A stretch of 64,000 bases of DNA from Gemmatimonadaceae bacterium (GTDB lineage: Bacteria; Gemmatimonadota; Gemmatimonadetes; Gemmatimonadales; Gemmatimonadaceae), in NCBI GenBank assembly GCA_036504815.1, contig DASXUN010000003.1, positions 1 to 64,000 of the forward strand, written 5' to 3'. The notes under the pieces were generated by a model. That model searched no databases. It saw nothing but the letters and a program-made list of their open reading frames with translations, and had not been told where the DNA came from. Every line of letters starts with the position of its first letter. Position 1 is the first letter of the stretch. Both the position numbers and the translations under genes were made by a program. Positions 1-64,000 of the stretch are shown in pieces.

Positions 1-1
1 C

Positions 2-868
2 TCGCTGGTGAGCGGCCAGGTGCACTACTCGGGCATCCTCTACGAGAACGGCACCTTCGTGGACGACTGCCTGGTGTACTATCGCAGCAACGACCACGTG
101 ATGATGGTCGTGAACGCGTCGAACAAGGACAAGGACTTCGCCCACATCAGCAAGTACGTGGGCAAGTTCAACTGCAAGCTCGAGGACATCAGCGACTCGG
201 TGGCACTGCTCGCGCTGCAGGGGCCGAAGGCGGAGGAGATCCTCGCGAAGTTGACCGACGCGGACCTCGGCGCCATCAAGTACTACCACTTCACCGACGG
301 CAAGGTCGCCGGCGTGGGGCCGATGATCATCTCGCGCACCGGCTACACGGGCGAGGACGGCTTCGAGCTGTACCACGACGTGAAGGATGCCCAGAAGATC
401 TGGGACGCCATCATGGCCACCGGCAAGGTGCAGGCGGTCGGGCTCGGCTGCCGCGACTCGCTGCGGCTCGAGATGGGGATGGCGCTGTACGGCAACGACA
501 TCGATGACACGGTGACGCCGCTCGAGGCCAATCTCGGCTGGCTCGTGAAGCTCAAGAAGGGCGACTTTGTAGGGAAGGCGGCGCTCGAGGCGCAGAAGGC
601 GGCCGGCGTGCCGCGCAAGCTCGTGGGCTTCACCATCGCCGACAAGGCGTTCCCGCGGCACGGGTACCCGGTCTTCGTGAACGGCCAGCCGAGTGGCACG
701 GTGTGCAGCGGCACGATGAGCCCGTCACTCGGGCTGCCCATCGGCACGTGCTATGTGCCGACGGCGCACGCGGCGGTGGGGAACCAGGTCGAGATCGAGC
801 AGCGCGGCAAGCGGGTGACGGCGACGATCACGGAGATGCCGTTCTGGAAGCACGGAAGCCATAAGTAA
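2..868 (+). CDS. gcvT: Aminomethyltransferase of the glycine cleavage system (T protein), 5' partial
   Basis: T protein takes the aminomethyl group from lipoylated H protein and gives 5,10-methylene-THF and ammonia in the cytoplasm. The frame is open from the window edge; about 288 codons remain of a family length near 370, so roughly 80 N-terminal residues lie outside. The GTG at position 8 is internal, because the residues around it (SGQVHYSGILYENGTFVDD) match the middle of the folate-binding domain. GRTGYTGEDGFEL and the LRLEMGMALYGNDI segment are typical of GcvT, and the C-terminal barrel (PVFVNGQPSGTVCSGTMSP) is complete. The stop is followed at once by the repeat block before the next gene. 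Assignment is secure; only the start is missing. Confidence 0.95.
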   Translation, partial: SLVSGQVHYSGILYENGTFVDDCLVYYRSNDHVMMVVNASNKDKDFAHISKYVGKFNCKLEDISDSVALLALQGPKAEEILAKLTDADLGAIKYYHFTDGKVAGVGPMIISRTGYTGEDGFELYHDVKDAQKIWDAIMATGKVQAVGLGCRDSLRLEMGMALYGNDIDDTVTPLEANLGWLVKLKKGDFVGKAALEAQKAAGVPRKLVGFTIADKAFPRHGYPVFVNGQPSGTVCSGTMSPSLGLPIGTCYVPTAHAAVGNQVEIEQRGKRVTATITEMPFWKHGSHK

Positions 869-870
869 GC

Positions 871-944
871 GACGGTCGACGGCAGACGGTGGACGGTAGA
901 GATGCCGCCCACCGTCTACCGTCTACCCTCTACCGTCCACCGTC
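871..944. repeat. Facing arrays of 7-bp repeats (GACGGTR) forming an inverted repeat
   Basis: Four tandem heptamers (GACGGTC, GACGGCA, GACGGTG, GACGGTA) occupy 871-898. Five heptamers of the opposite strand (CACCGTC, TACCGTC, TACCCTC, TACCGTC, CACCGTC) occupy 910-944. Bases 885-900 and 929-944 are perfect reverse complements (16 bp), so the RNA can form a long hairpin between gcvT and the regulator gene. It might act as a terminator, but no T run follows. Confidence 0.8.
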
Positions 945-955
945 CCTCTCCCCCC

Positions 956-2515
956 ATGCGAGTCCTGATTACGCTCACGGACGTGGAACCAGCCGTCCGG
1001 TTGAATGCGATCCTGGAAGGCGTCCCCGACGTCGAGACGTTCGTCGTCTCGCCGATGGATGACCTGCCGGGCGCGGTGCAGCGCCACCGTCCCGATGTCA
1101 TCGTCTTCTCGGGCGCGCTGCTCGATGCGCAGACGGTGGCGATCGTGCGCGACCAGCTCTGGCTGGGGACGGCGATGGTCGGCCTGGCGGACGTCGGGGA
1201 TGCGGGGCTCGAACTGCGCCTCAAGCAGATTGGCTTCAGCGAGGTCATCACCAAGCCGGTCGCGCCGGAGGAGGTGGCCCAGACCGTGCGCCGTCTCCTC
1301 GACCGGCATCGCCTGGCGATGCTCACCGGGCTGTGGGGCGAGAGCGACGCCGTGCGTGAGGTGCTGGTGCAGGTGGAGCAGATGGCGCCGGTCACGAGCA
1401 CGGTGCTGGTGGAGGGCGAAAGCGGGACGGGGAAGGAGCTCGTCGCGCGCGCCATTCACGCGCTCAGCCCGCGGCGCAACAAGCCCTTCATCGCGGTGAA
1501 CGTGGGGGCGCTCCCCGAGACGCTGCTGGAGAGCGAGCTCTTCGGCCACGAGAAGGGGGCCTTCACCGGGGCGGCGGAACGTCGCATCGGGCGCTTCGAA
1601 CTCGCGCACGGCGGCACGATCTTCCTCGACGAGATCGGCGAGATCCCGCAGAGCACGCAGGTGAAGCTGCTGCGCGTGCTCGAAGAGCGGCAGGTCACGC
1701 GGGTGGGGGGCACGCAGGCCATCCCGGTGGATGTGCGCGTCATCGCCGCCACCAACCGGGCGCTGCGGGAGCATGTGGCGCAGGGAGAGTTCCGCGCCGA
1801 CCTGTATTATCGCCTGAACGTGCTGCGCATCTACCTGCCGCCGCTGCGCGAACGGCGCAGCGACATCGGGTTATTGGTGCGTCGTTTCGTGCACGAGTTC
1901 GCCACGCTGCACGAGCGCGAGTTCCACGGCATCAGCGGCGAGGCGATGGACGCGCTGGTGAACTACGCGTGGCCCGGAAACGTGCGCGAGCTGCGCAATC
2001 TGATGGAAAGCATGGTCGTGCTGGCGCACGGCCGAGAGATCGGGCTGGCGGACATCCCGCCGGGGATCCGGGAGGGCGGCGCCGACCGCCTGCTGCCGAT
2101 CCCGGTGGGCGCGCTGCTGCGCGAGGGCGCCAAGGCGGACGGGCGCGAGCTCGAGTTCATCGTGCGTTCGCTGCTGGAGCTCAAGATGCAGGTCGAGGAG
2201 CTGCGCCGCCGGGTGGACGAGGAGCGGACCGTGCTCCAGCAGATGAGTGGCACCGACCCTCGGCTCGTGGCGAGCCTGGTGGGGGCGGGGCCGGGGATTG
2301 AGCCCCCCGGGCTGGCCCGTCCCAGCAACAGCGTGATGATCACTCCCGGGATGACGATGGCCGAAATCGAGCGCCTGGCCATCGAGGCCGCGTTGCGTGA
2401 AACGCGTGGTAATCGTCGAAAAGCAGCGGAAATCCTCGACATCGGCGAGCGGACGCTGTACCGCAAGCTGAAGGAGTACGGGGTTCCGGACGAGCTCGGC
2501 ACGACGGAAGAATAG
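956..2515 (+). CDS. Sigma-54-dependent Fis-family regulator with degenerate receiver domain
   Basis: An NtrC-type enhancer-binding protein of 519 residues that should remodel RNA polymerase-sigma54. Residues 1-120 fold like a receiver, but the strand that should end in the phosphoacceptor Asp reads DVIVFSG, with no acidic residue at that place, while the later Lys (VITKPV) is kept; it is probably a pseudo-receiver. The AAA+ domain has Walker A GESGTGKE (about 154-161), the sigma-54 contact loop GAFTGA (about 201-206) and Walker B GTIFLDEIGE (about 220). A coiled coil around 390-420 precedes a Fis-type helix-turn-helix (GNRRKAAEILDIGERTLYRKL). The ATG at 956 was chosen because the open frame upstream to 902 is only heptamer repeat. 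No sensor kinase lies nearby. Confidence 0.9.
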   Translation: MRVLITLTDVEPAVRLNAILEGVPDVETFVVSPMDDLPGAVQRHRPDVIVFSGALLDAQTVAIVRDQLWLGTAMVGLADVGDAGLELRLKQIGFSEVITKPVAPEEVAQTVRRLLDRHRLAMLTGLWGESDAVREVLVQVEQMAPVTSTVLVEGESGTGKELVARAIHALSPRRNKPFIAVNVGALPETLLESELFGHEKGAFTGAAERRIGRFELAHGGTIFLDEIGEIPQSTQVKLLRVLEERQVTRVGGTQAIPVDVRVIAATNRALREHVAQGEFRADLYYRLNVLRIYLPPLRERRSDIGLLVRRFVHEFATLHEREFHGISGEAMDALVNYAWPGNVRELRNLMESMVVLAHGREIGLADIPPGIREGGADRLLPIPVGALLREGAKADGRELEFIVRSLLELKMQVEELRRRVDEERTVLQQMSGTDPRLVASLVGAGPGIEPPGLARPSNSVMITPGMTMAEIERLAIEAALRETRGNRRKAAEILDIGERTLYRKLKEYGVPDELGTTEE

Positions 2516-2658
2516 TCCGTCGGGGGCTGGCGGCTGGCCAAAAATTGAACAGTTTGAGGTCCGACCGGGGGCTCCAGCGTGGGTGCCCCCCGACGTCGGG
2601 CTTCGCGTGCCGGTAGGTGTATCGTTTTGTTGCAGTTTCCTTCGCGCGGGTGGTAGAT

Positions 2659-3423
2659 GTGAGTCAGTCAGCGCATTCCGATGGCCATCCGGTGATTGCC
2701 GGGACGGTGCTGCCCCTGCAGCGCGCCGAGGAATTGTTGGCTACGTTACATAGCGTTATAAGCGTGCGGATCGTGCCGTCGGAGAGCGGCGGGGTGGACA
2801 CGATTCACGTGCTGACGACGGGGGAGACGACGCCGAAGCAGATGGTGCGCAATGTCGAGAGCGCGCTGATGGCGCATCTCGGCATGCGGGTGGACCATCG
2901 GAAGGTGAGTGTGGCGACGACGTCGGCGCGGCCGACGCCGGGCGGCGGGATTTCGGGCGAGAGCGTGGCGGCGGCCCTGGCGGCGGCGCCGGTGCCGGCC
3001 GGGGCGGCGGCGAAGTCGGCGGCGGTGCCGCCGGGCCGGACGATGTATTTCGAGGACGTGGAGATCCGCGGCTCGCGGACGAAGGGCGTCGGGTGCAAGG
3101 TGACGCTGCGTCGCGGCGCGGAGGTGTTTGTGGGGGAAGCCGAGGGGTTCGAGAGCGATCGCAGCCGGGTGGATGTGGCGGCGCGCGCGACCCTGGCGGC
3201 GATCGCGAAGGTGGAGGGTGACGACCACCGGCTCAGCCTGGAGGGGAGCAAGGTGGTGGAGGCGTTTGAGCGCGAGTTCGTCTTCGTGGGCGTGACGGTG
3301 CGGATGGGGCGCGAGAGCGCGCTGATGACCGGGAGCGCCGAGGTGAAGGACAGCGCGGAGACGGCGGCGGTGCTGGCGGTGCTGGATGCGACAAACCGTT
3401 GGGTGGCGGGCCGGGCGGGTTAG
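2659..3423 (+). CDS. Conserved protein of unknown function, two-domain
   Basis: I do not recognise a named family. From the GTG at 2659 the product has 254 residues; the frame stays open to a GTG at 2617, so the start is uncertain. An N-terminal alpha/beta domain of about 75 residues reads like a small ACT-sized module (RAEELLATLHSVISVRIV, IHVLTTGETTPKQMVRNVES, LGMRVDHRKVSV). An Ala/Pro-rich linker follows. A C-terminal domain of about 115 residues (VTLRRGAEVFVGEAEGFE, ARATLAAI, AAVLAVLDATNR) has alternating strands and helices. It has no signal peptide, membrane segment or obvious catalytic motif. A hairpin at 2567-2590 lies in the leader. The gene is GC-rich, unlike the region that begins just after it. 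Confidence 0.65.
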   Translation: MSQSAHSDGHPVIAGTVLPLQRAEELLATLHSVISVRIVPSESGGVDTIHVLTTGETTPKQMVRNVESALMAHLGMRVDHRKVSVATTSARPTPGGGISGESVAAALAAAPVPAGAAAKSAAVPPGRTMYFEDVEIRGSRTKGVGCKVTLRRGAEVFVGEAEGFESDRSRVDVAARATLAAIAKVEGDDHRLSLEGSKVVEAFEREFVFVGVTVRMGRESALMTGSAEVKDSAETAAVLAVLDATNRWVAGRAG

Positions 3424-3490
3424 GCCGGACTGTTGCGCGGCGGACAATAGAAGGTGGGGTTCCCGTTCCCGCTGAGCGAGAAGAGCTGAG

Positions 3491-3559
3491 CGGTACCGGT
3501 GCACTTGTGCACCATGAGCGAAGCCGACCCAAGCGGCAGCACGGTCTAGCGAGCGCTAG
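3491..3559 (+). promoter_or_regulatory. Palindromic candidate operator sites ahead of the small ORF
   Basis: Three short palindromes lie in 70 bp: CGGTACCG (3491-3498), GGTGCAC-TT-GTGCACC (3498-3513) and CTAGCG-AG-CGCTAG (3546-3559). The middle one is a good dimer-binding site in shape. No clear promoter hexamers could be fixed, so the role as operator is inferred from position alone. Confidence 0.35.
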
Positions 3560-3591
3560 CCGTGACTCTGTGGAAGGGAGGTGAAACTCAA

Positions 3592-3651
3592 ATGCTGTCA
3601 ATCATGACGTGGTTCTTGGGCGCTCTGGCGGATACTCTGACTTGGGGCTAA
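3592..3651 (+). CDS. 19-codon ORF, hydrophobic peptide MLSIMTWFLGALADTLTWG
   Basis: A very short ORF with an unusually strong ribosome binding site (GGGAGGTGA, 7 bases before the ATG). It encodes MLSIMTWFLGALADTLTWG, with a hydrophobic start, a small polar centre and two Trp. It ends 46 bases before the GTG of the HD-GYP gene, in a different frame, on the same strand and probably the same transcript. It is too short for ordinary gene finding. It could be a signalling peptide, a small membrane peptide or an attenuating leader peptide. The ribosome binding site is the main support: it is much better than that of the following gene, which has only a weak one. Confidence 0.5.
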   Translation: MLSIMTWFLGALADTLTWG

Positions 3652-3697
3652 CGGAACTGGGCTGGGGACGGGACCCTCGCTTCACCTGGTACGCGAT

Positions 3698-5047
3698 GTG
3701 AACTCGATAACGAGACGAACCCAACAGTATGTCTTGGCGGTCAGCGCGGTTACGCTGCTCGCCACGGTACTTGTCGTCCGTAGATCGAATGTTTGGGACC
3801 ACGCAGACGCTATTGCGGCGGCCTTCTTCTTCGCCTTTGGTTTGCTGGCGCAATTTCTTGGCTACAGGCGCGGAGCTGGTAGGATTGGGACGATTGCGTT
3901 CCTTCCGTATCTCTCAATCGCCGCGCTTGCTCCCAATGGAGCCGCGCTTGCCTGCGTCGTGAGTTCCGTGACTATCACGGAGATTATCGCTCGGCGCGAA
4001 CCCATAAAACTTCTTTTCAACGTCTCGCAACATCTACTCGCCGTTGCGCTAGCGATACTCGTCTATACCGCGCTCGGAGGCGAATCGTTGCTGAAGTCGC
4101 AACTGAACATCGTCGCGTTCATCGCGATGTTCGCGACTTACATGACGACAAATCGCTCAGTTGTAAGTGGCGTTCTTTCAATCGTAAACCGTACTGCATT
4201 CAGGCGAGAACTCTACGTCGCATCAAAAAGCACGCTCGTAAATGATGTACTGGCGTTTCCTCTTGTCTTGATCTTCGCCGTGATGTACGCCCGACTGGGC
4301 TATACGTGGTCCGCCCTGCTCGCGTTGCCGATGGTCGGTGTGAGGCAGCTGTATAAGACGGTCTTCGATCTTGAACGAATCAATGAAGAGCTGTTGCAGC
4401 TAATGGTCGCGGCCATCGAAGCTCGCGATCCGTACACTTCAGGGCACTCTCAGCGGGTTGCACGGTATAGTCGAGTGATCGCACGCTTGGCGGGCCTTAG
4501 TGCGCGTAAGGTTGAGCAGGTTGGCACGGCGGCGCTCCTACATGATGTTGGAAAGATCCATGAAGAATTCGCGCCGATCCTCAGAAAACCGGGTCGACTC
4601 AACGATGTGGAATTTGAGGTGATGAAGACCCACTCGGCTAAAGGCGCGACGCTAGTTGGGAAAGTTACGCACTTCTCTGAGCTCATTCCGATGGTGCGAG
4701 CACACCACGAAAAATGGTCTGGCAAGGGTTACCCGGATGGACTCGCTGGTGATGAGATTCCACTCGGCGCGCGCGTCATCACTATAGCGGACACAATTGA
4801 CGCGATGACCACAGCGAGGCCCTATCGACCCGCGCGAACCCTAGACGAAGTGCGAGAAGAGATTTCACGGATGTCTGGGATTCAATTTGACCCACGACTC
4901 TGCGATGGGGTGCTAGAGGGGAATAAGTGGTCTGAGCTTTGCCTCGAAGTTGAGATCGCCGCGCGGGAGTTCCCTGCAGATGGCAGTCATGTGGACATGG
5001 AAGACGCTAGGTCGCAACGTCCGTCGATGGAGTTCCCGACGCACTGA
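3698..5047 (+). CDS. Membrane-bound HD-GYP domain protein (probable c-di-GMP phosphodiesterase)
   Basis: A 449-residue protein. Residues 1 to about 215 hold roughly seven hydrophobic segments, a membrane sensor region of MASE-like layout. The C-terminal half is an HD-GYP domain with the metal-binding HDVGK (about 282) and the HHEKWSGKGYPDGL signature (about 336-349), so the active site looks intact and should hydrolyse c-di-GMP. No GGDEF or EAL domain is attached. The start is GTG; an ATG two bases upstream is closed at once by a stop. The gene is near 50-55% GC where I counted, well below most neighbours, and its 3' end overlaps the convergent regulator gene by 41 bp. It probably follows the 19-codon ORF in one transcript. 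Confidence 0.9.
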   Translation: MNSITRRTQQYVLAVSAVTLLATVLVVRRSNVWDHADAIAAAFFFAFGLLAQFLGYRRGAGRIGTIAFLPYLSIAALAPNGAALACVVSSVTITEIIARREPIKLLFNVSQHLLAVALAILVYTALGGESLLKSQLNIVAFIAMFATYMTTNRSVVSGVLSIVNRTAFRRELYVASKSTLVNDVLAFPLVLIFAVMYARLGYTWSALLALPMVGVRQLYKTVFDLERINEELLQLMVAAIEARDPYTSGHSQRVARYSRVIARLAGLSARKVEQVGTAALLHDVGKIHEEFAPILRKPGRLNDVEFEVMKTHSAKGATLVGKVTHFSELIPMVRAHHEKWSGKGYPDGLAGDEIPLGARVITIADTIDAMTTARPYRPARTLDEVREEISRMSGIQFDPRLCDGVLEGNKWSELCLEVEIAAREFPADGSHVDMEDARSQRPSMEFPTH

Positions 5048-8000
5048 GCCCAAGTAAGGCTGCCAAAGCTCCGGGAAGGGGCAGGGTATCGCGGCGGGCA
5101 TGTCGCACATACCACTGAACAAACGCGACAGCTGCCTCCGAACCATGCACGCGCGTGATGCCATCCGCGTACGCAATGGCGATCACATCGGGTCCCGAGT
5201 GGCGAAATAGCTTGTCTCTGACTGCATCGATAGCGCTCAGACACTCGAGGATCACTGCAGTGTCTTGGTCATGTGATGCCACGAGCAACGCTGCAGCCAT
5301 GCTCATGTACTGAGCGCGACGCCGACCCCTCGCAATGATCTCCGCGGGTCTACTTACTAGCGAACGAGCTTCGTCGAATCGACCTAGCAGACAGTAAGCA
5401 AGCGCGCGTGTATCCAACGCAGACTGCTGCCGAAAGGCGCCGCCCAGCACCTTCGGGTGATCCGTGACGTCGTGCGTCAACCTTATCGCCTCTTCGTAAT
5501 CTCCGTAATCCAAGTGCACGCCCGCCATGAGGTCGGCGATCGTCGCACGGGCGTGAGGACGCTTGTGGCGATCCGCAATCTTCGCGGCTTGCGCGAGACG
5601 ATCAAGCGCGACATTGAGCGATCCCATACGTCGCGCTGGGTAGTGGGCAAACTTGAGAGCGTTGATTACTTCGGCGTCGTCTTGCGACTCGCGTGCCGCG
5701 CGCAGCAAGCGACGCCCCGCCTCCTCCGCCTGATGCAATTCGCCAATCGCAGTCTCGTAGATCACCCGACCCTTGAGGAATGCAATCTGATCAAGGTTGG
5801 TCTGAGCACCGATTTCCCGCATGAGCTCGAAGAACCACGAGATGCCATCTGCATCTAGCCCATTGTCGGATGCTGCCATGCCGAGGACGGCAGATGCAAG
5901 ACGAATGCTTGCGGAGAGTTGTTCGTCCGTCGCTAGATGGCGGAGTTGCGAGACCATGGTTGCCTCATCGGTTCCCAGCCACCACTCGGCGTTCAAGCGT
6001 GCAAGGTCGAGGCTGCCGATCTGATCCGGGGTCCAAGGCAGATCCAAGCTTCGCGTTCGCGCGATGGTGTCGAGCACGTCCGCCCAGACTTCCTCTGTCT
6101 GCTGCGCAAGCATTCTTCCTTGAAGCGCAGCATGGGTGGCGGCTGGACTAGATGCATACTCCACTGCGGCTTCATAGGCGTTGCTGGCGTCTGACGCCGC
6201 CCCGGTGCGCATCAAATACTCCGCACACCGCATCATCGTCGCATACGCCAGCTGCTTCTCGCCGCTCTCCTGGTACAAACGCGCCGCGTCCCAGTAGATC
6301 TCGATGCCGCCGTCCGACTGGGCGTCCGCCTCGAGCACCCGCGCCGCGCTGACCGCCAGGCTGCGAAAGACCCCGGCGGTCATCCCGTGCCGCACCCGCT
6401 CGGTCCACAGGTCGTGCGGCGCGAGCGGCTGCCCGGGCTCCGAGGGCAGCGCCAGCATGTCGTCCAGCTCCCCGAACGGCGTCACGAGCCACGGCGCCTC
6501 GACGCCGAGCACGCGCTCGACGCGCGGCAGCGTCGCATGCTGCCCAAGCAGCGCGCAGGCCTGCAGCAAGCGCAACGCGTCGCGCGACAGCGTGCGCACC
6601 TGCTCGTCGATCAGCGTCGCCAGGTCCGCGGGCATCGTCGGCGACTCGCGATGCGTCGTGTGCTGGTGCACGAGATGCCCGAGGAAGAGCGGGTTCCCGC
6701 CGCTCACCGCGCCAAGCCGCTGCGTCACCTCGTCGAACTCGCTCTCGCTCACCGTGCCGACCGACCGCGTGAACTCGCGCATCTCCTCGTCCGTCAGCGG
6801 GGCGATCCGCTCCTGCGCCGCCCCGAGCAGTCGCTGCGCTGCGCCGTCGTCGCGCGTCGGCACGCGGCGCGCCGACAGGATGACCGCGAGCTTGACGTGC
6901 GGCCGGCTCTCGAGCAGACGCGCCATCATCAGCAGGGTGATGGGGTCCGCCCACTGGGCATCGTCGACGAAGATCGCGAGCGGCGCCTCGCCCAGCACCG
7001 CGTCCATCAGCTCGACCCACGACAGGTAGACGGCGTACTGCCGGCCGCGCGCCTCCTCGGGCTCCAGCGGCTCCTCCCCGGTGTCGGCGCGCCCCATCTG
7101 CCGCATGAGCGTCAGTGCATCGGGATCGGCGCCAAGCGCCCCGGGCGCTTCGAGCAGGTGCGGCAGCAACTCGGTGAGCAGCGCGAAGGGACGATCCTCG
7201 TACGACGGGCGCGCGCCGCCGGCCACGACGCACCAGCCGGCCATCCGCGCGGCGCGCGACATCTCGCGCAGCAAGCGCGACTTGCCGATCCCCGGCGGAC
7301 CGACGAACCACTGCACCGTGGCCTCGCCGCCACGCGCCAAGGCGAGGATGTCCTGCGCCCGCGCCAGCAGGTCATGCCGCCCGATGAACGGCGCCGACGT
7401 GGCCGTGACGCGCCGCCCGGTCGTGTCGGTCAGCTCGGAGATCCGCCGGCGCAGCATCCGCGCGGGAAGGCCGATGACACGCGCCCGGTCGCCGATCTCC
7501 CGCAGGTACGTGTCGAGCACTTCGAGCGCGGCGTTCTTGGCGCCGACCATCGCCAGCGCCTCCGCGCGCGCGAGCGTCGCCTCCTCGTTCAGCGAGTCGC
7601 CCTGCAGGCACATCAGCGCCCAATGCTCCACCTCGCGCCACCGCCCCTCGCGACGCGCCAGCGCGATGCGGTGCAGCGTCGCCTGCCGATACTGCGCCGC
7701 GAGGCGCGCGCGCAGCTGGTCGAGCCACTCCGCGAGCCGGCTGCCATCGGCCGGCACAAATCCGGGCAGCACGCTCGCCACGCGCTCGATGTCCGCCGGC
7801 TCCGCGCAGAACGGCCAGTCGTGCCGCAGGACCGCCGTCAGGTCGCTGTCGACGACGTCGCGCTCGAGCCGCACGTCGTCGGTGCGATCATCGAGGTTCA
7901 GCCCCGCCTTCCGCAGGCGATAGAGCGCCTGCCGCAGCGAGTGCCGTCCCGCCGCGTCATCGCTTCCGGGCCAGAGCAGCTCGATCAGCTCCGCGCGCGC

Positions 8001-8144
8001 AATCCGCTCGCCGCAGCGCTGCGCGAGCAGCAAGGCCAGCGGGAACAGCATCCCGTGCTCAGGGACGAGCACGAGCGTGCCGAGCGTGACTTCCGCCCGG
8101 CCGAGTCCGCGAACGACGAGCTGGACCGCTTCGTCCTGAGCCAT
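5007..8144 (-). CDS. BTAD/AAA ATPase transcriptional regulator with C-terminal TPR repeats
   Basis: A large cytoplasmic regulator of 1045 residues. The N-terminus has an OmpR-like winged helix (IARAELIELLWPG, LRQALYRLRKAG) followed by a bacterial transcriptional activator domain to about residue 230. The STAND/AAA_16 ATPase starts at PFIGRHDLL (about 248) with Walker A GPPGIGKS (about 280) and Walker B AIFVDDAQWAD (about 385). From about residue 600 the protein is helical TPR-like sequence; there is no C-terminal LuxR helix-turn-helix. The 5' part (about 6.3-8.1 kb) is very GC-rich (near 77% in a counted sample), while the 3' part (5.0-6.2 kb) drops to about 53-63%, matching the HD-GYP patch. 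The frame is unbroken, so the change in composition lies inside one gene. Confidence 0.85.
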   Translation of the reverse strand: MAQDEAVQLVVRGLGRAEVTLGTLVLVPEHGMLFPLALLLAQRCGERIARAELIELLWPGSDDAAGRHSLRQALYRLRKAGLNLDDRTDDVRLERDVVDSDLTAVLRHDWPFCAEPADIERVASVLPGFVPADGSRLAEWLDQLRARLAAQYRQATLHRIALARREGRWREVEHWALMCLQGDSLNEEATLARAEALAMVGAKNAALEVLDTYLREIGDRARVIGLPARMLRRRISELTDTTGRRVTATSAPFIGRHDLLARAQDILALARGGEATVQWFVGPPGIGKSRLLREMSRAARMAGWCVVAGGARPSYEDRPFALLTELLPHLLEAPGALGADPDALTLMRQMGRADTGEEPLEPEEARGRQYAVYLSWVELMDAVLGEAPLAIFVDDAQWADPITLLMMARLLESRPHVKLAVILSARRVPTRDDGAAQRLLGAAQERIAPLTDEEMREFTRSVGTVSESEFDEVTQRLGAVSGGNPLFLGHLVHQHTTHRESPTMPADLATLIDEQVRTLSRDALRLLQACALLGQHATLPRVERVLGVEAPWLVTPFGELDDMLALPSEPGQPLAPHDLWTERVRHGMTAGVFRSLAVSAARVLEADAQSDGGIEIYWDAARLYQESGEKQLAYATMMRCAEYLMRTGAASDASNAYEAAVEYASSPAATHAALQGRMLAQQTEEVWADVLDTIARTRSLDLPWTPDQIGSLDLARLNAEWWLGTDEATMVSQLRHLATDEQLSASIRLASAVLGMAASDNGLDADGISWFFELMREIGAQTNLDQIAFLKGRVIYETAIGELHQAEEAGRRLLRAARESQDDAEVINALKFAHYPARRMGSLNVALDRLAQAAKIADRHKRPHARATIADLMAGVHLDYGDYEEAIRLTHDVTDHPKVLGGAFRQQSALDTRALAYCLLGRFDEARSLVSRPAEIIARGRRRAQYMSMAAALLVASHDQDTAVILECLSAIDAVRDKLFRHSGPDVIAIAYADGITRVHGSEAAVAFVQWYVRHARRDTLPLPGALAALLGLSASGTPSTDVAT

Positions 8145-8226
8145 AGGAGGAATGGATGAGCCAGCGTCACAGCCGCGTCATTTTGCCTCGGGCCGAGGCG
8201 CGGCGACAGGGGGGAGTGCGCCCCGT

Positions 8227-9201
<975 letters not shown>

Positions 9202-9207
9202 CAGGGC

Positions 9208-9252
9208 GTGTGGTGCAGGGGCACAGGCACAGTGTGGTGCAGGGTGCAGGGA
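9208..9252. repeat. GGTGCAGGGGCAC-type intergenic repeat, copy 1
   Basis: GTGTGGTGCAGGG occurs twice (9208-9220 and 9232-9244), separated by GCACAGGCACA. The 13-mer GGTGCAGGGGCAC (9212-9224) recurs at 13474-13486 after atpH, together with GTGTGGTGCA. It is a dispersed intergenic element distinct from the heptamer arrays. Confidence 0.65.
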
Positions 9253-9317
9253 AAACTAGGGGCGCCGCATCCGTGTGGAAGGGCGCCCGATCAAATACGC
9301 AGTGGCGGGAAAATCGT

Positions 9318-9767
9318 TCAGCGCACGGCGAAGGTGACGCGCTGCTCCTGCGGGTAGTTCTGCGAGACGAGGCGCGCGACGGCGGTGTAGCGTCCCGGGG
9401 CGGGGGACTTCCACTCCTCGTTGAACGAGAGGGTGTCGTCGCTGCGCAGCACCTTGTTCTGGAAGGCGGCGGTGAAGAGCCGGCCGTCGCTCCAGCGCCA
9501 GACCTGGCGGCCATGCTCATCGAGGACGGCGATGTCGTGCGTCATCCCGTCCTTGAAATTCAGTTCGACCTTGCGATCGCCGCCGTTCGTGACGTGCAGC
9601 TGGAAATGGACGGCGTCATCGACGCGCACGTCGAGCGCGGAGGCGACGGCGGGGCCCTTCTTGTGTGCGGTGTGCGAGCCTGACGCCGACTCGTTGGTGC
9701 GCGAACGCGTGCACGCAAAGGCGAGCACCGCGATGACCAGCAACACGAAAGAGACGCGTCCGTTCAT
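9318..9767 (-). CDS. Lipoprotein with BsuPI-type domain
   Basis: A 149-residue secreted protein. The N-terminus MNGRVSFVLLVIAVLAFAC is a lipoprotein signal with the Cys at the lipobox. The rest is a small beta-sandwich like Bacillus intracellular proteinase inhibitor BsuPI: LHVTNGGDRKVELNF, HDIAVLDEHGRQVWRWSDG and FTAAFQNKVL match the conserved core. The actual target is unknown; BsuPI domains occur widely outside protease inhibition. The ATG at 9767 is preferred over an in-frame TTG four codons upstream. It faces away from the atp genes, sharing a 338-bp divergent region with them. Confidence 0.8.
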   Translation of the reverse strand: MNGRVSFVLLVIAVLAFACTRSRTNESASGSHTAHKKGPAVASALDVRVDDAVHFQLHVTNGGDRKVELNFKDGMTHDIAVLDEHGRQVWRWSDGRLFTAAFQNKVLRSDDTLSFNEEWKSPAPGRYTAVARLVSQNYPQEQRVTFAVR

Positions 9768-9848
9768 TCTCTTCGCCAAAGGGGCGAAATATTTGTGATC
9801 CCCGCTGTCAGGGATCTTCCATTTCCGCCGTTCAACTTACTGACACCT

Positions 9849-9924
9849 TGACGATCCGTCAAACGGCTGGTAACAGTCCAAGTCGCGGTGTGGTAGGCAC
9901 TTGGTCAATCGGTCATCTTGACCG
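9849..9924. promoter_or_regulatory. Inverted repeats in the divergent atp/lipoprotein region
   Basis: The 338-bp gap (9768-10105) has no convincing gene. It holds two small inverted repeats, TTGAC-GATCC-GTCAA near 9848-9862 and CGGTCA-TCT-TGACCG at 9910-9924, plus the promoter listed separately. Related TGAC half sites in both suggest a regulator binding site, but this is only a pattern. Confidence 0.3.
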
Positions 9925-10068
9925 AGTGCAGCGCAGGTCAGACGCTGACACTGGCCCCGGATGTGTGCTTCCCGGCAAGGCGGGGGCGGGTGAGTTGTCC
10001 ACGCGCTTCTGACGGGTCGGGATGTGCGCTATGAGAGGGAAACACCGGTTTCCCGCAGCGCGTTTCGC

Positions 10069-10097
10069 TTGCGAAAGATTTCACAAGCGGATAATCT
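10069..10097 (+). promoter_or_regulatory. Candidate sigma-70-type promoter of the atp operon
   Basis: TTGCGA (10069-10074), a 17-bp spacer and TAATCT (10092-10097) give good hexamers. Transcription would begin at about 10104, practically at the GTG start at 10106, so the first gene may be translated from a nearly leaderless mRNA. Confidence 0.5.
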
Positions 10098-10105
10098 TCA
10101 AGGCT

Positions 10106-10402
10106 GTGGCGAGTGATCCGAAGGAGACGCGAAAGCGTGCCGAAACCCTGTTGAATCAAGGGGCTTTCGGGTCCGGCCCGTTGACCCAGTTCATGGGGCT
10201 CGGGCTGCAGTTCGTGCTGTCGATCCTCCTCTTCCTCTACGTCGGGAAGTGGGTGGACGGGAAGCTCGGCACCTCGCCCTGGTTCATGATCCTCGGAGTC
10301 TTCACCGGCGCCACGGCGGCTTTCTACAGCATGTACCGCTCCCTGAAAGCAGTCGAACGTCGGCAAGAGGAACAGGACCGGCTGGAGAAAGAGGGAAAGT
10401 GA
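10106..10402 (+). CDS. AtpZ/AtpI-family F0F1 ATPase accessory subunit
   Basis: A 98-residue membrane protein from the GTG at 10106. The frame is open back to an ATG at 10022, but that extension is basic and not family-like. It has a short charged N-terminus (DPKETRKRAETLLNQ), then two hydrophobic helices (FMGLGLQFVLSILLFLYVGK and WFMILGVFTGATAAFYSMY) and a charged tail, the usual layout of the AtpZ group found first in many atp operons. Known members help assemble the c-ring or supply divalent cations. It overlaps the next gene by GTGA, so the two should be co-translated. Confidence 0.8.
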   Translation: MASDPKETRKRAETLLNQGAFGSGPLTQFMGLGLQFVLSILLFLYVGKWVDGKLGTSPWFMILGVFTGATAAFYSMYRSLKAVERRQEEQDRLEKEGK

Positions 10403-10746
10403 AGCGCATCCTCGCCTACGCGGGGCTGTCGCTCCTGCTGATCGTGGGGCTGGCCTGGCTGCTCGCTAAGCTATGGCCCGACCCGATGGCGCAGCAGGCG
10501 GTCTGGTTCTCGGCGGGCATCGCCCTCGGCATCCAGATCATCGGCTTTCTCTTCGTCCGCGTCATCGTGCCGGCGCACGTCATTGCCGGCTGGGGCGCGG
10601 GGATGCTGCTGCGGTTCCTGACCCTGGTACTTCACGCGCTGATCGGCGTGCGGCTCATGGGATTTCCTCCCGCGCCCGCCCTGCTGAGCCTGGCTGCGTT
10701 CTTCTTCGTTTCCACGCTGATCGAACCCGTCTTCCTCAAGCCATGA
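10399..10746 (+). CDS. ATP synthase subunit I-like membrane protein
   Basis: A 115-residue protein beginning with the GTG that overlaps the previous stop. It has four hydrophobic stretches (LAYAGLSLLLIVGLAWLLA, AVWFSAGIALGIQIIGFLFV, HVIAGWGAGMLLRFLTLVLHALIGV, LSLAAFFFVSTLIEPVF), as in the AtpI/UncI group, which is poorly conserved in sequence. Its place between the AtpZ-like gene and atpB supports a role in assembling the c-ring. It ends by overlapping the ATG of atpB (ATGA). Confidence 0.7.
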   Translation: MKRILAYAGLSLLLIVGLAWLLAKLWPDPMAQQAVWFSAGIALGIQIIGFLFVRVIVPAHVIAGWGAGMLLRFLTLVLHALIGVRLMGFPPAPALLSLAAFFFVSTLIEPVFLKP

Positions 10747-11819
10747 AGTCTGGATTCCTCGCCCTCGCGCTGACCGCTGCCGTGTACGCCGCGCCGTTGG
10801 CGGCGCAGGAGCCCGCGCCCGCCGCCCCGGCTGCGCCGTCGACCGATGTCATGCAGACGGTCGCCGACAAGCAGAATGAGAAGCTCCAGCACGGCGGCGC
10901 GATTGCGCCGGCCGAGGGGGCACCGGCACCGAAGGCCGAGGGTGCGGCGAGCGCGGAGAAGGCCGACATCATCACGCCCCACATCACCGACGGCAAGCAT
11001 ATGGAGCTGCCGTGGCTGAACGCGGCGCACGGCTTCGCGAAGGAAGTCACGCTGCCGTCGGGATGGCCGTCCTTCGACGTCCCGCTGCCGATCATCGGGC
11101 TGTTCCACGTGGACACGTCGCCCACCAAGCTGGTGGTGATGCTGTGGGTCGTCGCCGCGCTGCTCATCGTGGTGCTCGTGGGCGCGGCGCGGGCGCATCA
11201 GCGCCGCGCGGCCGAGGGGCTGCCACCCCGGGGGCTGGCTGGCGCGATCGAGGCGATGGTGCTGTACATCCGCAACGAAGTCATCCTCCCGAACGTCGGG
11301 CATCACGGCGAAGGCTTCGTGCCGTACCTGCTCACGATCTTCTTCTTCATCCTCTTCGCGAACCTGCTCGGCCTGATCCCGTACATGGCGACGGCCACGG
11401 GCAACATCGCGGTGACGGCGACGCTCGCCATCCTGACCTTCCTCGTGGTCGAGATCGCCGGCATGAAGGCGCTGGGCAAGGGCTACATCAACACGATCAT
11501 CTTCTGGCCGCAGGACATGCCGTTGCTCATGCGGATTCCGATGTCGATCATCCTGAGCCCGGTGGAACTGCTCTCGAAGTTCACCAAGCCGTTCGCGCTG
11601 GCCATCCGTTTGTTCGCCAACATGACGGCGGGGCACATCGTGGTGCTGGCGCTCATCGGCCTGATCTTCACGTTCCAGAGCTGGGTCATTGCGCCGGTGC
11701 CGGTCGTGATGGCGGTGGCGATCATGCTGCTGGAGCTGATGGTGGCGCTGGTGCAGGCGTTCATCTTCACGCTCTTGAGTTCGGTGTTCATCGGCTTGGT
11801 GAGGGAGTCGCATCACTAG
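10743..11819 (+). CDS. atpB: ATP synthase F0 subunit a, with signal peptide and extended N-terminus
   Basis: Subunit a forms the proton half-channels against the c-ring in the inner membrane. The 358-residue product starts with a signal peptide (MKSGFLALALTAAVYAAPLAAQ) and about 85 residues rich in Ala, Pro and Lys before the usual core. The core holds the essential Arg in AIRLFANMTAGH (about 288) and the final helices ending FIGLVRESHH. Such extended, processed subunit a occurs in Bacteroidetes-like lineages. Translation is coupled to the upstream gene by ATGA. A 195-bp gap with heptamer repeats separates it from atpE. Confidence 0.95.
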   Translation: MKSGFLALALTAAVYAAPLAAQEPAPAAPAAPSTDVMQTVADKQNEKLQHGGAIAPAEGAPAPKAEGAASAEKADIITPHITDGKHMELPWLNAAHGFAKEVTLPSGWPSFDVPLPIIGLFHVDTSPTKLVVMLWVVAALLIVVLVGAARAHQRRAAEGLPPRGLAGAIEAMVLYIRNEVILPNVGHHGEGFVPYLLTIFFFILFANLLGLIPYMATATGNIAVTATLAILTFLVVEIAGMKALGKGYINTIIFWPQDMPLLMRIPMSIILSPVELLSKFTKPFALAIRLFANMTAGHIVVLALIGLIFTFQSWVIAPVPVVMAVAIMLLELMVALVQAFIFTLLSSVFIGLVRESHH

Positions 11820-11825
11820 GCGACT

Positions 11826-11867
11826 GATGGCAGATGGCAGATGGCAGATGGCCGATGGCTGATGGGC
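11826..11867. repeat. Six tandem GATGGCN heptamers between atpB and atpE
   Basis: Units are GATGGCA three times, GATGGCC, GATGGCT and GATGGGC, in perfect 7-bp register. They sit shortly after the atpB stop and well ahead of the atpE ribosome binding site (AGGAGT). No facing arm is seen here. Confidence 0.85.
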
Positions 11868-12014
11868 GGGGCTGGCATCACCCACCAGTTCCGATGGTAG
11901 CCAGGCAACTACTGGCGAGTTCCGCTGGGCCCCGGGGTCCGTTGGCGGATGGTGGCGGGGAGACCCGTTGCGGGTGCTGACGCTGTACCACTTCACGAAT
12001 CAGGAGTAACGACG

Positions 12015-12284
12015 ATGATGTTCCCCCTGTTGCAGGCCGCTGCGGCCACCAAGGAGTACATGGGTGCGTGGGCGATGATGGGCGCCGGCATTGGCGCTGG
12101 TCTCGCCATCATCGGCGCCGGCCTGGGCATTGGCCGCGTCGGCGGTCAGGCCGTTGAGGGCATGGCCCGCCAGCCGGAAGTCGCCGCCAAGATCCAGACG
12201 GCCGCGCTGATCTTCGCCGCCTTCATCGAAGGCGCCGCGCTGTTCGCCGTGGTCGTGACGTTCCTTATCCAGAGCAAGTTCTAG
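12015..12284 (+). CDS. atpE: ATP synthase F0 subunit c
   Basis: An 89-residue hairpin proteolipid that builds the rotor ring. Helix 1 carries the glycine motif (GAGIGAGLAIIGAGLGIG), the polar loop is ARQPE, and helix 2 has the ion-binding Glu in FAAFIEGAALF (about residue 72). The residues I can check do not show the Gln/Ser signature of sodium-coupled rings, so proton coupling is likely. The ATG at 12015 sits 8 bases after AGGAGT; the upstream in-frame GTG at 11949 is not needed. A stable hairpin follows directly. Confidence 0.96.
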   Translation: MMFPLLQAAAATKEYMGAWAMMGAGIGAGLAIIGAGLGIGRVGGQAVEGMARQPEVAAKIQTAALIFAAFIEGAALFAVVVTFLIQSKF

Positions 12285-12294
12285 GCAGCCTGGC

Positions 12295-12322
12295 GGCCCG
12301 CACGCCCCGGGGTGTGCGGGCC
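12295..12322 (+). terminator. Strong hairpin between atpE and atpF
   Basis: GGCCCGCAC (12295-12303) pairs with GTGCGGGCC (12314-12322), a 9-bp perfect stem with a short GC-rich loop that can pair further. No T run follows, so full termination is unlikely. It is placed to stabilise the upstream atpE mRNA end or reduce read-through, which would help make many c subunits per complex. Confidence 0.6.
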
Positions 12323-12355
12323 CGCCGACCCCTCCTCTCCTGACACCCAGTTCCC

Positions 12356-12931
12356 ATGCGTTCCTTCTTGATCCGCGCCCTGACGCTCGTCGCCGTTGTC
12401 GCCATGCCGGCGTTCGCCAGCGAGGCGGAAGCCCCCAAGGGCGGCCTGCTGTCGCCGGCCGGCGGCCTGATGTTCTGGACGGTGCTGGTCTTTGCGATCC
12501 TCTTCTTCGTCCTCTCCAAGTTCGCGTTCAAGCCGATCCTCGCCGCCGTGGAAGGGCGCGAGCAGGAGCTGCGCGAGACGATGGACCAGGCGAAGGCCGA
12601 TCGCGAGCTGGCCGCGCAGCTGCTCGCCGAGCAGAAGCAGCAGCTCGAAGCGGCCCGCGCGGACGCGCAGAAGATCATCGCCGACGGGCGCGCGACCGCC
12701 GAGAAGATGCGCGCCGACCTGATGGAGCACACGCGCACGCAGCAGGCCGACATGCTCGAGCGCGCCAAGCGCGACATCGAGTCCGAGAAGCAGGGCGCCA
12801 TCGCCGAGCTGCGCCGCGAGGCGGTGGACCTGGCGATCGCCGGCGCGAGCAAGGTGATCGAGAAGAACCTCGACGACGCCTCCAACCGCGCGCTCGTCGA
12901 CAAGTACCTCGCGGCCATCGGGTCCAAGTAA
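12356..12931 (+). CDS. atpF: ATP synthase F0 subunit b, with signal peptide
   Basis: Subunit b is the peripheral stalk of ATP synthase. The 191-residue product begins with a signal-like segment (MRSFLIRALTLVAVVAMPAFA), then the membrane helix (LMFWTVLVFAILFFVLSKFA), then a long charged coiled coil (EGREQELRETMDQAKADREL onward) and ends AAIGSK. Length without the leader is near 165, normal for the family. The stop shares a base with the atpH start (TAATG), so the two are coupled. Confidence 0.93.
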   Translation: MRSFLIRALTLVAVVAMPAFASEAEAPKGGLLSPAGGLMFWTVLVFAILFFVLSKFAFKPILAAVEGREQELRETMDQAKADRELAAQLLAEQKQQLEAARADAQKIIADGRATAEKMRADLMEHTRTQQADMLERAKRDIESEKQGAIAELRREAVDLAIAGASKVIEKNLDDASNRALVDKYLAAIGSK

Positions 12932-13467
12932 TGCAGAGCTCCGCGATCTCCCGGAACTACGCCGACGCGCTGCTGACGCTGGCCACCAAGGAGAACGGCC
13001 GCGACAGCTTTGGCGCGTACATCAACGGCCTGGCCGATGTCCTGGAGCACGACCAGACGTTCCATCGCTTTCTCGCCGCGCCGCAGGTGAGCGAGGTGAA
13101 GAAGAACGAGGTGCTGGGCAAGGCGCTGGACGGCAAGGCGCCGGCGCTCTTCGTGCGCTTCCTCCAGAAGATGGTGTCGAACCGCCGGCAGATGCTCATC
13201 CGGGAGGTCGCGGAGGAGTACAACGACCTGCGCGACGAGCAGGAAGGGCGCGTGCACGCGCGCGTGACGGTGTCGCGCGAGATGAGCGACGCCGACCGCG
13301 ACGCGCTGGCCGCGTCGCTCACGCAGGCGATCGGCAAGACGGTGGTGCCGCACCTCCACGTCAACCCGGCCATCCTCGGCGGCGTCATCGTGCGCATCGG
13401 CGACACGGTGATGGACGGGTCGGTGCGGCGGAGGCTCTCCGTGCTCAAGGCGGGGATGACTCGCTAG
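12931..13467 (+). CDS. atpH: ATP synthase F1 subunit delta
   Basis: Delta joins the peripheral stalk to the catalytic head. The 178-residue protein has the N-terminal helical bundle (ISRNYADALLTLATKE) and the C-terminal family signature GGVIVRIGDTVMDGSVRRRLSVLK. It overlaps atpF by one base. In most operons atpA and atpG come next; here the cluster ends with a terminator 57 bp later, so the alpha, gamma, beta and epsilon genes must be elsewhere. Confidence 0.94.
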   Translation: MQSSAISRNYADALLTLATKENGRDSFGAYINGLADVLEHDQTFHRFLAAPQVSEVKKNEVLGKALDGKAPALFVRFLQKMVSNRRQMLIREVAEEYNDLRDEQEGRVHARVTVSREMSDADRDALAASLTQAIGKTVVPHLHVNPAILGGVIVRIGDTVMDGSVRRRLSVLKAGMTR

Positions 13468-13473
13468 GACCCT

Positions 13474-13506
13474 GGTGCAGGGGCACGGAGCAGGGTGTGG
13501 TGCACA
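13474..13506. repeat. GGTGCAGGGGCAC-type intergenic repeat, copy 2
   Basis: GGTGCAGGGGCAC (13474-13486) and GTGTGGTGCA (13495-13504) repeat the element at 9208-9252, about 4 kb away in the same orientation. It lies between the atpH stop and its terminator. Confidence 0.6.
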
Positions 13507-13524
13507 GGAGGGGGAGATTGAATG

Positions 13525-13553
13525 GGGGCGGCCGCTGGCCGCCCCTTTGTTAT
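13525..13553 (+). terminator. Intrinsic terminator of the atp cluster
   Basis: GGGGCGGCC (13525-13533), loop GCT and GGCCGCCCC (13537-13545) form a perfect 9-bp stem followed by TTTGTTATT. It closes the atpH end of the operon. Confidence 0.9.
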
Positions 13554-13627
13554 TCAACCGCGTCGACTGTCGGCGCGCGTCGGGGGGCGGCATCTTTGCA
13601 TAGAGGATGGCCGCATGGAGGGCCGGC

Positions 13628-14443
13628 ATGCGCATGGGATGGGTGGCGGTGATGGCGATGGGAGCGGTGACACTCGGCGCGCAGTCACCGCGGGCGGTGA
13701 CAGTGCGCGTGACGACGTCGGGCGGTCAGCCGGTGCCGTATGCCCTGCTATCGGTGGATGGGACGCCCGATCGCATCGCCGACGCGCGCGGCGGCGTGAC
13801 GCTTGTGCTCCCGGCGCGCGATTCCGTGCGGGTGTCGGCGCGGCGCATCGGCTTCCGGCCGCTCGACGGCTGGGCGCGGCGGGCGGCGAGCGACGACGCA
13901 TTCGAGGCGACGATGATGCCGATCGCGGCCACGATGGATACGATCCGCGTGATCGCGGCGATGGTCACGCCACTGTCCAAGACGGGGTTCTACGACCGCG
14001 TGGAGCGCGTGCAGAAGAGCGCGATGCTGGGCGAGTTCATCACGCCGGAGGAACTGGGAGCGAAGAACTATTCGCGACTCTCGGAGATCATGCAGGGGCG
14101 GCAGTACAGTCACATCGCCATGAAGAATTCAGGAGCGCGATCGCAGCCGGTGCTGCAGGGGCGTGGACGGTGTCCACTGAACATCGTCGTGGACGGGCAT
14201 CCGGTGAAGAACACGATCCAGGACGAAGCGGTGAGCGGCGTGCCACTGTCGATTATGTCGCGCGGTTCGAGTCAGATCACCGGGGGAAATAATCCGATCG
14301 GCCTCGACGAGATCGTCGACGGACGGTCAATCATGGGAATCGAGATCTATCCGAGCACGGCGAATGCGCCCGCGGAGCTCATTCCGATGGCGTCGCGCGG
14401 CGGGTGCGGCCTGGTCGCCATCTGGACGGGGCCGCGAAAGTGA
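13628..14443 (+). CDS. Secreted plug-like protein with carboxypeptidase-regulatory-type domain
   Basis: A 271-residue protein with a signal peptide (MRMGWVAVMAMGAVTLGAQ). A short beta domain follows (VTVRVTTSGGQPVPYALLSVDG ... RRIGFRPL), as in carboxypeptidase-regulatory repeats. The C-terminal part reads like a TonB plug without a barrel: GFYDRVERVQ, FITPEEL, LQGRGRCPLNIVVDGHPV, IEIYPSTANAPAELIP and CGLVAIWTGPRK. The ATG at 13628 has GGAGGG in front. The same motifs return at the C-terminus of the next gene, so the two are tandem paralogs. It is probably periplasmic or linked to the outer membrane; the partner is unknown. Confidence 0.75.
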   Translation: MRMGWVAVMAMGAVTLGAQSPRAVTVRVTTSGGQPVPYALLSVDGTPDRIADARGGVTLVLPARDSVRVSARRIGFRPLDGWARRAASDDAFEATMMPIAATMDTIRVIAAMVTPLSKTGFYDRVERVQKSAMLGEFITPEELGAKNYSRLSEIMQGRQYSHIAMKNSGARSQPVLQGRGRCPLNIVVDGHPVKNTIQDEAVSGVPLSIMSRGSSQITGGNNPIGLDEIVDGRSIMGIEIYPSTANAPAELIPMASRGGCGLVAIWTGPRK

Positions 14444-14480
14444 GGCGAGACGTTCGCGGGAAGGTGCGGGAGTTGGTCGC

Positions 14481-16676
14481 GTGCTGATGCGTCGTCGCTC
14501 TCGATGTGCACTGGTCGCCGCGCTTGCCGGTGCTGCGCTCGCCGCTACCGTGCTCCCGACACCAGTGCGCGCGCAATCGGTGCAGGGAACACTGCTGCGC
14601 GCCGACTCGATGCCGGCGGCCGGGGTGATCGTCGTTGCCACGCGCGGCGCGCGGGACAGCGTGCTGGCGCGCACGATGACCAACGGCAACGGCCGCTACC
14701 TGCTTACCCTCACGCCGGGCCCGGTGGCCCTGCGCGCGCTGCGCATAGGGCACCGGCCCCACGTCTTCGCGGAATTCACGGTGACGGCCGGGATGCGACG
14801 CGATGCGCGGACGGTGCTGCCCAACGATCCGATCGTGCTCGCGGCCGTCACGACGGAAGCGTCGTCGCGCTGCCGGCAGTCGGGGACGGCCGGCGCGAAC
14901 GTGGCGACGGTCTTTGAGGAGGCGCGCAAGGCGCTGCTGGCGTCGACGCTCAAGTCGGGGGATGGTGATCCGCTCGCGCGGCTGAGCGTCTTCGAACAGG
15001 CGCGGTCGGTCGGCAATCGCGGGTACTCGCAACCCAAACTGGAATTCCAGGAAGGCGTGACGCTCAAGCCGTTCCAGAGCCTGAAGCCCGATTCGCTGGC
15101 GAAGGTGGGCTATATGGTGCTGGACCTCACCTCGGCGGAGTACTACGCACCCGACGCGGAGGTGCTGCTGTCGGAGTCGTTCACCAGCACGCACTGCCTT
15201 GGCCTCAGCGAGGGGAAGGACGCGACCGCGGGGCTGATCGGGCTGACGTTCCGCCCGCAGCAGCTCCGGCGGAATTACGTGGATGTCCGCGGCACGCTGT
15301 GGCTCGATCGCGCGACCAACGAACTGCGCCGCATGGAGTATTCGTACGACGGGCTGCCCATCACGATGCAGCGCGCGGACCCTGGCGGCGATGTGGAGTT
15401 CACGCGCCTCGCCGACGGCACGTGGTTCGTGAGCAAGTGGGAGATCCGGATGCCGCGGATGACGCTCTCACCGGGGACGCCGCAGCTGGTGGGGCTGTGG
15501 GTCAAAGGGGGCGAGGTCTGGTGGATTCGCCGCGGGCGATCGCTGTTGTATACCAATGGCCGCGACGAACCGGCGAAGGCCGAGCAAGTGGCGGCGACGG
15601 CGGCGGCCAGCGCGGAGCGTGACTCGGCGGCCGCGGACTTCGCGTGCACGCCGGCGAACCCCGGCGATCTCGGCGGACTGCTGGTGGGGACGGTGGTGGA
15701 CGAACGCGGCGCGCCGCTTGCTGATGCAGTGGTCACGGTGGAGTGGAAGGGGAACTTCAACACCGCCGGACGCGGCATCACGTGGGAGATGCAGGGGTTG
15801 AGCGCGATCACCGGGCGTGACGGCACGTTCGGCATCTGCGGTGTGCCGACCGGCCAGATGCTGAGCGTGGCGGCGCAGTACGGCACGCGCAAGACGCCGA
15901 AGGCGGCGGTGCAGATTGCGCCCAGCATGCGCGTCGCGGCGCGGGTGGAACTTCGCGTGGTCGGCGTCCGGGGCAACGCGCCGGCGAAGGGTGTGGTCGT
16001 GCGCGTCCGCAGCGACGCCGGCGTCGCGATCGCGCACGCCCTGGTGGAAGTGGAAGGCGGGCGCGGGCGCGTGACGGACGACAGCGGGCGCGTCTTCCTG
16101 GATGCGGCGCCCGATACGCTGCGCATGGCCGTGCGACGGATCGGGCACGCGCCGTTCTCCGGCCGCATCGGTCGCACCGCGTCGGGCGAGTTTGCGGTGA
16201 CGCTTCGACCGCTTGCGCAGACGCTCGCGGCGGTGCACGTGGTGGAGCGCGGCGTGAAGTCGCCGCTGGAGCTGTCCGGATTCTATGACCGGGTGCTGCG
16301 CGCGCAGCGTGGGGCGTTCAACGCCGACTTCATCACGCCCGAGGAATTGGAGACGCGTCGCGGGGCGCGCCCCAGCGACCTGTTCCAGGGGCGGCGGTTC
16401 GTGGCGCCGGCGCGCACGCCGGGGGGCAGGCCGCGGACGTTCCTGCAGGGACGAGGGCGCTGCAACATGACCGTCTACGTCGACGGACAGTTGCTGCGGC
16501 CGGATTCGCCGCGCGGCGTGATTGCCATTGACGAACAGCTCGACGCCAACGCGATCAGTGCAATCGAGATCTACGCGAGCGCGGCCAATGCGCCGGCCGA
16601 GCTGATTCCGCTGGTTGGCGCGGTGGAGGAAGCAGCGTGCGGGATTGTGGCGATTTGGACGGGATCAAGACGGTGA
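14481..16676 (+). CDS. Large secreted protein: two carboxypeptidase-regulatory-type domains and a plug-like C-terminus
   Basis: About 731 residues from the GTG at 14481, which has GGGAG 8 bases upstream; an ATG at 14487 is the alternative. A signal peptide ends near PTPVRAQS. Domain 1 (VQGTLLRADSMPAAGVIVVA ... RIGHRPHVFAEF) is a carboxypeptidase-regulatory fold. A beta-rich middle part (GTLWLDRATNELRRMEYSYD, LADGTWFVSKWEIRMP) resembles outer membrane lipoprotein carriers in style. Regulatory-type repeats return (LLVGTVVDERGAPLADAVVTV; later RRIGHAPFSGRIG). The end matches the previous gene: GFYDRVLRAQ, FITPEELETR, LQGRGRCNMTVYVDGQ, IEIYASAANAPAELIP, CGIVAIWTGSRR. Confidence 0.75.
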   Translation: MLMRRRSRCALVAALAGAALAATVLPTPVRAQSVQGTLLRADSMPAAGVIVVATRGARDSVLARTMTNGNGRYLLTLTPGPVALRALRIGHRPHVFAEFTVTAGMRRDARTVLPNDPIVLAAVTTEASSRCRQSGTAGANVATVFEEARKALLASTLKSGDGDPLARLSVFEQARSVGNRGYSQPKLEFQEGVTLKPFQSLKPDSLAKVGYMVLDLTSAEYYAPDAEVLLSESFTSTHCLGLSEGKDATAGLIGLTFRPQQLRRNYVDVRGTLWLDRATNELRRMEYSYDGLPITMQRADPGGDVEFTRLADGTWFVSKWEIRMPRMTLSPGTPQLVGLWVKGGEVWWIRRGRSLLYTNGRDEPAKAEQVAATAAASAERDSAAADFACTPANPGDLGGLLVGTVVDERGAPLADAVVTVEWKGNFNTAGRGITWEMQGLSAITGRDGTFGICGVPTGQMLSVAAQYGTRKTPKAAVQIAPSMRVAARVELRVVGVRGNAPAKGVVVRVRSDAGVAIAHALVEVEGGRGRVTDDSGRVFLDAAPDTLRMAVRRIGHAPFSGRIGRTASGEFAVTLRPLAQTLAAVHVVERGVKSPLELSGFYDRVLRAQRGAFNADFITPEELETRRGARPSDLFQGRRFVAPARTPGGRPRTFLQGRGRCNMTVYVDGQLLRPDSPRGVIAIDEQLDANAISAIEIYASAANAPAELIPLVGAVEEAACGIVAIWTGSRR

Positions 16677-16704
16677 GGGGGGCGGGTTCTCCCGCGCCAA
16701 GCCC

Positions 16705-16732
16705 CCGCACTCCGCGCTCCGCCCCCCGCTCC
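16705..16732. repeat. Four tandem CCGCNCY heptamers
   Basis: CCGCACT, CCGCGCT, CCGCCCC and CCGCTCC follow in exact 7-bp register in the 95-bp gap before the ferredoxin gene. The unit sequence differs from the GATGGC type but the period is the same. Confidence 0.6.
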
Positions 16733-16771
16733 CTGTCCTTTGTCTCTCCCGCGGGCCAATTTTCCTTCGCT

Positions 16772-17341
16772 ATGGCCGACTCTCCCCTCAACCGTCGCGG
16801 TTTCTTCTCGCAGGGCCTGTCGCGCCTGCTGGGCGAGGTGGTGGATGCCGTGTCGCAGCGGGTGTCGCCGGTGCCGTATGTGCGGCCGCCGGGCGCCATC
16901 GCCGAGCCGGCGTTTCTCGCGGCGTGCACGCGATGCCGGGAGTGCGGGGCCGTCTGTCCGGCGCTCGCGATCCGGATGCTGCCTTCGACGCACGGGATCG
17001 CCGCCGGGACGCCGGTGCTGGAGGTGGATGACCGTGCCTGCATCATGTGCGCGGACATGCCCTGCGTGACGGCCTGCCCCACGGGCGCGCTGCTCGCGCC
17101 GAAGCAGGGCTGGGCCGACGTGAAGATGGCGGTGATCGGCATCGACGACCGGCGCTGCATCGCGTTTCAGGGCATCGAGTGCGGGGTCTGCACGCGAGTC
17201 TGTCCGGTGGGCGACGCGGCCATTCAATTGGATGACAAGGGGCGGCCGTTCATTGGCGCCGCCTGCACGGGGTGCGGCAAGTGCGTGACCGCGTGCGTGA
17301 CGACACCCAGCGCGATGACCGCGCGACCCGCGAGGAACTGA
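16772..17341 (+). CDS. NapF/NapG/MauM-like 4Fe-4S ferredoxin
   Basis: A 189-residue polyferredoxin. The N-terminus NRRGFFSQGLSRLLGEVVDA resembles a Tat-type start but lacks a clear hydrophobic core, so its location is uncertain. Cys groups are CTRCRECGAVCP (about 50), CIMCADMPCVTACP (about 90), ECGVCTRVCP (about 135) and CTGCGKCVTAC (about 166), enough for four clusters, as in NapF/NapG/MauM. No nitrate reductase or methylamine genes are nearby, so the electron partner is unknown. No ribosome binding site precedes the ATG. A cupin gene starts 2 bases after the stop. Confidence 0.8.
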   Translation: MADSPLNRRGFFSQGLSRLLGEVVDAVSQRVSPVPYVRPPGAIAEPAFLAACTRCRECGAVCPALAIRMLPSTHGIAAGTPVLEVDDRACIMCADMPCVTACPTGALLAPKQGWADVKMAVIGIDDRRCIAFQGIECGVCTRVCPVGDAAIQLDDKGRPFIGAACTGCGKCVTACVTTPSAMTARPARN

Positions 17342-17342
17342 G

Positions 17343-17720
17343 ATGGACGGAAAGAGCCACGTGCAATTCGTGCCGAAACCGTGGGGGCACGAACTGATCT
17401 GGGCCCACACCGACCAGTATGTGGGCAAGGTGCTGCACATCAAGGCCGGCCAGGCGCTGAGCGTGCAGTACCACAACCAGAAGGACGAGACCATCCACCT
17501 GCTGCGCGGCGACATGATCTACCGCGTGGACTTCAGGGACGGACGCGGGCTCGTGGACGTGCCGTTCAGCGTGGGCGAGAGCTACCGCAACACGCCGGGC
17601 GTCATCCACCAGATGGAAGCGGTGACCGACTGCGATGTGCTCGAGGCCAGCACGCCGCACCTCGACGATGTCGTACGGCTGACCGACCGCTACGGTCGAG
17701 AGGGGACGAGCGCGCCATGA
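17343..17720 (+). CDS. Cupin of the mannose-6-phosphate isomerase type II kind
   Basis: A 125-residue single cupin. KPWGHELIWAHTDQYVGKVLHI and QYHNQKDETIHLL match the C-terminal isomerase part of fused ManC-type enzymes, with likely metal-binding His and Glu in QYH...DE and later GVIHQME. Such stand-alone domains handle sugar phosphates or bind sugars in nucleotide sugar pathways. It overlaps the next gene, a sugar nucleotidyltransferase, by ATGA. Together they suggest making an activated sugar, possibly a mannose-type one. The exact substrate cannot be read from sequence. Confidence 0.8.
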   Translation: MDGKSHVQFVPKPWGHELIWAHTDQYVGKVLHIKAGQALSVQYHNQKDETIHLLRGDMIYRVDFRDGRGLVDVPFSVGESYRNTPGVIHQMEAVTDCDVLEASTPHLDDVVRLTDRYGREGTSAP

Positions 17721-18706
17721 AGGTGATCATACCGCTGGCCGGCAAGGGGACGCGCCTGCGCCCCCACACGCACACCGTGCCGAAGCCGATGCTCAAGGTG
17801 GCGGGCAAGCCGGTGATGGACTACGTGCTCGACGACGTCCGCAGGCTGGGCGACGTGACCGAGGTCATCTACATCACCGGCCACCTGAAGGAGACCGTCG
17901 AGGCGCACGCGCGCGCGGCCTACGCCGACATGCCCGCGCGCTTCATCGAGCAGAAGGTGCAGGACGGCACCGCCGGCGCGGTCGCGCTCGCCAAGGCGTT
18001 CGTGCAGGAGCCGGTGCTCATCATCTTCGTGGACACGATCTTCGACGCGGACCTGGGCGTCATCAAGACGAGCCCCGACGATGGGATCATCTGGACCAAG
18101 GAAGTCGAGGACTACCAGCGCTTCGGCGTGGTGGTGACCGACGCCAATGGCCACATGACGAAGATCATCGAGAAACCGAAAACCCCGGTCTCGAAGCGGG
18201 CGAACATCGGGCTGTACTACATCCACGACTGGAAGCTGCTCTTCGAGGGGATCGACCAGGTGCTGACGGCGCCCAAGAACCAGGGCGAGTACTACCTGAC
18301 CGACGCCTTCCAGTACATGATCGACCACGGGGCCAAGCTGAAGGTGCTCGACGTGCATGGCTGGTACGACGCGGGGAAGATCGACACCCTCCTCGATACC
18401 AACCGCGTGATGCTAGAGAAGGGACTCGCGCGGAAGCCGAAGGACCTCGAGGACTGCACCATTATCGAGCCGGTGTACATCGAGGACGGCGTGGTCGCGA
18501 CGGGTTCGACCCTCGGGCCGAACGTCTGCGTGCTGGCGGGGTCCAAGCTGCTGAGTTGCACGGTGAGCCACACCCTAATTGGCGCGCAGAGCATGCTGGC
18601 GCGCTGCACGCTCACCAAGTCGCTGGTCGGCGACCGCGTGGTGCTCGAGGGGGTGCGGGGCGAGGTGACGGTGGGGGATGATGCTGAGGTGAGAAGCAGG
18701 GCTTAA
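17717..18706 (+). CDS. Sugar-1-phosphate nucleotidyltransferase
   Basis: A 329-residue enzyme that joins a sugar-1-phosphate to NTP. The start MKVIIPLAGKGTRLRPHTHTVPKPM is the classic nucleotide-binding loop with the catalytic Arg and Lys. FVDTIFDADLG is the metal-binding region, and the C-terminal third (VYIEDGVVATGSTLGPNVCV, SHTLIG) is a left-handed beta helix. This is close to glucose-1-phosphate thymidylyl- or uridylyltransferases. Start codon overlaps the cupin stop. A product such as dTDP- or UDP-sugar for envelope glycans is likely but unproven. Confidence 0.85.
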   Translation: MKVIIPLAGKGTRLRPHTHTVPKPMLKVAGKPVMDYVLDDVRRLGDVTEVIYITGHLKETVEAHARAAYADMPARFIEQKVQDGTAGAVALAKAFVQEPVLIIFVDTIFDADLGVIKTSPDDGIIWTKEVEDYQRFGVVVTDANGHMTKIIEKPKTPVSKRANIGLYYIHDWKLLFEGIDQVLTAPKNQGEYYLTDAFQYMIDHGAKLKVLDVHGWYDAGKIDTLLDTNRVMLEKGLARKPKDLEDCTIIEPVYIEDGVVATGSTLGPNVCVLAGSKLLSCTVSHTLIGAQSMLARCTLTKSLVGDRVVLEGVRGEVTVGDDAEVRSRA

Positions 18707-18789
18707 CAGCGACTCAGGATATGGAATCCGGATCAGGAATGCGGATTGCGATTCACGAAAGCGATGGACGATTCTACGGGGAGGGGACG

Positions 18790-19779
18790 ATGCGTGGACT
18801 GCGAGTGATGGGGATGGGAATGCTGCTGGTGCCGGCGCTGCTGGTGGCGCAGGCGAAGCCGGCGCCGAAAGCGCCGAGCAAACCGGCGATGCCGCACGAC
18901 ATGAGCAAGATGGGCGCCGATACGGGCATGAAACATGACATGGCGGGAATGAAGCACGACATGTCCGCGATGGGGCAGGGGATGGGCATGGGCGACATGA
19001 AGAGCGGGTGGGCCGAACTCGATGCCTTCCACAGCCTGCTGATGTCGACGTGGCATCCGGCGCTGAAGGACAGCCTGACGATGGCGCGATCGCTGGCCCC
19101 GCAACTCGCGGCGAGCGCGGAGAAGTGGGCGAAGTCGAAGGGGCCGGCCGCGTGCGACAACGCGACGGCGCGCAAGGCGCTGCCGGGGATCGTCGCCGAC
19201 GCGAAGACGTATGCGAAGGTCGTCGCCGACAAGGGCAACGATGCCGCCGTGAAGGCCGCCCTGAAGAAGGTGCATGACGGTTTTGAGATAGCGGGCAAGC
19301 CGTGCATGCAGGCCGCGATGAAGGTGAAGGGCGGGATGGGGATGGGCGCGATGATGGGACGGAAGACGGGTTGGAAGGAGTTCGACGCGCTGCACACGCT
19401 GGTGATGAACGTCTCGATGGCGGCGAACAAGGGCGACCTGAAGCCGGCGCGCGAGAAGGGCGCCGAACTCGCGAAGGCGGCGGACGCGTGGCAGGCATCG
19501 AAAGGCCCCGCATCGTGCGATAACGCCGCGGCGCGCAAGGGAATGCCGAAGGCAGTGGCCGACCTGAAGGCGATCGCCACCCTCGCCAGGAGCCAGGGCA
19601 ATGACGACGCGCTCAAGGCGGCCATCAACCAGGCGCACGACTCGTTCCGGCCGGTCGCGCAGCCGTGCATGATGGGAGGGATGGCGAAGGCGTCCGACGC
19701 CAATAAGCCGGCGCCGGCAATGGATCACTCGAAGATGGACCACTCGAAGATGGTCCAGCCGCAGCCCAAGAAGCCGTAG
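18790..19779 (+). CDS. Secreted Met/His-rich protein with two tandem helical domains
   Basis: A 329-residue exported protein, with GGGGAGGGG ahead of the ATG and a signal peptide ending LLVAQ. Residues about 35-75 are a Met/His/Asp tract (HDMSKMG, KHDMAGMKHDMSAM, GMGMGDM) like copper-binding segments. Two repeats of about 105 residues follow, starting WAELDAFHSLLMS and WKEFDALHTLVMN. Each contains KGPA(A/S)CDNA-ARK--P and ends in a PCM motif, so each has two conserved Cys. The C-terminus repeats MDHSKMDHSKM. The helical, Cys-paired repeats might form four-helix bundles, but I know no family. Metal handling is the most likely role. Confidence 0.7.
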   Translation: MRGLRVMGMGMLLVPALLVAQAKPAPKAPSKPAMPHDMSKMGADTGMKHDMAGMKHDMSAMGQGMGMGDMKSGWAELDAFHSLLMSTWHPALKDSLTMARSLAPQLAASAEKWAKSKGPAACDNATARKALPGIVADAKTYAKVVADKGNDAAVKAALKKVHDGFEIAGKPCMQAAMKVKGGMGMGAMMGRKTGWKEFDALHTLVMNVSMAANKGDLKPAREKGAELAKAADAWQASKGPASCDNAAARKGMPKAVADLKAIATLARSQGNDDALKAAINQAHDSFRPVAQPCMMGGMAKASDANKPAPAMDHSKMDHSKMVQPQPKKP

Positions 19780-19836
19780 CGCGCGGCCGTTCGGCATTGA
19801 ACTCCGCCAACCTGACCACAGGTGCCGGTCACGTGA

Positions 19837-19873
19837 ACGCCCCGCTGGCCCGTCGGCCGGCGGGGCGTCTCTC
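19837..19873 (+). terminator. Intrinsic terminator with 14-bp stem
   Basis: Bases 19837-19850 pair with 19855-19868 (ACGCCCCGCTGGCC against GGCCGGCGGGGCGT, with one T-G pair), loop CGTC, then CTCTC. It separates the Met/His-rich protein gene from the sugar operon. Confidence 0.85.
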
Positions 19874-19930
19874 TCGCGATCTCGCGCGCGCCCGGGTACT
19901 TTTTTCGGGTCCTGAGTGTGGGAGATCGTC

Positions 19931-21316
19931 GTGTCACACGCCTCTGATGATCGCGCGGGCCTGACCCGCCGCGACTTGCTGAAATCGGCCGCCTTCGCGG
20001 GCGCGGCCCTTGGCGCCTCCGGCGCCGTCTTCCCCGCGATCGCCGAGTCGGTGTCGGCGGGCGCCCATCCTGACGAGGCGCCGCCCGCCCCCGCGTGGGC
20101 GAAGACCATGAAGGGCGTTCCGTTCGAGCGCCACGAGACGGTGCGCATCGCGATCGTGGGGACGGGCCTGCGCGGCCGCTCGGTGCTGCACGAATTTCTC
20201 GGCTGTCCCGGCGTGCGGGTCACCGCGCTCTGCGACAACGTCGCCGACAAGGCGCAGAAGGCCGCCAAGATGGTGACCGATGCGGGCCAGCCGGCGCCGG
20301 CGCTGTTCACCGACGGCGATCGCGCGTTCGAGCAGCTGGTGCTTCGCGACAACATCGACTTCATCCACACGGCGACGCCGTGGGAATGGCACGTGCCCGT
20401 GATGCTGGCCGCGCTGAAGGCGGGCAAGCACGTGTCGAGCGAGTGCCCGTTCGCGATGACGCTCAAGGACCTGTGGGAGCTGGTGGACGCGAGCGAGAAG
20501 TACCGCCGGCACTGCCTGCAGCTCGAGAACTGCAACTACGGCTACAACGAGATGCTGGTGAACCGCATGGTGCACGCCGGCGTGCTCGGCGAGCCGCTGC
20601 ACGGCGCGGCCGCGTACCTGCACGACCTGCGGGGCATCGTGTTCGAGGACCGCGACGAGGGGCTGTGGCGGCGTCGGTGGCACACCACCAACAATGCCAA
20701 CCTGTACCCCACGCACGGGCTCGGCCCGGTGGCCTGGTATCTCGACGTCCACAAGGGCGACAAGTTCGAGTTCATGGTGTCGATGAGCACCGAGGAGCGC
20801 GGGCTGACGCTCTATCGCGACGAGACGGTGAAGGACAAGTCGAACCCGAAGTGGCAGGAGAAGTACATCACGGGCGATCTCAACTCGTCGCTGATCAAGA
20901 CGGCGAAAGGGCGCACGATCCTGCTGCAGCACGACGTCTCGAACCCGCGGCCGTATTCGCGCCTCAACGCGATTCAGGGAACCAAGGGCATCTTCGAGGA
21001 TTACCCGGCGCGCATGTACGTCGATGGCCAGGCGGGCGGCGAGCGGTACACCAACCTCGATCCGTGGAAGAAGGACTACGAACATCCGCTGTGGACCCAG
21101 CTCGGCGAGCAGGCGCGCAAGGGCGGGCACGGCGGGATGGACTTCGTGATGGCGTGGCGCCTGGTCCAGTGCCTGCGCGAAGGGTTGGTGCCCGACATCG
21201 ACGTGTACGACTCGGCGGCCTGGAGCGCGCCGTTCCCGCTGAGCGAAATTTCGGTGGCCAAGGGATCGGCGCCGGTGAAATTCCCCGACTTCACGCGCGG
21301 CAACTGGAAAGCCTAG
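19931..21316 (+). CDS. Tat-exported Gfo/Idh/MocA oxidoreductase of GH109 type
   Basis: A 461-residue protein. The Tat signal is TRRDLLKSAAFAGAALGASG, so the folded NAD-bound enzyme goes to the periplasm. The Rossmann start is VRIAIVGTGLRGRS. ICTPWEWHVP-like TPWEWHVPVMLAALKAGKH, LENCNYGYNE and YPTHGLGPVAWYLD match the GH109 group, NAD-dependent alpha-N-acetylgalactosaminidases that work by transient oxidation. GTG at 19931 is chosen because GGGAG lies in front; another in-frame GTG is at 19916. It opens a run of transport and sugar-activation genes, which fits release of an amino sugar outside the cytoplasm. GH109 relatives with other specificities exist. Confidence 0.85.
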   Translation: MSHASDDRAGLTRRDLLKSAAFAGAALGASGAVFPAIAESVSAGAHPDEAPPAPAWAKTMKGVPFERHETVRIAIVGTGLRGRSVLHEFLGCPGVRVTALCDNVADKAQKAAKMVTDAGQPAPALFTDGDRAFEQLVLRDNIDFIHTATPWEWHVPVMLAALKAGKHVSSECPFAMTLKDLWELVDASEKYRRHCLQLENCNYGYNEMLVNRMVHAGVLGEPLHGAAAYLHDLRGIVFEDRDEGLWRRRWHTTNNANLYPTHGLGPVAWYLDVHKGDKFEFMVSMSTEERGLTLYRDETVKDKSNPKWQEKYITGDLNSSLIKTAKGRTILLQHDVSNPRPYSRLNAIQGTKGIFEDYPARMYVDGQAGGERYTNLDPWKKDYEHPLWTQLGEQARKGGHGGMDFVMAWRLVQCLREGLVPDIDVYDSAAWSAPFPLSEISVAKGSAPVKFPDFTRGNWKA

Positions 21317-21330
21317 CCCGATCGCCTGCG

Positions 21331-21365
21331 GTCTCCCGTCTTCCGTCTCCTGTTTCCCGTCTTTC
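21331..21365. repeat. Five tandem GTCTCCC heptamers next to a start codon
   Basis: GTCTCCC, GTCTTCC, GTCTCCT, GTTTCCC and GTCTTTC run up to one base before the ATG at 21367, so no Shine-Dalgarno is present. On the other strand the unit is GGGAGAC. The same units occur inside the coding sequence at 60648-60682 in reverse orientation. Confidence 0.8.
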
Positions 21366-21366
21366 A

Positions 21367-23142
21367 ATGACCTTCGCCAGAATCGACTGGATCATCATCG
21401 CCGCCAGCATCATCATCTCGTTCCTGCCGGCGATCTTCTTCGCGCGGCGGGCGAGCCAGAACACGGCGGAGTTCTTCACATCGGGACGGGCCGCCCCGTG
21501 GTGGCTGGTCGGCATCTCGATGGTCGCCACAACGTTCTCCACCGACACGCCGAACCTCGTCACCAACATGGTGCGCGAGAAGGGCGTCGCCGAGAACTGG
21601 GCCTGGTGGTCGTTCCTGCTGACGGGAATGATGACCGTGTTTTTCTACGCGCGACTCTGGCGGCGCTCCCGCGTGCTGACCGACCTCGAGTTCTACGAGA
21701 TTCGGTACTCAGGCAAGGCGGCGCAGGCGGTGCGCGGCTTCCGCGCCATCTACCTGGGGCTGTTCTTCAACTGCTTCATCATGGCGACGGTGAACCTGGC
21801 CGCCGCGAAGATCGGCAACATCGTGCTGGGCTGGCCCACGTGGCAGACGCTCCTCGTCTGCTCCGTCATGACCATCTTCTTTGCGTCGGTGTCGGGGCTG
21901 TGGGGGGTGCTCGTGACCGACTCGCTGCAGTTCGGCATCACGATGACGGGCGCCTTTGCGGTGACATATTTCGCCCTGAAGCAGCCGGAGATCGGCGGCC
22001 TCAGCGGGCTGTTCGCCAAGGTGCCGGCGGAGTCGCTGCACATGCTGCCGGACTTCGGCAACTGGTCGTCGGCGCTGGTGGTGTTCATCATCCCGATCAC
22101 CATCCAGTGGTGGTCGGTCTGGTATCCGGGCGCCGAGCCGGGGGGCGGCAGCTACATCGCCCAGCGGATGCTGGCGTCGAAGAGCGAGAAGGACGCCGTC
22201 ATCGGCACGCTGCTCTTCAACGTCATGCACTACGCGCTGCGCCCGTGGCCGTGGATCCTCACTGCGCTGGCGTCGACGATCATCTATCCGCAGCTCAGCG
22301 ACATCGGCAAGACGTTCCCGTACGTGGACCCGTCGCTCATCGGCCACGACATGGCCTACCCGGCGATGATGAAGTTCCTGCCGGCCGGTTTCCTGGGCCT
22401 GGTGGTGGCGGGAACGCTGGCCGCGTACCGGTCGACGATCGAGACGCACCTGAACTGGGGCACGTCGTATCTGGTGCACGATTTCTACCGGCGCTTCCTC
22501 AAGAAGGACGGCACCGAGAAGCACTACGTGCTCATGGGACGGCTCACGACCGCCGGGCTGATGGTCTGCGCGGTGGGGTTCTCGTACCTGCTGGGGACGG
22601 CCAAGGAGGCCTTCGAGCTGATTCTCTCGGTGGGCGCCGGCACGGGCCTGCTGTACCTGCTGCGCTGGTTCTGGTGGCGCATCAACGCATGGAGCGAGAT
22701 CTCCGCGATGATCGGCTCGTTCGTGGTGGCGCTTGGCTTCTTCATCGCGCGGCGCTCCGGTGTGGAGATCTCGGCCACGACGTCGCTGCTCATCACGGTG
22801 GCGAGCACGACGGTCATCTGGGTGTCGGTGACGCTGATGACGCAGCCCGAGGACCGCGCGACGCTGGTGAAGTTCTACCAGCTGGTGCGGCCGACGGGCC
22901 CGGGCTGGAAGCCGATCGAGGCGGACGCAGGCGTCGGCGGGTCGCTCGACGGGCTGCCGCAGTCGCTGCTGGGCTGGGTGCTGGGGTGCAGCTTCGTCTA
23001 CTCGGCGTTGTTCGGGGTCGGCAGCTTCCTGTATGGTCACATGCCGCAGTTCTATGCGGCGCTGGCAGTCTTTGCGGGTTCTGGCTACGGCGTGTACCGG
23101 GTGCTGCAGGGATTCTGGACGGAAGGCGCGGACCCGAACTGA
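21367..23142 (+). CDS. Sodium:solute symporter family transporter (sugar operon)
   Basis: A 591-residue SSS-type carrier in the inner membrane with about 13-14 hydrophobic helices. DWIIIAASIIISFLPAIFF, the glycine-rich sodium-site region FSTDTPNLVTN and the helix GVLVTDSLQFGITMTGAF are typical. QWWSVWYPGAEPGGGSYIAQRM is shared almost unchanged with the second SSS gene of this window at 38876, so the two are paralogs. Its place after the GH109-like gene and before a nucleotidyltransferase and sugar kinase suggests import of the released sugar. The 5' end abuts heptamer repeats and has no visible ribosome site. Confidence 0.88.
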   Translation: MTFARIDWIIIAASIIISFLPAIFFARRASQNTAEFFTSGRAAPWWLVGISMVATTFSTDTPNLVTNMVREKGVAENWAWWSFLLTGMMTVFFYARLWRRSRVLTDLEFYEIRYSGKAAQAVRGFRAIYLGLFFNCFIMATVNLAAAKIGNIVLGWPTWQTLLVCSVMTIFFASVSGLWGVLVTDSLQFGITMTGAFAVTYFALKQPEIGGLSGLFAKVPAESLHMLPDFGNWSSALVVFIIPITIQWWSVWYPGAEPGGGSYIAQRMLASKSEKDAVIGTLLFNVMHYALRPWPWILTALASTIIYPQLSDIGKTFPYVDPSLIGHDMAYPAMMKFLPAGFLGLVVAGTLAAYRSTIETHLNWGTSYLVHDFYRRFLKKDGTEKHYVLMGRLTTAGLMVCAVGFSYLLGTAKEAFELILSVGAGTGLLYLLRWFWWRINAWSEISAMIGSFVVALGFFIARRSGVEISATTSLLITVASTTVIWVSVTLMTQPEDRATLVKFYQLVRPTGPGWKPIEADAGVGGSLDGLPQSLLGWVLGCSFVYSALFGVGSFLYGHMPQFYAALAVFAGSGYGVYRVLQGFWTEGADPN

Positions 23143-23155
23143 TGAGCGTTCGCTG

Positions 23156-23974
23156 ATGCGCACCACGCAGGCGGTGATCCTCGCGCGCGGCCTCGGCTCC
23201 CGGATGCGGCGAGCCGAGGCCGCGGTGGCGTTGGATGCGGCGCAGGAGCGGGCGGCCACCGCCGGACAGAAGGGGATGATGCCGACGCTCGGGCGGCCAT
23301 TTCTCGACTTCGTGCTGTCGGCGCTCGCCGACGCGGGCGTCACGGACGTGACGCTCATCGTCGCGCCCGATCATTCGCTGATGCGCGACTATTACGAGCG
23401 GCAGTCGCCGCCGCGGCGCGTGCGATTGCGCTGGGCGGTGCAGGCGGACCCGCGCGGCACGGCAGATGCGGTGCTCGCCGCCGCCGGGCACGTCAACGAC
23501 GCGCCATTCCTGGTGCTCAACTCCGACAACTACTATCCGGTGGCCTCGTACGACGCCCTCTGCGCGCTGGGCGGCGCGGGGCTGGTGGCGTACGAGGGTG
23601 AGGCGCTGATTCGCGACGGGAACATCGACCGCGAGCGGGTGATGGCCTACGCGCTGCTCGACATCGATGCCGACGGCGTGCTGCGCGCGATCGTCGAGAA
23701 GCCCGCCGCCGATCATCCATTGGCGCAGCGCGCCGAGCGGTGGGTGAGCATGAACCTGTGGAGCTTCACGCCGCGCATCTTCGAGGCGTGCCGCCGCGTG
23801 ACGCCGTCGGTGCGCGGCGAGCTGGAACTGCAGGATGCCGTGATGATCGCGGCCCACGACCTGGGCGAGACCTTCCACGTCGTTCGTGCGCACGCCGGTG
23901 TGCTGGACCTGTCGCGCCGCGCTGACGTGGCCACGATCGGCGACCACCTGCGCGGGGTCACGGTTCAGCCGTGA
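23156..23974 (+). CDS. Sugar nucleotidyltransferase-like protein
   Basis: A 272-residue cytoplasmic protein of the NTP-transferase fold. The nucleotide loop is AVILARGLGSRM rather than the usual AGGxGTR, then a long insert of about 30 residues (AEAAVALDAAQERAATAGQKGMM) leads to PTLGRPFLDFVL. FLVLNSDNYYP is the metal site and AIVEKPAADHP the later Lys region. The substitutions make substrate and even activity uncertain. It is followed by a GTGA overlap with a GHMP kinase, so kinase product (sugar-1-phosphate) is the natural substrate. Confidence 0.78.
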   Translation: MRTTQAVILARGLGSRMRRAEAAVALDAAQERAATAGQKGMMPTLGRPFLDFVLSALADAGVTDVTLIVAPDHSLMRDYYERQSPPRRVRLRWAVQADPRGTADAVLAAAGHVNDAPFLVLNSDNYYPVASYDALCALGGAGLVAYEGEALIRDGNIDRERVMAYALLDIDADGVLRAIVEKPAADHPLAQRAERWVSMNLWSFTPRIFEACRRVTPSVRGELELQDAVMIAAHDLGETFHVVRAHAGVLDLSRRADVATIGDHLRGVTVQP

Positions 23975-25200
23975 CCTGGCGCTACCGCACGCCGGGGCGC
24001 ATCGAGCTGGTCGGCAAGCACACCGACTATGCGGGCGGCCCGTCGCTTACCTGCGCGACGCCTTTTCACATGCATGCGAAGGCGGAACCGATCGCGGAGC
24101 CGGTCGTGCGCGTGCACGACCAGCGCAGCCGGGCCACGATGGAGGTTCCGCTGGCGCGTGAGGCCTCGCTTACGGGGCCGCGATCGTCGGTGTATGTCGC
24201 GGCGGTGGCGCGGCGTATCGCGCGCGACTTCCCGGCGGCACGCGCGGGGGTGGCCATTTCACTCGGCTCGTCGATTCCGACGGCCATGGGGATGAGCAGT
24301 TCGAGTGCGCTCGTCATCACCATCGCGATGGCGGTCTTCGATGCCAACGCGCTCTGGACATCGTCCGAATGGTCGTCGGTGGCCGGAGACGAACTCGCGT
24401 TCGCGCAGTATTGCGCGGCGATGGAGAGCGGTGCGGCGTGGGGACCGTTCGCGGGCGACACGGGTGTGGGAACGCGCGGCGGGGCGCAGGATCACATCGC
24501 CATCTGCGCCTCGCACGCGAAATCCGTGGCAGCGTTCGCGTATCTCCCCGGACGGCTGGTTCAGCGCGTGCCGTGGCCGGACGGCTGGCACCTGGTCGTG
24601 GCGACGAGCGGCGTGAAGGCGACGAAGACCGGGAATGCGATGCACGCGTACAACCGTGTCGCCGATGCGGTGCGCGCGCTCGTCGCGGTGTGGAACGCCG
24701 ACACCGGCCGCGCCGACGGCACGCTGTCCGAGATCCTGCATTCGGCTCCCGGCGCGTTCGATCACGCGCTCTCGCTGGTGGACCGCGCGGCGGGTGAATG
24801 GATGAGCGCCGACTACCTGCGTGAGCGGGTTCGACAGTACCGCGAGGAGACGACGGTCATCGTGCCGGGAATGGTCGACGCCATCGCGCGCGGCGACGCG
24901 GGCGCCGCCGGCGCGTTGATGCAGCGGTCGCAGGAGATGGCGGAGCAGGCGCTGCAGAATCAAGTGCCGCAAACCGTCTGGCTGGCCGCGCATGCGCGGG
25001 AGCATGGCGCAGTGGCGGCGACGGCATTCGGGGCCGGGTTCGGCGGCGCCGTGTGGGCGCTCGTCGCGGAGGGAGATCCGGAGCGGATGGCGCACGAGTG
25101 GATGCGGGCGTTCACCGCGGTGCCCGGCTTCGGCGGTTCGCATCGGGAAACCGCGCGCGTGCTGGTGCCGGCCGAAGGTGCCACGCGGGGGGCGGCATGA
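23971..25200 (+). CDS. GHMP kinase, galactokinase-like
   Basis: A 409-residue sugar kinase. PGRIELVGKHTDYAGG is the galactokinase signature with Lys in place of the usual Glu (GEHTDY), and SIPTAMGMSSSSALVI is the ATP loop. GGAQDHIAIC and AFGAGFGGAVWALV complete motifs 2 and 3. It should phosphorylate the anomeric hydroxyl of a hexose. Start GTG overlaps the previous stop, and its own stop overlaps the MFS start. Galactose, N-acetylgalactosamine or a related sugar are all possible; context with a GH109-like enzyme favours the amino sugar. Confidence 0.85.
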   Translation: MTWRYRTPGRIELVGKHTDYAGGPSLTCATPFHMHAKAEPIAEPVVRVHDQRSRATMEVPLAREASLTGPRSSVYVAAVARRIARDFPAARAGVAISLGSSIPTAMGMSSSSALVITIAMAVFDANALWTSSEWSSVAGDELAFAQYCAAMESGAAWGPFAGDTGVGTRGGAQDHIAICASHAKSVAAFAYLPGRLVQRVPWPDGWHLVVATSGVKATKTGNAMHAYNRVADAVRALVAVWNADTGRADGTLSEILHSAPGAFDHALSLVDRAAGEWMSADYLRERVRQYREETTVIVPGMVDAIARGDAGAAGALMQRSQEMAEQALQNQVPQTVWLAAHAREHGAVAATAFGAGFGGAVWALVAEGDPERMAHEWMRAFTAVPGFGGSHRETARVLVPAEGATRGAA

Positions 25201-26459
25201 GCGCGCGGTCCGCCACTCCAGCAGGCGGTGCGCGCGGCCGATTGCCGCGAACCGTCAAGGCGCTGGCCGCGGTGTCGTTCTTCACGGATGCCGCCAGCGA
25301 GATGATCTATCCGCTGCTCCCGGCTTTCCTGACCGCGACGCTCGGCGCCAGCGCGGCCTGGGTGGGCATCATCGAGGGAGCCGCGGACGCGACCGCTTCG
25401 ATGTTGAAGCTGGCCAGCGGGTGGTGGTCGGACCGCGTCAGGAAGCGCAAGCCGCTGATCGTCTTCGGCTACACGCTGGCGGCGGTGCTGCGTCCGCTGG
25501 TGGCGGCGGCGGGCGCGGCGTGGCAGGTGCTGGCGATCCGCGTCGGCGATCGCGTGGGCAAGGGAATCCGTGGCGCGCCGCGCGACGCGATGATCGCCGA
25601 CGCCGTCGCGCCGAATGACCGGGGGCGTGCCTTCGGGGCGCAGCGCGCGGCCGATCACGCAGGAGCATTCGTCGGTCCGCTCATCGCGTTCGTGCTGCTG
25701 CAGTGGGTGGGCGTGAGCGTGCGGACGGTGTTCTTGCTGGCGGCGATTCCGGGAGCGATCGCGGTCCTCGCGGCGGTGTTCGGGGTGCGAGAGGGTGATG
25801 GCGGAGGGCGGACGGCTGATGGCGAAGTACGGCCGATCGCAGAGACCGGGCAGGCGGCCAATGATCCAGCGGCGACAGCCACTGCAACCGCGGCTGGTGC
25901 GCACGCGCCACTCGGTGCCCACTTCTGGCGCTACCTTGCGGTGCTCGTCCTCTTCACGCTGGGCAACTCGACCGACGCGTTCCTCCTGCTGCGTGCGTCG
26001 CAGCTGGGCGTCACCGCGGCTCTGCTGCCGATCCTCTGGGCGGCGCTGCACGTGGTGAAGTCGGCGACGAGCATTCCGGCCGGCGTGTGGAGCGACCGGG
26101 TGGGGCGGCGCACGATGATCGCCGCGGGGTGGCTCTGGTACGCGCTCGTGTATGTCGGCTTCGCATTCGCCACCGAGACCTGGCACGCCTGGGCGCTCTT
26201 CCTCTCGTACGGACTCTTCTTCGGCCTCACGGAGGGCGTGGAGCGCGCGCTCGTGGCCGACCTCGTGCCCGCGTCGCGGCGCGGCATGGCATTTGGCTGG
26301 TACAACGGCGTGCTCGGGGCCGCCGTGCTGCCCGCCTCGGTGGCCTTCGGCCTGATGTGGGACTGGAAGGGAAGCGCCTTCGCCTTCACCGTGGGCGCGG
26401 CGAGCGCATGCCTGGCGGCAATCGGTCTCGTCCTGGTGCGCCCGACGCGCACGGCCTGA
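25197..26459 (+). CDS. Major facilitator superfamily transporter
   Basis: A 420-residue carrier with about 12 hydrophobic helices. The N-half has FFTDAASEMIYPLLPAFL and the loop GWWSDRVRKRKPLI; the C-half repeats the loop as GVWSDRVGRRTMI. The subgroup resembles MFS proteins with VGDRVGKGIRGAPRDAMI, common beside sugar genes. The central cytoplasmic loop (about residues 200-225) is Gly/Ala-rich and contains four heptamer repeats in frame. ATGA overlap couples it to the kinase. Direction and substrate are unknown; export of a product or import of a second sugar both fit. Confidence 0.85.
   Translation: MSARSATPAGGARGRLPRTVKALAAVSFFTDAASEMIYPLLPAFLTATLGASAAWVGIIEGAADATASMLKLASGWWSDRVRKRKPLIVFGYTLAAVLRPLVAAAGAAWQVLAIRVGDRVGKGIRGAPRDAMIADAVAPNDRGRAFGAQRAADHAGAFVGPLIAFVLLQWVGVSVRTVFLLAAIPGAIAVLAAVFGVREGDGGGRTADGEVRPIAETGQAANDPAATATATAAGAHAPLGAHFWRYLAVLVLFTLGNSTDAFLLLRASQLGVTAALLPILWAALHVVKSATSIPAGVWSDRVGRRTMIAAGWLWYALVYVGFAFATETWHAWALFLSYGLFFGLTEGVERALVADLVPASRRGMAFGWYNGVLGAAVLPASVAFGLMWDWKGSAFAFTVGAASACLAAIGLVLVRPTRTA
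25797..25824. repeat. Heptamer array inside the MFS coding sequence
   Basis: GATGGCG, GAGGGCG, GACGGCT and GATGGCG lie in register within the part that encodes DGGGRTADG of the central loop. It is the same repeat as between other genes, here tolerated in a flexible loop. Confidence 0.7.
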
Positions 26460-26517
26460 CGCACCGCCTGACGCGCCGTCCGGCGCTCCGCCTGACGCTC
26501 CTACACGGCAACGGCCG

Positions 26518-26742
26518 TCAACAGCAGCGATTGCCGGGCTGCGAATAGCGCGCGGTCAGGCGCTCGCGATGAAAGTCGCGCTCCGAGAGCGGCTCCTGCC
26601 CCGGATGCTGCGTGCGCACGTGCGTGACGTACGCCTCGTAGTCGGGGACCCCGATGATCTTACGGATCACCGCCGCGACGCGCCGCGCGACGCCAAGGGC
26701 CGGCGCGGCGTCGCGATGCATCGGGTCGGCGCGTTCGGTCAT
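26518..26742 (-). CDS. YbdD/YjiX-family small protein
   Basis: A 74-residue protein of the family normally encoded next to CstA carbon-starvation transporters. AVIRKIIGVPDYEAYVTHVR, HPGQEPLSERDFHRERLTARY and the ending NRCC are the family hallmarks. In E. coli such proteins accompany pyruvate or peptide uptake by CstA/BtsT. Here it overlaps the S9 peptidase stop (ATGA), while cstA lies 8 kb away on the same strand. The link to a peptidase fits use of peptides as carbon source, but this is inferred. Confidence 0.85.
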   Translation of the reverse strand: MTERADPMHRDAAPALGVARRVAAVIRKIIGVPDYEAYVTHVRTQHPGQEPLSERDFHRERLTARYSQPGNRCC

Positions 26743-29093
26743 GGCTTGGCCTTGCTTCCCGTGGGGCCGATGGTGCGTTCAAACAAGTCGAAGATGCGCG
26801 AGTACTCGTCCGTCCAGCTCGATGGGCGCACGAAGCCGTGATCCTCGACCGGGTAGACCGCAAGATCCCAGCCCGTCTTGCCGAGTTCGATGAGCCGCTG
26901 GGTGAGCCGCACGATATCCTGGAAGTTGACGTTCGTGTCCACCATCCCGTGCAGCATGAGCAGCGGATCTTCGAGCCCCTCGGCGTGGAAGATGGGTGAG
27001 GAACGATGATAGGCGATCGTGTCGTGCTGCGGCAAGGTGAGAATGGATCCCGTGTAGCCGTGGTTGTAATGCGCCCAGTCGGTCACGGAGCGCAGGGCGG
27101 CGCCAGCGCCGAACCGCTTGGGTTCGGTGAAGAGCGCCATGAGTGTCATGAAGCCGCCGTAGGAGCCGCCGTACATCCCGACGCGCTCGGGATTGATGCC
27201 GTACGTCTTCTCGAGCCAGCGTGACGCGTCCACCTGGTCCTGCAGGTCCCGACCGCCCATGAAGCGATAGATGGCGGTGCGCCAGTCACGCCCGTAGCCC
27301 GCACTGGCGCGATAGTCGAGATCGAGCACGACGTAGCCCTTGGACGCCAGATAGTTATTGAACATGAACTCGCGCGGATACTGGCTCCAGAAGTGTCCCA
27401 CGTTGTGCAGATAGCCGGCGCCGTGCACGAAGATCACGGCCGCGCCGTTCGCCTTGGCTCCGATGTCCTCCGGGCGATAGACATGCGCGGGAACCGGCAC
27501 ACCGTCGGACGCCGGGATCATCACGATGGCCGGATCGATCCACTTGAAAGCGAGCCAGTCGGCGGCCTGCGAAACCGTGAGCTGGCTGGGTGCCGGTGCC
27601 TTGCACAGCGCGGCGGGCGGGCAAGCGGTCGCCAGGAACAGGTCGGGAGAGCGGAGCGTGGTCGAGAAGACGTCGGCGATCAGCTTCTCGTCGGGCGACG
27701 GCACCGCGCCGTGACCTCCCGCACCGACGGTGAGCCGCTGCCGCGCGCCGCCGGCGATGGGCATGCGGTAGTAGTCGCGGTCGAACGCTGAGACTTCGCT
27801 GGAGTGGAAGAGGAAGGACTTTCGGTCGGCCGAGAGCGCGACGTCGTACATCTCGAACTGCCCCGTCGTCAGCGCACGCCGGTCACTGCCGTCGGCCGCC
27901 ACCGAGTACAGCTGTGCCCACCCGGTCGATTCGTCCACGAAGTAGATGCGGCGGTCGTCGTCGTAGAAGCCGGCGCAGCCAAAGGAGCACGGTCCGCCGA
28001 CCCACGCGGTGTCACGCATCACGGCGACGGCCTTCAGCGTTCCGGTGGCCGCGTCAACGGTGGAGAGCTGGCGCGTCTTGAAGTTGCTGGCCGCGCCGAT
28101 CACGAGCGCGGTGGTGCCCGCCTGGTTCCACGCGACGAGCTGCGAGTTGGCGATGAGCGAGTCGCTGTCGATGGAGCGCAGCCATTTCACGTCGCCGCGC
28201 GGCAGCTGCTGATAGCCAAGTCGCGTGCGCGGCTGCGCGTCGCCCACCTTGGTGCGATTGGGGATGTCCTCGGTGAAGCCCGACGCGGTGACGTAGTTCG
28301 GGACGATCCCGTTGCGCGCGTCGGAAGCCGCCGTGGTCGTGGTGAAGAGCACCGCGTTGCCGGCGGGGCTCATCAGGAGCTGCGCGAGCCGCTCGCCGGC
28401 GGCGAGGGTGACGGGGCGAATGCCCAGCGAATCGCGTGCGGCCGATTCCGCGCGCCGCACCGAATCGGCGGCGAGCTGGTCGCGGATGACTTCGAAGAGG
28501 ATGCGCTGGTCGCGCTCGAGCGCGCCGCGCTGGGTGTCACCGCCGGCCCGGGCCCGCGCCGCATTCGCCTCGGCGGCGCGGATGTCCGTCAGCTGGCGCG
28601 TGGCGCCGCTCGTCAACTCGATGCTCCACGCATTGCCGTCGCGCACGAAGAGCACGCGCTGGCCGTCGGGCGAGAAGCGCGGGCTGTTCTCCGGCGCGAT
28701 GGTCTCGGTGAGCCGGCGCGCGACGGACTTCCTGAGGTCCACGACGAAGAGGTCTCCGCGCACGCTGACCACTCGCTGCGTGCGGTCGGGGGACAGCGCG
28801 CCATCGGCGAGCAGCGGCGCGGCCGAATCGGCCTGCGCCTCACTGATGCGTTCGGGCCTGGCCCCCGCCTGCGCGCGCACTCGGAACGGCTTGAGCGTCT
28901 CCTTCCACGAACTTCCCGCCGGCAGCCACTGGAAGTAGATCCACTGTCCATCCGGCGTCCATCGCACGTTCGACGGTTCGCGCCCATAGAGCTCGGGGCC
29001 GCGCATGATATTCGCGATGCTGAAGTCGAACGTCGGTTGCTGCGCAGCGAGCGGCGCAGCGGTGAGGGCGACGAAGGCGAGCAGTCGGCGCAT
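26739..29093 (-). CDS. S9-family prolyl oligopeptidase-type exopeptidase, secreted
   Basis: A 784-residue enzyme of the dipeptidyl-peptidase IV/acylaminoacyl peptidase kind. The signal peptide is MRRLLAFVALTAAPLAAQQ, so it acts in the periplasm or outside. Residues about 40-500 are beta-propeller (WTPDGQWIYF, FSPDGQRVLFV, DRRIYFVDEST). The C-terminal alpha/beta hydrolase holds Ser in GMYGGSYGGFMT (about 643), Asp in HGMVDTNVN (about 716) and His in VEDHGF (about 751). It should remove short N-terminal peptides. It is followed by the YbdD-like gene with overlapping start. Confidence 0.92.
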   Translation of the reverse strand: MRRLLAFVALTAAPLAAQQPTFDFSIANIMRGPELYGREPSNVRWTPDGQWIYFQWLPAGSSWKETLKPFRVRAQAGARPERISEAQADSAAPLLADGALSPDRTQRVVSVRGDLFVVDLRKSVARRLTETIAPENSPRFSPDGQRVLFVRDGNAWSIELTSGATRQLTDIRAAEANAARARAGGDTQRGALERDQRILFEVIRDQLAADSVRRAESAARDSLGIRPVTLAAGERLAQLLMSPAGNAVLFTTTTAASDARNGIVPNYVTASGFTEDIPNRTKVGDAQPRTRLGYQQLPRGDVKWLRSIDSDSLIANSQLVAWNQAGTTALVIGAASNFKTRQLSTVDAATGTLKAVAVMRDTAWVGGPCSFGCAGFYDDDRRIYFVDESTGWAQLYSVAADGSDRRALTTGQFEMYDVALSADRKSFLFHSSEVSAFDRDYYRMPIAGGARQRLTVGAGGHGAVPSPDEKLIADVFSTTLRSPDLFLATACPPAALCKAPAPSQLTVSQAADWLAFKWIDPAIVMIPASDGVPVPAHVYRPEDIGAKANGAAVIFVHGAGYLHNVGHFWSQYPREFMFNNYLASKGYVVLDLDYRASAGYGRDWRTAIYRFMGGRDLQDQVDASRWLEKTYGINPERVGMYGGSYGGFMTLMALFTEPKRFGAGAALRSVTDWAHYNHGYTGSILTLPQHDTIAYHRSSPIFHAEGLEDPLLMLHGMVDTNVNFQDIVRLTQRLIELGKTGWDLAVYPVEDHGFVRPSSWTDEYSRIFDLFERTIGPTGSKAKP

Positions 29094-29163
29094 GACGCGG
29101 CTCTCAATAGAAGGGGAGAAGACGGAATTGTACGCCGCCGCCCGCGATCCCGCTGGCTCCCCC

Positions 29164-31954
<2,791 letters not shown>

Positions 31955-31958
<4 letters not shown>

Positions 31959-34510
31959 CGATCGCCCCTTACGTGTCGAGAACCGTGACCAGACCAACAA
32001 TTAGCAAGTTCGGCGGCGCGGCGCTGGCCGACCTGTCAGCCGTCCAGCGCGCCGCGGCGATCGTCGCCGAGCACGGTGGCGACCAGCCCGTGCTCGTGGT
32101 GTCGGCCCTGAAGGACGTGACGGACACGCTGGCGGGCGTCGCGGCAGGGTCGCCGACCCAGGCGAGGCGCACGATTGCCGCGCTGGAGCGTCGCCATGTC
32201 GCGATCGCGCGCGGCCTGTCGGCGGAGGCGGCCCACCGCACGCGGCTCGAGGGCGAGCTCGGCGCGGTCTTCGCGCGCCTGCGCCGGGCGGCGACGCGGG
32301 CGCGACGCGGCCCGCTGAACGCGGCGGCAACCGACTTCGTGATGTCACGCGGCGAAGTGCTGGCGTCGATTCTGGTGGTCGCCGCCCTCGAACGGCGCGG
32401 GCTGCGCGCGTCGGCGGTGGACGCGGCGCAGCTGGTGCACACTGATGGCGTGCCCGGCAACGCATCGGTCGATGTGGAGGCGACGACGCGCGCGGCGCGG
32501 CGGCTGATCGCGCCGATGCTCCGGCGCGGCGAGATCCCCGTGATCCCCGGGTTCATCGGACGCGGCGCAAAGGGCGCGGTGGTGACGCTCGGACGCGGGG
32601 GCTCGGACCTGACGGCGACGCTCATGGCGCGCGTGCTGCGGGCGCGGGACGTGGTGCTGTGGAAAGATGTGCCGGGGCTGCTCACCGCTGACCCGCGCGT
32701 CGTGCCCGACGCGCGCCTCATACCATTACTGCACGTGCGCGAGGCGTCCGAACTGGCGTTTCACGGCGCCAAGATCCTGCACCCGCGCGCGCTCATCCTG
32801 CTTCCGGCCACGGCGCGGCTCTTCCTGAGGTCGCTGGCCGATCCGACGGCGAAGGGAACGGAGATTTCGACGTTTGCCGGCGTCGGCGCCCGCACGCGCG
32901 GCCGTCCAGAGCTGCCGGTGAAGGCGCTCGCGACGATCCGCGCCCAGGCGCTGGTGACGCTCGTTGGCAATGGGATGGCCGGTCTGCCGGGCGTGGCGGC
33001 GCGAGCCCTCGGCGCCCTCGACGCGCTAGGGCTCTCGGTGTCGCTCATCTCGATGGCGTCGTCCGAGCACTCGCTGTGCATCGCGGTGCCAAGCCACTCC
33101 GCGGCGGTGGTCGCGGCGCGCTGGAAAGAGGTGTTCGCCGCCGAGATCGCGCGCCGCGATATCGAGGGGGTGGAGGTACGCCGGCATGTGGCCACGCTGG
33201 CCATCGTCGGCCTCGGGATGGCCGGCACGCCGGGCGTGTCGGCGCGACTCTTCGACGCGCTGGCGGCCGCTGGCATCAACGTGATCGCCATCGCGCAGGG
33301 CGCGTCCGAAATGAACGTCTCGGTGGTCGTCGACGATGCGCAGGCGGCGCGCGCGCAGCGCGCGGTGCACGCGGCGTTCCGCCTCGACAAGATTGGAGGT
33401 GGCGGCGCCGAGCGCCGGCTGCACGCCGACGTGGTGGTGCTCGGCTTCGGATTGATCGGGCGGGAACTTGCGCTGCAACTGGCGCAGCGGCGCACGCCGG
33501 AGGGCGGCCGATTCCGGGCGCCGGTGCGCGTGGTTGGCGTGATCGATCGCAGCGGATACGTGTTCGATCCGCGCGGACTGTCGCCCAAGCGGCTCACATC
33601 GCTGGCCGAGGCGAAGGCGGCAGGCGCGCCGCTGGCGACGCTGCCCGGCGGCGTCCGCGCCAAGGACGCGGCCGCGGTGCGCGCGGTCGTATCGTACGCG
33701 CTCGAGCGTCCGATCCTCGTTGACGTCACCGCGTCGGAAACGTCGCCCGTGCTCGAGTCGGCGCTGGCCGCCGGCGTCGACCTGGTGCTGGCCAACAAGC
33801 GCCCGCTCGTGACGCGCCACAGGGCCGGCCGCGGACTGGCCACGCTCGCCGCCGCGCGCGGCCGCCGCCTGCTGCACGAGGCGACGGTGGGGGCCGGGCT
33901 TCCCGTGATCGACACCATCAACAAGCTCGTCGCGTCGGGCGACCGCATCCTCCAGATCGAGGGCTGCCCGTCGGGAACGCTCGGCTACCTGTTCAGCGAG
34001 ATGTCGCGCGGGGCCGCCTTCTCCGCGGCACTGGGCGCGGCGATGGCGAAGGGCTATACCGAGCCCGATCCACGAGACGACCTCTCGGGGATGGACGTGG
34101 CGCGCAAGGCGCTCATCCTCGCGCGGCTGCTGGGCTATGGCGGCGAGCTCCCGGACATCGAAGTGGAATCGCTCGTGCCGCCGTCGTTGCGCGCGCTCCC
34201 GCTGGACGCATTTCTGGCGCGGGTAGGGGAGATGGATGCGGAATGGATGGAGCGGGTGCGGGCGGCGCAGTCGCGCGGTGAGGTGCTGCGCTACCGCATC
34301 ATCGTGACGCCAAGGTCCGTGCGCGTGGGCGTGGTGGCCGTGGACGCGAGCAGCGCGCTGGGTGCGCTCGGTGGCACGGACAACCTTTTCTCCTTCCAGA
34401 CGGCGCGCTACAAGACCAACCCGATGGTCATCACCGGCCCCGGCGCCGGGGCCGGCGTGACGGCCGCGGGAGTGTTCGCCGACGTACTCACCCTGGCTGA
34501 ACAGCGGTGA
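31955..34510 (+). CDS. thrA: Bifunctional aspartate kinase/homoserine dehydrogenase
   Basis: An 851-residue fusion that supplies homoserine to MetX. The kinase part starts SKFGGAALADL, where the family has KFGGTS; GNASVDVEATT, VTLGRGGSDLTATL and HGAKILHPRAL are kept. Two ACT domains (about 325-475; VTLVGNGMAGLPGVAARALG and LAIVGLGMAGTPGVSARLFDAL) give feedback control. The dehydrogenase (about 485-851) begins DVVVLGFGLIGRELALQL and includes NKRPLV, LHEATVGAGLPVI, GTLGYLFSEM and YTEPDPRDDLSGMDVARK. The end overlaps convergent cstA by 23 bp. Confidence 0.93.
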
Positions 34511-36545
34511 ACGGCACCTCGCTCGACGCCGTGGCCGTGCCGCGGTACACACGCATCCACTCGTAGATGGACGCGACCAGAATCACCACCACCGACGCCA
34601 TGAAGAAGAGCGCGACACCGGCGTCGAGGCGGTCATTGAAGGCCATTCGCGCCACGTCCGCCGCGGTCTTCGCCCCGGCAGGCATCGTCCCCGCGGCGAA
34701 CTGCGACTCGAGGAAGCGTGCGTGCGACAGGAAGCCAAGCTTCGGGTCGCTGGACCAGATCTTGGCCGTGCCGGCGCTCATCGTCACCACGGCCAGCCAC
34801 GTCAGCGGGAGCATGGTGATCCAGGCGTAGCGCGCCTTGCCCATCTTCATGATCACCGTGGTGCCCAAGCACAGCGCCACGGCGGCGAGCAGCTGGTTGG
34901 CAATGCCGAACAGCGGCCACAGCGAGTTGATGCCGCCCAGCGGATCGGTGACGCCCTGGTAGAGGAAGTAGCCCCACATCGCGACAAAGACAACGCTCGC
35001 AATGACCGTGGCGGGATACCACCCCGTGCGGCCGAGCGGCGCCCACAGGTGCCGAAGCACGTCCTGCAGCATGAAACGTCCGACGCGCGTGCCGGCGTCC
35101 ACCGTGGTCAGGATGAACAGGGCCTCGAACATCAGCGCGAAGTGGTACCAGAGCGCCATCGCCGTCGTGCCGCCGAGGACGTTGGAGAACAGCATCGCCA
35201 TGCCGACCGCGAGCGACGGCGCGCCGCCGGTGCGGGAGAGGAGGGTCTGCTCCTGCACGTTGGCCGCAAGCTGGTGCAGCTGGGCGGGGTCGAGGACGAA
35301 GCCCCACGTCCTGATCACCTCGGCGGCGCTCTCGGCGGTCGTGCCGATGATGCCGGCGGGCGCGTTGATGGCGAAGTAGACGCCGGGGGTCAGCACGCAC
35401 GCGGCGATGAGCGCCATCACGGCGACGAGCGACTCGGTGAGCATGGCGCCATAGCCGATGAAGCGCGTGTCGCTCTCGCGCTCGAGCAGCTTGGGGGTCG
35501 TGCCGGACGCGATGAGGGAATGGAAGCCCGAAATCGCGCCGCAGGCGATGGTGATGAAGACGAAGGGGAAGAGCTTGCCCGCGAAGACCGGACCGGTGCC
35601 GTCGATGAAGCGGGTGAGCGCCGGCATCTGGAGCGGCGGCAACACGATGAGAATGCCCACCGCGAGCGCCACGACGACGCCGATCTTCACGAACGCGGAC
35701 AGATAGTCGCGCGGCGCGAGCAGCAGCCAGACCGGGAGGATCGACGCCGCGATGCCGTACCCGATGATCCACTTGGCCAGCTGCGGCCCGGTCAGCGTGA
35801 AGATCGGGGCGAGCGAGGGATCCTGCGCCACCCAGCGTCCGGCGTAGAGCGCCACGAAGAGCAGCACGATGCCGATGGCAGTGGTCTCCAGCACGCGCCC
35901 CGGGCGAATGAACTGGAGGTAGACGCCCATGATCATCGCGATGGGAATCGTCAGCCCGATGGTCACCGTCCCCCACGGGCTCTGTTGCAGCGCCTTGACG
36001 ACGACCAGGGCGAGCACCGAGATGAGGATGATCATGATGCCCAGCACCGCGACGAGCGCCGTGGCGCCCGCGACGGGGCCGATCTCCTCGCGTGCCATGC
36101 GGCCGAGCGACTTGCCGTCGCGCCGCACCGACGCGGCGAGGATCACGAAGTCCTGCACGGCGCCGCCGAGCACGACGCCGACGATGATCCAGAGGGCGCC
36201 GGGGAGATAGCCGAACTGGGCCGCGAGCGTCGGGCCGACGAGCGGGCCGGGGCCGGCGATGGCCGCGAAGTGATGGCCGAAGACGATCCACTTGTTGGTG
36301 GGCACGTAATCGCGGCCATCCTGCAGTCGCTCGGCGGGGGTCGCGCGGTTTGCGTCGAGGGCGAAGATCTTCGACGCAATGATACGACTATAGAACCGGT
36401 AGCCGACGAGATAGGTGCAGACGGCGGCCGTGAGCAGCCAGGCGGCGTTGACCTGCTCGCCACGGGCGAGCCCGAGGTAGCCGAGGGCGCCGGCGCCCAG
36501 CGCGGCGATGGCGGTCCAGAGGAGTGCGGAGGTCCAGCGTGGCAT
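34488..36545 (-). CDS. cstA: Carbon starvation protein A-type transporter
   Basis: A 685-residue inner membrane carrier with about 16 hydrophobic helices. FYSRIIASKIFALDANRATP, DYVPTNKWIVFGHHFAAIAGPGPLVGPTLAAQFGYLP and ARYAWITMLPLTW are CstA hallmarks. Members import pyruvate or peptides under carbon limitation. The ATG at 36545 (MPRWTSALLW) is preferred; the frame is open for 22 more codons with no family likeness. The YbdD-like partner is not adjacent but lies 8 kb downstream on the same strand. It converges on thrA with a 23-bp overlap and no visible terminator. Confidence 0.93.
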   Translation of the reverse strand: MPRWTSALLWTAIAALGAGALGYLGLARGEQVNAAWLLTAAVCTYLVGYRFYSRIIASKIFALDANRATPAERLQDGRDYVPTNKWIVFGHHFAAIAGPGPLVGPTLAAQFGYLPGALWIIVGVVLGGAVQDFVILAASVRRDGKSLGRMAREEIGPVAGATALVAVLGIMIILISVLALVVVKALQQSPWGTVTIGLTIPIAMIMGVYLQFIRPGRVLETTAIGIVLLFVALYAGRWVAQDPSLAPIFTLTGPQLAKWIIGYGIAASILPVWLLLAPRDYLSAFVKIGVVVALAVGILIVLPPLQMPALTRFIDGTGPVFAGKLFPFVFITIACGAISGFHSLIASGTTPKLLERESDTRFIGYGAMLTESLVAVMALIAACVLTPGVYFAINAPAGIIGTTAESAAEVIRTWGFVLDPAQLHQLAANVQEQTLLSRTGGAPSLAVGMAMLFSNVLGGTTAMALWYHFALMFEALFILTTVDAGTRVGRFMLQDVLRHLWAPLGRTGWYPATVIASVVFVAMWGYFLYQGVTDPLGGINSLWPLFGIANQLLAAVALCLGTTVIMKMGKARYAWITMLPLTWLAVVTMSAGTAKIWSSDPKLGFLSHARFLESQFAAGTMPAGAKTAADVARMAFNDRLDAGVALFFMASVVVILVASIYEWMRVYRGTATASSEVPFTAVQPG

Positions 36546-36648
36546 GGTCGGCCCGGTGGAGGCGGGAAGTGACGACGGGAGAAGATGGGCATCGCGCGGG
36601 GGGTGGTGCAATGTCTACCTTTCGGAGTCCACCATTCCGGGGTCGAGA

Positions 36649-37263
36649 ATGCGCCGTGTGCTGGTCCTCCTCGCGACTGTCGTTGCCTCGTTGCCGGCCC
36701 AGCAAAAGGGCGCGCCACCGACGCCGTCGGTCGCCCCGCTGGCGCAGTACACCTCGGTGAAGGTGGCCGTCGTCCCCGTGCAGTTCTATCTGGGCGACAC
36801 GAACTTCGTGAAGCTGCCGGCGATGGCGATGCGCGCCGCCTTCGACAGCCTGGTGTCGGCGTCCATGGAAGAGCACGGGCTCAAGGGGACGTGGGCCTCG
36901 CCGTCCGAGGTGATTCGCGCGGCGCGGCGCAATGCCATGTATTCGAGCGATCCCCACAATCTCGGCGCGTTCCCGGTGCGCAACGGGACGGGGAAGGACG
37001 GGACGATCCCCGATCCCCTGGCGGCCAACCTGCGCCGGTTGGTGGCGCTGCACGACGCGCGGTACGCGCTGATGCCGGTCGAGCTGCGCGTTGATGGCGG
37101 TGCGGGCAGTGTCCGCCTGGTGGTGCGCATGCTGCTGGTGGATGCGCGCCTGATGAAGGCGCTCTTCCAGGTGGACCTCGCGGGCGAGGGGGCGGCCGCG
37201 TATTCGCCGGCCCTGCTGCAGAAGCTTGCCGCGCGGGTGGTCGAGTTGGCGGTGGCACCGTAG
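36649..37263 (+). CDS. Secreted protein of unknown function
   Basis: A 204-residue protein with signal peptide MRRVLVLLATVVASLPAQQ. The mature part (YTSVKVAVVPVQFYLGD, FDSLVSASMEEHGLKGTWASP, AANLRRLVALHDARYALMPVEL, VRMLLVDARLMKALFQVDLAGE) looks like a periplasmic alpha/beta protein of the kind that inspects or totals envelope components, but I do not know the family. It is divergent from cstA with about 100 bases between starts, and is followed after 16 bases by a metallophosphoesterase. Confidence 0.65.
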   Translation: MRRVLVLLATVVASLPAQQKGAPPTPSVAPLAQYTSVKVAVVPVQFYLGDTNFVKLPAMAMRAAFDSLVSASMEEHGLKGTWASPSEVIRAARRNAMYSSDPHNLGAFPVRNGTGKDGTIPDPLAANLRRLVALHDARYALMPVELRVDGGAGSVRLVVRMLLVDARLMKALFQVDLAGEGAAAYSPALLQKLAARVVELAVAP

Positions 37264-37279
37264 CCCGTCGGCCGCCCGC

Positions 37280-38101
37280 ATGGCACGGCTGGTACACCTC
37301 TCGGACATTCACTTCGGGCATCCCGAGGTGCCGGCGGCCGTGGCCGCGGTCGAGCGACGCCTGGCGACGCGCCAGTGGGACGTGGTCGCCATATCCGGCG
37401 ACCTGACGCAGCGCAATCGCCGGTCGCAGTTCGTGAAGGCGCGGGCCTTTGTGGAGAAGGCGCGCGCCGCGGCGCCCACCGTGGTGATTCCCGGCAATCA
37501 CGACGTGGCGTGGTGGTGGTGTCCGTTCGGGCTTGGCGCGCGTCCGCTCATGTATCGTGGATATCGCCGGTGGATCTCTCCCGACCTCGAACCCACGCTG
37601 CGCGCGGCGGGAGCGACGGTGGCAAGCATCAACACGTCGCACGGCATCCAATGGTTTACGCAGACGGCGCGCCCGCGTGACCTGTCGGTGGTGGGGGCGG
37701 TGCGTCCTGAGCAGTGGACACGCGCGACGGACACGCTCGCGACAGCCGCGCCGGGCGACCTGCGGGTGCTGATGCTGCATCACAACGTGCTGAAGGGGAC
37801 GCTATCGAACCGGTGGGGGCTGACGACGCGGGAACGCGGTCTCGATGACCTGGCGGCGACGGGCTGTGAACTCGTGCTGTGCGGGCACGATCACGAGGGG
37901 CAGGTGGAGCAGGTGGAGCGCGATGGACGGCGCTATGTGGTGTCGCAGGTGAACACCCTCTCGAACCGCGCGCGCGCGGGGCGGCCCGTCAGTTTCCACG
38001 AAGTGGAGTGGGATGCCGAGCGGATGACGGTGACGCGCCACGCGTGGGACGCGCCCGCCGCCGACTTTGCGCCGGCGCAGACGTGGGCCTTCGCGCGCTG
38101 A
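37280..38101 (+). CDS. Calcineurin-like metallophosphoesterase
   Basis: A 273-residue two-metal hydrolase. The five motifs are in order: LSDIHFG (about 8), ISGDLTQRNR (about 38), PGNHDVAWW (about 72), MLHHNVLKG (about 172) and GHDHEGQ (about 214). The layout is that of the cAMP phosphodiesterase/UDP-2,3-diacylglucosamine hydrolase-like subgroup, with no further hint of substrate. The ATG at 37280 follows the upstream gene by 16 bases. The 3' end overlaps the SprT-like gene by 19 bases if that starts at 38083. Confidence 0.85.
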   Translation: MARLVHLSDIHFGHPEVPAAVAAVERRLATRQWDVVAISGDLTQRNRRSQFVKARAFVEKARAAAPTVVIPGNHDVAWWWCPFGLGARPLMYRGYRRWISPDLEPTLRAAGATVASINTSHGIQWFTQTARPRDLSVVGAVRPEQWTRATDTLATAAPGDLRVLMLHHNVLKGTLSNRWGLTTRERGLDDLAATGCELVLCGHDHEGQVEQVERDGRRYVVSQVNTLSNRARAGRPVSFHEVEWDAERMTVTRHAWDAPAADFAPAQTWAFAR

Positions 38102-38805
38102 TCGGCCGGCTGCGCGGCGCGCGCGCGAAGGCATCGCGCGACGCGGGGCAGCTGGCGCTGGAGTTCACCGCGGCGCCGAGGAGTGGCGCCGAGCTGCTGC
38201 TGCGGCTGCACGCCCTGGGACTGCGTGGCGTGCGGGCGATCACGCTGACGCGGAACCGTTCGGTGATGGTGAGCCTCACCGACGGGACGCTCCGGCTGCA
38301 TCGCGCCTTCCTCGTCGCCCCCGAGGCGGTGCACCGCGCCATCGTGCGCTTCCTGATGTCGCCGCGTCGCCCCGACCGGCTTGCCGCGCGGCGAGTGCTG
38401 CTCGCATATCCGGTGAGCGAGGAAGACCGCCGAGCGCCGCGGGTGCCGGAGCGGACGCATCCCGACGACGAGGGGATCGCGGCGAAGCTGGCGGAGTGGC
38501 ATGCCCGGTACAATGCGGAGCGGTTCGGCGGCGCGCTCAAGCGGGTGGCGGTGCGGGTGTCGCGACGGATGCGTGCGCGGCTGGGGCACTACGCACCGGC
38601 GCAACACGGCCGGCCGGCGGAGATCGCCATCTCGAGGCGCCACCTGCGTCGCCACGGTTTCGCCGACGCACTGGAGACGCTGTTGCACGAGATGGTGCAT
38701 CAATGGCAGGACGAACAGGGGCATCCGCTGGGGCACGACCGGCGGTTCCGCGAGAAGGCGCGGGCGGTGGGGATTGCGGGGCGGGCGAAGCGGGAAGTCG
38801 ATTAA
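38083..38805 (+). CDS. SprT-like zinc metallopeptidase-type protein
   Basis: A 240-residue protein from the GTG at 38083 (MGLRALIGRLRG); the frame is open further upstream but there it is a shadow of the phosphoesterase. The C-terminal half has the SprT-like region with HEMVHQWQDEQGHPLGHD (about 203), giving two zinc His and the general base Glu, and a third His later. AEWHARYNAERFGG precedes it. SprT relatives cleave DNA-protein crosslinks or are of unknown role in bacteria. The N-terminal 110 residues (LRGVRAITLTRNRSVMVSL) are beta-rich and unassigned. Confidence 0.8.
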   Translation: MGLRALIGRLRGARAKASRDAGQLALEFTAAPRSGAELLLRLHALGLRGVRAITLTRNRSVMVSLTDGTLRLHRAFLVAPEAVHRAIVRFLMSPRRPDRLAARRVLLAYPVSEEDRRAPRVPERTHPDDEGIAAKLAEWHARYNAERFGGALKRVAVRVSRRMRARLGHYAPAQHGRPAEIAISRRHLRRHGFADALETLLHEMVHQWQDEQGHPLGHDRRFREKARAVGIAGRAKREVD

Positions 38806-38810
38806 CACCG

Positions 38811-38850
38811 AGTACGACAGAGAACGACAGAGTACGACAGAGTGCGGCAG
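38811..38850. repeat. Four exact-register 10-bp repeats (AGTACGACAG)
   Basis: AGTACGACAG, AGAACGACAG, AGTACGACAG and AGTGCGGCAG fill the gap between the SprT-like gene and the symporter gene. This is a different unit and period from the heptamers. Confidence 0.75.
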
Positions 38851-38875
38851 TCTCTCACGGACGGATGAGCCACCT

Positions 38876-40687
38876 ATGACCCTTGCACGCATCGACTGGT
38901 TCATCGTCGCGGTCTACTTCCTGCTGAGCCTTGGCGTCGGGCTCATGTTCACCCGGCGGGCGTCGCGCTCCACGGAGAACTACTTCCTCGCCGGGCGCAC
39001 GGTACCGTGGTGGCTGGCCGGCGTTTCGATCGTCGCCACGACGTTTGCGTCCGACACGCCGCTGCTCGTCACCGGCATCACGGCGCGCGGCGGCATCGCG
39101 GGGAACTGGATCTGGTGGGCGTTCGTGCTGTCGGGAATGCTCACGGTCTTCTTCTTCGCCCGCCTCTGGCGCCGCTCGGGCGTGATGACCGACGTCGAGT
39201 TCGTCGCCATCCGCTACTCGGGCCGCCCGGCGCACTTCTTGCGCATCTTCCGCGCCGTCTACCTCGGCCTGCCCATCAACGCCATCATCGGCGGCGCGGT
39301 GACGCTGGGGATGATCAAGGTTCTCAAGTCCACCACGGGCATCGACGAGTGGACGGCGGTGCTGGTCTGCATTGCGGTGACGGCACTGTACTCGACGCTC
39401 GGCGGTTTCATGGGCGTGCTGTGGACCGACTTCTTCCAGTTCCTGCTTGCCATGGCGGGATCGGTGGCGCTGGCGGTCTTCGCCGTGGGCGCGGTCGGCG
39501 GACTGAGTGGGCTCCAAAGTGGACTGGTGCAGGTGCACGGCGATGCGGCCACGTCGCTCCTGACCTTCTTTCCGCGCACGGACGGCGCGTACCTGCCGCT
39601 CATCACGCTGGCCGTCTTCCTCTCGGTGCAGTGGTGGTCGGCCGTCTATCCCGGCGCCGAGCCGGGGGGCGGGGGCTACGTGGCCCAGCGGATGTTCGCC
39701 TCGAAGGACGAGAAGTCGTCGCTTCTGGCCGTGCTGTCGTTCAACATCCTGCACTACACCGTGCGGCCGTGGCCGTGGATTCTCACCGGGCTCGCGTCCA
39801 TGGTGTTCTACGCCGGGAACGCCGCGGTCACGGCCGATCCCGAGCTGGGCTACGTCAAGATGATGACTGACGTCCTGCCGCACGGATGGCGCGGCGTGAT
39901 GCTCGCCGCGTTTGGCGCGGCCTACATGTCCACCATTTCCACCCAGCTCAACTGGGGGGCGTCGTACCTCGTCAATGACCTGTACCGGCCATACATACGG
40001 AAGGACGCGAGCGAGCAGCACTACGTGGCCATCTCGCGCGTGGCCTCCGTCATCATCATGGTCCTCAGCGCACTCGTCGCGCTCCGGCTCGGGCGGGTGA
40101 CGCGCGCGCTCGACATCCTGCTGTCCATCGGGGCAGGCACGGGCCTTGTCTTCATTCTCCGTTGGTACTGGTGGCGCGTGAGTGCGTGGTCGGAGCTCTC
40201 GGCCATGGTGGCGGCGACCGCGACGTCGCTCATCCTGCAACTGGCGGTGGGTCCGGAGGGACTCGGACTCGGCACGACCGGGCGCGATTCGCAGATCTTC
40301 TTTGCCTATTCGATCCTCATCACCACGGCGGTGGTGACCGTCGTCTGGCTGACGGTGACGTTCGTGACCCCGCCCACCGACGAGCAAACGCTGGTGTCCT
40401 TCTTCCGGCGGACGCGCCCCTCGCGCCGGGGGTGGGAACACATTGCGGCGCTCGCCCCGGACGTACAGGTTGAGCGCACCGGCTGGGTGCCGCTTGGACA
40501 ATGGGTGCTGGGTTGCCTCACCGTCTACCTGTCGCTCTTCGGGATCGGTGAGTTGCTGCTTGGCGGTTCGATCCGTGGCCTCCTGCTCATTGCGGCCTCA
40601 CTACTGTGCGGATGGGGCATCCTCCATTCGTTGCGCGACCGTGAGGCGCTGCCGCCGTCTGCCACGCCTGACTCCTCAGTGCCATGA
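38876..40687 (+). CDS. Sodium:solute symporter heading the corrinoid methyltransfer operon
   Basis: A 603-residue SSS carrier with about 13-14 helices. ARIDWFIVAVYFLLSLGVGL, FASDTPLLVTG, LGGFMGVLWTDFFQFLLAMA and QWWSAVYPGAEPGGGGYVAQRM are typical and match the paralog at 21367. Its stop overlaps the ATG of the corrinoid protein, so it is translated with a cobalamin methyl-transfer system. That suggests the solute could be the methyl donor (for example a methylated amine or methoxylated compound). Substrate cannot be read from sequence. Confidence 0.88.
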   Translation: MTLARIDWFIVAVYFLLSLGVGLMFTRRASRSTENYFLAGRTVPWWLAGVSIVATTFASDTPLLVTGITARGGIAGNWIWWAFVLSGMLTVFFFARLWRRSGVMTDVEFVAIRYSGRPAHFLRIFRAVYLGLPINAIIGGAVTLGMIKVLKSTTGIDEWTAVLVCIAVTALYSTLGGFMGVLWTDFFQFLLAMAGSVALAVFAVGAVGGLSGLQSGLVQVHGDAATSLLTFFPRTDGAYLPLITLAVFLSVQWWSAVYPGAEPGGGGYVAQRMFASKDEKSSLLAVLSFNILHYTVRPWPWILTGLASMVFYAGNAAVTADPELGYVKMMTDVLPHGWRGVMLAAFGAAYMSTISTQLNWGASYLVNDLYRPYIRKDASEQHYVAISRVASVIIMVLSALVALRLGRVTRALDILLSIGAGTGLVFILRWYWWRVSAWSELSAMVAATATSLILQLAVGPEGLGLGTTGRDSQIFFAYSILITTAVVTVVWLTVTFVTPPTDEQTLVSFFRRTRPSRRGWEHIAALAPDVQVERTGWVPLGQWVLGCLTVYLSLFGIGELLLGGSIRGLLLIAASLLCGWGILHSLRDREALPPSATPDSSVP

Positions 40688-41337
40688 CGGATCTCCATGC
40701 ACTCGCGCAGCACCTCATCGACGGTCACGATGCCGACGTGGCGCGCCTCACGCGCGAAGCGCTCGATGCCGGCCAGGCGCCGGCCGACATTCTCGAGCAG
40801 GGGCTGATCGCCGGTATGCAGGTGGTGGGCGAACGCTTCCGCGACAACATCATCTTCGTGCCTGAGGTGTTGGTGGCGGCGCGCGCGATGAAAGCGGGGC
40901 TCGCCCACCTTGAACCGGTCCTCGCCGCCTGCGGCATCGAGCCGGTCGGGACCTTCGTCATTGGAACGGTCAAGGGCGATATCCACGACATCGGCAAGAA
41001 CCTGGTCGGGATGATGCTCAGGGGCGCCGGCTTCAAGGTCGTTGACCTGGGCGTCAACACGCCGCTCGCGAAGTTCGAGGCCGCCATCGCCGAGCACCGT
41101 CCGGAGATCGTCGGCATGTCGGCGCTGCTGACGACGACCATGGGGCAGATGAAGGTCAACATCGACGCCTTCCGTGCGGCGGGGCACCTCGAGCGCATGC
41201 GCGTGATGGTGGGCGGCGCCGCGGTCTCGGAAGACTACGCGATGTCGATCGGCGCGCACGGGCACGGCAAGGACGCCCCGTCCTCGGTGACCGGCGCCCT
41301 CGCGCTGCTGGCCGAGGTGAAGGCGACGCGCCGGTGA
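40684..41337 (+). CDS. Corrinoid-binding methyltransferase protein (MtbC/MetH B12-domain type)
   Basis: A 217-residue cobalamin carrier. The N-terminal helical cap (LTREALDAGQAPADILEQGLIAGMQVVGERF, described in parts) has the family pattern EVLVAARAM. The B12 motif GDIHDIGKN gives the axial His at about 101, followed by VDLGV and later MSALLTTTM and VMVGGAAVSE. It shuttles a methyl group between two methyltransferases as methyl-Co(III). The start overlaps the symporter stop and its stop overlaps the activator start. Length is normal for stand-alone corrinoid proteins. Confidence 0.93.
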   Translation: MTDLHALAQHLIDGHDADVARLTREALDAGQAPADILEQGLIAGMQVVGERFRDNIIFVPEVLVAARAMKAGLAHLEPVLAACGIEPVGTFVIGTVKGDIHDIGKNLVGMMLRGAGFKVVDLGVNTPLAKFEAAIAEHRPEIVGMSALLTTTMGQMKVNIDAFRAAGHLERMRVMVGGAAVSEDYAMSIGAHGHGKDAPSSVTGALALLAEVKATRR

Positions 41338-43001
41338 GCGTCCGCATCCGGTTTCTTCCGGAGGATCGGTCCACGGTGTCGGACGGGCCGGTGGACCTCT
41401 TCCTTGCCGCCGCGCAGTGCGACATCTGGACCGAGCAGCCGTGCGGCGCGCGGCTGGCGTGCGGCAAGTGTCGCGTGCGGGTGGTGCACGGCGTCGCGAG
41501 GGTGACGACGGCCGATGAACGGTTGCTGACAGCCGCCGAACGTTCGGACGGCTGGCGACTGGGCTGCCAGTTGACGCTCGAGACGGACACGACGCTGCTG
41601 ATCCCGCCGCAGTCGCGCAGCACCGCGGCCAAGTCGTTCGGCGATGCCGCACTGTTCGCGGACGGCATTGAACCGACATTCACGGCGGCGGCCTCGTCGG
41701 CAGGAGCGGGCGCCGAGGATGGAACGCCTTTGTATGGCGTCGCGGTGGACATCGGCTCCACGTCGCTGGCGGCCGCGCTCGTGAACCTCCGCACCGGCGC
41801 GGTACACGGCACGACCTCGCGCGTGAATCCGCAGGTGCGCTACGGCGCCGACGTGATTGCCCGCATTCACCACGCCCAGGAACACGCGGACGGCAACGGG
41901 CAGTTGCACGCCTGTGTGGTGCAGGCCATCGGTTCCATGATCGCCGACCTGACGGTACCCGGGCCGGTGGACGCGTCGCAGGTGATTGCCGTGGCCTGCG
42001 CCGGCAACGCGACCATGACCCACGCCGCCGTTGGCGCCGACATCACCCCGCTGGGCCAGGCGCCGTATTGCGGATCGTTCACCCAAGAGGTCCGGCAATC
42101 CGCGCGATCGTTCGGGTGGCCGGTAAGCGCGGACGCCACGGCGCTGTTCCTGCCGATGGTCGGGCATCATATCGGAGGCGACACGGTCGGCGCGATGCTG
42201 GCCTGCGGCCTCGATCGCGCCGAGGGATGGCAGCTTCTCATCGACCTCGGCACCAACACCGAAGTCGTGCTCGGCAGCACGCGAGGATTGTTTGCCACCT
42301 CCACGGCGGCGGGCCCGGCCTTCGAGGGGGCGAACATCGAACACGGCATGCGCGCCGCGCCGGGGGCAATCGACCGCGTGCGCGTGCTCGCCAACGGCCG
42401 GTTGGTGGTCGGAACCGTCGCCAACCAGCCAGCGCGCGGCATCTGCGGCAGCGGGCTGATCGATGCCGTCGCCGAACTCCATCGCGCCGGCGTGATCGCC
42501 GACAGCGGCTACCTGCGGAGCCGCGCCGAATGCGAGGCCGCCAGCGTGCACACGGCGCTGTTGGGACGGATCATCGAAGAGCCGGCGGCGCCCGGGGCCC
42601 AGCGACGCGTGCGGCTTGACCGCGATGTGACGCTCAGCGCGCAAGATGTACGGCAACTCCAGCTCGTGAAGGGATCCATCGCGGCAGGAATCGCCCTCGT
42701 CCTCGCGCACGCCGGTGTGCGCGCCGACGCGATCGACGCCATCCACATTGCCGGAGCCTTCGGGAGCTTCGTGCGCAAGGAGTCGGTGCAGGCGATCGGA
42801 CTCGTGCCGGCCATCGATCCCGAACGCGTTCACTTCGTGGGGAATGCGGCTGGCGTGGGCACGCGGATGGTGCTGGTGGACGCGCGCCTGCGCGAACGGG
42901 CGCGCCGGATCGCCGAACAGTGCGCCTATCTCGAGCTCGCCGGGCACCCCGATTACCAGGACGCGTTCGTCGCGGCCATCCCCCTCGGAGAGCGGCCGTG
43001 A
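41334..43001 (+). CDS. RACE-type reductive activator of corrinoid protein (2Fe-2S plus ASKHA domain)
   Basis: A 555-residue ATP-dependent activator that returns inactive Co(II) to Co(I). The N-terminal ferredoxin domain has the plant-type set C37, C43, C46 (PCGARLACGKC) and C78 (WRLGCQL). A linker leads to the actin-like part: YGVAVDIGSTSLAAALV (about 135), LIDLGTNTEVVL (about 305), GICGSGLIDAVAEL and AGAFGSFVRKESVQAIG. This is the DUF4445/RamA-like layout that serves O-demethylases and split methionine synthases. The GTG start overlaps the corrinoid gene. It supports the idea that the cobalamin here is used catalytically and gets oxidised at times. Confidence 0.92.
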   Translation: MSVRIRFLPEDRSTVSDGPVDLFLAAAQCDIWTEQPCGARLACGKCRVRVVHGVARVTTADERLLTAAERSDGWRLGCQLTLETDTTLLIPPQSRSTAAKSFGDAALFADGIEPTFTAAASSAGAGAEDGTPLYGVAVDIGSTSLAAALVNLRTGAVHGTTSRVNPQVRYGADVIARIHHAQEHADGNGQLHACVVQAIGSMIADLTVPGPVDASQVIAVACAGNATMTHAAVGADITPLGQAPYCGSFTQEVRQSARSFGWPVSADATALFLPMVGHHIGGDTVGAMLACGLDRAEGWQLLIDLGTNTEVVLGSTRGLFATSTAAGPAFEGANIEHGMRAAPGAIDRVRVLANGRLVVGTVANQPARGICGSGLIDAVAELHRAGVIADSGYLRSRAECEAASVHTALLGRIIEEPAAPGAQRRVRLDRDVTLSAQDVRQLQLVKGSIAAGIALVLAHAGVRADAIDAIHIAGAFGSFVRKESVQAIGLVPAIDPERVHFVGNAAGVGTRMVLVDARLRERARRIAEQCAYLELAGHPDYQDAFVAAIPLGERP

Positions 43002-43234
43002 CCGAGGCGGAACGCACGCGGGCGGCGTTCGCGGCGCTTCAGGCGGTGCTGCGTGACGTGGCGTCGAACGTGGCCGGGAGGATCGAAGAACGCTGTCCGT
43101 ATCGGGCGCGCGACGAGCGCTGTACGTTTGCCGGCGGATGCGTCAACCAGCGCCGCGAGGCGCGACCGAACGCCGAGGATGGATGCTGGATCAGGTGCGG
43201 CGGCGATCAGCAGCTGCGGAGGCGGGGCGAATGA
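42998..43234 (+). CDS. Small Cys-rich protein of the corrinoid operon, unknown
   Basis: A 78-residue protein that starts at a GTG overlapping the activator stop and ends overlapping the next ATG, so it is a true part of the operon. An N-terminal helix (ERTRAAFAALQAVLRDVA) leads to a Cys-rich tail: ERCPYRARDERCTFAGGCVN and DGCWIRCGGDQQL. The five Cys (33, 42, 48, 63, 67) could hold an Fe-S cluster or zinc. I know no family. An electron donor to the activator or a metal chaperone for the zinc methyltransferases are possible roles. Confidence 0.7.
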   Translation: MTEAERTRAAFAALQAVLRDVASNVAGRIEERCPYRARDERCTFAGGCVNQRREARPNAEDGCWIRCGGDQQLRRRGE

Positions 43235-44436
43235 ACGGTCGAGAACGGATGGAGGCCGCGATGCGGCTCGGCGTTCCCGACCGCGTTCCCGTGATGTGCC
43301 AGCTCGCGCTCGGGCACTACTTCCTGCACTCGGGGCTCGACGCCATCGAGATCTGGCACGACACGCCAACCTTCGCCGAGGCGCTCATCCGGCTGCAGCA
43401 GCGCTACGGCTTTGACGGCATCCTGATCAACCTGCCGGGGCGCGACCCGGCGTGGCGCACGGCGATCGCCAGGATCGATGTCCACGGTGACGAGCGGATC
43501 ATCACCTGGAAGAACGGGTGGTACACGGCGGCGCCGCACGACGACAATCCGCACGTCTACCAGGCCGACGGCACGCGGCACTTCCCGGCCTTCGAGGAGA
43601 TCGACCCCGACCGGCTGTTCTATGCGGAACCGCACGACGTCTCCGGCATCACGCATCCGTATTCGTGGGGTTTTGGCGGCGAGCCGGCCGAACCAGGGCC
43701 GGAATTCTTTCCGCCGTGGCATTACGGCACCATCCGAGAAGTCGTGCGCCGGGTCGGACGCGACGTGTCGGTGCATGGCGAGATCTTCTCACCGTTCGCG
43801 CAGTTCATGGAGTTGCTCGATTACACGAACGGCCTGATGGCGCTGATGGATGATCCTGCGAAGGTGCGTGCCTGCCTGGACCGCCTCGCGGACGGCGCCA
43901 TCGAACTCGGCTGCGGCCAGGTGCGGGCGGGGGCGCACGCCGTGCTCATCTCGTCGGCGTTCGCGGGGGCCGGACTGATCTCGCGCGATCACTATGCGCA
44001 GTTCGTGCTGCCGTACGAGCGCAAGGTCATCGATGCGATCCATGCGCGGCATGACGTTCCCATCTACACGCACACGTGCGGCGCCATCGGCGACCGGCTC
44101 GACCTGATGGAGGCGACGCACACGCAAGGCATCGACACCCTCGATCCGCCGCCACTCGGCACGGTGGAGCTGGCCGAGGCCGTGCGGCAGGTGAAGGGCC
44201 GAATGTTCATCAAGGGGAACCTCGATCCGGTGAGCACCGTGCTGTTCGGCACGCCAGACGACGTGCGGGCCGCGGCGCGTGAGCGGTTGCGCATCGCCGG
44301 GCCCGGCGGCGGCTATATCCTGAGCACGGCCTGCTCGGTCTCGCCGGCGGCGCCGCCGGAGAACATCGCGGTGCTGCGCGAGGCGGTGGACGCGTGGGGC
44401 CAGTATGACGGCGCCACGGGGGGACTTCGCGAATGA
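43231..44436 (+). CDS. MtaA/UroD-family zinc-dependent corrinoid methyltransferase
   Basis: A 401-residue TIM-barrel protein of the uroporphyrinogen decarboxylase superfamily. The zinc motif of the methyltransferase branch is present: YTHTCGAIGDRL (His and Cys near 280-282) and TACSVSPAAPPEN (Cys near 367). MEAAMRLGVPDRVPVM is a typical start and FIKGNLDPVSTVLFGTP a typical late strand. It sits between a corrinoid protein with activator and a homocysteine methyltransferase, so methyl transfer is far more likely than haem synthesis. It may load the corrinoid from a methyl donor. Known members act in either direction with thiols or methoxy compounds. The ATG overlaps the Cys-rich gene. Confidence 0.88.
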   Translation: MNGRERMEAAMRLGVPDRVPVMCQLALGHYFLHSGLDAIEIWHDTPTFAEALIRLQQRYGFDGILINLPGRDPAWRTAIARIDVHGDERIITWKNGWYTAAPHDDNPHVYQADGTRHFPAFEEIDPDRLFYAEPHDVSGITHPYSWGFGGEPAEPGPEFFPPWHYGTIREVVRRVGRDVSVHGEIFSPFAQFMELLDYTNGLMALMDDPAKVRACLDRLADGAIELGCGQVRAGAHAVLISSAFAGAGLISRDHYAQFVLPYERKVIDAIHARHDVPIYTHTCGAIGDRLDLMEATHTQGIDTLDPPPLGTVELAEAVRQVKGRMFIKGNLDPVSTVLFGTPDDVRAAARERLRIAGPGGGYILSTACSVSPAAPPENIAVLREAVDAWGQYDGATGGLRE

Positions 44437-45314
44437 CCGAGCGGCTGCTCGACGCACTGCGCCGCGGCGCCACGTTCATCGGCGACGGCGGCATGGGGAC
44501 CGAGTTGCAGCGCGCCGGGCTCGAGGCCGGCGGGTGCGGCGATGCGTGGAACCTGACGCACCCCGAGGAGGTGCAGGCAATCCACCGGCGCTACGTCGAG
44601 GCCGGCGCCGAGGTCATCCTGACGAACACGTTCGGCACGAACCGTTTCGTCCTCTCGCGCTACGACCTTGAGGGGCGTGCGGCGGACATCGCGCGCGCGG
44701 CGGCGATCAACGCCCGCGCGGCGGCGGAGAAGCGCGCGTATGTGCTGGGTGATATCGGGCCGTGCGGTGGCTTTCTCGAGCCGCTCGGCGACATCGGCGT
44801 CGCCGATCTCGCCACGACGTGGCGCGAAGTCATCGCGGCGATGCTCGATGAAGGCGTGGACGGCATCCTGTTCGAGACGATGACTGCGGTTGACGAGATC
44901 ACGCTCGGCATTCGCGTGGCGCGCGAGCTTGGCGCGCCGCTGGTGGCCGCCTCGATGGCGTACGACCCGGTGCGCGGCGGCGGCTTCAAGACGATGATGG
45001 GCGTGTCGCCGGCGGATGGCGCGCGCAGTTGTCTCGCGGCGGGGGCCGACGTGGTGGGGGCGAACTGCGGGCGGATGGAGCCCGAGGAGTTTGCGTCCGT
45101 CGCGATCGAGATCCGCGGGAGCACGGAGGCGCCCATCATCCTGCAGCCGAACGCCGGGCAGCCTCGGCTCGTAGGCGATACGATCGTCTACCCGCGTGAT
45201 CCGGTGTCGCTCGCGCCGGCGCTTGTGGCGCTGACACCCCACGCGGCGATCGTCGGCGGCTGCTGCGGCACGACCCCGTTGCATATCCGGGCCCTCGCCG
45301 ACGCGCTGGGGTAG
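44433..45314 (+). CDS. Homocysteine S-methyltransferase domain protein (MetH N-terminal type)
   Basis: A 293-residue stand-alone homocysteine methyltransferase. FIGDGGMGTELQRAGL and NLTHPEEVQAIHRRYVEAGA are the start of the MetH first domain; the zinc Cys are in VGANCGRM (about 208) and GGCCGTTPLHI (about 278). It lacks the folate, B12 and reactivation domains, which are instead the separate upstream proteins. It should accept a methyl group from the corrinoid protein and form methionine. ATG overlaps the previous stop, and the operon ends here. No terminator is obvious in the 180 bases that follow. Confidence 0.9.
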   Translation: MTERLLDALRRGATFIGDGGMGTELQRAGLEAGGCGDAWNLTHPEEVQAIHRRYVEAGAEVILTNTFGTNRFVLSRYDLEGRAADIARAAAINARAAAEKRAYVLGDIGPCGGFLEPLGDIGVADLATTWREVIAAMLDEGVDGILFETMTAVDEITLGIRVARELGAPLVAASMAYDPVRGGGFKTMMGVSPADGARSCLAAGADVVGANCGRMEPEEFASVAIEIRGSTEAPIILQPNAGQPRLVGDTIVYPRDPVSLAPALVALTPHAAIVGGCCGTTPLHIRALADALG

Positions 45315-45356
45315 CGCGCCTCAGCACGTCAGTAGAATTGCCGCGCGTAGAATCAG

Positions 45357-45376
45357 GCAAATACCCGCGCAAATAC
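45357..45376 (+). promoter_or_regulatory. Direct repeat GCAAATAC ahead of the cytochrome operon
   Basis: GCAAATAC occurs at 45357-45364 and 45369-45376, 12 bases apart, in an AT-richer patch (to TGGATATTTCC) of the 182-bp gap between the methyltransfer operon and the tetraheme cytochrome gene. The spacing suits a tandem-binding regulator. A GCACGC/GCGTGC hairpin lies about 75 bases further on. Only a pattern. Confidence 0.3.
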
Positions 45377-45496
45377 TGGATATTTCCCTACGGCGTCGTC
45401 GCGTCCCGCCCGTAGCGTAAGCTCATTCTGCTGGCTCCCCCTTCCTGAGGCACGCTGTTGCGGCGGCGTGCGACCGTTTTGCCGTGGGGATACACA

Positions 45497-46105
45497 ATGC
45501 GGATGAGACCAGTCCGGCTGACCATGGCCGGTGCAGCGGTGGCACTGATGCTTGCCGCGGCCTGCCGCCCCGTGGAGGATCATGGGGCGCGGTGGAGCAA
45601 GGCCAGAGGGCCCGCGGCGGTCAAGCCGGCCGAACCGTCGCCCGCGACCAAGGGCGCCAAGGCGACGGAGGTCGCCCGGACGGCGGCGCTGTATCCGGTG
45701 GCACCACCCCCATTCTCGGATGGCGTCTTCCCGTGCTCGGAATGCCACGGCAAGACCGACGTCGTCAACCGGACGCCCCATCCGGTGGAGTTCCACGAAG
45801 ACATCGTGCTGCACCACGATGAGAAGAACCGCTGGTGCCTCGACTGCCACGACGCGCAGAACCGCGACAAGCTCCATCTGGCCGACGGCCGGCTGATCGA
45901 CTTCACCGAGTCGTATCGCCTGTGCGGGCAGTGTCACGGCCCGACTCTGCGGAACTGGAAGGCGGGCGAGCACGGCAAGCGCACGGGGTCGTGGAACGGC
46001 GCCAAGCAGTACCTACTGTGCGCCAACTGCCACAGTCCGCACTCGCCGCATTTCAAGCCGATCAAGCCGAAGCCCGCCCCCATGCGGCAGGAGGCGATCA
46101 AATGA
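45497..46105 (+). CDS. Tetraheme c-type cytochrome lipoprotein
   Basis: A 202-residue exported electron carrier. The signal ends in a lipobox (ALMLAAAC), so it is membrane-tethered outside the cytoplasm. Haem motifs are CSECH (about 76), CLDCH, CGQCH and CANCH, four in all, with extra His (HPVEFHEDIVLHHDE) as distal ligands, typical of NrfB/cytochrome c3-like proteins. It overlaps the Fe-S protein gene by ATGA and starts a three-gene redox module. The start ATG at 45497 (MRMRPVRL) gives the best signal peptide. Confidence 0.9.
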   Translation: MRMRPVRLTMAGAAVALMLAAACRPVEDHGARWSKARGPAAVKPAEPSPATKGAKATEVARTAALYPVAPPPFSDGVFPCSECHGKTDVVNRTPHPVEFHEDIVLHHDEKNRWCLDCHDAQNRDKLHLADGRLIDFTESYRLCGQCHGPTLRNWKAGEHGKRTGSWNGAKQYLLCANCHSPHSPHFKPIKPKPAPMRQEAIK

Positions 46106-47043
46106 GAGAGCTCCCCACGCTCCCGCTGCCGGCGCCCGCGCCGCCGGCCGAGGGCTATTCGCGCCGCGAAGCGCTCGTCATGGGGCTGTTCGCGCTGGCC
46201 GCGGCGGCGACCGCGACCGGTTGCTCCGCCGCCGACAAGCTGGCGTACGAAGAGTTCGTGCAGAAGCACTTCAAGGACCTCTCGCCGGAGGAGCTGAAGG
46301 ACCGGCTGGCCTCGATGGAGAAGCGGTACACGGAGCAGTTCGGCAAGGAGGTGAAGGTCAGCGCCACGCCGCCGATGCCCGGCGTGCTGTTCGGGTACGC
46401 GCTCGACCTGTCGCGCTGCATCGGCTGCCGGCGCTGCGTCTATGGCTGCGTGGAGGAGAACAACCAGTCCCGCGACCCGCAGACGCACTGGATCACGGTG
46501 CTCGAGATGGACAAGGAAGAGGGCGTGAACCTGCAGAATGCGAACGCGTTCTACGACCACGAGACGGTGCCGGCGCCGGGCAAGTTCTACATGCCGGTGG
46601 CGTGCCAGCACTGCGAGAACCCGCCGTGCGTGAAGGTCTGCCCGGTGCAGGCCACCTGGAAGGAGCCGGACGGCATCGTCGTGATCGACTACGACTGGTG
46701 CATCGGCTGCCGCAACTGCATCGCGGCCTGCCCGTACGGCGCGCGGCGCTTCAACTGGGGCAAGCCGTCGATCCCCAAGGACGAACTGAATCCGAACACC
46801 GAGTACCTCGGCAACCGGCCGCGCCAGCGCGGCGTCGTCGAGAAGTGCTCGTTCTGCCTGCAGCGCGTCCGGAAGGGGCTCTATCCGAAGTGCGTCGAGG
46901 TCTGTCCGGTGGGCGCCCGCAAGTTCGGCAACCTGCTCGATCCGGAGAGCGAGATCCGCTACATCATCGAGAACAAGCGCGTGTACATCCTCAAGGAAGA
47001 GCTGAACACGCAGCCGAAGTTCTTCTACTACTACGGGCTGTGA
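46102..47043 (+). CDS. Tat-exported four-cluster ferredoxin of NrfC/DsrO type
   Basis: A 313-residue electron-transfer subunit. SRREALVMGLFALAAAATATGC is a Tat signal that ends in a lipobox Cys (shown here in parts: SRREALVMG, then ATATGC). Cys groups are CIGCRRCVYGC, CQHCENPPCVKVCP, CIGCRNCIAACP and CSFCLQRVRKGLYPKCVEVCP, four 4Fe-4S clusters. Such subunits join a periplasmic partner to an NrfD membrane protein. Here the partner is likely the tetraheme cytochrome just upstream, as no molybdenum enzyme is encoded. The next gene begins 13 bases downstream after GAGGA. Confidence 0.9.
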   Translation: MRELPTLPLPAPAPPAEGYSRREALVMGLFALAAAATATGCSAADKLAYEEFVQKHFKDLSPEELKDRLASMEKRYTEQFGKEVKVSATPPMPGVLFGYALDLSRCIGCRRCVYGCVEENNQSRDPQTHWITVLEMDKEEGVNLQNANAFYDHETVPAPGKFYMPVACQHCENPPCVKVCPVQATWKEPDGIVVIDYDWCIGCRNCIAACPYGARRFNWGKPSIPKDELNPNTEYLGNRPRQRGVVEKCSFCLQRVRKGLYPKCVEVCPVGARKFGNLLDPESEIRYIIENKRVYILKEELNTQPKFFYYYGL

Positions 47044-47056
47044 GGAGGATGCCGAG

Positions 47057-48286
47057 ATGAATGTCCTCAGCAAGTTCGGCAGCTTCGTCACCGGCACCGC
47101 GCGCATGGCCTTCGTGGGCGGCAACCGGTACTACTACGCCTGGCTCGGAGTGCTGGCGCTCTGCATCGTGCAGGCGGTGTTCGCCTTCTCCCACCAGTTC
47201 CAGAACGGCCTCATCGTCACCAACATGCGGGACTCGGTGTCGTGGGGCTATTACATCGGCAACTTCACCTTCCTCGTCGGCGTGGCGGCTGCGGCGGTGC
47301 TGCTCGTCGTCCCCGCCTACGTCTACGACTGGAAGCCGATCAAGGAAGTGGCGCTCTTCGGCGAACTCCTGGCCGTCTGCTCGATCGTGATGTGCCTGCT
47401 GTTCGTGCTGGTCGACATGGGGCGGCCCGACCGCTTCTGGCACATCGTCCCGTTCCTCGGGCGCATGAACCTGCCCGGTGCCATCATGGCGTGGGACGCG
47501 GTGGTGCTCAACATCTACCTCGCCGTGAACCTGGTCGTGGCGAGCTACCTGGTGTACTGCGGCTACCACGGGATCCACTACAACAAGAAGTTCGTCTGGC
47601 CGCTGGTCATCTTCTCGATCCCGATGGCGATCAGCATCCACACAGTGACGGCCTTCCTCTACAACGGCATGGCGAGCCGCCCATACTGGAACAGCGCCAT
47701 CCTCGCGCCGCGCTTCATCGCCTCCGCCTTCTGCTCGGGGCCGGCGCTGCTGCTGATCCTCTTCCAGATCCTGCGCAAGGTGTCGGCGTTCGAGATCAAG
47801 GACGAGGCCATCCACAAGGTGGCCGAGCTGATGGCCTACGCCATGGGCTTCAACCTGTTCCTGTTTGGCGCCGAGGTGTTCAAGGAGTACTACTCCAACA
47901 CGCACCACCTGGTGCACTACGAATACCTCTTTGCCGGACTGCACGGCGAGCCATCGCCGATAGCGCTGTACGCATGGATGTCGCTGGCGTTCGCCGTCAT
48001 TTCGTTCTTCCTCTTCCTGATTCCAAGGACGCGCCGGAACATCGTGACGATGAACATCGGCTGCGTGCTCATCTACGCGTCGGTCTACATCGAGAAGGGC
48101 ATCGCCCTCATCATTCCGGGCTTCACGCCGGACCAGCTGGGGCAGGTCTACGAGTACGTGCCGAGCGCGACGGAACTGCGCGTGGCGGCGGGCGTGTTCG
48201 GCATCGGCTTCCTGCTCTTCACGCTGATGGTGAAGGTGAGCGTGGCGATTCTCTTTGAGCGGCCGCGGGCGGAGGGGGCGCACTAG
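47057..48286 (+). CDS. NrfD/PsrC/DsrP-family quinone-interacting membrane subunit
   Basis: A 409-residue inner membrane protein with about 10 helices, longer than classical NrfD and like DsrP/HmcC. RDSVSWGYYIGNFTFLVGVA and LVDMGRPDRFWHIVPF are typical of the quinone-facing part, and SIPMAISIHTVTAFLYNGMASRPYWNSAI (given here in segments SIPMAISIHTV, NGMASRPYW) matches that family. With the Fe-S and haem subunits it forms a quinol:cytochrome type module. GAGGA precedes the ATG. Heptamer repeats follow the stop. Confidence 0.88.
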   Translation: MNVLSKFGSFVTGTARMAFVGGNRYYYAWLGVLALCIVQAVFAFSHQFQNGLIVTNMRDSVSWGYYIGNFTFLVGVAAAAVLLVVPAYVYDWKPIKEVALFGELLAVCSIVMCLLFVLVDMGRPDRFWHIVPFLGRMNLPGAIMAWDAVVLNIYLAVNLVVASYLVYCGYHGIHYNKKFVWPLVIFSIPMAISIHTVTAFLYNGMASRPYWNSAILAPRFIASAFCSGPALLLILFQILRKVSAFEIKDEAIHKVAELMAYAMGFNLFLFGAEVFKEYYSNTHHLVHYEYLFAGLHGEPSPIALYAWMSLAFAVISFFLFLIPRTRRNIVTMNIGCVLIYASVYIEKGIALIIPGFTPDQLGQVYEYVPSATELRVAAGVFGIGFLLFTLMVKVSVAILFERPRAEGAH

Positions 48287-48319
48287 GCGATGCGGAAGGA
48301 TTGCCGCGGACTGCTGGCC

Positions 48320-48347
48320 GATGGCCGATGGCGGATGGCGGATGACA
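48320..48347. repeat. Four GATGGCN heptamers after the NrfD gene
   Basis: GATGGCC, GATGGCG, GATGGCG and GATGACA follow in register in the 137-bp gap before the acyl-CoA dehydrogenase gene. Unit and phase match the array at 11826 and 52840. Confidence 0.8.
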
Positions 48348-48423
48348 GCATGCTCCAGAGGCGGGCGACCCGGCAATTGCGTTAGTATTAGGGGTTGTCC
48401 AACCCTCGAATCTCTGCCCCGCC

Positions 48424-49641
48424 ATGTCTGATTCGCTGCTGGGTTCGCCCGCGCTGAGGCCGCGCACGGGCGATCTCTACAACATCGACGCGGCGCTCAC
48501 CGAAGAAGAGCGCGCCATCCGCGACTCGGTGCGCGCCTTCGTCGACGCGAAGGTGATGCCGATCATCGGCCAGTGCTACATCGACGGCCGGTTCCCCACG
48601 GAGCTGATTCCCGAGATGGGCGCGCTGGGCTACTTCGGCGCGAACCTTCCGGAGGAGTACGGCTGCGCCGGGCTCAGCAACGTCGCCTACGGCATCATCA
48701 ACCAGGAACTCGAACGCGGCGACTCGGGCATCCGGTCGTTCTCGTCGGTGCAGGGCGCGCTGGTGATGTATCCGATCTTCACCTTCGGCAGCGAGGAGCA
48801 GAAGCGCCACTGGCTGCCGAAAATGGCGACCGGCGAGGCCATCGGCTGCTTCGGCCTCACCGAGCCCGATTACGGCTCGAACCCCGCCGGCATGATCACC
48901 CGCGCGCGAGAGCAGAAGGACGGCACGTGGGTGCTGAACGGCGCGAAGATGTGGATCACGAACGGCTCGCTGTCGCACGTCGGCGTGGTCTGGGCCAAGA
49001 CGGAGGACAACGACGCCGAGGGCACGAGCGTCCGCGGCTTCCTGGTGCCGACGGGCAGCAAGGGCTACACGATCAAGGAAACCAAGGGGAAGCTGTCGCT
49101 GCGCGCCTCGATGACGAGCGAACTCGTCCTCGACGACGTGCATCTCCCGGCCGACGCCATCCTGCCGAAATCGGGCGGGCTCAAGAGCCCGCTGATGTGC
49201 CTCACGCAGGCGCGGTACGGCATCGCGTGGGGCGCCATGGGGGCGGCGCTGGCGTGCTACGAGGAGGCGCTCAGCTACTCGAAGACGCGCGTGATGTTCG
49301 ACCGCCCGATCGGCGGGTTCCAGATCCAGCAGGTGCGCCTGGCCGACATGCTCACCGAGATCGTGAAGGGGCAGCTCCTGGCGCTCCACCTGGGACGCAT
49401 GAAGGACGCCGGCACCTTCACGCCGCAGCAAGTCAGTCTCGCCAAGCGCAACAACGTCAACGTCGCCACCGACATCGCCCGCGAGGCGCGCCGTCTCCTC
49501 GGCGCCAACGGCATCCTCGCCGAGTACCACTCGATGCGCCACATGGCCAACCTCGAGAGCGTGTACACGTACGAGGGGACGCACGACGTGCACTCGCTGG
49601 TCATCGGGATGGCGGAGACGGGGTTGAACGCCTTCAAATAG
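48424..49641 (+). CDS. Acyl-CoA dehydrogenase, glutaryl-CoA dehydrogenase type
   Basis: A 405-residue FAD enzyme that oxidises an acyl-CoA and passes electrons to ETF. FSSVQGALVMYPIFTFG, GCFGLTEPDYGSNPAGM (the FAD/substrate loop) and the catalytic Glu in VYTYEGTHDVHSLVIG fit glutaryl-CoA dehydrogenase, which also decarboxylates. Lys/Trp breakdown via glutaryl-CoA is the usual role, but other acyl groups cannot be excluded. etfBA are encoded 4 kb downstream and the Etf:quinone reductase candidate at 59.7 kb. An 11-bp repeat array follows at once. Confidence 0.9.
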   Translation: MSDSLLGSPALRPRTGDLYNIDAALTEEERAIRDSVRAFVDAKVMPIIGQCYIDGRFPTELIPEMGALGYFGANLPEEYGCAGLSNVAYGIINQELERGDSGIRSFSSVQGALVMYPIFTFGSEEQKRHWLPKMATGEAIGCFGLTEPDYGSNPAGMITRAREQKDGTWVLNGAKMWITNGSLSHVGVVWAKTEDNDAEGTSVRGFLVPTGSKGYTIKETKGKLSLRASMTSELVLDDVHLPADAILPKSGGLKSPLMCLTQARYGIAWGAMGAALACYEEALSYSKTRVMFDRPIGGFQIQQVRLADMLTEIVKGQLLALHLGRMKDAGTFTPQQVSLAKRNNVNVATDIAREARRLLGANGILAEYHSMRHMANLESVYTYEGTHDVHSLVIGMAETGLNAFK

Positions 49642-49645
49642 AGAA

Positions 49646-49695
49646 ACAACAGAGAGACAACAGAGAAACAACAGAGAGACAACAGAGAGCCAACA
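49646..49695. repeat. 11-bp repeats ACAACAGAGAR
   Basis: About four and a half units: ACAACAGAGAG, ACAACAGAGAA, ACAACAGAGAG, ACAACAGAGAG and CCAACAG, running into the GTG of the next gene. The complement of this unit is the array at 29306-29338. Confidence 0.8.
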
Positions 49696-51006
49696 GTGGG
49701 CATCATCCTCTACTCCATTCCCTTCTTTTTCCTGTTGATCGGGATGGAGCTTGCCTACGCGGTCTGGTCGGGAAAGCATCTCCTGCGGCTGAATGACTCG
49801 ATCGCCGACCTCTCGTGCGGCATCCTCTCGCAAATCAGCGGCGTCTTCACCAAGCTCTTCTCGGTCGGGATCTTCATCTGGATCGGTGAGCGATGGACGC
49901 TGCAGGGATGGTTCGGCGTCCCAGCCTGGCCCGCGGCGCTCCCGTTCTTCCGCGTCGACACCTTTCCGTGGTTTGGCGTTCGCGGTCCCGAATTCGCCAG
50001 CTGGGCGCTGGCGTTCGTGCTCGTGGACCTCGCGTACTACTTCAGCCACCGCTACGCCCACGAAATCAACCTGCTCTGGGCCGGGCACGTGGTGCACCAC
50101 TCGAGCGAGGAGTACAATCTGGCCGTGGCGCTGCGCCAGAGTTCGCTGCACGGCCTGATGTCGTGGGTCTTCTATGCGCCGCTGGCCGTGCTCGGCATGC
50201 CGTGGCAGCTCTTCGTGGCGTGCAACGCGCTGAATCTCGTCTATCAGTTCTGGATTCACACGCGCGCCGTGGGCAAGCTGGGGCGCGTGGCGGAGTATGT
50301 CCTCAACACGCCGTCCCACCACCGCGTGCACCATGGCGTGAACCCGAAGTACCAGGACAGGAACTACGCCGGGGTCTTCATCACGTGGGACCGCCTGTTC
50401 GGCACATTCGTCGCCGAGGAGGAAGAGCCCGTGTACGGCCTTACGCGCGCGCTGCGCAGCTGGAACCCGCTGTGGGCGAACGTGCACGTCTTCTGGGAGA
50501 TCGTGAAGGCGGTCGGGTCGGCGGAGTCCTCGCAGGAGCGGTGGATGTATGTCTTCGGGCCGCCGGGATGGCGCCCTGACCGGCTCGGCGGACGCGTCCG
50601 GCCGCACGAGGTCCGCGTCGAGACGTTCGAGCGTTACGACCCCAAGATCCCGGGCTCGCTCGCGGCGTATGGCCTGTTCCATTTCACCTGCGCGGTGCTG
50701 GCGACAGTGCTTCTGCTGGCCGGCGCAACGCGCCTGCCGGTGACACAGCTGGCGGCCGGCGGATTCTATGTTGCCATATCGCTGACGGCGATTGGCGGGA
50801 TCTTCGAGGCGGAACGATGGGCGGCGCCGCTCGAGACGTCACGCCTTGTCGTGCTGGGCGCCGCCACCGCGGTGCTCTGGCGCATGCAGGTGGTGCCTGG
50901 GTGGTTTGCCGGGCTGACTGCGGTGGCGGTCGTCGGATCGCTGGCCTGGTTCATTCCGCGTCGCGGCTTCCTGACGGAAAACACGCCGGCGCCGGTGATG
51001 CAGTAG
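49696..51006 (+). CDS. Sterol desaturase/fatty acid hydroxylase family membrane protein
   Basis: A 436-residue membrane di-iron enzyme. The His boxes are HRYAHE (about 122), [11 protein letters not shown] (about 135) and [11 protein letters not shown] (about 210), as in the alkylglycerol monooxygenase-like group. It starts at a GTG that abuts the repeat array and has no visible ribosome site; another start a little downstream is possible. Hydrophobic helices flank the boxes, with a further membrane region at the C-terminus ([29 protein letters not shown]). Substrate unknown; lipids are likely. Confidence 0.88.
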
Positions 51007-51025
51007 GGGCGGGCGGAAGGCGAAG

Positions 51026-51046
51026 GATGGGAGACGGGAGCTGGGT
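51026..51046. repeat. Short heptamer run (GATGGGA, GACGGGA, GCTGGGT)
   Basis: Two and a half units of the GAYGGBR kind lie in the 138-bp gap before the M28 peptidase gene. It is too short to be sure alone, but it matches the family of arrays elsewhere. Confidence 0.4.
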
Positions 51047-51144
51047 GGCTTGTCTCTCGGCAGTTTGTTCAGCAGACGCTCGATGCGGGGCGTAGCACTC
51101 GGTAGTACTCACTTGACACATCGATCCTCACAGGCAGGTGGCCT

Positions 51145-52815
51145 TTGACACACACCATTCGACGTTCACTGATACTTGCCGCGGCGTTTGCCGTCGCCTG
51201 CGGCAGTTCCGATTCCGATCCTTTCAAACAGAAGATCCCAGGCGATGGAATCGCGGCCATCGACACGGCCTCGCTGATGCATCACATCCGCGTGCTGGCC
51301 GATGACTCGCTGCTCGGGCGCGCCCCGGGGACGCTGGGCGAGGAGAAGACGGCCGCGTACGTGGAAGCGCAATTCTCCGGGATGGGACTGAAGCCGGGCA
51401 ATCCCGACGGCACGTACTTCCAGAAGGTGCCGATGGTCGGCATCACGGTGACGAACAGCCCGACGATGACCTTCGCCAAGGGCGGCGCCACCGCGTCGCT
51501 GAAGTGGCGCGACGACTTTGTCGCGTGGACCAAGCACGTGAACGAGACAGCCGCGCTGCGCAACTCGGAGCTCGTCTTTGTCGGGTACGGCGTCGAGGCG
51601 CCGGAATTCGGCTGGGACGATTTCAAGGGCGTGGACCTGAAGGGGAAGACGATGGTCGTCCTCGTCAACGATCCGCCGGTTGCGGACACGGCGATCTTCG
51701 GCGGGCCGCGGATGACGTATTACGGCCGCTGGACCTACAAGTATGAGCAGGGGCTGAAGCACAAGGCGGCGGGCGTGCTCATCGTCCACGAGACGAAGGA
51801 AGCCGGCTACCCCTTCGCCGTGGTGCAGGGGAAGACCGCCGAGCAGTTCGACCTCGTGACGCCGGACAAGAACATGGCCCGCAGTGACGTCGAGGGGTGG
51901 ATCACCCTCGACCAGGCCAAGGCGCTGTTCAAGATGGCGGGGCAGGATTTCGACTCGCTCAAGGCGAAGGCGGCCACCAAGGAGTTCGCACCCGTTCCGC
52001 TGGGCGTCCGCGCCAGTGTCACCCTGAAGAACAAGCTGCGGACGATCGAGTCCCGGAACCTCGTGGCGAAGCTCGAAGGGAGCGACTCGACGCTCAAGAA
52101 CGAGTACATCGTCTACAATGCCCATTGGGACTACTTCGGCGTCGGCGCCAAGGTGAACGGCGACTCGATTTACAACGGCGCGTCGGACAACGCCACGGGT
52201 GTGGCCGGGCTGCTGTGCATCGCCAAGGCGTTCTCGCTCCTGCCGGCGCCCAAGCGCTCCATCCTCTTCCTCTCCGTCACCGCGGAAGAGCAGGGACTGC
52301 TCGGCTCGCAGTACTACGCGACCAACCCGCTGTATCCGATCAACAAGACCGTCGCGATCATCAACATGGACGGTCTCAACACGTGGGGCCTCACGTCCGA
52401 CATCGTCGTGATGGGCTACGGCGCGTCGGACCTGGACGACTACGCGCGCGCGGCGGCCGAGGAACAGCATGGCCGGGTGCTGCGCCCTGATGCCGAGCCG
52501 GAGAAGGGGTACTACTACCGCTCCGACCACTTCAACTTCGCCAAGGTCGGCGTCCCCGCCTTCTATCCGGGCGCAGGCGTGACGTTCGTCGGCAAGGATT
52601 CGACGTATGGCATGCAGAAGCGCGCCGAGTACGTGGCCAACCACTACCACAAGCCGTCGGACGACATCAAACCCAGCTGGGACCTGTCGGGTGCGGCGCA
52701 GGACGCGCAGCTCTACTATCGGATGGGCTATCGGGTGGCGATCGCGCCCACCTGGCCGCAGTGGAAGCCGGGGAACGAGTTCCGGGCGATCCGCGAGGCA
52801 AGCCTGAAGAAGTAG
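51145..52815 (+). CDS. M28-family zinc aminopeptidase lipoprotein
   Basis: A 556-residue secreted peptidase. The signal ends in a lipobox (AFAVACGSS). A PA-type insert occupies about residues 110-290. The M28 zinc ligands are in YNAHWDYFGV (His), NGASDNATGVAG (Asp), SVTAEEQGLLGS (Glu, with the base Glu), INMDGLN (Asp) and a late His (NHYHKPSDD). It should release N-terminal amino acids from peptides. The start is TTG in the best frame with CAGGTGG ahead; no in-frame ATG gives a signal peptide. Repeats with a long hairpin follow the stop. Confidence 0.88.
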   Translation: MTHTIRRSLILAAAFAVACGSSDSDPFKQKIPGDGIAAIDTASLMHHIRVLADDSLLGRAPGTLGEEKTAAYVEAQFSGMGLKPGNPDGTYFQKVPMVGITVTNSPTMTFAKGGATASLKWRDDFVAWTKHVNETAALRNSELVFVGYGVEAPEFGWDDFKGVDLKGKTMVVLVNDPPVADTAIFGGPRMTYYGRWTYKYEQGLKHKAAGVLIVHETKEAGYPFAVVQGKTAEQFDLVTPDKNMARSDVEGWITLDQAKALFKMAGQDFDSLKAKAATKEFAPVPLGVRASVTLKNKLRTIESRNLVAKLEGSDSTLKNEYIVYNAHWDYFGVGAKVNGDSIYNGASDNATGVAGLLCIAKAFSLLPAPKRSILFLSVTAEEQGLLGSQYYATNPLYPINKTVAIINMDGLNTWGLTSDIVVMGYGASDLDDYARAAAEEQHGRVLRPDAEPEKGYYYRSDHFNFAKVGVPAFYPGAGVTFVGKDSTYGMQKRAEYVANHYHKPSDDIKPSWDLSGAAQDAQLYYRMGYRVAIAPTWPQWKPGNEFRAIREASLKK

Positions 52816-52839
52816 AGACGGTTTAAGTGTTGGGATGGT

Positions 52840-52936
52840 GATGGCGGATGGCGGATGGCGGATGGCTGATGGCAGATGGCAGATGGCTGATGGCGGATGA
52901 CTGCGCGACTTCGCGGTCATCCGCCATCTGCCATCT
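52840..52936. repeat. Nine GATGGCN heptamers with a facing arm: 21-bp hairpin
   Basis: Heptamers run from 52840 to 52902. Bases 52881-52901 pair with 52916-52936 with a single mismatch, and the 14-base loop (TGCGCGACTTCGCG) can pair further. The element lies between convergent genes, so it could stop transcription from both sides. It is the largest example in the window. Confidence 0.85.
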
Positions 52937-52949
52937 CCCGGCACGGTCG

Positions 52950-53720
52950 CTACGCTCGCTTCCGCCGCACCGCCAGCCTGCCGCGCAGTCCTCGCGGGAT
53001 CATCGTCAGCACCCGCCACATCACCTTGTTGAGCAGGCCCGGCACACAGATCACGCTGCCCCCGCGTTCCAGCTGCCTGAGCGACGTCTCCACGACGTGC
53101 TCCGCCCGGCCCCACATCCAGCCCGGGATCTGCTGCTTGACGTGCGGCATCTCCGCGTGGATTTCCGTGTGGGTAAAGCCGGGGCAGAGCGCCTGGACAC
53201 GGACGCCAGCGCCACGCACTTCGGTGTCGAGTCCGAGCGAGAACGACGTCACATAGGCCTTGCTGGCCGAGTAGTTGACGTTGCCGGGGCCGAAGAGAAA
53301 GCCGGCGATGGAGCTGACATTGATGATGCCGCCGGCGCCATGCTCGATCATCCGCGGCAGCGCCGCGGCGCACAGGCGCATCGGAGCCAGCATGTGGAGG
53401 CGCAGCATGTTCATCTGCGGCTCGATCGGGATCTTGTGCAGCTTGCCGGTGGTGGCGAAGCCCGCGTTGTTGACGAGGAGGTCGAGGCGGGGGAGGGCGG
53501 CGGTGCGCGCCGCGACGTCCTCCCGCCCCGCGTCGGTCGCGAGGTCGGCGGTCCACGCCTCGCAGCGAATTCCGTACTGTGCCGAGAGCTCCCGTCCCAA
53601 CGCCTCGATGCGCGGCGTGGACCGGGCGACCAGGATCAAGTCATAGCCGCGCCGGGCGAGTGCCGAGGCGAAGGTGCGGCCAATGCCAGCGGAAGCGCCG
53701 GTGACGAGAGCGAGGGGCAT
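52950..53720 (-). CDS. Short-chain dehydrogenase/reductase
   Basis: A 256-residue classical SDR. Cofactor loop is TGASAGIGRTF (7-17), NNAGFATTG (about 84), the catalytic Ser is in NVSSIAGF and the YxxxK motif in YSASKAYVTSF (about 150). The Gly-rich loop without an early acidic residue and the Arg in LVARSTPR suggest NADP. The C-terminus is basic (RGLRGRLAVRRKRA). ATG at 53720 is chosen; upstream the frame crosses the repeat element. Substrate unknown. It is convergent with the M28 gene and divergent from etfB. Confidence 0.88.
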   Translation of the reverse strand: MPLALVTGASAGIGRTFASALARRGYDLILVARSTPRIEALGRELSAQYGIRCEAWTADLATDAGREDVAARTAALPRLDLLVNNAGFATTGKLHKIPIEPQMNMLRLHMLAPMRLCAAALPRMIEHGAGGIINVSSIAGFLFGPGNVNYSASKAYVTSFSLGLDTEVRGAGVRVQALCPGFTHTEIHAEMPHVKQQIPGWMWGRAEHVVETSLRQLERGGSVICVPGLLNKVMWRVLTMIPRGLRGRLAVRRKRA

Positions 53721-53733
53721 CGGTGGGGCCAGG

Positions 53734-53851
53734 AATGGCGGATGGCAGGAGGCAGATGGCGGATGTCGGGCTGAAGAATGGTGGCCGAGCCGCTGCTTGG
53801 CTACCTCGCCGAGCTCCTCCGCCCTCTGCCATCTGCCTTCCGCCATCTGCC
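53734..53851. repeat. Facing heptamer arrays between SDR and etfB
   Basis: Left units are AATGGCG, GATGGCA, GGAGGCA, GATGGCG and GATGTCG (53734-53768). A reverse-strand array follows near 53824-53855. GGCAGATGGCGGA (53751-53763) is perfectly complementary to 53839-53851, enclosing a loop of about 75 bases. It lies in the divergent promoter space. Confidence 0.75.
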
Positions 53852-53906
53852 CATCGGCACCGCAACCGTATAGCTTGAAGGCGCACTCCAACCGAGGGTT
53901 TTCACG

Positions 53907-54659
53907 GTGAAATTGGCCGTGTGCATCAAGCGCGTTCCCGACATGGAAGGGCGCTTCAAGATCGCGTCGTCCGGTACCGGCATTGACGAGGCGGGTCTCA
54001 AGTTCGACATGTCCGACTTCGACGGCTATGCCGCCGAAGTCGCCATCCAGATCACCGAGAAGCTCGGCGCTGGCGAGGTGACGGTCATCTCACTCGGACC
54101 CGATGTCGTTCAGGAGACGTTGCGCAAGGCGCTCTCGATGGGTGCGCACCGGGCGGTGCAGCTCAAGCACGACGCGCCGGTCAGCGACGGCCTCGCCATC
54201 GCCACGGCGCTCGCCGCCGAGCTCAAGGACGGCGGCTACGACCTGATCCTCTGCGGCCGCATGGCCGTGGACACGCAGAACCGGTCCACCGGCGTCTTCC
54301 TCGCCGAGCTGCTGGGACTGCCGGTCATCACCGCCATCTCCCAGCTGAACGTCGAAGGGGGCGCGGTCAAGGCGCGACGCGAACTGGAGGGGGCCTACGA
54401 GCTGATCGAGTGCCCGCTGCCGGCGGTCGTCACAATAGACGAAGGGATCGCCCGCGCGCGCTATCCCTCGCTGAAGGGGATCATGGCGGCCAAGAAAAAG
54501 CCGCTCGAGGTCAGGCCGGCGCAGTTGGGACCGGTCACCTACCAGTTGGAGAAGATGGAACTCCCGGCCGAGCGGGCCGCGGGACGCATCATCGGCGAGG
54601 GGAAGGACGCGGTCCCCGAACTCGTCCGTCTCCTCAAGGAAGAGGCGAAGGTGCTCTAA
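53907..54659 (+). CDS. etfB: Electron transfer flavoprotein beta subunit
   Basis: A 250-residue subunit that binds AMP and helps ETF take electrons from acyl-CoA dehydrogenases. MKLAVCIKRVPD, ISLGPDVVQETLRKALSMGAHRAV and the recognition/AMP region ILCGRMAVDTQNRSTGVFLAELLG are all family features; the loop for acyl-CoA dehydrogenase docking precedes AAKKKPLEV. The start is GTG after GAGGG. The stop shares a base with etfA. No FixC/FixX genes are adjacent, so this looks like the group I (catabolic) ETF. Confidence 0.95.
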   Translation: MKLAVCIKRVPDMEGRFKIASSGTGIDEAGLKFDMSDFDGYAAEVAIQITEKLGAGEVTVISLGPDVVQETLRKALSMGAHRAVQLKHDAPVSDGLAIATALAAELKDGGYDLILCGRMAVDTQNRSTGVFLAELLGLPVITAISQLNVEGGAVKARRELEGAYELIECPLPAVVTIDEGIARARYPSLKGIMAAKKKPLEVRPAQLGPVTYQLEKMELPAERAAGRIIGEGKDAVPELVRLLKEEAKVL

Positions 54660-55642
54660 TGGCGAACATTCTCGCATTCTCCGAAACACGCCTCGGCGAG
54701 CTGCGCCGCGCCGGGCTCGAGACCGTCACCGCGGCGCGCCAGGTGGCCGATGCCACGGGCGGTCAGGTGCACGCCGTGCTGGTGGGCGCTCCCGGCGTCG
54801 CGCAGCACGCCGCGAAGCTGGCGGCGCACGGCGCCGACGTGGTGCTGGTGATGGAGCACGACGCGTTCGCCAACTACAACCCCGAAGCCATCGCGGCGAC
54901 GCTTGCCGCACGCCTGGGCGACGGCTATCGCGCCGCGTTCTTCGCGGCGAGCGCCATCGGGCACGATCTCGTGGCGCGCGTCGCCGCGAAGCTGAAGCTC
55001 GCGTATGCCTCCGACGTCACCGAGTTCACCTTCTCGGCCGACACCGTGGCCGTGGCCCATCCGGGCTACACCAACAAGATCGTGCAGCGCTTCGTGCTGA
55101 AGGCCACGCCGGCGCTCATCTCGCTGCGTGCCGGGGCCGTGCTCCCCGTCGAGAGCGCCAAGGCGGGCGCGGTCGAGACGCTGGCGCCGGCCGTCGACCC
55201 GACGGCGGTGCGCGTGAAGGTGACGCTCACCGAGAAGGCGGCGGGCGGCAAGATCGACCTCGGCGAGGCGCCGGTGATCATCGCCGGCGGTCGCGGCCTC
55301 AAGGAAGCGGCGAACTTCAAGCTGGTTGAAGATCTGGCAGCGGCGTTTGGCAATGCGGCGGTCGGCGCGACGCGCGCGGTCACCGACGACGGCTGGCGGC
55401 CCCACTCGGACCAGATTGGCCAGACGGGGCGGCTCGTGAGCCCCGATCTCTACGTGGCCTGCGGCATCTCCGGCGCCATCCAGCACCTGGCCGGCATGCG
55501 CACCTCGAAGACGATCGTCGCGATCAACAAGGACAAGGAAGCGCCGATCTTCAAGGCCGCCGACTACGGCATCGTGGGCGACGTGATGGACGTGCTCCCG
55601 GTGCTCACCGCGGCGGTCAAGGCGGCGAAGGCCGGGGCGTAA
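54659..55642 (+). CDS. etfA: Electron transfer flavoprotein alpha subunit
   Basis: A 327-residue FAD-binding subunit. The C-terminal flavin domain has [33 protein letters not shown] (here in parts), [21 protein letters not shown] and [20 protein letters not shown], the standard ETF alpha motifs. It overlaps etfB by one base. Electrons would flow to the membrane Fe-S oxidoreductase encoded at 59.7 kb. Gene order and length are ordinary. Confidence 0.96.
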
Positions 55643-55758
55643 CGACACGTCGGGCGGCGCCTCGGTGCGGGAGGCGACGCCGCTTCGGTACCATGTTCTG
55701 ACTTGCGCACCGCGCCGCTCGATGCCAACGCGCGGTGTAGGCCGACAACCCAGATCCG

Positions 55759-56298
55759 ATGACCGAGTCGCGCCGTCTCCTGCAGCACTTCCTTGCCGCG
55801 CTCGCCTATCGTACGCAGAAGGCGCTGCGCGATGCGCCCGATGGATTCGGCGAGTTCCGTGCCGGGCCGAACGTGCGCACCCCGCACGAACTGTTGTGGC
55901 ACATGAGTGGCCTCGTCGGCTATGCGCGCACGTTCCTTCGGGGCGGAGAGTACGCGCCGCCCCGCGTGCCGACGATCTCGGACGAAGTCGAGCGCTTCCA
56001 CGCGTTGTTGGCCGCGCTCTCCGCTGACCTAGCCGATGCGCGACTGACGTCGCGCATCACCGATGAGCAGCTGCTGCAAGGGCCGTTGGCCGACGCGATG
56101 ACGCACGCGGGGCAGCTGGCCCTGCTGCGCCGCCTGAGTGGCTACCCCGTACCGTCCGAGAACTTCATCCACGCGGCGATTCGTTCGGACAACCTGGGCG
56201 CGTCTCAGCCCGCACCGGCCGCTCCAGACGAGTGGTGGCGCCCGGACCTGCCGCCGCAGCCGCCCGGTCCCGTGCGGCGCATCGACCGCGACGCATAG
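55759..56298 (+). CDS. DinB-superfamily protein
   Basis: A 179-residue four-helix metal-binding protein. The His triad sites are in TPHELLWHMSGLVGYA (about 42-50) and AMTHAGQLALLRRLSG (about 115-130), followed by the usual PVPSENFIHAAI. DinB/YfiT relatives serve as thiol S-transferases (bacillithiol, mycothiol) or unknown hydrolases. No partner is evident beside etfA. A 17-bp bidirectional hairpin follows the stop. Confidence 0.8.
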   Translation: MTESRRLLQHFLAALAYRTQKALRDAPDGFGEFRAGPNVRTPHELLWHMSGLVGYARTFLRGGEYAPPRVPTISDEVERFHALLAALSADLADARLTSRITDEQLLQGPLADAMTHAGQLALLRRLSGYPVPSENFIHAAIRSDNLGASQPAPAAPDEWWRPDLPPQPPGPVRRIDRDA

Positions 56299-56328
56299 GT
56301 TCGCATGGTCGATGCCGGGTCGGCAACG

Positions 56329-56365
56329 CGCGAGCCCGGCAGGCGTGACGCCTGCCGGGCTCGCG
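56329..56365. terminator. Bidirectional hairpin with 17-bp perfect stem
   Basis: Bases 56329-56345 pair perfectly with 56349-56365 (arms start CGCGAGCCCGGC and end GCCGGGCTCGCG), loop TGA. It lies between the convergent DinB and TonB-receptor genes. T runs are weak on both sides, but the stem is very stable. Confidence 0.8.
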
Positions 56366-56384
56366 AATCCTGCGGGTGTTTCAC

Positions 56385-59300
56385 TCAGAACGAGTAGCGC
56401 ACACCAAGCTGCATCTGCCGCGGATCGCCAAGGCCGCTGCGGATCGTGCCGTCGAAGTTGAACAGAAGTGAACCGAACGCGGGATCCTTGTAGTTGTTGC
56501 GGCCGAGCACGTTGAAGACCTCGAAGATGAACTCCGCGGAGTTCCCCGTGCCCACCTTGACCGGACGCGCGAGCCGGAGATCCCAACTCGCGTACTCATT
56601 CCGGCGCCGCAGCGTGTTGCGCTCGAGGATCGTGCCGTTCGGGCAGATGCGGTCGGCCGCGCTGCCCGCCCGCTCGCCCGTCGGCCGGTTGTTGGTGCCG
56701 CACTTCGCCGACATCGGGGATGCCGATGTGTAGGTGAAGCGGTTATTCATCGAGAAGCTGTGGCCGAGGTTCGTGAGCACGAACGCGTTGAAGCGGTGCC
56801 GCTGGTCGCGATCGCTGTATCCCCACTCGTCATCGAGCCGGTCGGCCCGCGCGTACCGGAACGTGAACGGGTCACGCTCATTGTCGTCGTTCGACCGGTC
56901 CCACGAGATCGTGTAGTTGGCGTCGAACACCCAGTTTCTGGCCTGCCGCCGGGCCAAGCCGAAGGTCAGGCCGCTGTACTTGCTCTCGGCGGTGCTCTCA
57001 ACGGTCGTCAGGTCGCCAATGCCGTTGCCGCCGGCCAGCCCCGTGGACCACGGATTGCCGAACACCGCGTCGTTGCGATTCACGAAGCGGGTCAGGCGGT
57101 CGGACTTCGCGAAGGTATACGAGGCCGACCCGGTGAGCCCGGAGGTGCCGAGTACGCGCTCGTACGCCAGCGACGTGCTGAAGGTACGCGGGTTGCGGAA
57201 GTTCTTGTCAACGACGAAGACGCCCGGCTGCCATGGCGCCTGATTGGCGCCGGGGGCGGGGAGCAGGTTCTCGATGGCCGGCGGTGCGCCGAGGATGCCG
57301 GTCAGTGCCGAGTTTCGGAACATCGTCTGGCCAATGGAGCCGTTGTTGTTGCGGACCGCGGCGAAGTTCAACGCGGCCACGCGTGCGTGGTAAATACCCG
57401 CCGAGGCGCGTACCACTTCCGTACCGTCGCCGTTGCGGTCCCAGGCGAGGCCGAGGCGCGGCTGGATCATTCCGTAGTCCGACGGGATCGTGCCATCCGA
57501 CGGGAACGTGAAAGTCCCCTTGGAGTTGGTGACCGTCTTGCCGATGAAACCGGCGAAGAAGACCTTGCTCGGGTCAGTCAGCACGTCGGGTTGCTTCTCT
57601 CCCTCCCAGCGCAGGCCGTAGTTGATGGTCAGGCGATCCGTGGGCTTCCAGGTATCCTGGATGAAGAGCGACATGTCGGTCTGCGGGATCTTCTGCGTGC
57701 CCGACTGTTCCACCGTGCGCCCGCCCACGCCCGCCTGCTGCAGGTACAGCAGCACCGGACCGGTAATGCTCGCGCCAGCCGGGCACGAACCGGAAGTGCT
57801 CGTGATGCCGCCGGTGCACTCCACGTAGCCGTTGCCGAACTTGGCGTAGTTGATGAAACCGTCCACGCTGCTGAAGATGAAGCGGCCGTTCGCGAAGCCG
57901 ATGAAGGTCTGGTTGGAACTCACGGCGTTGATCTCGCCGCCGGCCTTGAACAGATGCTTGCCTCGCGCCCAGGTGACGTTGTTGAGGAGCTGGATGCGCG
58001 TGTCGTAGTACTCCACCGGAATGAAGAAGGGGCGGCCGATGCGGAACGCATTGCCGAAATCCATCGCGATGTCCGGGAAGTCTCGGCCGTTGGGGAGGGT
58101 GGGCGCGTCATAGTCGCGCGGGCGGTCCTCCCGGGCGAACTGGAAGCGGAATTCATTCGAGACGTTGTCCGAAATCTGCGTGGAGAGCTGCCCGCTGAAG
58201 GCGTTGGAAGACGCGTTCTCGATGGCATTGGCGCTCGCGCCCCACGTATCGACGTCGAACGTGCCGTTCACCTGCTTGGAATTGGTGTAGTTGTACTTCA
58301 TGGAAAGCAGGTTCCGGGGGTTCACCGTCCAGTCGAGCTTCGCCAGGAACACCTGCGCGTCATTGGTGCGATCGATCGCGCGGAAGTCGTCCTTGAGGGC
58401 GCCGCCCCACTGCGTCGCCAGGAAGTTCCGCAATTTGGTGAACTCCGCGCTTGCGGGCCGGTTCTGTTGCTTCGTGTCCGAATACGCCTGCTGGTCGTAG
58501 GCGACGAAGTAGAACAGCTTGTCCTTCTTCAGCGGGCCGCCGACGGTAAACCCGAACTGGTGCTGACGAAAGTCGGGATCGAGCGTCACCCCGTTCCCCT
58601 TGAGCTGGCCGGACAGCGCCGAGCTCTTGCCGAAATAGTGCGCGGTGCCCTTGAGCTCGTTGGTGCCGCTCTTGGTGACCACGTTCACAAAACCGCCCGC
58701 CGAACGGCCGAACTCGGCATTGGCGCCCTGGCTCGTGACCACCATCTCCTGGACCGCGTCGAGGTTGAACGTGAACGCGGGACGCTGGCCGCCGCGTTGC
58801 TCACCGAAGAACGGGTTGTTGTAGTCGGCGCCGTCCACGGAGACGTTGTTCGAGATGCCCTTCTGACCGGCCACGGAGAGCACGTCGCCGTCTGGTCCCT
58901 GCGCCACGGCGACGCCCGGGGTGAGCAGGGTGAACACCAGGAAGTTGCGCCCGTTGTTCGGGAGTCCCTGCACCACCGCGTCGTTCAGCCGCGCCGAGGA
59001 TTCGGTCTTGGCGACGTCCACCGGCGTGGCGGTCGCTCCAATCACGACCGCCGCCAGCTCCACGGTCTGGCGTTCGAGCTTGAAGACCTGTTCGGCCACC
59101 TGTCCGACGCGCACGGCGACGTTATTGCGCGCCACGGGCGCATGGCCGATGGCCCGCACGGTCACTTCGTACGGCCCGAGCGGCAGCAGGGTGCCAACGT
59201 AGACGCCCCTGCTGGATGTCTGGAGCACGCGCGTGAAGTTCGTCTGCTGATGGCGCAGTGTGACGGTGGCGCCGCTGATGGGCGCCCCAGCGGCGTCGCT

Positions 59301-59423
59301 GACGACGCCGCGGATGATGCCGGTGGTGGCCTGGGCCTGCGCTCCAAGCAGCGACGCCGTGGCAACAAGCACCACGGCGACCGTAGCAGCCAAGCTGGCA
59401 ACGCGACGGACGTGAAATGCCAT
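56385..59423 (-). CDS. TonB-dependent-receptor-like protein with carboxypeptidase-regulatory domain
   Basis: A 1012-residue outer membrane protein. Signal peptide to about residue 30 (ATASLLGAQAQ). A regulatory-type domain (IRGVVSDAAGAPISGATVTL) leads to the plug (PVDVAKTESSARLNDAVVQGLP, FGRSAGGFVNVVTKSGTNE), then a beta barrel ending VRYSF with the C-terminal aromatic. The plug segment KSGTNELKGTAHYFG is the usual entry to the barrel. The plug/barrel layout is that of large OmpA/TonB-type receptors of these phyla. The cargo is unknown. The ATG at 59423 is preferred over one six codons upstream. Confidence 0.9.
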   Translation of the reverse strand: MAFHVRRVASLAATVAVVLVATASLLGAQAQATTGIIRGVVSDAAGAPISGATVTLRHQQTNFTRVLQTSSRGVYVGTLLPLGPYEVTVRAIGHAPVARNNVAVRVGQVAEQVFKLERQTVELAAVVIGATATPVDVAKTESSARLNDAVVQGLPNNGRNFLVFTLLTPGVAVAQGPDGDVLSVAGQKGISNNVSVDGADYNNPFFGEQRGGQRPAFTFNLDAVQEMVVTSQGANAEFGRSAGGFVNVVTKSGTNELKGTAHYFGKSSALSGQLKGNGVTLDPDFRQHQFGFTVGGPLKKDKLFYFVAYDQQAYSDTKQQNRPASAEFTKLRNFLATQWGGALKDDFRAIDRTNDAQVFLAKLDWTVNPRNLLSMKYNYTNSKQVNGTFDVDTWGASANAIENASSNAFSGQLSTQISDNVSNEFRFQFAREDRPRDYDAPTLPNGRDFPDIAMDFGNAFRIGRPFFIPVEYYDTRIQLLNNVTWARGKHLFKAGGEINAVSSNQTFIGFANGRFIFSSVDGFINYAKFGNGYVECTGGITSTSGSCPAGASITGPVLLYLQQAGVGGRTVEQSGTQKIPQTDMSLFIQDTWKPTDRLTINYGLRWEGEKQPDVLTDPSKVFFAGFIGKTVTNSKGTFTFPSDGTIPSDYGMIQPRLGLAWDRNGDGTEVVRASAGIYHARVAALNFAAVRNNNGSIGQTMFRNSALTGILGAPPAIENLLPAPGANQAPWQPGVFVVDKNFRNPRTFSTSLAYERVLGTSGLTGSASYTFAKSDRLTRFVNRNDAVFGNPWSTGLAGGNGIGDLTTVESTAESKYSGLTFGLARRQARNWVFDANYTISWDRSNDDNERDPFTFRYARADRLDDEWGYSDRDQRHRFNAFVLTNLGHSFSMNNRFTYTSASPMSAKCGTNNRPTGERAGSAADRICPNGTILERNTLRRRNEYASWDLRLARPVKVGTGNSAEFIFEVFNVLGRNNYKDPAFGSLLFNFDGTIRSGLGDPRQMQLGVRYSF

Positions 59424-59676
59424 GAGTCGGTGACTCCGCATTGAGAGGTGGATTCGAGGACGTCGGCCTCGCCGGGAACGGAAAAGCGGCCGACGCGACG
59501 GCCGCGCCTAATTGACGACGTTCCGCGTGGGAATGCAATGCCGCGAAGTACCATCCGCACCGGCGCGACGACCTCGAGGTCGCCTTCGCATGTGCCGCGG
59601 TCGCTCGGCAATCCCGAACCGGGCCCTACACGCCGTGCGGCTGTTCCGGGCGTCGAAGCCGCGCTACCTTCTGCAT

Positions 59677-61701
59677 ATGACTGCATCGAACGGCCTCTTC
59701 GCCCTGATCGTCGCCGTTGCCGCCGGCTTCTTCGCGTACAACGTCCAGCGCCTCGTGGGCTACCTCCGCATCGGGCGGCTGGACGATTCGCGCTGGGATC
59801 ATATCCCGCAGCGGCTCGCCAATCTGATCACCATCGGCGTCTTCCAGCGCAAGATCTTCCGTGACTGGATTGCCGGGCCGATGCACGCGGCGATTTTCTG
59901 GGGATTCTGCGTGCTGACGGTCGGCACCTCCGAGTTCATCGCCCGCGGCATCATGCCGGACTTCACGCTCGCGAAGTTCATGCCGCAGTGGGCGTACCGC
60001 TTCTACCAGAACAACCAGGACCTCTGGGGCGTGATCGTCATCGGCGCGGTCGTGTTCGCGCTCTGGCGCCGCCTGACGCACCGTGTGAAGCGGCTGCAGG
60101 GCGCCGAGACGCACGCCAACGACCCGCTGCTCATCCTGAGCTGGATTGGCCTGCTGATGGTCACGATGTTCCTGGCCGAGTCGTTCGAGATGGTGGCGTT
60201 CCCCCAGCACGCGTCGCCCGTCTACCGGCCCATCTCCTTCGCGCTGGCGAATGTCCTCTCGTTCGTGCCGCAGGACTGGGCCGCGTTCTTCCGCTCCCTC
60301 AACTGGTGGGCGCACGGCCTGCTGGTCCTCGGCTTCCTGAACTACCTGCCGTACTCCAAGCACCTGCACGTGGTCGCCTCGCTTCCCAACGTGCTGCTCT
60401 CGAACACGAGCGGACCGGGACAGGCCGGGGTCATGAAGTACATGGACCTGGAGGCCGACGTCGAGCAGTTCGGCGCGAAGGACGTCGAGCACCTGTCGTG
60501 GAAGAGCCTGATGGACGGTTTCGCCTGCACCGAGTGCGGTCGCTGCACCGCGGTCTGTCCGGCGAACACGACGGGGAAGCTGCTGTCACCGCGAAAGATC
60601 ATCGTGAATGTCCGGGAACGCTTGGAGCAGAGGGCGCCCGGACTGCTGACGGGAGACGGAAGACGGGAGACGGGAGACGATCGGCCGCTGCTCGACGGGT
60701 TCATCACCGAGCAGGAACTGTGGGCGTGCACCACCTGCCGCGCCTGCGTGCAGGAGTGCCCGGTTTCCATCGACCAGCTGTCGGTCATCCTCGAGATGCG
60801 CCGCAACCTGGTGCTTGGCGAATCGCGCTTCCCCGAAGAGGTGATGCCGGCCTTCGAGAGCATGGAGCAGCGCGGGTCGCCGTGGGCGTTCGATCCGGGC
60901 GATCGCGGGAAGTGGGCCGAGGGGATGAATATCCCGACGATGGCCGAGCTGGCCGATCGCGGCGAGACCGCCGACGTCCTTTATTTCGTCGGATGCATGG
61001 GGTCGTTCGACGACCGCGCCAAGAAGACCACCGTGGCTTTCGCAAGGATCATGCAGGCGGCGGGCGTCAACTTTGCCATTCTCGGGCGCGAGGAGAAGTG
61101 CAACGGCGACCCGGCGCGACGCATGGGCAACGAGTACCTGTACCAGATGCTCGCCAAGGAGAACGTCGAGACCCTGGCCCGGTATCACGTGCGTACGATC
61201 GTCACCGCCTGCCCGCACTGCATGCATCAACTGGGCAACGAGTACCCGCAGTTCGGCGGCAACTACGACGTCATCCATCACTCGACGTTCATCGAGCACC
61301 TGATGGCGCAGGGGCGTGTGCCGCTGCGGCCGGACCTCCACGAGGCGGTGAGCACGTTCACGTACCACGATTCGTGCTACCTGGGACGCTACAACAAGAT
61401 CTATGACGCACCGCGACAGACGCTCAAGCGGGCATTGCCGGTGGTGAATCTCGTGGAGATGCCGCGTTCGGGTGATCGGGGCCTGTGCTGCGGCGCCGGC
61501 GGCGGGCGGATGTGGATGGAAGAGAATGAAGGGAAGCGGATCAACGCCGAGCGCGCGGAGGAGGCACTGGCAACGGGCGCGCAGGCCGTGGCGGTGGCGT
61601 GCCCCTTCTGCATGACGATGATGCACGACTCCATCTCGTCGCGCGATGAGCACGTGAAGGTCTACGACATCGCCGAAGTCGTGGCTGACCGGCTCGCGTA
61701 G
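59677..61701 (+). CDS. Membrane HdrD-like Fe-S oxidoreductase, candidate EtfAB:menaquinone oxidoreductase
   Basis: A 674-residue protein. Residues 1-250 form about five helices with His pairs ([18 protein letters not shown]) like NarI-type haem b domains. Next come two 4Fe-4S motifs [12 protein letters not shown] (about 284) and [12 protein letters not shown] (about 352), and two CCG-type regions: GCMGSF (about 440), EKCNGD, ACPHC (about 511), then [10 protein letters not shown] (about 566), [11 protein letters not shown] (about 603) and ACPFC (about 642). This is the layout of DUF224 reductases that take electrons from ETF to menaquinone. etfBA and an acyl-CoA dehydrogenase lie close by. Heptamer repeats code residues about 325-336. 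Confidence 0.85.
60648..60682. repeat. Heptamer array inside the Fe-S oxidoreductase coding sequence
   Basis: GACGGGA, GACGGAA, GACGGGA, GACGGGA and GACGATC in exact register encode [11 protein letters not shown], between the two 4Fe-4S motifs. On the other strand these are the GTCTCCC units found intergenically at 21331-21365. Confidence 0.75.
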
Positions 61702-61717
61702 GTACGGGTGCACGATG

Positions 61718-61747
61718 ACGCCCCGCCGCTGCCAAGCGTCGGGGCGT
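61718..61747. terminator. Bidirectional terminator-like hairpin
   Basis: ACGCCCCG (61718-61725) pairs with CGGGGCGT (61740-61747); inside, CGCT pairs with AGCG around loop GCCA. It is followed by TCCTCGCTTC. It lies between the convergent Fe-S oxidoreductase and porin-like genes. Confidence 0.75.
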
Positions 61748-61779
61748 TCCTCGCTTCGGCAGCCGACCTGCCCAATCCG

Positions 61780-62613
61780 CTACTGCGGCCTCGCGTGCGC
61801 CGTGAACGGATGCTCGAAACTCAGGTAGAGGAAGAGCTGCCGGGTTCCCCGGCTGGGACCTACGCCAATGGGAAACGCGATCCCCGGCACGACTTGCAGG
61901 CCGCTCTTGAAGTCGTACCCCCAGCGAATACCGGGCGACACCAGCGCGGACTCCGTGCTGGTGGTGCCGCCATCGAATTGCGCCGTCGTGCGGCCCCAGG
62001 TCGCTTCCAGCATCACGTTGAAGCGCGGCGTCGCCAGCCAGATGAAGCTCTGGCCGAGCGCGACGGCGCGCAGACTGGTGGACGAGTCCCCGGCGCCGGG
62101 TGCCTTCGGAAACCAGGTGGCCCCGGCGTTGGTGTGAGAGACGAGTGAGGTGCCAATCGTCTTGCTCATCGGCAGGTTCGCCTGGACTCCGGTGCCCCCG
62201 ACGCCGAGTCCTCTCTTGTAGTCACCGGTCGGCAGACTCAATGAAAGTCTCGGGGAGATGGCGAGCCCGCGGTCCTCGTCTTGGAGGACCTGTAACCGGT
62301 AGTTGATCATCACGTCGCCAAGCCCGGTCGTCACCCCATCGCTCGTCTGCGCGAGCGGGACGCTGTAGCTCAGCTGATGGCGTTGACCCCGGACAGGCCA
62401 CTCCTGCGTGAACGAGTACGCCCACCCCTTCTGGTCCTTGGTGCGCACGAAACTGGAGATGTGCTGCACGACGCCCGCCTCCTGGTTGTACGCTTCCTCG
62501 AGCAAGAAGGAATTGTCGGCGAGCGGTTTCCTGGCGGCGGGTGCGACGTCTTGGGCGGCGAGCGGCGCCGCGCCGAGAGTGGAGAACAACAGGAGCGCGA
62601 AAGCCTTTGGCAT
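61780..62613 (-). CDS. Outer membrane beta-barrel protein of the phenol/MetA-like transporter type
   Basis: A 277-residue exported protein. The signal is MPKAFALLLFSTLGAAPLAAQ. The mature part has alternating amphipathic strands (HQLSYSVPLAQTSDGVTTGLGDVMINYRLQ in segments; LAISPRLSLSLPTGDYKRGLG; FNVMLEATWGR) and ends LYLSFEHPFTAHARPQ. GLGDVMINYRLQ is a hallmark of the barrel family called putative MetA-pathway of phenol degradation. Cargo is unknown. The ATG at 62613 gives the signal peptide; upstream frame is not conserved-looking. Confidence 0.7.
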   Translation of the reverse strand: MPKAFALLLFSTLGAAPLAAQDVAPAARKPLADNSFLLEEAYNQEAGVVQHISSFVRTKDQKGWAYSFTQEWPVRGQRHQLSYSVPLAQTSDGVTTGLGDVMINYRLQVLQDEDRGLAISPRLSLSLPTGDYKRGLGVGGTGVQANLPMSKTIGTSLVSHTNAGATWFPKAPGAGDSSTSLRAVALGQSFIWLATPRFNVMLEATWGRTTAQFDGGTTSTESALVSPGIRWGYDFKSGLQVVPGIAFPIGVGPSRGTRQLFLYLSFEHPFTAHARPQ

Positions 62614-62717
62614 GGGTGTGATGGGCGATGAAGAACGAATGCAGCAGAGCGAGAATGAAGGCCTGGACCGCGGGTATCGGTGCTTCGCACAATTCGGCGT
62701 GATCCGGCGCCGATGAG

Positions 62718-63254
62718 TCACAGCGAACGCAGAGGCCCCCGCGGGCTCGCGCGGTCCCTCGGCAGCACGGTGAGAAGAATGCGAGTCCCGTCGCTCCGCA
62801 CCACAACCTTGGCGGCGCAGGTGTCGCACTGTCCGGTGATGGGCGGGGTGCTGGTGAAGCGCTCGATGCGGTAGCTGCACAGCGGGCAGTGGATCGGCGG
62901 GAGGTCGCCCGGGTTCAACGTGGTGCGCATGCTGGGCCCAGATAGCCGCTCGTCCGGATCGGCTGCCCGGCTGATGGCGCCGGCCATCGTGCTGAAGAGC
63001 AACCGGCGTTCCGTCTCAGTCATGCTCGCGAGCTGGGCCGGCGTCACCAGGCCGCGGGCCTGCAGCTCCCTCACGATTTGCGACGGCGCCCCGGAGTTCG
63101 GCGCCGGCGGTCCGGACACGCCGCTGCCGCCGTGCAGGCCCATGTCGGCGCGCAAGCGGCGGCCGATCAGCCAAATGGCGATCACGGCGCCCGCCAACAC
63201 CACGATGGCGCCACCGACCAGTCGCAGGTCCATCTGCAGCAACGGCTGGTTCAC
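62718..63254 (-). CDS. Small membrane protein with C-terminal zinc ribbon
   Basis: A 178-residue protein, unrecognised. One hydrophobic helix (LVGGAIVVLAGAVIAIWLIG, about 12-31) anchors it. A short helical hairpin (IVRELQARGLVTPAQLASMT) may be an SHOCT-like element. A zinc ribbon follows: HCPLCSYRIERF and QCDTCAAKVVV, with the Cys pairs about 20 residues apart. The GTG start overlaps the stop of the methyltransferase gene (GTGA), so both are co-translated. Function unknown. Confidence 0.7.
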   Translation of the reverse strand: MNQPLLQMDLRLVGGAIVVLAGAVIAIWLIGRRLRADMGLHGGSGVSGPPAPNSGAPSQIVRELQARGLVTPAQLASMTETERRLLFSTMAGAISRAADPDERLSGPSMRTTLNPGDLPPIHCPLCSYRIERFTSTPPITGQCDTCAAKVVVRSDGTRILLTVLPRDRASPRGPLRSL

Positions 63255-63925
63255 CCGAGCCGCACCTCGTGAATGGTGATCGTGTGCTTCGTCACGCCTT
63301 CCTCATGCCGCGCCGCGCGCCGCTGTCGAACGACGGCACCCAACGCCGCGCACTCGGCGAGGCAGGCGTTGAGCGCCACGCGTCCCGGGTCGGCGATGAG
63401 TGCCACGCCATTCGGCGCCAGCGCGCCCACCACGGCCCGCGCCACGAGCGGCGCATACGGCCTCTCATAGAGTACGTCGGCGGCCAGCACGAGGTCAAAG
63501 GTGCCGACCGACTCGGGGAGTGCGCGCCAGTCCACCAGGCGGGTCGGCAGGTCGCGCCCGCAGTTGCGCAGGGCGTTGCGTCGCGCGAAGAGCAGGGCGT
63601 CCTCATAATAGTCCGTGACGGTGATGTCGAACCCCGCCGACACCGCGGCGAGCGACGGGAGTCCGAGTCCGGCGCCATACTCGATCGCCCGCTGACCCGC
63701 ACCGTCGAGCGCCGCCACCTCGCCGGCGAGCACAATCGCCGATGGCCACAGATCGGCCCAGTAGGGCAGTCGTTCGTCCCGCTCAAAGTCCGCCTCGTTG
63801 ATCAGGTCCTCGGCGCTGCGCGGCAGGTCGAGCGTCCACGTGCGGCCGGCGATGACGACGTCTCGGGTCTGGAGCACGAACCGATCGTCGAGCGCGGCAA
63901 GTTCGCGGGGCAGGGCGACGGTCAT
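63251..63925 (-). CDS. Class I SAM methyltransferase, lysine methyltransferase-like (Methyltransf_16 type)
   Basis: A 224-residue methyltransferase. The SAM loop is AIEYGAGLGLPSLAAVSAG (about 79), then TVTDYYEDALLFARRNA, and the post-strand IV motif is LVLAADVLYERP. LPYWADLWPSAIVLA ahead of motif I is typical of the METTL20/21-type branch, whose members methylate lysines of proteins such as ETF beta. etfB lies 9 kb away, so ETF methylation is possible but only a guess. It is coupled to the zinc-ribbon gene. Confidence 0.8.
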   Translation of the reverse strand: MTVALPRELAALDDRFVLQTRDVVIAGRTWTLDLPRSAEDLINEADFERDERLPYWADLWPSAIVLAGEVAALDGAGQRAIEYGAGLGLPSLAAVSAGFDITVTDYYEDALLFARRNALRNCGRDLPTRLVDWRALPESVGTFDLVLAADVLYERPYAPLVARAVVGALAPNGVALIADPGRVALNACLAECAALGAVVRQRRAARHEEGVTKHTITIHEVRLG

Positions 63926-63959
63926 CGCGTCGCTGCGGCCATTCGGCGTGCCGGTGACG

Positions 63960-64000
63960 TCACAGCACGAACGTCTCGGCCATCTGCGCGGCTGGCGTGA
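63960..64000 (-). CDS. 3' end of a gene running off the window (TPAAQMAETFVL)
   Basis: On the minus strand one frame from the window edge reads TPAAQMAETFVL and stops 34 bases before the methyltransferase start. That spacing and the plain amino acid content look like a real C-terminus, but 12 residues cannot name it. Confidence 0.35.
   Translation of the reverse strand, partial: TPAAQMAETFVL

Follow-up and report, generated by a model that had tools for sequence, protein, structure and literature searches.

A six-gene operon of a Gemmatimonadaceae bacterium that probably passes the methyl group of an imported compound to homocysteine

In a Gemmatimonadaceae genome a symporter, a corrinoid protein with its activase, two methyltransferases and a small cysteine protein are encoded by six overlapping genes. 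This raises the question which methyl group is moved by this set of proteins and where it is delivered. An earlier note on the same DNA had proposed a folate-independent methionine synthase fed by an imported methyl donor. We analyzed the locus within a window of 64,000 nucleotides, the whole stretch of DNA considered here, and compared it to related genomes. The operon is probably an extra salvage route by which the methyl group of an imported compound reaches homocysteine via a B12 protein, yielding methionine. Six consecutive ORFs at positions 38876-45314 of the forward strand, the extent originally reported, form one operon with the following content:

38876..40687, + strand: SSS-family sodium:solute symporter, 603 aa; PF00474 (SSF), 143 bits
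40684..41337, + strand: corrinoid methyl-carrier protein, 217 aa; PF02607 (B12-binding_2) and PF02310 (B12-binding)
41334..43001, + strand: RACE/RamA-type ATP-dependent reductive activase, 555 aa; PF14574, PF17651 and PF00111 with 234, 157 and 28 bits
42998..43234, + strand: small Cys protein, 78 aa, RCPYR-x(5)-C-x(5)-C-x(n)-C; no family
43231..44436, + strand: UroD-superfamily zinc methyltransferase, 401 aa, presumed donor:corrinoid methyltransferase; PF01208 (URO-D), 162 bits
44433..45314, + strand: stand-alone homocysteine S-methyltransferase (HMT), 293 aa, presumed acceptor enzyme; PF02574 (S-methyl_trans), 197 bits

The ORFs and the overlap of 4 nt described for each junction were reproduced at all five (40684/40687, 41334/41337, 42998/43001, 43231/43234 and 44433/44436). 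The six proteins were assigned to families using Pfam and NCBIfam profiles, and these searches agree with the claim that homocysteine and B12 functions lie on separate proteins and that a folate-binding domain is missing: no pterin (folate) domain was detected in any of the six. Likewise PF01717, which covers the core methionine synthases MesA-D, matched none of them and nothing elsewhere in the genome, and Rfam gave no match anywhere in the window. The corrinoid protein carries the DxHxxG motif as DIHDIG (residues 99-104) and reaches 183 bits against the MtgC_2 profile, which is under the cut-off. Both the symporter and the activator had been named correctly, the former by its SSF domain and the latter by Fer2, Raco_middle and RACo_C_ter domains together with a [2Fe-2S] motif (C37/C43/C46/C78), the features that define RACE/RACo proteins.

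The presumed donor enzyme had been described as an MtaA/UroD-type zinc methyltransferase. Its residues H281, C283 and C368 are invariant in all 13 homologs and align with positions of Methanosarcina MtaA (4ay7) that we take to be the zinc ligands of that enzyme. The AlphaFold model (pLDDT 83, pTM 0.88) matches 4ay8 best among solved structures (Z 33.9, rmsd 2.3 over 317 residues), so that a UroD fold is combined with an MtaA-type zinc site. Since HemE folds tie with 4ay8, the fold by itself does not settle the function. The MtaA/CmuA profile TIGR01463 is among the best for this protein, at 105.5 bits versus a cut-off of 235 bits. A tree of 44 UroD-family sequences places the 13 cassette proteins in a clade of their own with 100/100 support, apart from HemE. 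The tree gives no supported placement of this clade relative to the other clades. Identity with HemE, and with it the action on porphyrin that had been named as a possible refutation, was rejected: the protein scores 66 bits against TIGR01464 (cut-off 303), and the only other URO-D protein of the genome is a separate HemE (G000:C12) belonging to a different 100/100 clade.

The zinc ligands also bear on the chemistry of the donor. Within the UroD superfamily a His-Cys-Cys triad marks methyltransferases acting on S or Se, and in the O-methyl enzymes Cys is replaced by carboxylates or non-ligands (Kountz & Balskus, PMC10418091). This zinc rule is not absolute. The carboxylate ligand or loss of zinc typical of UroD-family O-demethylases was not found in the cassette proteins, which have H-C-C throughout; MtvB, OdmB, VdmB and MtoB were set apart by their described zinc ligands and not by sequence comparison. 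Following the His-Cys-Cys rule, the donor would be a methyl-thioether or selenoether, a chemistry to which we give an even chance judging from the conserved triad.

At the acceptor end the zinc site of the HMT is complete (C212, C277 and C278), and its best solved match is Thermotoga maritima MetH (1q7m, E 5e-44). In the tree it groups with 96/96 support with HMTs of other corrinoid clusters, away from MetH and from HMT-MTHFR fusions. This clade includes the HMT of an MttB, corrinoid and RACE cluster in genome G108 and that of a UroD, corrinoid and RACE cluster in Gemmatirosa. The grouping supports the view that several donor-specific modules of the phylum deliver their methyl groups to homocysteine. 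The genome with the operon also encodes a complete MetH (1205 aa), in which HMT, pterin, B12 and activation domains are all present, and an HMT-MTHFR fusion next to it; a full metH in this genome had been named beforehand as evidence against the original proposal. A loss of metE and metH was looked for in related genomes as well, and MetH or MetE was present in 13 of 13 carriers (MetE in G157 and G183; the MetH of G123 is a fragment at a contig edge). Cassette-free sister genomes likewise keep MetH. Against the MetH profile TIGR02082 (cut-off 1011 bits) the best cassette match reaches 151 bits, and no Met_synt_B12 domain was found. Because the carriers hold MetH or MetE, the cassette is best regarded as an accessory demethylation or salvage module.

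Taken together, the parts suggest the following pathway. A methylated compound would be imported by the SSS symporter, as suggested by gene linkage and protein family. ATP-driven reduction of corrinoid proteins to Co(I) by RACE is established for the family, and the activase would bring the cassette's corrinoid protein into this state. The His-Cys-Cys zinc of the UroD protein would then bind the heteroatom of the donor and the methyl group would pass to Co(I), as the conserved triad suggests. In a last step homocysteine, activated on the Cys3 zinc of the HMT, would take up the methyl group to give methionine, a step that the zinc site and the clade of the enzyme point to. What is left of the donor after demethylation is probably used by the cell or excreted. 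Transfer from UroD to corrinoid protein to HMT appears likely on sequence grounds. The complete reading, an accessory corrinoid demethylation module fed by Na+ symport and ending in methionine beside MetH, we hold somewhat less firmly but still as the better-supported one.

The symporter is presumed to import the methyl donor, given its linkage and family. At the Na2 site, Ala and Ser are kept and Thr occupies the third position; the galactose-binding residues of vSGLT are not conserved. Its nearest relatives outside the cassette adjoin genes for NamZ, NagB/PIG-L, a BadF-type kinase and GH3, and other near relatives adjoin GH109, galactokinase and nucleotidyltransferase genes. One of these relatives is a paralog within the window (21367-23106). 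Pocket residues of the cassette symporter are shared with relatives from amino-sugar and galactose loci, and sugars or amino sugars are the probable substrates of the clade. The idea that the symporter cannot carry sugars was dropped, since the vSGLT residues are also absent in the relatives from sugar loci. Given these gene neighborhoods, the donor of the cassette may resemble a sugar, which we consider only tentatively. The link between symporter and donor is no more than suggestive because the UroD-linked symporters do not form one clade (three label changes), and it may be loose because SSS relatives at 50-54% identity are present in genomes without the UroD protein.

Zinc triad and symporter clade together make a methylthio-sugar an attractive candidate, and a methyl-thioether or selenoether is the most probable donor, which may be sugar-like, as methylthioribose is. 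The more specific scenario, in which the methyl group of an imported methylthio-sugar, e.g. methylthioribose excreted by neighbors, is salvaged straight onto homocysteine, is speculative and rather unlikely. A missing MtnA, which would have favored methylthioribose, was not what the carriers showed: MtnA is present in 12 of 13, with none seen in G167, so that ordinary methylthioribose salvage may already exist in these cells.

The small protein between activase and UroD enzyme had been called a five-Cys protein. Five Cys are indeed present; across eight orthologs four of them are invariant (C33, C42, C48 and C67) and C63 is variable. It matched no Pfam or NCBIfam profile, and its predicted fold is of low confidence and without a match in the PDB. 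Outside the genus the four-Cys protein was detected only in G283 and G189, and its gene always lies directly upstream of the UroD gene.

A sample of 395 genomes of the phylum contained 12 more with a UroD ortholog (58-86% identity), and a class sample added one genome (G402). Most of the titled records are Gemmatimonadetes MAGs, with groundwater and named water depths among the sources. When the gene set was sought in related genomes, five sister genomes contained the identical six genes in identical order (72-89% identity, the small Cys gene lower at 53-61%), and those with flanking sequence shared the chromosomal neighbors of the cassette. All six genes evolve under purifying selection, with dN/dS of 0.12-0.39 for every gene in comparison to two relatives (0.35-0.39 for the small Cys gene). 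Relatives do not always share the 4-nt overlap: an overlapping start is possible at 16 of 25 junctions, including 10/10 for the RACE/Cys and Cys/UroD pairs. Among 11 genomes of the genus the cassette is intact in 6, absent in 4 and reduced to a remnant in 1 (G031), where, as assembled, the sequence for the N-terminal part of the symporter continues directly into that for the C-terminal part of UroD. Lost or absent in sister genomes, the cassette is dispensable.

Outside the genus the arrangement is looser. G283 has the order corrinoid-RACE-Cys-UroD-HMT without the symporter, and in G189 all six genes are spread across ~9 kb; the UroD, corrinoid, RACE and HMT genes thus co-occur in other families too. 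UroD together with an SSS gene was also seen in G183 (SSS-UroD-corrinoid-RACE), on a short contig of G402 (SSS-UroD-corrinoid), in G157 (HMT-RACE, UroD and SSS, the corrinoid gene not nearby) and partly in G198, where UroD adjoins a symporter fragment. In G108 and G167 the UroD gene occurs without other cassette genes in the sequence examined. With UroD alone in these two genomes and no corrinoid gene beside it in G157, the wiring is not obligate in cis. A contig scan beyond the phylum with one protein as query returned seven loci, all close relatives (six titled Gemmatimonadetes, one "bacterium"). In a plasmid search for near UroD homologs the best match reached only 25% identity; it stems from Thiodictyon, with corrinoid and RACE genes nearby and no HMT gene.

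The sugar-related neighborhoods of the symporter clade would also suit O-demethylation, with an imported O-methyl sugar or sugar acid donating its methyl group to homocysteine. Another UroD clade of the phylum adjoins GH67 alpha-glucuronidase or UxuA, which makes it plausible that these proteins are 4-O-methylglucuronate demethylases, and in Gemmatirosa the sugar-acid UroD is accompanied by corrinoid, RACE and HMT genes. However, the sugar-acid UroDs, with H-D-G, are a clade apart from the cassette protein with its H-C-C, and none of the genes recurring beside the cassette in the flanks compared encodes a carbohydrate enzyme. We therefore regard O-demethylation as possible but unlikely.

Dehalogenation of a chloromethane-type haloalkane, with the UroD protein taking the methyl group from the halide in a CmuA-like manner, is improbable. 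A small volatile halide does not need a Na+ symporter for entry. Unlike CmuA, the UroD protein has no fused corrinoid domain, and although TIGR01463 is among its best profiles, the 105.5 bits remain far under the cut-off. Haloalkane methyltransferases are, on the other hand, thought to have more than one origin within the UroD superfamily (PMC13222342), which speaks for this option.

Quite improbable, too, is a system running in reverse to methylate or detoxify thiols, or one handling methyl compounds of Se or As with the small protein binding the metal(loid). Methyl transfer from methyl-cobalamin to homocysteine is strongly favored, which argues against the reverse direction, and no selenium or arsenic gene was recognized among the genes recurring beside the cassette. 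The four conserved Cys of the small protein would agree with such a role, and His-Cys-Cys fits a thiol acceptor as well; type 1 mlp clusters with this triad act on methyl-selenium (PMC10418091). Least probable is the part of the original proposal in which the cassette is the cell's folate-independent methionine synthase: the split into HMT and corrinoid protein, RACE in place of the MetH activation domain and the missing folate domain would suit it, but the complete MetH and MTHFR fusion of this genome, MetH or MetE in every carrier and MetH in cassette-free sisters rule out a replacement and refute it as the sole enzyme, while the flow of methyl groups from an imported donor to homocysteine stays plausible.

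The preferred reading, an accessory route to methionine, can be compared to known systems. MtgBCDE of Ruegeria, Phaeobacter and Sinorhizobium, a glycine betaine and split methionine synthase system, likewise uses a separate corrinoid protein, RACE and HMT in aerobes to carry the methyl group of an imported compound to methionine (PMC12478193). The cassette has these three proteins of a split methionine synthase, but the MttB-family donor enzyme (PF06253) and the pterin-binding MtgD are absent among its six proteins; its donor enzyme is of the UroD family with H-C-C, there is no pterin protein in the operon and the genome retains MetH. Type 1 mlp clusters combine a UroD-family H-C-C methyltransferase, corrinoid protein and RACE without an H4folate methyltransferase (PMC10418091). 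They contain two or three Mlps (at least Mlp2 and Mlp3), have no described HMT and occur in obligate anaerobes (PMC10418091), whereas the cassette has one UroD, one HMT, a symporter and the small Cys protein, and its genome offers only HemE besides this UroD; the His-Cys-Cys ligands are shared (13/13).

The methylmercaptopropionate system MtpCAP of Methanosarcina acetivorans joins a corrinoid protein and a coenzyme M methyltransferase to its own transporter for a methylated sulfur compound, but its acceptor is coenzyme M and its transporter belongs to the MFS (PMC7374477), in contrast to the presumed homocysteine and the SSS protein here. The G108 locus L058 of the Gemmatimonadota has the same carrier, activase and acceptor modules (HMT 43% identity) with an MttB-family donor enzyme instead of UroD; a symporter was not seen in the stretch examined. 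MetH shares HMT and B12 chemistry, T. maritima MetH being the closest solved HMT, whereas the cassette lacks pterin and activation domains and its proposed donor is not methyl-folate. The cassette is a variation of known corrinoid methyl-transfer modules, and none of the nearest systems has UroD, HMT and symporter together. No published description of this combination was found in the open-access papers searched.

For the Gemmatimonadota, corrinoid protein, activase and HMT appear as a common core that serves different donor enzymes: MttB-type enzymes, UroD proteins with an O-type zinc site and, in the cassette, a UroD protein with a thiol-type zinc site. The cassette adds a conserved four-Cys protein without known family and provides a compact, expressible gene set for identification of the donor. 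If the methylthio-sugar reading is true, methionine would be salvaged by demethylation and not by keeping the whole methylthio group, with both the UroD clade and the small Cys-rich accessory protein being new. If the common core is true, homocysteine, and not folate or coenzyme M, would receive the methyl groups of an entire set of demethylation pathways in the largely uncultured Gemmatimonadota.

Two further loci of the window lie outside the six-gene cassette:

Window 19916-25200: genes for a GH109-type oxidoreductase, a paralog of the SSS symporter, a nucleotidyltransferase and a galactokinase-like protein
Window 45458-48286, directly 3' of the cassette: genes for a CxxCH cytochrome-like protein, an iron-sulfur protein and a membrane protein

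The first is probably a locus for the use of GalNAc or galactose. The trio looks like a respiratory module, and its iron-sulfur and membrane protein genes are kept in those sister genomes of the same genus that have flank sequence.

Related loci were found in other Gemmatimonadota genomes (G-numbers; L-numbers are stretches of their DNA in own coordinates):

L047 7794-9698 (G031:C36): collapsed cassette
L058 5650-10661 (G108): MttB-family methyltransferase, corrinoid protein, stand-alone homocysteine methyltransferase (HMT) and the reductive activase RACE
L059 4345-8082 (G198): MttB-family methyltransferase, corrinoid protein and stand-alone HMT as in L058, plus a MetH-type activation domain on a protein of its own
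L065 5758-7679 (G183): tandem pair of divergent homocysteine S-methyltransferase-family genes, each with three zinc Cys
L062 2819-8466 (G198:C1:4075000-4088000): 586-aa protein with fused B12-binding and URO-D domains, adjoining an SSS symporter and an aldolase-like protein
L057 4954-13013 (Gemmatirosa kalamazoonensis plasmid): H-D-G UroD, UxuA mannonate dehydratase, corrinoid protein, RACE and HMT
L093 842-12599 (G198:C1:5435000-5450000): H-D-G UroD, GH67 alpha-glucuronidase, PfkB kinase, 6PGD and MFS transporter

At L047 the 5' portion of the symporter gene is joined directly to the 3' portion of UroD, and HMT no longer has an intact reading frame; either a natural deletion or an assembly fault would account for this. 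The fusion protein of G198 is possibly a further demethylase in a sugar-acid locus.

UroD proteins with H-D-G at the zinc positions, present in Gemmatirosa and G198, form a clade other than that of the cassette. They are candidate corrinoid O-demethylases for xylan-derived 4-O-methylglucuronate, with homocysteine as the candidate methyl acceptor at the Gemmatirosa locus.
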